A stretch of DNA of 37,102 nucleotides from Hyphomicrobiales bacterium (GTDB taxonomy: Bacteria > Pseudomonadota > Alphaproteobacteria > Rhizobiales > Beijerinckiaceae). Where the stretch lies: contig JAPLOV010000166.1 of assembly GCA_026400565.1 (NCBI GenBank), positions 1-37,102 of the forward strand, given 5' to 3'. A program made the translations under genes and the position numbers. Shown here piece by piece: positions 1 through 37,102 of the stretch. A model generated the notes under the pieces. The model saw only the letters and a program-made list of their open reading frames with translations, ran no database searches and was not told where the DNA came from. How positions within the stretch are numbered: the first letter of the stretch is position 1; every line of letters begins with the position of its first letter.

Positions 1-32
1 CCGCAGGTGTGGACGTCGAGATCAAGCTCTGA
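1..32 (+). CDS. rpsJ: 30S ribosomal protein S10, C-terminal fragment (truncated by window start)
   Basis: Reads ...AGVDVEIKL-stop directly upstream of rplC; matches the usual S10 C-terminus and operon position. Confidence 0.85.
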   Translation, partial: AGVDVEIKL

Positions 33-65
33 TCGTTGACCTCCTCTGGGAAAGGATAAATCGCC

Positions 66-782
66 ATGAGGTCTGGTGTTATTGCACAGAAGGTCGGGAT
101 GACCCGCGTCTACAACGATGCTGGTGAGAACATTCCCGTCACCGTTCTGAAAGTCGACAACTGCCAGGTTGTCGCCCACCGCACGGTGGAAACCAACGGT
201 TACGTCGCGCTGCAGGTTGGCGTCGGCAAGGCTAAGGTCAAGAACGTGTCGAAGGCCGAGCGTGCGCGCTTTGCCGTGGCGCAGGTCGAGCCGAAGAAGA
301 AGCTCGTCGAGTTCCGGGTGGACGATAAGGGTCTGATCCCTGTCGGCGCCGAGATCACGGCTGATCACTTCGTCGCGGGGCAGTTCGTGGATGTCACGGG
401 CACCACGACCGGCAAGGGTTTCGCTGGCGGCATGAAGCGCTGGAACTTCGGCGGTCTGCGGGCCACCCACGGCGTCTCGGTTTCGCACCGTTCGATCGGT
501 TCGACCGGCGGACGTCAGGATCCCGGCAAGACCTTCAAGAACAAGAAGATGCCCGGTCACATGGGTGCCGAGACGGTAACGACGCAGAACCTCAAGGTTG
601 TGTCGACCGATGTCGATCGCGGTCTCATCCTGGTTCAGGGTGCGGTTCCTGGTGTCAACGGTGGCTGGATCAGGGTGCGGGACGCTGTCAAGCGGGCCCT
701 CCCCAAGGAAGCGCCGGTTCCCGGCAGGTTTAAGTTCAATGATGGCGCTGCCTTGGCGGCCGAAGCGGTGGAGGGTCAGTGA
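66..782 (+). CDS. rplC: 50S ribosomal protein L3
   Basis: [16 protein letters not shown]...; [10 protein letters not shown] and SHRSIGSTG motifs; first complete gene of cluster. Confidence 0.98.
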
Positions 783-1402
783 TGAAACTTGATGTTACGA
801 CCCTCGACGGCACGGCCGCCGGTTCGGTTGACCTGTCCGATGCGATCTTCGGCCTCGAGCCGCGCGTCGACCTGATCCACCGTGTTGTGCGTTACCAGCT
901 CGCGAAGCGTCAGGCTGGCACGCATGCCACCTTGCTGCGCAGTGAGATCAACCGCACCAAGAAGAAGCTCTACAAGCAGAAGGGCACAGGTGGCGCACGC
1001 CATGGTGCTGCTTCGGCACCGCAATTCCGCGGCGGCGGCCGGGCCTTCGGTCCTGTGCAGCGCAGCCATGCCCACGACCTTCAGAAGCGCGTCCGCGCTC
1101 TTGGTCTGAAGCATGCGCTCTCGGCCAAGGCCAGGGATGCGTCGATCATCGTTGTTGACGATGTGAAGCTTTCCGAGCCCAAGACCAAGGCCCTGAAGGG
1201 CCAGTTTCAGAAGCTCGGCCTGGGCAGTGTCCTGATCATCGGCGGTGCGGAAATCGATCGGAACTTCGGCCTCGCTGCCCGTTCGATCCCGAATGTGGAC
1301 GTGCTGCCAGTTCAGGGCATCAACGTGTATGACATCATGCGCCGCGAAAAGCTCGTCCTGACCAAGTCGGCCGTCGATGCGCTGGAGGCGCGCTTCAAAT
1401 GA
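782..1402 (+). CDS. rplD: 50S ribosomal protein L4
   Basis: [10 protein letters not shown]...[11 protein letters not shown] motif; ATG overlaps rplC stop. Confidence 0.98.
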
Positions 1403-1695
1403 GCATGGACCCGCGCCACTATGACGTGATCGTCTCTCCGGTGATTACGGAAAAGGCCACCATTCTGTCCGAACAGAACAAGGTCGTCTTCAAGGTTCGC
1501 AAGGACGCAACGAAGCCGCAGATCAAGGCTGCGGTCGAGAAGCTGTTCGATGTCAAGGTGAAGGCCGTCAACACGATCCTCACCGAAGGCAAAATCAAGG
1601 TGTTCAAAGGCCGGCTCGGCCAGCGCTCCGACGTCAAGAAAGCGATCGTGACCCTCGAAGATGGTCAAAAGATCGATGTGACGACAGGGCTCTGA
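1399..1695 (+). CDS. rplW: 50S ribosomal protein L23
   Basis: [21 protein letters not shown]...; 4-nt overlap with rplD. Confidence 0.97.
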
Positions 1696-1715
1696 GGCGA
1701 GAAAGGACCCATCAC

Positions 1716-2558
1716 ATGGCACTCAAGCTTTACAAGCCAACGACACCCAGCATGCGCCAGCTGGTGCTGGTCGATCGCAGCGAGCTCTACAAGGGCAAGC
1801 CGGTCAAGGCACTGACGGAAGGCAAGTCGTCGTCTGGCGGCCGCAACAATCTGGGTCGCGTCACGGTCCGCTTCCGTGGCGGTGGCCACAAGCGCTCGCT
1901 GCGTCTGGTCGATTTCAAGCGTCGCGGCCACATGGGCATGCCTGCCGTGGTCGAGCGGATCGAATATGATCCGAACCGCACGGCGTTCATCGCGCTGATC
2001 AAGTATGAGGATGGGACGCTCTCCTACATCCTGGCTCCGCAGCGTCTGGCCGTTGGAGACACCGTCGTGGCCGCTGAAAGCGCCGACGTGAAGCCTGGCA
2101 ATGCCATGCCCATTGGCAACATTCCGGTGGGCACGATCGTGCACAATGTTGAGCTGAAGATCGGGAAGGGCGGTGCCATGGCCCGTTCCGCCGGCAACTA
2201 TGCGCAGATCGTCGGCCGTGACTCAGGGAGCGTCATCCTGCGGCTCAACTCCGGCGAGCAGCGTCTGGTCAATGGCCAGTGCTTCGCGACGGTGGGTGCG
2301 GTGTCGAACCCGGACCACATGAACATCTCGCTCGGCAAGGCCGGGCGCAACCGCTGGCTCGGCAAGCGTCCGCACAACCGCGGTGTCGCGATGAACCCGG
2401 TCGATCACCCGCATGGCGGCGGCGAAGGCCGCACCTCCGGTGGCCGTCATCCGGTCACGCCGTGGGGCAAGCCGACCAAGGGCAAGAAGACCCGCGTCAA
2501 CAAGCGCACCGATACATTCATCGTGGCCTCCCGCCACGCACGCAAGAAGAAGGGCTGA
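1716..2558 (+). CDS. rplB: 50S ribosomal protein L2
   Basis: [16 protein letters not shown]...; [29 protein letters not shown] signature. Confidence 0.99.
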
Positions 2559-2563
2559 GGCTC

Positions 2564-2842
2564 ATGGCTCGTTCTGTTTGGAAAGGTCCGTTCGTTGACG
2601 GATACCTTCTGAAGAAGGCCGAAGCTGCTCGCACCGCGAGCCGCTCGGAAGTCGTCAAGATCTGGAGCCGTCGCTCCACGATCCTGCCGCAGTTCGTCGG
2701 TCTGACGTTCGGCGTCTACAACGGCCAGAAGCACATACCCGTGACAGTGACCGAAGAAATGGTGGGCCAGAAGTTTGGCGAATACTCGCCGACCCGCACG
2801 TTCTACGGTCATGCCGCGGACAAAAAAGCGAAGAGGAAGTAA
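2564..2842 (+). CDS. rpsS: 30S ribosomal protein S19
   Basis: [20 protein letters not shown]...; start ATG at 2564 inside a longer track ORF. Confidence 0.98.
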
Positions 2843-2845
2843 GCC

Positions 2846-3229
2846 ATGAGCAAGGCTGCTACTCCCCGCGCGTTGAGCGACAAGGAAGCCCAGGCTGTGG
2901 CGCGCAATCTGCGCATCAGCCCGCAGAAGCTGAACCTCGTTGCCGGCCTCATCCGCGGCAAGAAGGTCTCCACGGCGCTTGCCGATCTCGAGTTTTCGCG
3001 CAAGCGGATCGCTCTTGACGTGCGCAAGTGCCTTCAGAGCGCCATTGCCAACGCCGAGAACAACCATTCGCTCGATGTGGACGATCTCGTCGTTGCCCAT
3101 GCCCATGTCGGCAAGGGTCTGGTGATGAAGCGTTTCCATGCCCGCGCCCGCGGCCGTGGTGCTCGTATCCTGAAGCCGTTTGCGCACATCACGATCGTGG
3201 TGCGCGAAACGCCGGCAGCGAAGGCCTGA
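2846..3229 (+). CDS. rplV: 50S ribosomal protein L22
   Basis: Conserved [19 protein letters not shown] and [20 protein letters not shown]. Confidence 0.98.
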
Positions 3230-3239
3230 GGAGGAAACG

Positions 3240-3959
3240 ATGGGTCAGAAAGTCAATCCGATCGGTCTTCGCCTCGGCATCAACCGCACATGGGACTCGC
3301 GCTGGTTTGCCCAGGGAGCCCAGTACGGTCAGCTGCTGCATGAGGATTTTGCGATCCGCGCCGAACTGATGAAGGTGCTCAAGCAGGCTGCCGTCTCGAA
3401 GATTATCATTGAGCGTCCTCACAAGAAGTGCCGCGTCACCATCTTGTCGGCCCGCCCTGGCGTGGTCATCGGCAAGAAGGGTGCCGACATCGAGAAGCTG
3501 CGCAAGGTGGTCATGAAGATGACCAATGCCGATGTCTCGATCAACATCGTCGAGGTCCGCAAGCCGGAAGTCGACTCGACGCTGGTGGCCGACTCGATCG
3601 CCCAGCAGCTTGAGCGTCGCGTGGCTTTCCGCCGTGCCATGAAGCGAGCCGTGCAGTCGGCCATGCGTCTGGGCGCTGAAGGCATCCGCATCAATTGCGC
3701 CGGTCGTCTCGGCGGCGCAGAGATCGCTCGCCAGGAATGGTATCGCGAAGGCCGCGTTCCGCTGCATACCATGCGTGCGGACATCGATTACGGTGTGGCC
3801 ACCGCGTTCACCACCTATGGCACGTGCGGCATCAAGGTCTGGATATTCAAGGGCGAAGTCCTTGAGCATGACCCGATGGCGCAAGACAAGCGCATGAACG
3901 AAGAGGCATCCCGTCCGTCCAGTGGTGGCGATCGCCGCCGCGAACGCGAACAAGCCTGA
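3240..3959 (+). CDS. rpsC: 30S ribosomal protein S3
   Basis: [22 protein letters not shown]...; KH motif [15 protein letters not shown]. Confidence 0.98.
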
Positions 3960-3977
3960 GGTTGATCGAGGTTCATC

Positions 3978-4391
3978 ATGCTTCAACCCAAGAAGACCAA
4001 TTTCCGCAAGCAGTTCAAGGGGCGCATCAGTGGCGTCGCGAAGGGCGGCACGGAACTCAACTTCGGCCAGTACGGCCTCAAGGCTCTCGAGCCGGAGCGT
4101 GTCACCGCGCGCCAGATCGAGGCAGCCCGCCGTGCCATCACCCGTGCCATGAAGCGCGCAGGCCGTGTCTGGATCCGCGTGTTCCCGGACGTGCCGGTTT
4201 CGAAGAAGCCTACCGAAGTCCGCATGGGCAAGGGCAAGGGCGCTCCCGAGTTCTGGGCGTGCCGTGTCAAGCCGGGCCGCATCATGTTCGAGGTTGAAGG
4301 CGTGAACGAGGAGATCGCCCGCGAGGCTTTCCGTCTCGGCGCGGCCAAGCTTCCGATCAAGACGCGCTTCATCCAGCGCATCGCAGAGTAA
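3978..4391 (+). CDS. rplP: 50S ribosomal protein L16
   Basis: [24 protein letters not shown]... Confidence 0.98.
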
Positions 4392-4402
4392 GGAGAGGGA
4401 CG

Positions 4403-4615
4403 ATGAAAAACACTCAGCGCCTGTCCGACCTCAAGGTGATGTCGGCTGACCAGCTGCAGGACGAACTCCTGAAGCTGAAGAAGGAGCAGTTCAACCTGCG
4501 CTTCCAGAAGGCCACCGGCCAGATGGAAAACACCTCGCGCGTTACCGAAGTCCGCAGGGACATCGCCCGCGTGAAGACGCTGTCTCGCCATAAGTCCGGC
4601 GCGGCGAAGGCCTGA
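4403..4615 (+). CDS. rpmC: 50S ribosomal protein L29
   Basis: [28 protein letters not shown]. Confidence 0.97.
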
Positions 4616-4626
4616 AGGAGAAGAAC

Positions 4627-4851
4627 ATGCCAAAACGCGTACTCCAGGGCGTCGTTGTCAGCGACAAGGTGAAGGTCGAGCGCCGGTTCACTCATCCGCT
4701 TCTCAAGAAGACGGTGCGCCGGAGCAAGAATTACCACGCGCATGATGAAACCAACCGCTTCAAGGCGGGTGATCTGGTCTGGATCGAAGAATCCGCACCA
4801 ATCTCCAAGTTGAAGCGCTGGGTTGTGCTGGAGAGCGCGCCGAAGGCGTGA
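4627..4851 (+). CDS. rpsQ: 30S ribosomal protein S17
   Basis: [14 protein letters not shown]...KRWVVLE. Confidence 0.97.
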
Positions 4852-4980
4852 TCTCCATTCGTTTGGCTGGGGGCCTTCAGGCGCGCGGTGCATCCACGTG
4901 CCATTCCATGAAGCTCCCGACAGTCGTAGTCCGGCATTGCGTCCGGAAACCGGTCTGAACACAGAGAAAGGATCACGGCC

Positions 4981-5349
4981 ATGATCCAGGTGCAAACCAA
5001 TCTCGAGGTCGCCGACAATTCGGGCGCCCGTCGGGTTATGTGCATCAAGGTCCTCGGTGGCTCCAAGCGTCGTTATGCTGGGGTCGGCGATGTTATCGTT
5101 GTGTCCATCAAGGAAGCCATTCCGCGTGGGCGCGTGAAGAAGGGCGACGTCATGAAGGCTGTCGTTGTTCGCACCGCGAAGGACGTTCAGCGTGTGGATG
5201 GCTCCGTCATCCGCTTCGACAAGAACGCCGCCGTTCTGATCAACAACCAGAAGGAGCCGATCGGCACCCGTATCTTCGGGCCCGTTCCGCGTGAACTGCG
5301 TGGCAAGAACCACATGAAAATCATCTCGCTGGCGCCGGAGGTGCTCTGA
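4981..5349 (+). CDS. rplN: 50S ribosomal protein L14
   Basis: [28 protein letters not shown]... Confidence 0.99.
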
Positions 5350-5666
5350 TGGCCGCGAAGATCAAGAAGGGCGACAAGGTCGTCGTCATCACGGGCCGTG
5401 ACAAGGGAAAGGCCGGTGAAGTCCTGAGCGTGAGCCCGACCGAGGGGAGGGCCGTCGTGCGCGGCGTCAACCTCGTAAAGCGCCACACCAAGGCCACAAT
5501 GCAGTCCGAGGGCGGCATCATCTCGAAGGAAGCAGCGATCCAGCTGAGCAACCTTCAGATCGCCGATCCGAAGGATGGCAAGCCGTCCCGCGTCGGGTTC
5601 AAGTTTCTGGAAGATGGCCGCAAGGTCCGTTTTGCCAAGCGTTCGGGAGATCTGATCGATGGCTGA
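5349..5666 (+). CDS. rplX: 50S ribosomal protein L24
   Basis: [26 protein letters not shown]... Confidence 0.98.
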
Positions 5667-6216
5667 GGCTCAATACACTCCGCGCCTGCGCAAGCACTAC
5701 GATGAGGTCGTGCGCCCGGCGATGATCGAACAGTTCGGCTACAAGAACGCGCTCGAGGTGCCGATGATCACCAAGGTGGTCCTGAACATGGGCGTGGGCG
5801 AGGGCACCGCAGACCGCAAGAAGGTCGACACAGCTGCCGCCGACCTGGCGCTGATCGCCGGCCAGAAGCCGGTCATCACCAAGGCCCGCAACGCCATCGC
5901 CGGCTTCAAGCTGCGCGAGAACCTGGCTATCGGTGCAAAGGTGACGCTGCGCAAGCAGCGCATGTACGAGTTTGTGGACCGGCTGGTCACGATCGCGCTT
6001 CCCCGCGTTCGCGACTTCCGCGGCCTCAATCCGAAGTCCTTCGATGGTGCGGGCAACTTTGCCCTCGGCATCAAGGAGCATCTGGTGTTCCCCGAGATTG
6101 CCTACGACAAGGTCGATGCGGTCTGGGGCATGGATGTGATTGTCTGCACCACCGCCAAGACGGATGACGAAGCGCGTGCGCTTCTGAAGCTGTTCAACTT
6201 CCCGTTCCGGACGTGA
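5659..6216 (+). CDS. rplE: 50S ribosomal protein L5
   Basis: [41 protein letters not shown]. Confidence 0.98.
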
Positions 6217-6251
6217 GCTGAAGGCTCAAACGCGGCAACCAGGAGATCAAG

Positions 6252-6557
6252 ATGGCTAAAAAGAGCTCCATCGAAAATAACAAGCGTCGTCAGAAGCTTG
6301 TGAAGAAGTTTGCCGGCCGGCGCGAGCGTTTGCTGGCCGTGGCAAATGACGAGAACAAGGCCATGGACGCGCGCTTCGAAGCTCGCCTCAAGCTGGCGGC
6401 CCTGCCGCGCAACGGTTCGAAGACACGCGTTCGCAACCGCTGCGAAGTGTCCGGCCGCCCGCGCGCCGTTTATCGCAAGCTGAAGATGAGCCGTATTGCG
6501 ATGCGTGAACTCGGCAACAAGGGTCTGGTTCCAGGCCTGGTCAAGTCGAGCTGGTGA
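6252..6557 (+). CDS. rpsN: 30S ribosomal protein S14 (long, Cys-poor form)
   Basis: [27 protein letters not shown]...; no CXXC zinc motif. Confidence 0.97.
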
Positions 6558-6568
6558 GGAGATAAGCC

Positions 6569-6967
6569 ATGACGATCATTGATCCGTTGGGCGATATGCT
6601 CACCCGTATCCGCAACGCCCAGATGCGCCGCAAGTCGCGCGTGTCGACCCCCGGCTCCAAGCTTCGGGCCCGCGTGCTCGACGTGCTGCAGTCGGAAGGC
6701 TATATCCGCGGCTATGCCTCGACCGAGCATGCCGATGGGCGTTCGGAATTCGACATCGAACTCAAGTACTACGAAGGCCAGCCTGTCATTCGCTCGATCG
6801 AGCGCGTGTCGAAGCCGGGCCGCCGTGTGTATGCCTCCGTAGACACGATGCCGCGCGTGGCCGATGGCCTTGGCGTGACGATCATTTCCACGCCCAAGGG
6901 CGTGATGGCGGATCACTCCGCCCGCGAGATGAACGTCGGCGGCGAAGTGCTCTGCAAGATCTTCTGA
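6569..6967 (+). CDS. rpsH: 30S ribosomal protein S8
   Basis: [16 protein letters not shown]...; C-terminal GGEVLCKIF. Confidence 0.98.
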
Positions 6968-6982
6968 CGGGAGAACGAAACC

Positions 6983-7516
6983 ATGTCTCGCGTAGGAAAG
7001 AAGCCCGTTGCCGTGCCTGCAGGCGTGACCGCCTCGGTCACCGGCCAGCATGTGAAGGTCAAGGGTGCGAAGGGCGAGTTGTCGTTCAGCGCGCCCGACG
7101 AAGTGGTCGTCGCCATGGACAATGGCCAGATCACGGTCACGCCAAAAGGGCAGGACAAGCGCTCGCGCGCCATGTGGGGCATGTCCCGCGCCCAGGTTGC
7201 CAACCTGATGGTCGGCGTGTCGAATGGCTTTGAAAAGAAGCTCGAGATCACCGGCGTCGGTTACAAGGCCGCCGTCCAGGGCAAGATCCTGAAGCTCTCG
7301 CTCGGCTACTCGCACGATATCGATTACGAGATCCCGGCCGGCATCACCATCGTGACGCCCAAGCCCACGGAAATCAATATTTCGGGCATCGACAAGCAGG
7401 TTGTCGGGCAGACTGCAGCCGAGATTCGCGACTATCGTGGTCCCGAGCCCTACAAGGGCAAGGGCGTCAGGTACGCCGGCGAATTCATCTTCCGCAAGGA
7501 AGGCAAGAAGAAGTAA
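6983..7516 (+). CDS. rplF: 50S ribosomal protein L6
   Basis: [15 protein letters not shown]...; [16 protein letters not shown]. Confidence 0.98.
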
Positions 7517-7527
7517 GGACGCGGTCT

Positions 7528-7887
7528 ATGACGAAGCTTTCTCTCTCAGAGCGCCGCAAGGCGCGCGTCCGCAGGGCAATCCGGGCTGCCGCCAATGGCC
7601 GTCCGCGCCTGTCCGTGCACCGCACCAACAAGCAGATCTATGCCCAGATCATCGACGACGAGAAGGGCGTGACGATCGTTGCGGCCTCATCGCTCGAAGG
7701 CGATCTCAAGGGTGCAATCAAGTCCGGCGCCAATGTCGAGGCGGCTGCCGCCATCGGCAAGGCGATCGCCGAGCGCGCTGTCAAGGCAGGGGTTGTCGAG
7801 GTCGTGTTTGACCGTGGCGCCTATCTGTATCATGGCCGCGTCAAGGCCCTAGCGGAAGCGGCTCGCGAAGGCGGCCTGAGCTTCTGA
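7528..7887 (+). CDS. rplR: 50S ribosomal protein L18
   Basis: [57 protein letters not shown]. Confidence 0.98.
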
Positions 7888-7931
7888 TCGAGACCCGCGG
7901 CTCAGCCTGCGGTCCATTCCCAGCCTTTGCC

Positions 7932-7964
7932 GATGCTTTCAGGTTGACACAGCCTGAAAGCATC
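7932..7964 (+). promoter_or_regulatory. Perfect 12-bp inverted repeat (hairpin) in the rplR-rpsE spacer, followed by a short T-run; possible attenuator or processing site
   Basis: GATGCTTTCAGG-TTGACACAG-CCTGAAAGCATC then TGCTTTT. Confidence 0.6.
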
Positions 7965-8029
7965 TGCTTTTAGGGCGCTGCTCAAGCGAGCGGGCGCAGA
8001 TGCGTGACCCGCGCAAGTAAGAGGACATC

Positions 8030-8593
8030 ATGGCAAGAGAACCCCGTCCGGAACGTGGCGAGAAAGTCGACAGCGAATTCGTCGATCGCCTCGTCCACAT
8101 CAACCGCGTTGCCAAGACCGTGAAGGGTGGCCGCCGCATGGCGTTCGCGGCCCTCGTGGTGGTTGGCGATCAGAAGGGCCGCGTCGGCTTCGGCCACGGC
8201 AAGGCCCGCGAAGTTCCCGAAGCGATCCGCAAGGCAACCGAGTCGGCCAAGCGCTCGCTCGTGCGCGTGCCGCTCAAGGAAGGCCGCACACTGCATCATG
8301 ACGTCGTTGGCCGCCATGGCGCTGGACGCGTCGTGCTGCGTGCCGCCCCTGCCGGTACCGGCATCATTGCCGGTGGTCCGATGCGCGCTGTATTCGAAAC
8401 TGTCGGCATCCAGGATGTGGTGTCGAAGTCGCTCGGCTCGTCGAACCCCTACAACCTCGTCCGTGCCACGTTCTCGGCGCTCAAGAACGAGGATAGCCCG
8501 CGTGGTGTCGCGGCTCGTCGCAACCTCAAGGTGTCGCAGCTGCAGACACGTCGTCGGGACTCCGATGCTGCGGCTGTCGAGACCGAAGCCTGA
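8030..8593 (+). CDS. rpsE: 30S ribosomal protein S5
   Basis: [45 protein letters not shown]. Confidence 0.98.
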
Positions 8594-8605
8594 GAGGGTT
8601 GACCG

Positions 8606-8794
8606 ATGGCTGACAAGACCATTGTGGTCGAGCAGATTGGCTCGCCGATCCGTCGGGTACACCAGCAGCGCGAGACGCTGGTGGGCCTTGGCCTGAACAA
8701 GATTCGTCGTCGCTCCACGCTGGAAGACACCCCCGCCATTCGCGGGATGATCGAGCGCGTGAAGCACCTCGTCCGTATCGTCGACGCGAAGTGA
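8606..8794 (+). CDS. rpmD: 50S ribosomal protein L30
   Basis: Short ORF with [23 protein letters not shown], between rpsE and rplO. Confidence 0.97.
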
Positions 8795-8804
8795 GGGCCT
8801 AACG

Positions 8805-9281
8805 ATGAAACTCACAGATCTTCGTGACAATCCCGGTGCCACCAAGGAGCGCATGCGCGTTGGTCGCGGCATCGGTTCCGGCAAGGGCAAGACGGCCGGT
8901 CGCGGCGTCAAGGGCCAGAAGGCCCGCACCGGCGTTGCCGTCAAGGGCTTCGAGGGTGGCCAGATGCCGCTGCATCGCCGCCTGCCCAAGCGCGGTTTTT
9001 CGAACGTTGTGTTCGCGCGCGACCTGAACGAGGTCAACATCGGGCGCGTGCAGCAGGCTGTCGATGCGGGCAAACTCGCCGCCGGTTCGGTGGTGACGGT
9101 CGAGGCGCTGGTTGTTGCCGGTGTCTGCTCGAAGCCGCGCGACGGGGTCAAGATCCTCGGTATTGGCGAGATTTCCGCCAGGCTGAGCTTCGAGGTAACG
9201 GGCGCGTCCAAGTCGGCGGTGGAAGCCATCGAGAAGGCGGGCGGTTCCGTCAAAATTCTCGGTGCCGCTTCACAGGCGTGA
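8805..9281 (+). CDS. rplO: 50S ribosomal protein L15
   Basis: [41 protein letters not shown]. Confidence 0.98.
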
Positions 9282-9308
9282 TCGGCGCGCCTACATGAGA
9301 TGAGCGGG

Positions 9309-9348
9309 ACGGCGGCGAGGGGTTCGGATTGAACCATCAGGCCGCCGT
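9309..9348 (+). promoter_or_regulatory. Nested hairpin in the rplO-secY spacer (possible attenuator/leader element)
   Basis: ACGGCGGC...GGTTC-GGATT-GAACC...GCCGCCGT then TTTCC. Confidence 0.45.
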
Positions 9349-9527
9349 TTCCACATGATCCGCCAGAGACTGCATGAATGGGCGGTGCGTCGTTCCGCCG
9401 GGTGCAGGCTCTAAGTCTAGATGAACGGTCACGGGACCGGCGCTCCGACACTTGGGTCAGGTGCCGCAGTTGGCCAGTGTCGGCAGGCAGCGTGTTTGCG
9501 GCCGGGCAGTTTCCTGAGGAATGCGCG

Positions 9528-10865
9528 ATGGCATCTGCTGCAGAACAGCTCGCTTCGAGGATGAATTTCGGCGCGCTCGCCAAGGCCGACGAACTCAAGA
9601 AGCGGATCTGGTTCACGCTGGCTGCGCTGGTGGTCTACCGGCTCGGGACCTATATCCCGCTGCCCGGCATCAACCCCGACGCTGTTGCCGACCTGTTCAA
9701 GCAGGCGCAGTCGGGCATTCTGGGCCTGTTCAACATGTTCTCGGGCGGGGCCGTCGGCCGGCTCGCGATCTTTGCCCTCAACATCATGCCGTATATCTCG
9801 GCGTCGATCATCATCCAGCTTCTGACCTCGGTTGTGCCGACACTCGAAGCCCTCAAGAAGGAGGGCGAGTCCGGGCGCAAGGTCATCAACCAGTATACAC
9901 GCTACCTGACGCTGGTTCTGGCGCTGTTCCAGGCCTGGGGGATCGCTGTCGGCCTGCAGGGGTCGGGTAACCTCGTGCAGGATCCGGGGCCGTTCTTTGT
10001 GGTGTCCACGGTGATAACCTTGGTCGGCGGCACGATGTTCCTGCTGTGGATGGGTGAGCAGATCACCAGCCGCGGCATCGGCAATGGCCCTTCGATGATC
10101 ATCTTCGCCGGCATCATCGCGGAGTTTCCTGGTCAGTTGATGCAGACTCTGGAGCTTGGACGGCAGGGCGCCCTGTCGACGCCGCTGCTGCTGGCGGTGC
10201 TGGTCATGGCCGTGTGTGTGATCGCGCTGTGCGTGTTCATGGAGCGGGCGCAGCGGCGCTTGCTGATCCAGTATCCGAAGCGCCAGGAAGGCAACAAGGT
10301 CTACCAGGGTCAGACCTCGTTCCTGCCACTGAAGCTGAACACCGCCGGCGTCATTCCGCCGATCTTCGCCTCGTCACTACTGCTGCTGCCAGCCACGATC
10401 GCCAGCTTCCAGCAGGCCGCCGGAGAGACGGGCTGGCTGTCGACCATGGCCACCTATCTTGGCCACGGAAGGCCGCTTTTCATGCTGCTTTACGCGGCGC
10501 TGATCATCTTCTTCTGCTTCTTCTACACCGCCATCGTGTTCAACCCGACCGAGACGGCCGACAACCTCAAGAAGCAGGGCGGGTTCATTCCAGGCATCCG
10601 CCCCGGCGAGCGCACCGCCGAGCACATCGACTACACGCTGACCCGGATCACGGTCATCGGCGCGGCGTACTTGACTGTTGTTTGCTTGATCCCTGAGTTC
10701 ATGATCTCTTATGCGCAGATACCGATCATTCTTCTGGGCGGCACATCGCTTCTGATCGTGGTCACGACCACGATGGACACGGTCGCCCAGGTGCACGGTC
10801 ATCTGCTGGCCCATCAGTATGAAGGGCTGGTCAAGAAGGCTAAACTCAAGGGTGCGAGGCGCTAA
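9528..10865 (+). CDS. secY: Preprotein translocase subunit SecY
   Basis: MASAAEQLASRMNFGALAKADELKKRIWFTL...; ATG at 9528 preceded by GAGGA; multi-TM; ends next to adk. Confidence 0.97.
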   Translation: MASAAEQLASRMNFGALAKADELKKRIWFTLAALVVYRLGTYIPLPGINPDAVADLFKQAQSGILGLFNMFSGGAVGRLAIFALNIMPYISASIIIQLLTSVVPTLEALKKEGESGRKVINQYTRYLTLVLALFQAWGIAVGLQGSGNLVQDPGPFFVVSTVITLVGGTMFLLWMGEQITSRGIGNGPSMIIFAGIIAEFPGQLMQTLELGRQGALSTPLLLAVLVMAVCVIALCVFMERAQRRLLIQYPKRQEGNKVYQGQTSFLPLKLNTAGVIPPIFASSLLLLPATIASFQQAAGETGWLSTMATYLGHGRPLFMLLYAALIIFFCFFYTAIVFNPTETADNLKKQGGFIPGIRPGERTAEHIDYTLTRITVIGAAYLTVVCLIPEFMISYAQIPIILLGGTSLLIVVTTTMDTVAQVHGHLLAHQYEGLVKKAKLKGARR

Positions 10866-11444
10866 ATGAGATTGATACTGCTGGGTCCGCCGGGGGCGGG
10901 CAAGGGCACGCAGGCTGCACGTCTGGTCGATCAGTACGGCATTCCGCAGCTCTCCACGGGAGATATGCTGCGCGCTGCCGTAGCGGCCGGCACGCCGGTC
11001 GGGCAGAAGGCCAAGGCCGTGATGGACTCCGGCGGTCTGGTTTCGGACGAGATCGTCATCGGCATCATTGCCGACCGGATCAGCGAGCCGGATGCCAGCA
11101 AGGGCTTCATCCTCGATGGTTTTCCGCGCACTGTGGCTCAGGCTGTCGCGCTCGACACCATGCTGCGCGAGCGGGGCGTCAGCCTCAATGCCGTCGTCGA
11201 GTTGCGCGTTGACCAGAGCAAGCTGGTGGACCGCATCATGCGGCGCGCAGCCGAAGCGAAGGCCGCAGGCCAGCCGGTGCGCAAGGATGACGATCCGGAG
11301 GTGTTCAAGACCCGGCTGGAAGCCTACAACCGTGATACTGCGGTGGTGGCTCCCTACTACGCCAAGCGCGGGCAATTGACCGTGATCGATGGCATGCAGC
11401 CGGTCGATGATGTGACGGCGGCGTTGGCCAAGGCGCTGGGTTAG
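10866..11444 (+). CDS. adk: Adenylate kinase
   Basis: [21 protein letters not shown]-loop; [16 protein letters not shown]; short form lacking the LID insertion. Confidence 0.98.
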
Positions 11445-11574
11445 AGGGACGGCCCCGGGTGTTGGCGCTGAAGGGCCGGACCGGTCCGGCAATTCTCTGC
11501 CCATGCCATCAGTTTCTCGTTCCCGGTCGCGACCCTTGGACCCGGAACAGCGAGGCAGCCTGCTGCCTTTGTGC

Positions 11575-11580
11575 TTGACA
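11575..11580 (+). promoter_or_regulatory. Candidate -35 element (CTTGACA) upstream of rpsM
   Basis: CTTGACA followed about 16-17 nt later by TTAACG; within the 300-bp adk-rpsM spacer; -10 is weak. Confidence 0.4.
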
Positions 11581-11613
11581 TCGGGGTAAGCGGGCTTTAA
11601 CGCCCATCTCAAC

Positions 11614-11668
11614 CTCAGAACAACCGACCGGATGGCCGCTTGCGGCATCGGGCGGACTTTGTTCTGAG
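11614..11668 (+). promoter_or_regulatory. Long structured leader (stem-loop) upstream of rpsM
   Basis: CTCAGAACAA (11614-11623) pairs perfectly with TTGTTCTGAG (11659-11668); internal complementary CCGaCCG/CGGgCGG and GCCGC-TT-GCGGC. Confidence 0.5.
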
Positions 11669-11748
11669 ATCGTCCACAAGGGCCGGCCTCCACCGGACGT
11701 GGGCAATGTTCATCGGCGGCTTCGGCCAGCCCTACCATGGAGAGAGCA

Positions 11749-12117
11749 GTGGCTCGTATTGCGGGTGTCAACATCCCAACAGGCAAGCGCGTGGTGATCG
11801 CGCTTCAGTATATTCACGGCATCGGCGCGAAGTTCGCGTCCGAAATCTGCGAGAAGGTCAACATCCCGGCCGAGCGCCGCGTGAACCAGTTGTCCGACGC
11901 CGAAGTGCTCCAGATCCGCGAAACCATCGATCGCGACTATCAGGTCGAGGGCGATCTGCGCCGCGAAGTCTCGATGAACATCAAGCGCCTGATGGACCTT
12001 GGTTCCTATCGTGGCCTGCGTCACCGCAAGGGCCTGCCGGTCCGCGGCCAGCGCACACACACCAATGCGCGCACCCGCAAGGGCAAGCCAAAGGCGATCG
12101 CCGGCAAGAAGAAGTAA
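11749..12117 (+). CDS. rpsM: 30S ribosomal protein S13 (GTG start proposed; track ORF starts at ATG 11737)
   Basis: [15 protein letters not shown]... equals the conserved [10 protein letters not shown] start; GGAGAG Shine-Dalgarno immediately upstream overlaps the track ATG. Confidence 0.95.
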
Positions 12118-12128
12118 GGACGGCTGGC

Positions 12129-12172
12129 AGCCGGAGCGGCGAGGGGTGAAGCCCCTTGGCCGTGTGCCGGCT
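12129..12172 (+). promoter_or_regulatory. Nested hairpin in the rpsM-rpsK spacer
   Basis: AGCCGG (12129-12134)/CCGGCT (12167-12172) enclosing AGGGG-TGAAG-CCCCT (12042-equivalent inner arms at 12142-12146 and 12152-12156). Confidence 0.45.
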
Positions 12173-12236
12173 CCCATCCGCATTCAATTCAATCCCCAGC
12201 GCCTGGCATTACGGGCGCGCTTGAAGGACAGACGAA

Positions 12237-12626
12237 ATGGCCAAGGAAGCAACACGCGTCAAGCGCCGCGAACGCAAGAACATCGCCTCCGGCGTGGTGC
12301 ATGTGAACGCCTCTTTCAACAACACCATGATCACCATCGCGGACGCGCAGGGCAACACGATCTCGTGGTCCTCCGCCGGCGTTATGGGCTTCAAGGGTTC
12401 ACGCAAGTCGACCCCTTATGCTGCCCAGGTTGCGGCGGAAGATGCGGCGCGCAAGGCTGCCGAACATGGCATGCGTACGGTCGAAGTCGAAGTGCTCGGC
12501 CCCGGTTCCGGTCGCGAGTCCGCGCTGCGTGCGTTGCAGGCAGCGGGCTTCACCGTCACCTCGATCCGTGACGTGACGCCGATCCCGCACAATGGCTGCC
12601 GGCCGCGCAAGCGTCGGCGCGTCTGA
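12237..12626 (+). CDS. rpsK: 30S ribosomal protein S11
   Basis: [21 protein letters not shown]...; [18 protein letters not shown]. Confidence 0.99.
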
Positions 12627-12643
12627 TCAACAGTTCACACCGC

Positions 12644-12699
12644 CGTGATGCCTGCGCGGGGCATCACGACGACATGGGCGATGGTGCGCGACCATCGCC
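12644..12699 (+). promoter_or_regulatory. Two tandem perfect hairpins in the rpsK-rpoA spacer with near-identical 7-nt loops
   Basis: CGTGATGCC-TGCGCGG-GGCATCACG (12644-12668) and GGCGATGG-TGCGCGA-CCATCGCC (12677-12699). Confidence 0.6.
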
Positions 12700-12728
12700 A
12701 GCTAGACTTTATCAGGAAAGGTGCGGTC

Positions 12729-13745
12729 GTGATTAGCAAGAATTGGCAGGATCTGTCGAAGCCCAGCAAGCTGGAAGTGAAGCCGGGCGATGATCCAAAG
12801 CGCGTCGCCACCGTGGTGGCGCGCCCGCTGGAGCGCGGTTTCGGCCAGACGCTCGGCAACTCCCTGCGCAGGGTCCTTCTGTCCTCGCTTCAGGGCGCAG
12901 CCGTCACCGCCATCCAGATCGATGGCGTGTTGCACGAGTTTTCGTCCATCCCCGGCGTCCGTGAGGATGTGACCGATATCGTGCTCAACGTGAAGGCGAT
13001 CGCGGTCCGGATGCAGGGCGAGACGGCCAAGCGCATGACGCTGCGCAAGCAGGGTCCGGGCACCGTGACGGCCGGCGACATCAACACGGTCGGCGATGTC
13101 TCGATCCTCAACCCGGATCATGTGATCTGTACGCTCGACGAGGGCGCGGAAATCCGCATGGAGTTCACGGTCGCGACCGGCAAGGGCTACGTCCCAGCCG
13201 AGCACAACCGTCCGGAAGATGCGCCGATTGGCCTGATCCCGGTCGATGCGCTGTATTCGCCAGTGCGCAAGGTCTCGTACCGGGTCGAGAATACCCGCGA
13301 GGGCCAGAATCTTGACCGCGACATGCTGACCATGACGGTGGAGACGGACGGCTCGATCTCGCCCGAAGATGCACTGGCCTATTCGGCCCGCATCCTTCAG
13401 GACCAGCTCGCTGTGTTCATCACCTTCGAAGAGCCGCGCAAGGAAGAAGTGGTGTCGAATGCGCCGCAGCTTCCGTTCAACCCGGCCCTTCTCAAGAAGG
13501 TGGACGAGCTGGAACTGTCTGTCCGTTCGGCCAACTGCCTGAAGAACGACAACATCGTCTACATCGGCGACCTGATCCAGAAAACCGAAGCCGAGATGCT
13601 CCGCACCCCGAACTTCGGCCGCAAGTCGCTGAACGAGATCAAGGAAGTCCTCGCCGGCATGGGCCTGCATCTCGGCATGGAAGTGTCGGGCTGGCCGCCG
13701 GAAGACATCGAGTCGCTCGCAAAGCGCTTCGAAGAACACTACTGA
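12729..13745 (+). CDS. rpoA: DNA-directed RNA polymerase subunit alpha (GTG start proposed at 12729)
   Basis: (M)[16 protein letters not shown]...; AGGAAAGG Shine-Dalgarno upstream; C-terminal domain ...[43 protein letters not shown]. Confidence 0.97.
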
Positions 13746-13759
13746 GCGCGGAACAAGGG

Positions 13760-13797
13760 GGCAGGCGGGGCGGCTTTGGCCGTTCCTCCGCCCTGCC
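13760..13797 (+). promoter_or_regulatory. Nested hairpin in the rpoA-rplQ spacer
   Basis: GGCAGGCGG/CCGcCCTGCC enclosing CGGC-TTTG-GCCG. Confidence 0.45.
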
Positions 13798-13852
13798 GCA
13801 TAATGGACGCCCGTACCTTGGCACGGCGGGCGCTTAACGAAGGAGAGCCACA

Positions 13853-14272
13853 ATGCGTCACGGATTTCGCGGCCGTCGTTTCAACCGCACGACTGAACAT
13901 CGCAAGGCCATGTTCTCGAACATGTGCAATGCCCTGATCAAGCACGAGCAGATCGTGACCACGCTGCCGAAGGCGAAGGACCTGCGTCCCGTTATCGAGA
14001 AGCTGATCACCCTCGGCAAGCGCGGCGATCTTCACGCCCGCCGCCAGCTCATCGCACAGCTCAAGGATGCCGACATGGCGAAGAAGCTGATCGACGTGAT
14101 CGGCCCTCGTTACAAGGATCGCAACGGCGGCTACACCCGCGTGCTCAAGGCCGGCTTCCGTTTCGGCGACAACGCGCCGCTGGCCGTGATCGAGATGGTG
14201 GACCGCGATGTCGGGGCGCGCGGCAAGGATTCCGGCCCGACCATGAAGACCGAAGGCGCGGAAGCCGCCTGA
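13853..14272 (+). CDS. rplQ: 50S ribosomal protein L17
   Basis: [24 protein letters not shown]... Confidence 0.98.
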
Positions 14273-14328
14273 TTTTCGCGGCCCTCCCGGCCAGCCAGAC
14301 TCTGCGGTCCTGCCACATCGACCGGATC

Positions 14329-14352
14329 ATGGGCGGCCTTCGGGCCGCCCAT
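14329..14352 (+). terminator. Rho-independent-type terminator downstream of rplQ
   Basis: ATGGGCGGCC-TTCG-GGCCGCCCAT perfect 10-bp stem, then TTCTGTTC. Confidence 0.75.
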
Positions 14353-14557
14353 TTCTGTTCGATTGTGGCGTGTTCGCGATCAGGCGACCTTCATCTCGGG
14401 CCTTGTTCCTGCGTGTGCCACAATGGTGGGACATCGCTGCCGCAAGCAGCGGCGAACATCTTTGACTTGCACCATTCAACGGTTTGCACCGGCGCGCTGG
14501 CGGGCCTATCTGAAGGATGCGAAACCGATGGATGGTCCCTGTCGCGCCTAGGAGCAG

Positions 14558-15991
14558 ATGATGATGCGAAACCGGTCATGGATTGTGCCTGCGGCCCTTG
14601 CAGCCTTCGTTGGATCGGCTTTCACGGCGCCGGATGCCGAGGCGCAGCTGTTCCGCGCCGCTCCGGAAAGCCGCCAGCAGATCAGCCTGTCCTTCGCGCC
14701 CGTGGTGCAGAAGACCACGCCGGCTGTCGTCAATGTCTACGGCCAGCGACAGGAGCGGCGTGGGGCCAATCCGTTCATGGATGATCCGTTCTTCCGCCGT
14801 TTCTTCGGCGATGGCGGTTTCGGTGTGCCGCGCGAGCGGGCACAGCAATCGCTCGGCTCCGGCGTGATTGTCGACGCCCGTGCGGGGCTCGTGGTCACCA
14901 ACCACCACGTCATCGAGGGGATGACGGAAGTGAAGGTGGCGCTGGCCGACAAGCGCGAGGTGGAGGCCGAGATTGTGCTGCGTGATCCGCGCACCGATCT
15001 GGCGGTTCTCAAGCTCAAGAGCACGGCGGGCCTTTCGGCTGCTCTCGAAATCGGCAACTCCGACGATCTTCAGGTGGGTGATCTCGTGCTCGCCATCGGC
15101 AACCCGTTCGGGGTGGGCCAGACGGTGACGCAAGGCATCGTCTCGGCGCTTGCCCGCACGCAGGTCGGGATCGCGGATTTCCAGTCGTTCATCCAGACCG
15201 ACGCGGCGATCAACCCGGGCAATTCGGGCGGGGCGCTGGTTGACATGCAGGGCCGGCTTATCGGCATCAACACCGCGATCTTCTCCAAGACCGGCGCGAG
15301 TCATGGCATCGGCTTTGCCATTCCGGCGACCATGGTGCGCATTGTGGTCGAGTCGGCACGGGCCGGCAGCGCTTCGGTGCGGCGTCCGTGGTTCGGCGCG
15401 CGCCTTCAGGGTGTCACGCCCGACATCGCCGAGGGGCTTGGCCTCGAAAGGCCGACCGGCGTGATGGTGGCGATGGTGTTCTCGGGCAGTCCCGCGGAGG
15501 CGGCCGGGCTCCGGCGCGGCGATGTCATCCTCGAGATGGATGGCCAGCCAGTCGAGGATCCGGACAGCTTCGGCTACCGCCTGGCCACGCGGCAGCTTGG
15601 GACGAACGTGCCTGTTGGCGTCATGCGGGGGCGCAACAAGCTGAGCCTGCCGGTGCGCATGAGCATCGCGCCCGAAACCAGGCCGCGCGAGCCGGTCAAG
15701 CTGACCGGGCGCGGGCCATTCAGCGGGCTGACCCTGGTCAACCTGTCGCCGGCTGTCTCGGAGGAGTTGTCGGTCGATGTGACGGCGGACGGCGTGGTTA
15801 TCAGCGATGTCGATCCGGACAGCCCGGCTGCGCAGATCGGCTTTCAGAAGGGCGACATTCTCGTCTCGCTCAACCGCGAGAAGCTTGCCAGTTCGCGCGA
15901 GGCGGAGCGCCTCTTGCGCGACCGGGCGCGGGGCTGGGAGGTCACGCTTGATCGCAAGGGACAGGTGTTCACCACCTTCGTGCGGGGGTGA
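14558..15991 (+). CDS. Do/HtrA-family periplasmic serine protease (DegP/DegQ-like)
   Basis: Signal peptide; His (VVTNHHVIEG), Asp (RTDLAVLKL), Ser (NPGNSGGAL) triad; two C-terminal PDZ-like regions. Confidence 0.95.
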   Translation: MMMRNRSWIVPAALAAFVGSAFTAPDAEAQLFRAAPESRQQISLSFAPVVQKTTPAVVNVYGQRQERRGANPFMDDPFFRRFFGDGGFGVPRERAQQSLGSGVIVDARAGLVVTNHHVIEGMTEVKVALADKREVEAEIVLRDPRTDLAVLKLKSTAGLSAALEIGNSDDLQVGDLVLAIGNPFGVGQTVTQGIVSALARTQVGIADFQSFIQTDAAINPGNSGGALVDMQGRLIGINTAIFSKTGASHGIGFAIPATMVRIVVESARAGSASVRRPWFGARLQGVTPDIAEGLGLERPTGVMVAMVFSGSPAEAAGLRRGDVILEMDGQPVEDPDSFGYRLATRQLGTNVPVGVMRGRNKLSLPVRMSIAPETRPREPVKLTGRGPFSGLTLVNLSPAVSEELSVDVTADGVVISDVDPDSPAAQIGFQKGDILVSLNREKLASSREAERLLRDRARGWEVTLDRKGQVFTTFVRG

Positions 15992-17295
15992 GCGACCTGT
16001 TTGCCGCGGCGGGCCTCGACCGTTCCGGCCCGCGCCCGCTCGCGGACCGGCTGCGGCCGACGGCGCTGGCCGAAGTGGCCGGGCAGGATCATCTGGTGGG
16101 GCCTGACGGAGCGCTGACGCGCCTGCTCCAATCGGGATCGATCAGCAGCGCCGTTTTCTGGGGCCCGCCGGGCACGGGCAAGACTACGGTCGCACGGTTG
16201 CTTGCGGGCGAGACCGCGCTGGTGTTCGAGCAGATCAGTGCGATCTTCTCAGGGGTCGCTGACCTCAAGAAGGTGTTCGAGGCGGCGAAGGCGCGGCGGC
16301 TTCAGGGCCTTGGCACCTTGCTGTTCGTCGACGAAATCCATCGCTTCAACAAGACCCAGCAGGATGCCTTCCTGCCGGTGATGGAAGATGGCACGATCAC
16401 GCTGATCGGTGCCACGACCGAGAACCCGTCCTTTGCCCTGAATGCCGCCTTGCTGTCACGGGCGCGGGTGCTTGTGTTCCGCTCGCGCGACGAGACGGCG
16501 ATCGCGGCCCTGCTGGTGCGGGCGGAGGCGCTGGAAGGCAAGCCGCTGCCGCTGAACGAGGCAGCGCGGGAAGCCTTCATCCGCTTTGCCGATGGCGACG
16601 GGCGGGCGGCCCTGACACTGGCCGAGGAGCTCTGGCGGGCAGCCATGCCCGGCGAGATCATGGACCAGGTGGTGCTGGCGAAGACCCTGCAACGGCGTGC
16701 CCCGATCTACGACAAGGCCGAGGATGGCCATTACAACCTGATTTCCGCCCTGCACAAGACCGTGCGCGGCTCTGATCCGGACGCGGCGCTCTACTACTTC
16801 GCGCGGATGCTGGATGCGGGCGAGGACCCGCGCTTTCTGGCGCGGCGGCTGGTGCGGATGGCGGTCGAGGATATCGGGCTGGCGGATCCGCAGGCGCTTG
16901 TCCATGCCCGCGCCGCGAGCGATGCCTTCGAGCAGCTTGGCTCGCCGGAGGGCGAACTGGCGCTGGCGAACTGCGTGATCTATCTGGCCAGCGCCCCCAA
17001 ATCGAACGCGGCCTATGTGGCCTGGAAGGCTGCCGTGCGGACTGCGAAGGAAGCGGGTTCGCTGACCCCGCCCAAGGCGATCCTCAACGCGCCGACGAAG
17101 CTGATGAAGCAGGAGGGCTATGGTTCCGGATATGCCTATGACCATGATGCCCCCGATGCCTTCTCCGGACAGGATTACTGGCCGGAGAAACTGGGACGCC
17201 AGCGCTTCTACGACCCGCCGGACCGGGGCTTCGAGCGCGAGATCAGGAAGCGGCTGGAATGGTGGGAGAAGCTCCGGCGGGAGCGGGGCGGGTAG
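15988..17295 (+). CDS. rarA: Replication-associated recombination protein A (AAA+ ATPase, MgsA/RarA)
   Basis: GPPGTGKTTVARLLA Walker A, FVDEIHRFNKTQQD Walker B; GTGA overlap with protease gene. Confidence 0.95.
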   Translation: MSDLFAAAGLDRSGPRPLADRLRPTALAEVAGQDHLVGPDGALTRLLQSGSISSAVFWGPPGTGKTTVARLLAGETALVFEQISAIFSGVADLKKVFEAAKARRLQGLGTLLFVDEIHRFNKTQQDAFLPVMEDGTITLIGATTENPSFALNAALLSRARVLVFRSRDETAIAALLVRAEALEGKPLPLNEAAREAFIRFADGDGRAALTLAEELWRAAMPGEIMDQVVLAKTLQRRAPIYDKAEDGHYNLISALHKTVRGSDPDAALYYFARMLDAGEDPRFLARRLVRMAVEDIGLADPQALVHARAASDAFEQLGSPEGELALANCVIYLASAPKSNAAYVAWKAAVRTAKEAGSLTPPKAILNAPTKLMKQEGYGSGYAYDHDAPDAFSGQDYWPEKLGRQRFYDPPDRGFEREIRKRLEWWEKLRRERGG

Positions 17296-17356
17296 GCTTG
17301 GGGCAGCCGGGTGCTTCTTTCGTGACAGCTGGTCGCTTGCGCTCTAAAGAACGCCC

Positions 17357-17740
17357 ATGAGAGCGCTCTCGCTTGTTTTTCTTGGTGCCGGCCTTGGTGG
17401 GGTGCTGCGCCATCTGGTCAACCTGACGGCGCTGCGCTGGTTTGGGCCATCTTTGCCGTGGAGCACGCTGGCGATCAATGTCGCGGGCTCTCTGCTGATG
17501 GGCTTTCTTGCCGGCTGGCTGGCAGAGAAGGCGGGGGCTGACTGGGCGCACGATGCGCGGCTCCTGCTGATGACCGGTCTGCTGGGCGGCTTCACGACCT
17601 TCTCGGCATTTTCGCTGGATGCCTGGCTGCTCTGGGAGCGGGGCGCAGCATTGCATGCCGGGGCCTATGTGCTGGCCTGCGTTGTTCTGTCGATTGCCGC
17701 GCTGGGCGCTGGCCTTGGTGTGGGTAGGGCATTGTCGTGA
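17357..17740 (+). CDS. crcB: Fluoride ion channel CrcB (Fluc)
   Basis: GAGLGGVLRHLVN, NVAGSLLMGF, GLLGGFTTFSAFSLD; four predicted TM helices. Confidence 0.93.
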   Translation: MRALSLVFLGAGLGGVLRHLVNLTALRWFGPSLPWSTLAINVAGSLLMGFLAGWLAEKAGADWAHDARLLLMTGLLGGFTTFSAFSLDAWLLWERGAALHAGAYVLACVVLSIAALGAGLGVGRALS

Positions 17741-19083
17741 CACGAGGAACAAGAACGGGCGGACGCGCGCCAGGCAAGGGTGGAGCCAAAGGCGGGGCTG
17801 CGGGCGGTGGCCGCGACCGGCGCGGGCGCGGCGAGGATCGCGAGGCGCGCAAGGAACAGGGGCGCAAGACGGCGCTGGGGCGCGCTGCAGCTGTCCGCAG
17901 CGCCAAGCCTGTCTATCGCGACGAGCCGCGCCGGGCGGCCAAGCCGACCGGATATCGCCCGCGCGAGGACAGGCCGCAGCGCGCCACTGAAGCCGAGCGC
18001 GAGCCGCAAGGCCACCGTCTGCCCGAAGAAGGTCCGATCCGGACCAAGCGCGAGGCCGGGGCGGAAGCGTCCGAGACGATCGCGACGGGCGTGCAGACGC
18101 TGGTCGTGACCGAGGACGAGGCCGGGATGCGGGTCGATCGCTTCCTGATCGCCCGTTTTCCGCAATTGCCGTTCAGCCACATCCAGCGCATCGCCCGCAA
18201 GGGTGAGCTGCGTGTCGACATGAAGCGCGTCGACACCAATGACCGCATCGAGGCGGGGCAGAAGGTGCGTGTGCCGCCGCTGAAGCTCTCCGCCGATGGC
18301 CAGCGGCCGCGCGGCCAGCAGTTCAAGGAGGGTGACGTGCGCGCCTTCCTCAAGTCGATCACGCTGTATGAAGACGCCGATGTGCTCGTCATCGACAAGC
18401 CTGCCGGGCTGGCCGTGCAGGGCGGCTCCGGCACCACGCGCCATGTCGATGGCATGCTGATGGCGCTGGCCGAGGACGAGACCACGCGACCGCGCCTTGT
18501 GCACCGGCTCGACAAGGACACGGCGGGCTGCCTCGTCATCGCCAAGACGCGCTTTGCAGCCTCGACGCTGGCCAAGACCTTCCGTTCACGCACGGCGCGC
18601 AAGATCTACTGGGCGCTGGTCTACCTGGTGCCACGGGTCAAGCAGGGCCGGATCTCGACCTATCTGGCGCGCGAGGCGCAAGTCGATGGCGACAGCCGCA
18701 TGAAGGTGGCCGCCCATGGTGACGAGGGCGCGCAACATGCCGTGACCTACTACGCCACGGTCGAAACCGCAGCGCAGAAGGTCGCATGGCTGTCGATGAA
18801 ACCGGTGACCGGCCGCACCCACCAGCTCAGGGCGCATGCGGCGCATATCGGCCATCCGATCATTGGTGACCCCAAGTATTTCGACCGGCACAATGCCGAA
18901 ATTCCAGGAGGCATCCAGAACCGGCTGCATCTCCTGGCCCGCCGGATCGTGCTGCCGCACCCGCGCGGGCAGGGCGTGATCGACGTGACGGCCCCGCTGC
19001 CCGACCACATGAAACAGAGCTGGAACCTGCTCGGCTTCGATGCCAGCCCGTACGATCCCATCGTCGAGGCCCCTGATGAGTGA
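17737..19083 (+). CDS. RluA-family pseudouridine synthase (RluC-like) with S4 domain and Arg/Gly-rich N-terminal extension
   Basis: PRLVHRLDKDTAGCLVIAKT catalytic motif; S4 domain RVDRFLIARFPQLPFSHIQRIARKGELRVD; GTG start, GTGA overlap with crcB. Confidence 0.92.
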   Translation: MTRGTRTGGRAPGKGGAKGGAAGGGRDRRGRGEDREARKEQGRKTALGRAAAVRSAKPVYRDEPRRAAKPTGYRPREDRPQRATEAEREPQGHRLPEEGPIRTKREAGAEASETIATGVQTLVVTEDEAGMRVDRFLIARFPQLPFSHIQRIARKGELRVDMKRVDTNDRIEAGQKVRVPPLKLSADGQRPRGQQFKEGDVRAFLKSITLYEDADVLVIDKPAGLAVQGGSGTTRHVDGMLMALAEDETTRPRLVHRLDKDTAGCLVIAKTRFAASTLAKTFRSRTARKIYWALVYLVPRVKQGRISTYLAREAQVDGDSRMKVAAHGDEGAQHAVTYYATVETAAQKVAWLSMKPVTGRTHQLRAHAAHIGHPIIGDPKYFDRHNAEIPGGIQNRLHLLARRIVLPHPRGQGVIDVTAPLPDHMKQSWNLLGFDASPYDPIVEAPDE

Positions 19084-19092
19084 GCGCGCCAC

Positions 19093-19776
19093 ATGAGCAC
19101 TGACCTTGTCCTGTTCGACCTTGACGGCACGCTGCTGGATTCCTCGCGCATCATCATCGGCGCACAGGAGCTGACCGCCGAGGCCCATGGCCTGCCCCAT
19201 CCGGGGCTCGATCGTGGCTTCGCGGTGGTCGGGCTGTCGCTGGACGTGGCGCTGGCCGAGCTGTTCGGCGATGCAGTGCCCGCTCCCGAACTCAGCGCCA
19301 CCTACAAGAGCATCTTCAATGGCCTGCGCGGCACGGCAGGCTTTGAGGAGCCGCTGTTCGATGGCATCCCTGAGCTGATGACCACGCTGTCGCGCTGGCC
19401 TGACATGACGATGGGCATCGCGACCGGCAAGACCCTGCGCGGTGTCGAATATGTGGTCGAGACCTATGGCTGGCAGACGCTGTTCGCCATGATCCAAACG
19501 GCGGACAATTCACCCTCGAAGCCGCATCCCGGCATGATCCATCAGGCGATGGAGATCGCAGGAACGAGACCTGGGCGGACGGTGATGATCGGCGACAGCG
19601 TGCATGACATGCGCATGGCCAAGGCTGCCGGCGTCAAGGCCATCGCCGTATCCTGGGGCTTCCAGCCGGCGGCGATGCTGATCGAGGCCGGGGCCGACCT
19701 TGTAGCCCGGGATGTGTCCGACCTCGCGCCGATGATTGCGGCCGCGCTGCGTCGTCCAGTCCCGGCGTTCGCCTGA
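19093..19776 (+). CDS. HAD-superfamily phosphatase (phosphoglycolate-phosphatase-like)
   Basis: LVLFDLDGTLLDSS; TGKTLRG; VMIGDSVHDMRMAKAAGVKAIAVSWG. Confidence 0.93.
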   Translation: MSTDLVLFDLDGTLLDSSRIIIGAQELTAEAHGLPHPGLDRGFAVVGLSLDVALAELFGDAVPAPELSATYKSIFNGLRGTAGFEEPLFDGIPELMTTLSRWPDMTMGIATGKTLRGVEYVVETYGWQTLFAMIQTADNSPSKPHPGMIHQAMEIAGTRPGRTVMIGDSVHDMRMAKAAGVKAIAVSWGFQPAAMLIEAGADLVARDVSDLAPMIAAALRRPVPAFA

Positions 19777-19794
19777 ACGGGCAGCAGCGGTGGC

Positions 19795-20460
19795 TCAGGC
19801 TGCGCGGAGGCTGGCGAGCCAGCCTTGCGCAGCATTGGCATCACCCGGCTCAAGCCCATGGCCAGAGGCCGTGACCGCTTCTGTGACGACGGCTCCTGCC
19901 TGCTTCAGCGCCGCAACCAGCACGGCCCGGCTGGCCTCCGGAGCCAGCGGATCGTGCCGGCCGCTGAGCAGCAGCACCGGCGTGCCCGCCAGATCGAGGC
20001 CGGGCTCGGGCGACAGCCCGTTCATGGCGCGCATCAGGACGGCACCTGACAAGGTGTCCGGATGCCGCATCAGCAGTCCTGCTGCGATGTTCGCGCCATT
20101 GGAGTAGCCCACGGCGATGGGCGCACGGCGCCAGCCGAAGTGTTGGGCCGCGCTGCTGACGAAGGCCGTCAGCTAGGCGGCACGCTCGGCCATGTCGGCC
20201 AGATCGAACAGACCCTCGCCATGACGCCGGAACCAGCGGGTCAGGCTGCCTTCGAGCAGAAGGCCGCGCACGCCCAGCAGGCTTGATCCGGGTGCGATCT
20301 GTCGCCCGAAGGCTATCAGGTCGTGCTCGTTGCCACCCGTGCCGTGAAGCAGCAGGAGTGGCGACGCGTTACCGTCGCTGCCTGGCTGATGATGGACATG
20401 AAAGCCGGCGTGCAGTCCTTTTTCGCGCCGCCGGCCGGCGGCGGCAGTCTCCTGTATCAG
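19795..20460 (-). pseudogene. Alpha/beta hydrolase (phospholipase/carboxylesterase type) interrupted by an in-frame TAG
   Basis: Minus-strand reading: ...GLHAGFHVHHQPGSDGNASPLLLLHGTGGNEHDLIAFGRQIAPGSSLLGVRGLLLEGSLTRWFRRHGEGLFDLADMAERAA*LTAFVSSAAQHFGWRRAPIAVGYSNGANIAAGLL...SGHGLEPGD; stop at 20173-20175; no ATG/GTG/TTG in frame before the GTG in LLGV. Confidence 0.85.
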
Positions 20461-21413
20461 GTGGCGGCGTGGGCAGCGTCGAGGGGCGGCAAGGCGCGCT
20501 TGATGTCGGCCCGTCGTCCTTCGAGCCAGACCGGCAGGCGCAGATCGCTGCCGAGGGTCTCGATGGTTTCGTCGGTCACGAAACCGGGCGCATCGGTTGC
20601 GATCTCGAAGATCACGCCGGATGGCTCACGGAAGTAGACAGAGCGGAAATAGCAGCGGTCCATCTGCTCCGTGGTCTGGATTCCGAGTTTGTCGGAGAGC
20701 GCCGCCGACATGGCGGCCTGTGTCTCGTCGCTGGCTGCGCGGAAGGCGACATGATGCACCGAGCCAGCGCCCATCCGGCCCGGCAGACCATCGCTGACGA
20801 TCCTGAGATCGACGGCGCCGCCCATGACAGGGGCGGTGGCCTCCGTGCCGACCTGATGGCGCACGACATTGCCTTCCCGGGCAGCCTCGCGGAAGCCGAG
20901 CGCACCGGTGAGGACGGCGGCACTGCGATCGCTGCTGGCAACCCACAAGGTCACGCTGCGGATGCCGCGGATGGCATGTTCCGTGCCGACGCCATCGCCA
21001 GTCCAGCCCGGCAAAGCGTCGGCCTCGGCCAGCGCCACCAGTGCGAGGCGGGTGCCATCGCGGTCCTGGAAGGACAGGACGGTCTCACCGAAGCGCTTTT
21101 CCGGCGGACTGAACGGCACGGACAGGGCGATGAAGCGCTCCGTCCAGAAGCCGAGACTGGCCTTCGGCACGGCGAACACCGTCTCGCCGACCTGGCCGAC
21201 ACCGACGCGGCCGGGCGCGGCCTGGTCATGGGGGAAGAATGTCAGGATCGAGCCGGGACTGCCCTGATGGTCGCCGAAATACAGATGATGGGTGCCCGGG
21301 TCATCGAAATTGACCGTCTGCTTGATGAGGCGCAGCCCGAGGACATCGCGGTAGAAGGCGAGATTGCCCGCCGCGCTGCCGGCAATGGCGGTGACATGGT
21401 GAAGGCCAGACAT
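20457..21413 (-). CDS. VOC-family ring-cleaving dioxygenase / glyoxalase-like protein (MhqO-like)
   Basis: MSGLHHVTAIAGSAAGNLAFYRDVLGLRLIKQTVNFDDPGTHHLYFGD...; second VOC half GSVHHVAFRA...FREPSGVIFEIATD; ATG at 21413 with GGAG upstream. Confidence 0.9.
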   Translation of the reverse strand: MSGLHHVTAIAGSAAGNLAFYRDVLGLRLIKQTVNFDDPGTHHLYFGDHQGSPGSILTFFPHDQAAPGRVGVGQVGETVFAVPKASLGFWTERFIALSVPFSPPEKRFGETVLSFQDRDGTRLALVALAEADALPGWTGDGVGTEHAIRGIRSVTLWVASSDRSAAVLTGALGFREAAREGNVVRHQVGTEATAPVMGGAVDLRIVSDGLPGRMGAGSVHHVAFRAASDETQAAMSAALSDKLGIQTTEQMDRCYFRSVYFREPSGVIFEIATDAPGFVTDETIETLGSDLRLPVWLEGRRADIKRALPPLDAAHAAT

Positions 21414-21494
21414 TGGAAACTCCATTGTGAGGGTGCGGCGCAATCGCCTCTGCTGGACCCAAGATGGTGCAATTTTGCCAAATGGAAAAGGTTA

Positions 21495-21521
21495 GCAAGA
21501 CTTTGCTTGCGTCGGCGCAAG
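21495..21521. promoter_or_regulatory. Putative operator: GCAAG-N6-CTTGC-N6-GCAAG upstream of the VOC gene
   Basis: GCAAG 21495-21499, CTTGC 21506-21510, GCAAG 21517-21521; two overlapping 16-bp palindromes. Confidence 0.4.
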
Positions 21522-21689
21522 GTTTAATATCCGTGAATATCACAAAGACGAAACCATGTCTGATCACAAGCATTTAAGGTGAATAAAATTTCCGATTTGC
21601 GGATTAACCACTTAACCACCCCGGCACGACAATGTCCGTTTCATAAACAGGGACAAGCAGCAAAACAAACCGCTGCAAGGGGCCAAGCA

Positions 21690-22133
21690 ATGATCTGCAG
21701 TGAACTTCGTGATTTAGTCGACCATGTTCTGGAGCGACGCGAGATCTGTGACGCGGATGTCAACAAACTGGCGCGGGATATTCTGCCGGACGGTGCCGGC
21801 TCCCAGGATGTGATCGACGTGCTGGTGGCCCTTGACCGTGCCCTGACCACGCCGAACGGCAACTGGGCGGCGTTTCTTGTGGCTACCGTCGTCGATTTCG
21901 TGGTCTGGACCAGCCGGCCGACCGGTGTCGTCAACCGGGATCTGGCGCAATGGCTGATGGCCAGCCTGACTGTTGGCGAGGGCCCGACCAGCAACGCCAT
22001 GCGCATTGCTTTCGAGGTGGTGCGCGAAGCTGAGCGCTGTGACGAGGAACTGATCTCGTTCGCGATGCGCAAGGCCAGCGTTCCGGCCCGGCAAGACCTG
22101 TCACGCTGCGACAAGGCACTGCTGATCGCCTGA
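21690..22133 (+). CDS. Conserved uncharacterised alphaproteobacterial-type protein
   Basis: MICSELRDLVDHVLERREICDADVNKLARDILPDG...WAAFLVATVVDFVVWTSRPTGVVNRDLAQWLMASL...; internal ATG of a longer track ORF; coding-like composition. Confidence 0.75.
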   Translation: MICSELRDLVDHVLERREICDADVNKLARDILPDGAGSQDVIDVLVALDRALTTPNGNWAAFLVATVVDFVVWTSRPTGVVNRDLAQWLMASLTVGEGPTSNAMRIAFEVVREAERCDEELISFAMRKASVPARQDLSRCDKALLIA

Positions 22134-22281
22134 CAAACCGACATCGGCGAGCTGGCGCCGTCCGTGCAGCAATGCGCGGGCGGCACTGTGCGTTCCGCGC
22201 CCTTTGACCAAGTGGACGCAGGAGCGAACCTGTCCTAAACCGCCCTCAGAACGCACTGACGTCAACCGGGGCCAAACGCGC

Positions 22282-24285
22282 ATGTTCTCGAAAATCCTGA
22301 TCGCCAATCGCGGCGAGATCGCCTGCCGTGTCATCAGGACGGCGCGGCGCATGGGGATCAAGACCGTGGCGGTCTATTCGGACGCGGACCGGGACGCGCT
22401 GCATGCCGCGATGGCCGACGAGGCCGTGTGGATCGGCCCAGCGCCAGCCGCACAATCGTATCTGCTGATCGAGCGCATCATCTCGGCGTGCAAACAGACC
22501 GGCGCCGAGGCGGTGCATCCCGGTTATGGCTTCCTGTCAGAGCGCGAGGCCTTCGCACAGGCGCTCAAGGACAACGGCATCGTCTTCATCGGGCCGAACC
22601 CCCATGCCATTGCTGCAATGGGCGACAAGATCGAGAGCAAGAAGGCGGCTGCCGCGGCGGGCGTATCCACCGTGCCGGGCTACCTTGGCGTGATCCATGA
22701 TGCCCAGCATGCCATGACGATTGCCCAGGAGATCGGCTATCCTGTGATGCTGAAGGCCAGCGCGGGTGGTGGCGGCAAGGGCATGCGCATCGCGTGGTCG
22801 GCGTCGGAGGTCCAGGAAGGTTTCGACCGTTCAAAATCCGAGGCTGCGTCATCGTTCGGCGATGACCGGATGTTCGTCGAGAAGTTCATCGTCAATCCGC
22901 GCCATATCGAAATTCAGGTGCTCGGCGACAAGCACGGCAACGTTATCTATCTCGGCGAGCGCGAATGCTCGGTGCAGCGCCGCAACCAGAAAGTCATCGA
23001 GGAAGCGCCTTCGCCGCTGCTCGATGAGGCCACCCGCCGCAAGATGGGCGAGCAGGCGGTCGCGCTCGCCAAGGCCGTCAACTACGATTCTGCCGGTACC
23101 GTGGAGTTCGTGGCAGGGCAGGACCGTTCGTTCTTCTTCCTCGAAATGAACACGCGGCTCCAGGTCGAGCATCCGGTGACCGAGATGATCACGGGCGTCG
23201 ATCTGGTCGAAGAGATGATCCGCGTTGCCGCTGGCGAAAAGCTGCGGCTGGCGCAAGCCGATGTCCGGCTCGATGGCTGGGCGGTGGAGAGCCGGATCTA
23301 TGCCGAGGACCCGACCCGCAATTTCCTGCCATCAACGGGCCGGCTGGTGACCTACCGGCCTCCGGCTGAGGGACCTGACGGAGCAGCCACCGTGCGCAAT
23401 GACACCGGCGTCTTCGAGGGCGGGGAGATCTCGATCTTCTATGATCCGATGATTGCCAAGCTGGTGACGCATGCGCCGACCCGGATCGAGGCGATCGAGG
23501 CCCAGGCGCGGGCGCTGGATGCCTTCGCCATCGAGGGCATCCGCCACAACATCCCGTTTCTGGCGACGATGATGGCGCAGGAGCGCTGGCGTTCGGCCCG
23601 CCTGTCGACCGGCTACATCACGGAGGAGTTTCCGGAGGGCTTTGCGCTAACCGCGCCGCGCGGTGCGCTGGCCCGGCGCATTGCGCTGGTGGCCTTCGCC
23701 ATCGACCACGTCCAGAACCTGCGCAAGCGCGCGATCTCCGACCAGATGGAGGGCTGGCGCACGGTCACCTTCGAGGCCGAGCGCGTCGTGATGCTGGGGG
23801 ATGCGGTGTTCGGGGGCGCCGTGTCGGGCGCGCTCAATGCGGTGAGCGTGAGCTTCGATGACGGCACCGAGGCCGAGGTCGTGTCCGATTGGCGGCCAGG
23901 CCAACCGGTCTGGCGCGGGCTGGTGGATGGCGAGCGGATCGCGGTGCAGGTCCGCCCGATCCAGAATGGCGTGACGCTGGCCCATGCCGGCACGCATGCC
24001 GCCGCGCGGGTCTACACACGCCGTGAAGCTGAACTGGCGGCGATGATGCCGGCCAAGGTAGCGGCAGACACCTCAAAAGTGCTGCTGTGCCCGATGCCGG
24101 GGTTGGTCAAGGCGATTTCCGTCAGTGCAGGGCAGGAGATCAAGGCTGGCGAGCAGCTCTGCATCGTCGAGGCCATGAAGATGGAAAACGTGCTGCGCGC
24201 CGAGCGTGACGGTACGGTTGCCAAGATCAACGCCCGCGAGGGCGACAGCCTCGCGGTCGATGCGGTGATCATGGAGTTTGCCTGA
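22282..24285 (+). CDS. pccA: Acetyl/propionyl-CoA carboxylase biotin-carboxylase (alpha) subunit with biotinyl domain
   Basis: MFSKILIANRGEIACRVIRTARRMG...; HPGYGFLSE; GGGGKGMR; C-terminal biotinyl site EAMKMENVL. Confidence 0.93.
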   Translation: MFSKILIANRGEIACRVIRTARRMGIKTVAVYSDADRDALHAAMADEAVWIGPAPAAQSYLLIERIISACKQTGAEAVHPGYGFLSEREAFAQALKDNGIVFIGPNPHAIAAMGDKIESKKAAAAAGVSTVPGYLGVIHDAQHAMTIAQEIGYPVMLKASAGGGGKGMRIAWSASEVQEGFDRSKSEAASSFGDDRMFVEKFIVNPRHIEIQVLGDKHGNVIYLGERECSVQRRNQKVIEEAPSPLLDEATRRKMGEQAVALAKAVNYDSAGTVEFVAGQDRSFFFLEMNTRLQVEHPVTEMITGVDLVEEMIRVAAGEKLRLAQADVRLDGWAVESRIYAEDPTRNFLPSTGRLVTYRPPAEGPDGAATVRNDTGVFEGGEISIFYDPMIAKLVTHAPTRIEAIEAQARALDAFAIEGIRHNIPFLATMMAQERWRSARLSTGYITEEFPEGFALTAPRGALARRIALVAFAIDHVQNLRKRAISDQMEGWRTVTFEAERVVMLGDAVFGGAVSGALNAVSVSFDDGTEAEVVSDWRPGQPVWRGLVDGERIAVQVRPIQNGVTLAHAGTHAAARVYTRREAELAAMMPAKVAADTSKVLLCPMPGLVKAISVSAGQEIKAGEQLCIVEAMKMENVLRAERDGTVAKINAREGDSLAVDAVIMEFA

Positions 24286-25016
24286 TGGCCATCTCGGCGG
24301 GGCTGCCCGAGGCCCTGGTGGCCGGCTACCAAGCCTTCGTCGGCGGTCGCTTGCCTGAGGAGCAGCAGCGGCTGTCCGATCTGGCGCTGACAGGCCAGTC
24401 GCCGAAGATCATGCTGATTGGCTGCTGCGACAGCCGCGTGCCGCCGGAGGTGATCTTCAACGCCCGGCCGGGAGAGCTGTTCGTGGTCCGGAACGTGGCC
24501 AATCTGGTGCCGCCCTACAAGCCCGATGGCGAATTGCACGGCACCAGTGCGGCGCTCGAATACGCCGTTCAGGCGCTGAAGGTGGAGCATATCGTCGTGA
24601 TGGGCCACGGTCGCTGCGGCGGTGTGCGCGCCTTTGCCGAACGGGACCGCAAGGCCCTGTCGCCGGGTGATTTCGTGGGGCGCTGGATGTCGCTGCTGGA
24701 GCCTGCCGCTGGCGCTGTTCTCGCCGCAGACCAGCGCGATCCGGACCGCTTCGCGGCGCTGCTGGAGGTGGCTTCGCTGAAGCAGAGCCTTGCCAACCTG
24801 CGCACCTTCCCTTGCGTCAGCATTCTTGAAAGCCGCATGCGGCTGCACCTGCACGCGGCGCATTTCGATGTTCGCACCGGATCACTCGCCTGGTTGCGCG
24901 AGGATGAGGGCGCGCTGGTGCCGGTCTCGGATATCCTGCCAGCGCGTTTGCCGCTGGTTTGCGAGGGTGGTGAATGGCTGCCTGTGGAGGCCAGCCCTGC
25001 ACGGCAGGCAGGCTAG
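24285..25016 (+). CDS. Beta-class carbonic anhydrase
   Basis: GCCDSRVPPEVIFNARPGELFVVRNVANLVPPY; VMGHGRCGGVRAF zinc ligands; ATG overlaps pccA stop (TGATG). Confidence 0.95.
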   Translation: MAISAGLPEALVAGYQAFVGGRLPEEQQRLSDLALTGQSPKIMLIGCCDSRVPPEVIFNARPGELFVVRNVANLVPPYKPDGELHGTSAALEYAVQALKVEHIVVMGHGRCGGVRAFAERDRKALSPGDFVGRWMSLLEPAAGAVLAADQRDPDRFAALLEVASLKQSLANLRTFPCVSILESRMRLHLHAAHFDVRTGSLAWLREDEGALVPVSDILPARLPLVCEGGEWLPVEASPARQAG

Positions 25017-25020
25017 GCCG

Positions 25021-25590
25021 ATGCCTCTTTACTTCTCGTATGGGGCCAATATGGACCGGGATGCGATGGCGGTGCGCTGCCCGCTGTCGCGACCTCTGGG
25101 CACGGCGCGTCTGCCGCGGCACCGCTTCATCATTACTCGCGATGGTTATGCCTCGGTGGTGCGCGATCCGCGCCTGACCGTGCACGGCGTGATCTGGGAT
25201 CTGGCGATGAGCGAGGTGAGGGTGCTCGACAAGTTCGAGGATGTCGACCGGGGCCTCTACGCCAAGATCACGCAGGCGGTGATCACTGGGGCTGGTCCGC
25301 GCCGGGCGCTGGTCTATGTCGGCGTCAATGCCGAGCCGGGGCAGCCAAAGCCAGGATATCTCGAAGCGGTTCTGGCCAGCGCCGAAAGCTGGAATCTGCC
25401 CGTGGCTTACCGGCAGGAGATCGCACGATACATGCGCTCCGGGGCGCCGCAAAAGCTGGCCATGCCTGCGCCTCCAGTCGCCACGTCGGATGGTGCGCGC
25501 CATGGGGCAGGGCCGGTGCCTGGTGTGCAGACGCGCGGCGAGGCGCCTGTGCCGACGGTGGGGGCCGTGCGCCGGCGTCCGCTCGGTTGA
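25021..25590 (+). CDS. Gamma-glutamylcyclotransferase-like (AIG2/GGCT fold) protein
   Basis: MPLYFSYGANMDRDAM...; internal ATG of track ORF 24790-25590; low-complexity C-terminus. Confidence 0.85.
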   Translation: MPLYFSYGANMDRDAMAVRCPLSRPLGTARLPRHRFIITRDGYASVVRDPRLTVHGVIWDLAMSEVRVLDKFEDVDRGLYAKITQAVITGAGPRRALVYVGVNAEPGQPKPGYLEAVLASAESWNLPVAYRQEIARYMRSGAPQKLAMPAPPVATSDGARHGAGPVPGVQTRGEAPVPTVGAVRRRPLG

Positions 25591-25599
25591 AAGCTGCGC

Positions 25600-25779
25600 T
25601 CAGCCGGTGACGAAGCGGGCGAGCAGGCGCACCAGCGCGGTAATCGCGAAGGCCACGATGATGAAGGTCAGCACCCGGTGGCGGCTGGTCTTGTCGGGAA
25701 GATAGGGCGCGAGTTGCCGCAGGATGGCCTTGCGGAACAGCCAGAGGCCAAGCGCCGTGCCTGTCAGGAACCATGTCAC
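25600..25779 (-). CDS. Small (59 aa) predicted membrane protein, absent from the ORF track
   Basis: Minus strand GTG start: VTWFLTGTALGLWLFRKAILRQLAPYLPDKTSRHRVLTFIIVAFAITALVRLLARFVTG-stop; two hydrophobic segments. Confidence 0.5.
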   Translation of the reverse strand: MTWFLTGTALGLWLFRKAILRQLAPYLPDKTSRHRVLTFIIVAFAITALVRLLARFVTG

Positions 25780-25803
25780 GGGCTGCGTCTGTCCATCAGG
25801 CCG

Positions 25804-26211
25804 TCAAGCGCGGGGAGCCGCGGGATCAACCGGTGCGCCGGCAGCCTTCCATGCGCCGAAGCCGCCGGCGATATGGGCCACGGGTTTCAGGCCCATCTCC
25901 TTCGCCGTGCAGGCGGCCAGCGCCGAGCGCCATCCGCCCGCACAGAAGAACACGAAGGTCTTGTCCTGCTGGAAAACCGGCTTGGCATAGGGGCTTTCAG
26001 GGTCAATCCAGAATTCGAGCATGCCGCGCGGGCAATGAAAGGCCCCCGGCATGCAGCCTTCCCGTTCAAGCTCGCGTGGGTCACGCAAGTCGACGAACAC
26101 GACATCGTTCTTGCCGAGCATGGCCGAGGCCTGGGCGACATCCAGCGTCGTGATCCGGGCCTCCGCCTCGGCCAGAAGGGCCTTGTAGCCTTTGGTGATG
26201 GTCTGGGGCAT
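25804..26211 (-). CDS. Rhodanese-like domain protein
   Basis: MPQTITKGYKALLAEAEARITTLDVAQ...VVFVDLRDPRELEREG; catalytic-loop Cys FFCAGGWRSA. Confidence 0.92.
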   Translation of the reverse strand: MPQTITKGYKALLAEAEARITTLDVAQASAMLGKNDVVFVDLRDPRELEREGCMPGAFHCPRGMLEFWIDPESPYAKPVFQQDKTFVFFCAGGWRSALAACTAKEMGLKPVAHIAGGFGAWKAAGAPVDPAAPRA

Positions 26212-26292
26212 TGTCCGGTCCTCGCCTGCCGGTGGACACTGCCGCGTTGGCGTGGCCCGGTCAACGGGCCGAAGATAGGGAGTTCCACGATC

Positions 26293-26348
26293 GCCCTTCG
26301 GGCTGCTTGAGGGAAGCATTTCCGCTATAGCCCTTCGGGCTGCTTGAG
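26293..26348. repeat. Direct repeat pair of 19 nt (GCCCTTCGGGCTGCTTGAG), REP-like
   Basis: Identical copies at 26293-26311 and 26330-26348, each with a GCCC-TT-CGGGC palindromic core. Confidence 0.7.
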
Positions 26349-26406
26349 CGGGAAGGTTGCCGGGCCGCCTGTTTGCAGGCCATGCTGGCGGGCAGGAGGA
26401 TGGACG

Positions 26407-27102
26407 GTGCATGGATTCGGTGTCTGGGATATGGTGGCGCTGATCGGCTTCGTGGCGGCATGGCTGGGTTATCATGTGGCGGTCGAGCGGGGGCCCCATG
26501 CGGCGAGGAGCCTCAATGCCCGCATGAACGAAAGGCGTCGGCGCTGGTTCGAACAGGCCCTGGCGCGGGACAATCGCATCATCGATACGCAGGTCATGAA
26601 CGGCTTGCAGAACGGAACGGCGTTCTTTGCCTCGACCTCGCTGATCGCGGTTGGCGGGGCGGTGACGCTGCTCGGCGCAACCGACCAGATCATGCAGGTT
26701 CGGTCCGACTTCCCGCTTTCGGGCATCGCCACGCGCCTGGGCTTCGAGGTCAAGGTTGTGGGCCTCGCGGTGATTTTCGCCTACGCCTTCTTCAAGTTTG
26801 CGTGGAGCTACCGGCTGTTCAACTACAGCGCCATCCTGCTCGGAGCCTTGCCGGTTGCCTCGTCGCGAGACAGCCTGCAAGCACGGCAGGCGCTGGAGGA
26901 ATGCGTGGCCATGAACGTGGCGGCGGGGCGGCATTTCAACCGGGGGCAGAGGGCTTTCTTCTTTGTTCTGGCCTATCTGGGCTGGTTCATCGGGCCGCTC
27001 GCCTTGGGTGTGTTCACCATCGGGGTCATGGCTGTGATGTGGAACCGGCAGTTCGGGCGCGGTGCGGACGATGCGCTTGCGGCAAGAGGCAACGCGTCAT
27101 GA
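26407..27102 (+). CDS. DUF599-family membrane protein
   Basis: HVAVERGPHAARSLNARMNERRRRWFEQAL..NRIIDTQVMNGLQNGTAFFASTSLIAVGG; start GTG 26407 or ATG 26431. Confidence 0.85.
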   Translation: MHGFGVWDMVALIGFVAAWLGYHVAVERGPHAARSLNARMNERRRRWFEQALARDNRIIDTQVMNGLQNGTAFFASTSLIAVGGAVTLLGATDQIMQVRSDFPLSGIATRLGFEVKVVGLAVIFAYAFFKFAWSYRLFNYSAILLGALPVASSRDSLQARQALEECVAMNVAAGRHFNRGQRAFFFVLAYLGWFIGPLALGVFTIGVMAVMWNRQFGRGADDALAARGNAS

Positions 27103-27416
27103 TGGAAGCCTGCGTAACCACAGATCCTGTCGAAGAGGCGATCCTGCGTCTGGTTGCGGCGCGGGGCCATGGCAAGACGATCTGCCCGTCAGAAGCGGCG
27201 CGGGCGCTTGGCGGTCCGCATCCTGATGGCTGGGGGCCGCTGATGCAGCCCGTGCGCAAGGCAGCCGTGCGGCTGGCCCATCGCGGCCAACTCGTCATCC
27301 TGCGCAAGGGCCGGCCGGTGGACCCGGACAGCCTGAAGGGCGTGTATCGGCTGGCCTTGCCGCCGGACGAGGAAGCTGGACTCTCAGCTGTCAGCGGAGC
27401 GGACGACGACATCTGA
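27099..27416 (+). CDS. DUF3253-like small protein
   Basis: DPVEEAILRLVAARGHGKTICPSEAARALGG...WGPLMQPVRKAAVRLAHRGQLVILRKGRPVDPDSLKGVYRL; ATGA overlap with DUF599 gene. Confidence 0.75.
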   Translation: MMEACVTTDPVEEAILRLVAARGHGKTICPSEAARALGGPHPDGWGPLMQPVRKAAVRLAHRGQLVILRKGRPVDPDSLKGVYRLALPPDEEAGLSAVSGADDDI

Positions 27417-27454
27417 AGCCCAGGTTTTCAGGAAGCCTGACGCCAGCGCGAGCA

Positions 27455-28240
27455 TCAGGGCGAGGGCAGCAAGGCATCGGTGTGTCCAGCCAGCCAGGAG
27501 GCCAGCAGCCCGACCCATTCCTTGGCCATCTTGTCTGTTTCCTGAAGCCCGCGTGACAGGTCACGGTTGATGCCGAAAAAATCGCGCATGGTGCCGCTGC
27601 TGGCGAAATCGACCGGGTAGGGCACCACGGCGATTCCGGCCTTGCGGAAGATGCCGACAGAGCGGGGCATATGCCAGGCCGAGGTGACCAGCAGCCAGCG
27701 TTCGCCCGGGTTCTGGCCCAGGATCGGCTTGAGGAAAACGGCATTCTCGACGGTGTTCCGCGACCGGTCTTCCAGAATCAGCCGCTCCTGGGCGATGCCG
27801 AGCGACAGGTAGAACGCCCGCGCCGCGTCCGCCTCGGTTGGCCCGCCGGGGCCGAGCAAGGCCGCGCTCCCGCCGGTGAAGGCCAGTTTCGCCTGCGGGA
27901 GCCTGAGGGCCAGATCGGCGGAGGTGGTCATGCGGCTGGCGGCACCGTTGAAGGTGGCCTCGCCGCGGCTGAGGCCGATCGCGCCGCCCAGAACGATGAT
28001 GCCGGTGACGCCATCGAGGCTGGCGGGGCGGGCAAACCTGTCTTCCAGCGGGCGCGCCAGCATCGTGCCTGCCGGGCCGAAACCGGCAAACAGCAACCCG
28101 GCCACCGCCAGCAGCGCGAGCCCTCGGCCAAACCGGACAAAGCGCGTGAAGCCGAGCATGATGCCTGCAAGCGCGAGCAGCAGCAGCAGGTTCACCGGCG
28201 CGATCAGCGGCCAGATCAGCTTGGACAGGTAGAAGAACAT
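27455..28240 (-). CDS. YdcF/ElyC-family membrane-anchored protein (DUF218)
   Basis: N-terminal TM segments; GIIVLGGAI; NTVENAVFLKPI; WLLVTSAWHMPRSVGIFRKAG. Confidence 0.9.
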   Translation of the reverse strand: MFFYLSKLIWPLIAPVNLLLLLALAGIMLGFTRFVRFGRGLALLAVAGLLFAGFGPAGTMLARPLEDRFARPASLDGVTGIIVLGGAIGLSRGEATFNGAASRMTTSADLALRLPQAKLAFTGGSAALLGPGGPTEADAARAFYLSLGIAQERLILEDRSRNTVENAVFLKPILGQNPGERWLLVTSAWHMPRSVGIFRKAGIAVVPYPVDFASSGTMRDFFGINRDLSRGLQETDKMAKEWVGLLASWLAGHTDALLPSP

Positions 28241-28471
28241 TGAGGTCTCCGCATCACGCCGCCTGGGCCGGGCTTGTCCATGTCACGCATAGCGCACCGG
28301 TGCCGCGCAGGCATCATCCCCCGTTCTGGCAAAGCGGATTTTGCAGTGCATGCGCCAGATGCGCAGCAGCCTTGGGCCGTTGCCCCTTTCCAGGCCACGG
28401 CGGTTGCGGTAGCGCACAGGCCATGGGCCGGGCCGGTCCGCCAGAAACCACCTTGCAAAAGGACATGGGCC

Positions 28472-29095
28472 ATGACACGCACGATCTGGGGCCGGATGAA
28501 CTCCATCAATGTCCAGAAGGTGGTCTGGGCAGCCGAGGAACTCGGACTGAGCTACACCCGGCACGATGCCGGCATGGCCTTCGGGATCGTCAAGACACCC
28601 GACTATCTGGCCATGAATCCGAACGGCCTCGTGCCGGTGCTGGACGATGACGGCGTCGTGCTTTGGGAATCGAACGCCATCGTGCGCTACCTCGCGGCCC
28701 GCTATGGCGAGAGCACGCTGTGGCCGCGCGATCCGGCCATGCGCGCCCGTTCCGACATCTGGATGGACTGGCAGACCACGGCCTTCTATCCGGCCTATGC
28801 CCCGGCCTTTTCCGGGCTTGTGCGGACGGCACCGGACAAGCGCGATCCTGTGGCCATCGAGGCCTCGCGCGCCAAGACGGAGCCGCTGCTGGCCATGCTC
28901 GACCGGCATCTCGCCACACAGGACCATCTCGGCGGCGCGAGCTTCGGCATTGGCGATCTGGCGCTCGGACCGACCATCCACCGCTGGCTCAACATGCCGA
29001 TTGCGCGCGAGCCGCGCCCGAATGTCGAAGCCTGGCATCGGCGCATCATCGCACGGCCCAGCGCAGCCTGTTTCCGCGATCTTTCGATCACGTAA
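28472..29095 (+). CDS. Glutathione S-transferase family protein
   Basis: MTRTIWGRMNSINVQKVVWAAEELGLSYTRHDAG...MNPNGLVPVLDDDGVVLWESNAIVRYLAARY. Confidence 0.93.
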   Translation: MTRTIWGRMNSINVQKVVWAAEELGLSYTRHDAGMAFGIVKTPDYLAMNPNGLVPVLDDDGVVLWESNAIVRYLAARYGESTLWPRDPAMRARSDIWMDWQTTAFYPAYAPAFSGLVRTAPDKRDPVAIEASRAKTEPLLAMLDRHLATQDHLGGASFGIGDLALGPTIHRWLNMPIAREPRPNVEAWHRRIIARPSAACFRDLSIT

Positions 29096-29110
29096 GGCCG
29101 AGACCGCCGA

Positions 29111-29890
29111 TCAGCCACGCCCGACGAAGGGCATGGCGGTGGCCATCACGGTCATGAACAGCACATTGGCCGAGAGCGGCAGGCTGGCCATGTGCAGCAC
29201 CGCATCGGCAACATGCTGCACATCCATGACCGGCTCGATCTTCACCGAGCCATCGGCCTGTGGCACGCCCCTGGTCATGGCCACCGCCATCTCGGTCAGG
29301 GCGTTGCCGATATCGATCTGCCCGCAGGCAATGTCATATTTGCGGCCATCGAGGGAGGTTGCGCGGGTCAGGCCGCTGACGGCATGCTTGGTCGCGGCAT
29401 AGGGTGCCGAATTTGGGCGCGGAGCATAGGCCGAGACTGAACCATTGTTGATGATCCGACCGCCACGCGGCTGCTGGGCTTTCATCAGGCGAAAGGCCTC
29501 CTGCGTGCACAGGAACGGGCCGGTGATGTTGGTGTCGACGCAGGCCTTCCATTGCGCGACGCTGATATCTTCGAGCATGACGCCACCCGGCGAGCTGACA
29601 CCGGCATTGTTGAACAGCACATCGAGCCGTCCGAAGCGGGCCTTGCAGGCCGCGAACAAGGCTGCGACGGCCGCCGCATCGGTGATGTCGCAAGGATGGG
29701 CGAGGGCCCTGTCAGCCGGCATGCCGGACAGCCGGATCGTCTCGTCGAGCGCATCGCCACGGCGCGCGGTGAGCACCACGCTGTAGCCTGCTTTCAGGAA
29801 ACTGATGGCGACGGCGCGGCCGATGCCGGCGCTGGCCCCCGTGATCAATGCCACCTTGCCTGGCGTCTCGGCAGCGTTGTTCGTATCCAT
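29111..29890 (-). CDS. SDR-family oxidoreductase
   Basis: [36 protein letters not shown] catalytic region. Confidence 0.93.
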
Positions 29891-30139
29891 ACCCATCTCC
29901 TGTTGGCGCTGCGTCAGCAAGCCGCGCTGCAGTAGATCAGGTCATGCCGCCATGGCAACGGACTTTTGCCCGTACCCCCCGCCCTCACACGGTCGATCCT
30001 GCTAGCAAGTGCCTTGTTTTTGGGCGCTTTCCGGCGTGATCCTCCGGGTATTTGGGCTTGGGCGAGCAGCATGCCTGAAATCGAGGCGCTGGACTGCAAA
30101 AATCCGACAATTTTTCGCGCGGCATCTTGACGAGTGCAT

Positions 30140-30160
30140 GGCATGCGCGATTTACATGCC
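30140..30160. promoter_or_regulatory. Putative promoter/operator region for the TRAP transporter operon
   Basis: GGCATG-N9-CATGCC inverted repeat; upstream TTGACG at 30127-30132; TATAAC at 30164. Confidence 0.3.
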
Positions 30161-30210
30161 GCGTATAACTGCCTGTCATGGCGGCTTATCACAAAAGAGG
30201 AACCGCTCGC

Positions 30211-31299
30211 ATGAAGCGTCGTCAATTTCTGAAGGGCGCGGCTGTTGCCGGCGCCGCTACCGCAGTGGCCATGCCGGCCATCGCCCAGTCGATGCCCACC
30301 CTCAAGTGGCGCCTGACCTCCGGCTTCCCGAAGTCGCTCGATACCATCTACGGTTCCTCGGAAACCATCGCCAAGTACGTCAAGGAAATGACCGATGGTC
30401 GTTTCGAGATCCAGCCTTTCGGCGCTGGTGAAATCGTCGGCGGTCTTCAGTCGGTTGACGCGGTCTCGGCTGGTACCGTCGAAATGGCCAACACCGCCGT
30501 CTATTACAACTGGGGCAAGGATCCTGCCTTCGGTCTGGCCACGGCCGTTCCGTTCCTCATGTCGAAGCGCGCCCAGGACGCCTGGATGATCGATGGCGGC
30601 GGCGAGAAGCTGCTCAACGACTTCCTCGGCAAGCACAATATCGTCGCCTTCGAGGGCGGTAACACCGGCACCCAGATGGGCGGCTGGTGGCGCAAGGAAA
30701 TCCGCAACGTCGAGGACATGAAGGGCGTCAAGATGCGCATCGGCGGCTCGGGCGGCGCGGTCATCGCCAAGCTCGGCGTCGTGGCGCAGCAGATTGCCGG
30801 TGGCGACATCTACCCGGCTCTCGAGCGCGGTACGATCGATGCGGCCGAGTGGGTCGGGGCCTACGATGACGAGAAGCTCGGCTTCAACAAGGTCGCCCGC
30901 TTCTTCTACTATCCGGGCTGGTGGGAAGGTGGCGCAGTGCTCCACACCTGCATCAACACGGCCAAGTGGAACGAACTGCCGAAGAACTACCAGGCCATCG
31001 TGCGTGCCGCTTCGGCCTTCGCAAACACCGAGATGACCGCCAAGTACGACGCCCGCAACCCGGCCGCCCTGAAGCGCCTGCTCGCGACCGGCACGCAGCT
31101 GCGCGCTTTCCCGCAGGACGTGATGGACGCTGCCTTCAAGGCTTCGCAGGAACTGTACACTGAGATCAGCGGCCGCAACGCCGAGTTCAAGAAGATCTAT
31201 GACGCAGCCGTTGCCTTCCGCAACGACTTCTACCTCTACAACCAGATCGGCGACTTCTCATTCGACAGCTACATGATCCGCGCGCGCAGCCGCGCCTGA
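30211..31299 (+). CDS. TRAP transporter substrate-binding protein, DctP family, TakP-like
   Basis: RRQFLKGAA signal; WRLTSGFPKSLDTIYG...; QIAGGDIYPALERGTIDAAEWVGAYDDEKLGF..YYPGWWEGG resembles TakP-type proteins. Confidence 0.93.
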   Translation: MKRRQFLKGAAVAGAATAVAMPAIAQSMPTLKWRLTSGFPKSLDTIYGSSETIAKYVKEMTDGRFEIQPFGAGEIVGGLQSVDAVSAGTVEMANTAVYYNWGKDPAFGLATAVPFLMSKRAQDAWMIDGGGEKLLNDFLGKHNIVAFEGGNTGTQMGGWWRKEIRNVEDMKGVKMRIGGSGGAVIAKLGVVAQQIAGGDIYPALERGTIDAAEWVGAYDDEKLGFNKVARFFYYPGWWEGGAVLHTCINTAKWNELPKNYQAIVRAASAFANTEMTAKYDARNPAALKRLLATGTQLRAFPQDVMDAAFKASQELYTEISGRNAEFKKIYDAAVAFRNDFYLYNQIGDFSFDSYMIRARSRA

Positions 31300-31324
31300 T
31301 CACCCTGTCATGATGTGACACGGC

Positions 31325-31365
31325 TGGCCGTCGCGCAGCTATCGGCGCGGCGGCCACTTTTTCTT
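31325..31365 (+). terminator. Terminator-like hairpin with T-tract between TRAP SBP and small permease genes
   Basis: TGGCCG-T-CGCGC loop GCGCG-G-CGGCCA then CTTTTTCTT. Confidence 0.65.
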
Positions 31366-31491
31366 GTGGACATGACGATTGTCGTACCATCCACAGGTGC
31401 TACAAGTGAAATTCTGGCCGGCGAGCCGCCTCATCGGCAAAGGGCAATTTGACCTGCCTTGCAAAAAACGAACGGACGGAGACGTTGTGCC

Positions 31492-32088
31492 ATGGGTGCG
31501 CTGCTTTCATTTTCGCGCGTGATCGATTTCATCAATGGCCGGCTGGGGCGCATGGTGGCGTGGCTTGTGCTCGCTGCGGTCGTCGTCTCCGCTGGCAACG
31601 CGGTCTCCCGCAAGGTGTTCAACATCGCCTCCAACGGCATGCTCGAACTGCAGTGGTATCTGTTCGGCATCGTCTTCATGATCGGCGCGTCCTGGACGAT
31701 GAAGACCAACGAGCATGTCCGGGTCGATGTGGTCTCTTCACGGCTGTCGAAGTACGTCCGTGACCGGATCGAGGTGTTCGGTCTGATCGTGTTCTTTTTT
31801 CCGTTCGCGCTGGTCCACCTGTACTATTCCTACCCGTTCTTCATGGAATCGTGGCGGACGCAGGAGTGGTCGACCAATTCCGGTGGCCTGATCATCTGGC
31901 CAGCCAAGGGCATGGTGCTGCTCGGTTTCTTCCTGCTGACGCTCCAGGGCGTTTCCCAGCTCATCAAGCGCATCGCCATCATTCGCGGCGACCTCGACGA
32001 GAAGGACGACATGATGCAGGACCACGTGCCGCCTCACCCGGACCTTGCAGACACCGCCGGTCCTGCCGCCACCGGCAACAAGCACTGA
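31492..32088 (+). CDS. TRAP transporter small permease (DctQ family)
   Basis: Four TM segments; ELQWYLFGIVFMIGASWTMKTNEHVRVDVV. Confidence 0.92.
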   Translation: MGALLSFSRVIDFINGRLGRMVAWLVLAAVVVSAGNAVSRKVFNIASNGMLELQWYLFGIVFMIGASWTMKTNEHVRVDVVSSRLSKYVRDRIEVFGLIVFFFPFALVHLYYSYPFFMESWRTQEWSTNSGGLIIWPAKGMVLLGFFLLTLQGVSQLIKRIAIIRGDLDEKDDMMQDHVPPHPDLADTAGPAATGNKH

Positions 32089-32130
32089 GCCCCGGCTCGT
32101 GATCACACCAGACTGGGGGCTTTGCGTTCC

Positions 32131-33774
32131 ATGATTGACTTCATCATCCACTACCTTTCGCCGATCATGTTCGGCTCGCTGATCCTGTTCCTGCTGCTGG
32201 GCTATCCGGTCGCGTTCAGCTTGTCGGCGTGCGGCCTGATCTTCGGCTTCATCGGCATCGAACTGGGCCTGTTCACGCCCAACTTCCTGCAGGCCCTGCC
32301 CGAGCGCGTCTTCGGCATCATGTCGAACGAAACGCTGCTGGCCATTCCGTTCTTCACCTTCATGGGCCTTATCCTCGAGCGTTCACGCATGGCGGAAGAC
32401 CTGCTCGACACGATCGGCCAGTTGTTCGGCACGGTGCGCGGCGGCCTGGCCTACGCGGTCATCTTCGTCGGTGCGCTGATGGCGGCGACCACCGGCGTGG
32501 TGGCAGCAGCCGTGATCTCGATGGGCCTGATCTCGCTGCCGATCATGTTGCGCTATGGCTATGACCGCCAGCTCGCCACCGGCGTGATCATGGCGTCCGG
32601 CACGCTGGCCCAGATCATTCCGCCATCGCTGGTGCTGATCGTCCTCGCGGACGTGCTCGGCAAGTCGGTCGGCGATTTCTATCAGGGCGCGATTATTCCT
32701 GGCCTGATGCTGACGGCGCTGTATGCGCTTTATGTTTTCGTTCTGACGTTGATCCGGCCGAATGCAGCTCCTCCGTTGCCACCCGAGGCGCGCACGCTGG
32801 GGTCCGGCGTCACGTCGCTGTTTGTCATGATTGGCCTGTCCATTCTGGTCGGCATTGCGGCAACCTATGCCTTCAAGCCCATCGTCGAGCAGGCTCCTGA
32901 GGTCTATGGCTCGTCCGTGGCCGTGGTGTTCGCCCTGCTGGTGGCCATCGCCAACAAGCGCTTCGAGTTGAAATGGCTGTCTTATCTGGCCACGCGGGTC
33001 ATCATGGTGCTGGTGCCGCCGCTGGCGCTGATCTTCCTCGTGCTCGGCACGATCTTCATCGGCCTTGCCACGCCGACTGAAGGCGGCGCGATGGGGGCCA
33101 TCGGGGCGCTGGTGCTGGCGGCCCTGAATGGCCGCCTGACCTTCACGCTGACCAAGCAGGCGTGCGAATCAACGCTGAAGCTCTCGGCTTTCGTGATCTT
33201 CATCCTGATCGGTGCCCGCGTGTTCGCGCTGACCTTCTATGGCATCAACGGCCATGTCTGGGTGAAGGAACTGATGCTGTCGCTGCCGGGCGGGGCTGTC
33301 GGCTTCATCGTGTTCACGAACGTCGTCGTGTTCATCCTGGGCTGCTTCATCGACTTCTTCGAGATCGCCTTCATCCTGATGCCGCTTCTGGTGGCACCGG
33401 CCACGGCGCTTGGCATCGACATCGTCTGGTTCGGCGTGCTGATGGCCATGAACATGCAGACCAGCTTCCTGACCCCGCCGTTCGGCTTCGCGCTGTTCTA
33501 CTTGCGCAGCGTGGCGCCGAGGCTGGCCTATGATGACAAGATCACGGGAAAGCGGATCGAAGGCGTCGAGACGACCACGCTCTACAAGGGTGTGATCCCG
33601 TTCATCCTGTTGCAGGTCATCATGGTGTTCGTGGTCTATTTCGTCCCGGATCTGGTCATGCACTACAAGGATACGCTGCCGCAGGCCGACCCGGCCGATG
33701 TTCGCCGCCAGCTTGAGAACCTTGTCATCCCCGGCCTCGGCGGCCCCGGCGACATGCCGCCGCCCCGGTTCTGA
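32131..33774 (+). CDS. TRAP transporter large permease (DctM family, long form)
   Basis: FLLLGYPVAFSLSA; FTFMGLILERSRMAEDLLDTIGQLFG; ASGTLAQIIPPSLVLIVLAD; PTEGGAMGAIGAL. Confidence 0.95.
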   Translation: MIDFIIHYLSPIMFGSLILFLLLGYPVAFSLSACGLIFGFIGIELGLFTPNFLQALPERVFGIMSNETLLAIPFFTFMGLILERSRMAEDLLDTIGQLFGTVRGGLAYAVIFVGALMAATTGVVAAAVISMGLISLPIMLRYGYDRQLATGVIMASGTLAQIIPPSLVLIVLADVLGKSVGDFYQGAIIPGLMLTALYALYVFVLTLIRPNAAPPLPPEARTLGSGVTSLFVMIGLSILVGIAATYAFKPIVEQAPEVYGSSVAVVFALLVAIANKRFELKWLSYLATRVIMVLVPPLALIFLVLGTIFIGLATPTEGGAMGAIGALVLAALNGRLTFTLTKQACESTLKLSAFVIFILIGARVFALTFYGINGHVWVKELMLSLPGGAVGFIVFTNVVVFILGCFIDFFEIAFILMPLLVAPATALGIDIVWFGVLMAMNMQTSFLTPPFGFALFYLRSVAPRLAYDDKITGKRIEGVETTTLYKGVIPFILLQVIMVFVVYFVPDLVMHYKDTLPQADPADVRRQLENLVIPGLGGPGDMPPPRF

Positions 33775-33799
33775 TCGGTTGCGCATCGGCGGACACAAA

Positions 33800-33827
33800 A
33801 AAGGGCGGCTCGCCAGAGCCGCCCTTT
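33800..33827. terminator. Bidirectional rho-independent terminator between convergent TRAP and BMP operons
   Basis: AAAGGGCGGCTC-GCCA-GAGCCGCCCTTT; A-tract to the left gives a U-tract for the minus-strand transcript. Confidence 0.85.
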
Positions 33828-33849
33828 CGCGTGGTGCATTGCGCCGGTG

Positions 33850-34932
33850 TCAGCTTGGCAGCGCGACCTCGATGCCGCGGTAGAAGTAATTCTGCGCGCG
33901 GATCTGGTCATCTGTCAGACGCCCGCCGGCTGGCACGACTGTCGAGCCGTCCGCCCGCACGATCGGCCCATCGAACGGATGCAGGCGCCCGGTGGAAATG
34001 GCATCGGCGATGCGCTGCGCCTCGGAAGCCTCTTCCGGTGTCATGTTCGTGAACGGAGCCAGCTTGAACAAGCCGGAGTTCAGGCCGCCCCAGACATCGC
34101 CCGGCGTCCAGCTTCCTGCGATCACCGCCTTGGCGCGTTCGACATAGTAGTCGCCCCAGCTGTTGACGCTCGATGTCAGGTGCGCTTTCGGCGCAAAGCG
34201 GGTCATGTCGGAGGCCTGGCCGAAGCCGAACACGCCGCGCTCGTTGGCGAGTTGCAGCGGGGCGGGGCTGTCCGTGTGCTGGCAGATCACGTCGCAGCCC
34301 TGGTCAATCAGCGCGCGCGCGGCATCAGCCTCGCGGCCGGGATTGAACCAGGCATTGACCCAGATGACGCGGATCTTCATCGCCGGATCGACCGACCAGG
34401 CCCCGCGCATCACGGTGTTGATGGCGTGGATGACTTCGGGCACGGGGAAGGCTGCGATATAGCCGATTGTCTTTGATTTAGACTTGCGGGCCGCGATCAC
34501 GCCCTGCACATAGCGGCCCTCATAGAAGCGGGCGTTGTAGAGCGAGACATTGGCAGCCGTCTGCGTACCGGTCGCGCTCTCGAAGAACACGTTCGGCAAG
34601 GTCGGCGCGACGCGCATTGTCGGCTGGAAGAACGAGAAGGACGTGGTGAAGATCAGCCGGTGGCCCTGACGGCCGAGTTGGGTCGCGACTCGCTCCATGT
34701 CATTGGCCGCGACGCTTTCGACCACGGTGGTCTTGACCGCCGGCCCCATCACCTCCTCAAGGCGCTTGCGGCCAAGATCGTGCATGGTCGACCAGCCGAA
34801 ATCTCCGACCGGACCAACATAGATGAAGCCGACCTGAAGGGGGTTTGACTGGGCAAACACAGGTTGGCCAAGTGTTGCGGCACCGGCCAGGGCCGTGGCG
34901 CCACCAAGAACCTGACGACGATTGATCTGCAT
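33850..34932 (-). CDS. BMP-family ABC transporter substrate-binding protein
   Basis: MQINRRQVLGGATALAGAATLGQPVFAQ signal; GFIYVGPVGDFGWSTMHDLGR; DVICQHTDSPAPLQLANERGVFGFGQASDM. Confidence 0.93.
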   Translation of the reverse strand: MQINRRQVLGGATALAGAATLGQPVFAQSNPLQVGFIYVGPVGDFGWSTMHDLGRKRLEEVMGPAVKTTVVESVAANDMERVATQLGRQGHRLIFTTSFSFFQPTMRVAPTLPNVFFESATGTQTAANVSLYNARFYEGRYVQGVIAARKSKSKTIGYIAAFPVPEVIHAINTVMRGAWSVDPAMKIRVIWVNAWFNPGREADAARALIDQGCDVICQHTDSPAPLQLANERGVFGFGQASDMTRFAPKAHLTSSVNSWGDYYVERAKAVIAGSWTPGDVWGGLNSGLFKLAPFTNMTPEEASEAQRIADAISTGRLHPFDGPIVRADGSTVVPAGGRLTDDQIRAQNYFYRGIEVALPS

Positions 34933-35004
34933 GATTTCACTCCTGATTAATGGAAATATACGCAATAACCTAGCAAGAACTATGCCTGCCAGGCGTTACG
35001 TCAA

Positions 35005-35922
35005 CTACCGGTCAGGAACAAATGGCACACCGAGGGATGCGGGTGCGCTCTGCTGGCCGCCACGCCGGCTCATGATGATGACGAGTGCTATGATGGTGAC
35101 CAGATAGGGCAGGGCCGCCATCGCCTGTGACGGTATCTTAACGCCGGCGCCCTGGGCATGCAGTTGCAGGATGGTGATGCCGCCAAAGAGGTAGGCACCC
35201 GCCATCGCCCGCCACGGAAGCCATGAGGCAAAGACCACGATGGCAAGCGCGATCCAGCCCCGGCCCGCCGTCATCCCCGGCGACCAGAAGGGGGTATAGA
35301 CGAGGCTGAGATAGGCCCCGGCGAGGCCGGCGCAGGCCCCGCCGAACAGGATGGCGAGCAGCCTGATCTTCAGGACGGGATAGCCGAGCGCATGGGCTGA
35401 CGCATGGCTTTCGCCGCAGGCGCGCAGGATCAGGCCGGGTTTGGTGCGGCCCGGGAACCACCACACGCCGATGACCAGCGCGAACGAGGCGTAGACGAAC
35501 GGGTCCTGACCGAACAGCGCCTTTCCGATGACCGGCAGATCGCTGAGCACCGGCAAATCGAGCCGGGCCATGGTGTCGCGGCGTGCGCCCACGAACGGTG
35601 CCCCGATCACCCCTGACAGGCCGAGCCCGAAGATGCTGAGCGCGAGGCCGGATGCGACCTGATTGGCCGCAAGTCCGAGCGTGAGGGCGGCGAAGATCAG
35701 CGCCATGCCCATGCCCGCCGCGATCGCCGCGAGCACGCCGATGTAGGAATTGCCCGATACGATGGCCGCAGCGAAGCCGCAGGCCGCGCCCATGATCATC
35801 ATGCCTTCCATGCCGAGGTTGAGCACGCCGGAGCGCTCGACGACGAGCTGGCCGATGGCCGCAATCAGCAGGGGCGTCGAGGCGGTGATGATCGTCAGGA
35901 GGATGGCTTCGAACATCGTCAT
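35005..35922 (-). CDS. ABC transporter permease (BMP/nucleoside-type, NupQ-like)
   Basis: [49 protein letters not shown] at 35922 overlaps stop of upstream permease. Confidence 0.9.
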
Positions 35923-37004
35923 GCCGATTGCTCCTGCGGAGCGGTGCGCACCAGCCGGACGCGGTAGATTAGGAAGGCATCGCAGGCCAGCACGAAGAAC
36001 AGCAGCAGGCCCTGGAAGACCCGCGTCACATCCAGCGGCAGGCGCAGGGCGATCTGGGCGTTCTCGCCACCGATGAAGGTGATGGCGAGGAAGACGCCGG
36101 CAATCAGGCAGCCGATCGGGTTCAGCCGTCCGAGGAAGGCGACGATGATCGCCGTGAAGCCATAGCCCGGCGAGATTGTGGGCTGGAGCTGCCCCATGGT
36201 GCCGCCCACCTCGATGATGCCGGCCAGTCCCGCGAGCGCGCCGGAGATGGCGAAGACGGTCCAGGTCAGGCGGCTTTGCGAGAAACCGGCAAAGCGCGCC
36301 GCGCGCGGTGCCTCGCCGACAAGCCTGATCTCGAACCCTTTCAGCATGCGCGACAGCAGGAAGGCTGCCAGCATGACGACGACAAGCGCGATCAGCGTGC
36401 CGATGTTGATGCGGCCATCGCTGGTCAGCCGGATGGTCTGCGCCTCGGCCTCGAACATCACCGATTGCGGGAAGTTGAAGCCCTTCGGATCGCGCCACGG
36501 GCCGCGCACCAGCCAGTCCAGCAGGAGCTCAGCGATGTAGACCAGCATCAGGCTGGTCAGGATCTCATTGACGGACAGCTTGGTCTTGAGGATGGCCGGG
36601 ATCATGGCCAGCGCCGCGCCGCCGATCATGCCGGCCAGCATCATGGCAGGAAAGACCCACTGGCCATTGGCAACGCCATGGGTGGCGATGGCGATCCAGC
36701 CACCAAAGATCGCCCCCATGACGAACTGGCCCTCGGCGCCGATGTTCCAGTTGTTCGAGAGATAGCACAAAGACAGGCCGACCGAGATCAGCACCAGCGG
36801 CGTCGCTTTCACCGCAAGTTCCTGCAAGGCCCAGGTGTCGGAGATCGGCGACAGAAAATAGATCGCCAGCGCCTTGGCCGGGTCGAGCCCCATGGCTGCG
36901 AACAGCACCGCGCCGGAGGCAATGGTCAGCGCCACCGCGATCAGCGGGGAGAGCAGGCCCATCCAGCGCGAGCTGTTCTCGCGTTTGCTGAGGACGAGGC
37001 GCAT
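35919..37004 (-). CDS. ABC transporter permease (BMP/nucleoside-type, NupP-like)
   Basis: GLSLCYLSNNWNIGAEGQFVMGAIFGGWIA; multi-TM. Confidence 0.92.
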   Translation of the reverse strand: MRLVLSKRENSSRWMGLLSPLIAVALTIASGAVLFAAMGLDPAKALAIYFLSPISDTWALQELAVKATPLVLISVGLSLCYLSNNWNIGAEGQFVMGAIFGGWIAIATHGVANGQWVFPAMMLAGMIGGAALAMIPAILKTKLSVNEILTSLMLVYIAELLLDWLVRGPWRDPKGFNFPQSVMFEAEAQTIRLTSDGRINIGTLIALVVVMLAAFLLSRMLKGFEIRLVGEAPRAARFAGFSQSRLTWTVFAISGALAGLAGIIEVGGTMGQLQPTISPGYGFTAIIVAFLGRLNPIGCLIAGVFLAITFIGGENAQIALRLPLDVTRVFQGLLLFFVLACDAFLIYRVRLVRTAPQEQSA

Positions 37005-37102
37005 CAGGCAGCATCCCGCGCGCGGGCTTCACCGGGGCCAAATCCGGAGCCGCCCATCAGAAGCCCGACAGCCTCGCGGGCCAACCCGGCCGTTGGAAGA
37101 GC
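37004..37102 (-). CDS. ABC transporter ATP-binding protein, C-terminal fragment (truncated by window end)
   Basis: ...ALPTAGLAREAVGLLMGGSGFGPGEARARDAA-stop; ATGA overlap with permease start. Confidence 0.65.
   Translation of the reverse strand, partial: ALPTAGLAREAVGLLMGGSGFGPGEARARDAA

Follow-up and report, generated by a model that had tools for sequence, protein, structure and literature searches.

The rpsK-rpoA spacer of the window, which is the whole stretch of 37,102 nt analysed here, is 102 nt long, begins after the rpsK stop codon (12624-12626) and contains two hairpins, H1 and H2. They had been noticed in a preliminary description as two tandem perfect hairpins, and both the sequence and RNAfold bear this out. 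The features of the region are as follows.

12237 to 12626, + strand: rpsK (S11), the upstream coding sequence; open reading frame, 95% identical to other alphaproteobacterial S11.
12644 to 12668, + strand: hairpin H1, 9-bp Watson-Crick stem plus a T.G pair, pentaloop GCGCG (12654-12658); sequence, fold and covariation in the genus.
12669 to 12676, + strand: H1-H2 linker of 8 nt without a U-tract; sequence, with an empty terminator scan.
12677 to 12699, + strand: hairpin H2, 9-bp stem, pentaloop GCGCG (12686-12690); sequence, fold and weaker covariation.
12714 to 12721, + strand: Shine-Dalgarno-like AGGAAAGG of rpoA, within neither hairpin; sequence.
12729 to 13745, + strand: rpoA (RNA polymerase alpha), the downstream gene, GTG start at 12729; protein search.

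H1 begins about 17 nt 3' of the rpsK stop and H2 ends 29 nt 5' of the rpoA start. With the RpoA protein as query, 60 of 61 genus genomes gave relatives, almost all of them full-length. The H1 sequence is CGTGATGCC-TGCGCGG-GGCATCACG, and that of H2, preceded by the linker ACGACATG, is GGCGATGGT-GCGCG-ACCATCGCC. The loops were originally drawn with 7 nt, but a T.G pair in H1 and a T-A pair in H2 lie inside them, leaving the pentaloop GCGCG in both and, with the loop-closing pairs counted, 10 stem pairs in H1 and 9 in H2. The reported 9 bp of H1 are thus right for the Watson-Crick part, to which the T.G pair is added, while the reported 8 bp of H2 become 9, since the T and A at the loop ends pair. 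The near-identity of the loops within the window, like the difference between the two stems, was correctly described.

Folded alone with RNAfold, each hairpin forms exactly as drawn (H1, -19.9 kcal/mol, z -3.3; H2, -17.4 kcal/mol, z -3.2), and the 121-nt region reaches -49.2 kcal/mol (z -3.4), a value equalled by 0 of 200 shuffles. The density of perfect hairpins of at least 8 bp is 0.23-0.25 per kb, or about one per 4 kb, in the own genome and in the nearest complete relative, and no second pair of them at most 30 nt apart was found in 593 kb (400 kb of that relative and 193 kb of the own genome). The chance of two GC-rich pentaloops matching is estimated at about 0.0015 before allowing for the many other features that might have been noticed, and loop identity within one hairpin pair, taken alone, is weak evidence.

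A search of 67 genomes for genus spacers gave 59 distinct ones, of which the main clade contributed 53 and the window's clade 6. Relatives whose spacers lack both hairpins, named beforehand as a ground for abandoning the idea of a functional element, did not appear: two hairpins are kept in 59 of 59 distinct spacers, the first soon after rpsK and the second before rpoA, and the stem letters vary while the hairpin position stays fixed. The 6 sequences of the window's clade give H1 a pairing of 98.3%, with 4 of 10 pairs doubly changed and a covariation score matched by 0 of 500 shuffles. H2 has two doubly changed pairs and a pairing of 75.9%, which is low partly through an alignment effect, as MAFFT shifts G043 by one base and by eye the H2 of this genome has 9 intact pairs; H2 is imperfect in G054 and G040, and its covariation is weak. 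The main clade has 99.6% pairing over both helices, and its five doubly changed pairs are all in H1. This high pairing, together with doubly changed pairs in both clades, clearly argues, at the level of sequence comparison, that H1 is selected as a structure; the same comparison points less strongly to such selection on H2. The hairpin model R2, made from the window's two hairpins, found convincing matches in the window's own genome (G000) and G040 alone, so sequence conservation is absent outside the near clade. Three other genus members (L111, L121 and L134) carry between rpsK and H1 an additional inserted palindrome, CATGATGCCGAAAA...TTTTCGGCATCATG, which is probably a dispersed repeat. The window's family includes spacers identical or near-identical to those of named Chelatococcus and Microvirga records (L042 with L201; L017 with L195/L196), which points to Beijerinckiaceae in the wide GTDB sense.

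The genome is GC-rich and single hairpins of this kind are frequent in it, so that a functionless pair arisen by chance or mutation might be supposed; compensatory change throughout the genus and a strong enrichment of hairpins at the rpsK-rpoA spacer make this improbable. The enrichment extends over the class. Of 78 diverse alphaproteobacterial rpsK-rpoA spacers, 51% have a stem with 8 or more pairs, against 4% in dinucleotide shuffles, and the hairpins mostly lie 8-22 nt downstream of the rpsK stop. Stems of at least 7 pairs occur in 68% of rpsK-rpoA spacers, compared with 30% of rpsM-rpsK and 34% of rpoA-rplQ spacers, these two flanking spacers being also shorter.

Perfect dyads are also compatible with DNA-binding sites, and the palindromes could act in DNA instead of RNA, either as protein-bound dyads or as a dispersed repeat. 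However, the pair has no further genomic copy, its sequence is freely replaced with the pairing kept, and it is conserved within an operon, at a place where a promoter-like site is absent. Moreover, several relatives have G.U pairs among their stem variants, as expected of RNA intermediates, which favours an RNA structure over a DNA dyad, and we regard the DNA-level explanation as very improbable. A dispersed palindromic repeat of the REP type is not supported, as H1 has one exact copy and R2 one match in the own genome.

The hairpins could also form a partial intrinsic terminator, that is, an attenuator passing just a fraction of polymerases into rpoA. In some other Alphaproteobacteria the first hairpin is indeed followed by T-rich sequence, such as GGGAAGGGTTTTTCGG in L186, and the 8 nt that follow the strongest hairpin of alphaproteobacterial spacers contain on average 2.3-2.8 T. 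On the other hand, a U-tract is absent after both H1 and H2 in the window and likewise in the genus clade whose H1 is followed by CCTGTCC, and a scan of 12400-12900 found neither terminator-like nor promoter-like sites. Attenuation is thus quite unlikely here.

Different stems with a preserved loop had been taken as the mark of a repeated RNA recognition element. The part of this proposal that concerns the stems stands, as they differ within the window and covary among relatives; the part that concerns the loop does not, and so, of covariation and loop conservation in relatives, only the former was found. Only the window and G033, whose DNA is 95% identical, have GCGCG in both loops. G046 and G054 have GCGCG in the H1 loop and TCGCG in the H2 loop, the loops of G043 and G040 are unrelated to GCGCG, and in the main clade the H1 loops are ACCG, AGGG or similar, with unrelated H2 loops. 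Relatives with 96-98% identical RpoA already differ in loop sequence, and, as far as these alignments reach, the loop match is lost over distances at which the stems persist. A conserved loop as the recognition element of the window therefore fails. Kissing of the two self-complementary GCGCG loops was also considered and set aside, since G040 and G043 lose the complementarity.

The pattern proposed for the window, differing stems with a preserved loop, does occur within the family, in sister genera that have other sequences and the loop GACG. This twin-GACG element lies in the rpsK-rpoA spacer of at least 10 other genera of the family (model R1, E <1e-6; 53 genomes), and R1 matched 58 of 298 family genomes, with one copy per genome except in G552, whose two matches sit at or near contig ends. 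The first hairpin has the loop GACG in 31 of 31 loci inspected, and its stem is freely rewritten (79 doubly changed cells, with 0 of 500 shuffles as high). The second, about 40 nt before rpoA, covaries too and combines the conserved core GGCCAGGGTCGACGGACCGATATGCC with a GACG loop and a CAG/GATAT internal loop; in the loci L300-L329 and L278 the core lies beside the rpoA Shine-Dalgarno sequence. R1 found no match in 289 genomes from across the class, and Rfam gave none for two twin-GACG representatives. A search for a mimic of the GACG hairpin in E. coli rRNA found no convincing site, a comparison too distant to count against mimicry, and the ribosomal RNA genes of G116 were not found with Rfam models.

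The twin-GACG element and the H1/H2 pair share the spacer, two tandem hairpins, matching loops and varying stems; the invariant GACG loops and the core adjoining the Shine-Dalgarno sequence belong to the former only and are absent from the window. R1 has no match in the window or its genus, and the window's hairpins are therefore not to be classed as twin-GACG. The twin-GACG element is, from its conservation, a candidate new cis-regulatory RNA of rpoA, and it makes protein-read twin hairpins at rpsK-rpoA an idea worth testing, being a concrete, unnamed candidate that lends itself to a direct search for its protein partner.

For the window itself, such an idea would mean a repeated protein-binding element resembling a ribosomal-protein leader, in which one protein reads both hairpins and represses rpoA translation. 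The matching loops of the window, the invariant GACG of the sister genera at the same place, and the ribosomal leaders known to control rpsD-rpoA-rplQ in other phyla (PMC7247131) speak for it, but the loops differ even between genomes with nearly identical RpoA, outside the genus the rest of the hairpin sequence is not conserved either, and the window has no match to the GACG model. In addition, the rpoA Shine-Dalgarno sequence lies outside both hairpins and is not sequestered, which makes its simple sequestration unlikely. Such a protein-read element is a minority reading, the strongest of the alternatives but still unlikely. A related and slightly less likely view would treat the rpsK-rpoA spacer of the family as a site of evolving lineage-specific RNA regulators of alpha, with the twin-GACG element as a form read by a protein beside the rpoA ribosome-binding site and the GCGCG twins of the window as its diverged counterpart.

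RNA polymerase is needed in a far smaller amount than ribosomal protein, and rpoA lies on one mRNA with the genes of S13, S11 and L17. H1 and H2 have two of the traits sought in a processing or stabilising hairpin, namely an intercistronic position in one operon and stems kept by compensatory change. We give about an even chance to the explanation that the pair acts in cis as an intercistronic RNA structure of the rpsM-rpsK-rpoA-rplQ mRNA and would separate the expression of rpoA from that of the ribosomal-protein genes before it by processing or end protection. H1 would guard the upstream, ribosomal-protein half of the mRNA against exonucleases at its 3' end, a cut would fall in or near the hairpin pair, and H2 would afterwards cap the 5' end of the rpoA-rplQ half. 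The two halves could then decay and be translated apart, so that the level of alpha would differ from those of S13 and S11. What we infer here is that the mRNA is cut or protected at the hairpins and that this changes how much alpha is made; the existence, placement, conservation and covariation of the hairpins are observed, as is the absence of terminator, promoter and repeat features. Classical RNase III substrates have longer stems than these 9-10 bp, which is a point against processing unless H1 and H2 stack on each other.

The own genome and G040 both have hairpins at rplL-rpoB as well, after rplL and, in the form of a long hairpin, before rpoB; in these two loci (L299, 1227-1422, and L298) the post-rplL hairpins are followed by short T runs. 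At the E. coli rplJL-rpoBC junction, attenuation and processing are known (Barry, Squires and Squires 1980, as listed in PMC5371410). Given hairpins at both junctions of ribosomal-protein and polymerase-subunit genes and this precedent, a role in separating expression would be the most economical explanation of H1 and H2, which probably tune the amount of polymerase made. The likeness to the E. coli attenuator and processing region, as far as that listing describes it, consists in hairpins between ribosomal-protein and polymerase-subunit genes of one operon; unlike it, H1 and H2 lie in rpsK-rpoA, have no U-tract and are candidates for processing, and sequence kinship is not claimed. If the hairpins set the ratio of polymerase to ribosomal protein in Alphaproteobacteria, they would correspond, at rpoA, to the known rplL-rpoB device.

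The S4 leaders, represented by RF00140 (Alpha_RBS) and by the leader before rpsD-rpoA-rplQ (PMC7247131), are likewise cis RNA structures of rpoA-bearing operons. Unlike H1 and H2, however, they precede rpsM or rpsD, and in this operon rpsK and rpoA have no rpsD between them. An Rfam search of the spacer, suggested in the preliminary description, gave no match; at the gathering threshold there was none in the whole window and nothing in the related loci, and the RF00140 covariance model did not match 12627-12728 even with a cut-off of E 5. At the rpsM start (11676-11781), a full-length RF00140 match lies below threshold (26.3 bits, cut-off 38), and one of this kind is present in 9 of 15 other alphaproteobacterial loci; an S4-type leader at this position is possible in view of these model scores, with S13 codons supplying part of them. 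Another cis RNA of the same operon is the L17 ribosomal leader reported before rplQ in Alphaproteobacteria (PMC7247131), but it lies downstream of rpoA rather than in the rpsK-rpoA spacer.

Other hairpins are found in the rpsK-rpoA spacers of further lineages. Rhizobiaceae and their kin have a different one directly before rpoA, with the conserved loop GATTGGATG (alignment A5, model R3; loci L005-L009, L011, L013, L031, L055, L057, L063, L068, L069, L072 and L078); R3 has strong matches within one family of the order, and Rfam gave no match in the three loci tested. Several uncultured Alphaproteobacteria (L059, L060, L066, L070 and L079) have in common a TTTGCATATGCANTAA-like palindrome before rpoA. 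In Methylobacterium segetis (L030), rpsK and rpoA are about 1 kb apart, with an open frame seemingly inserted between them.
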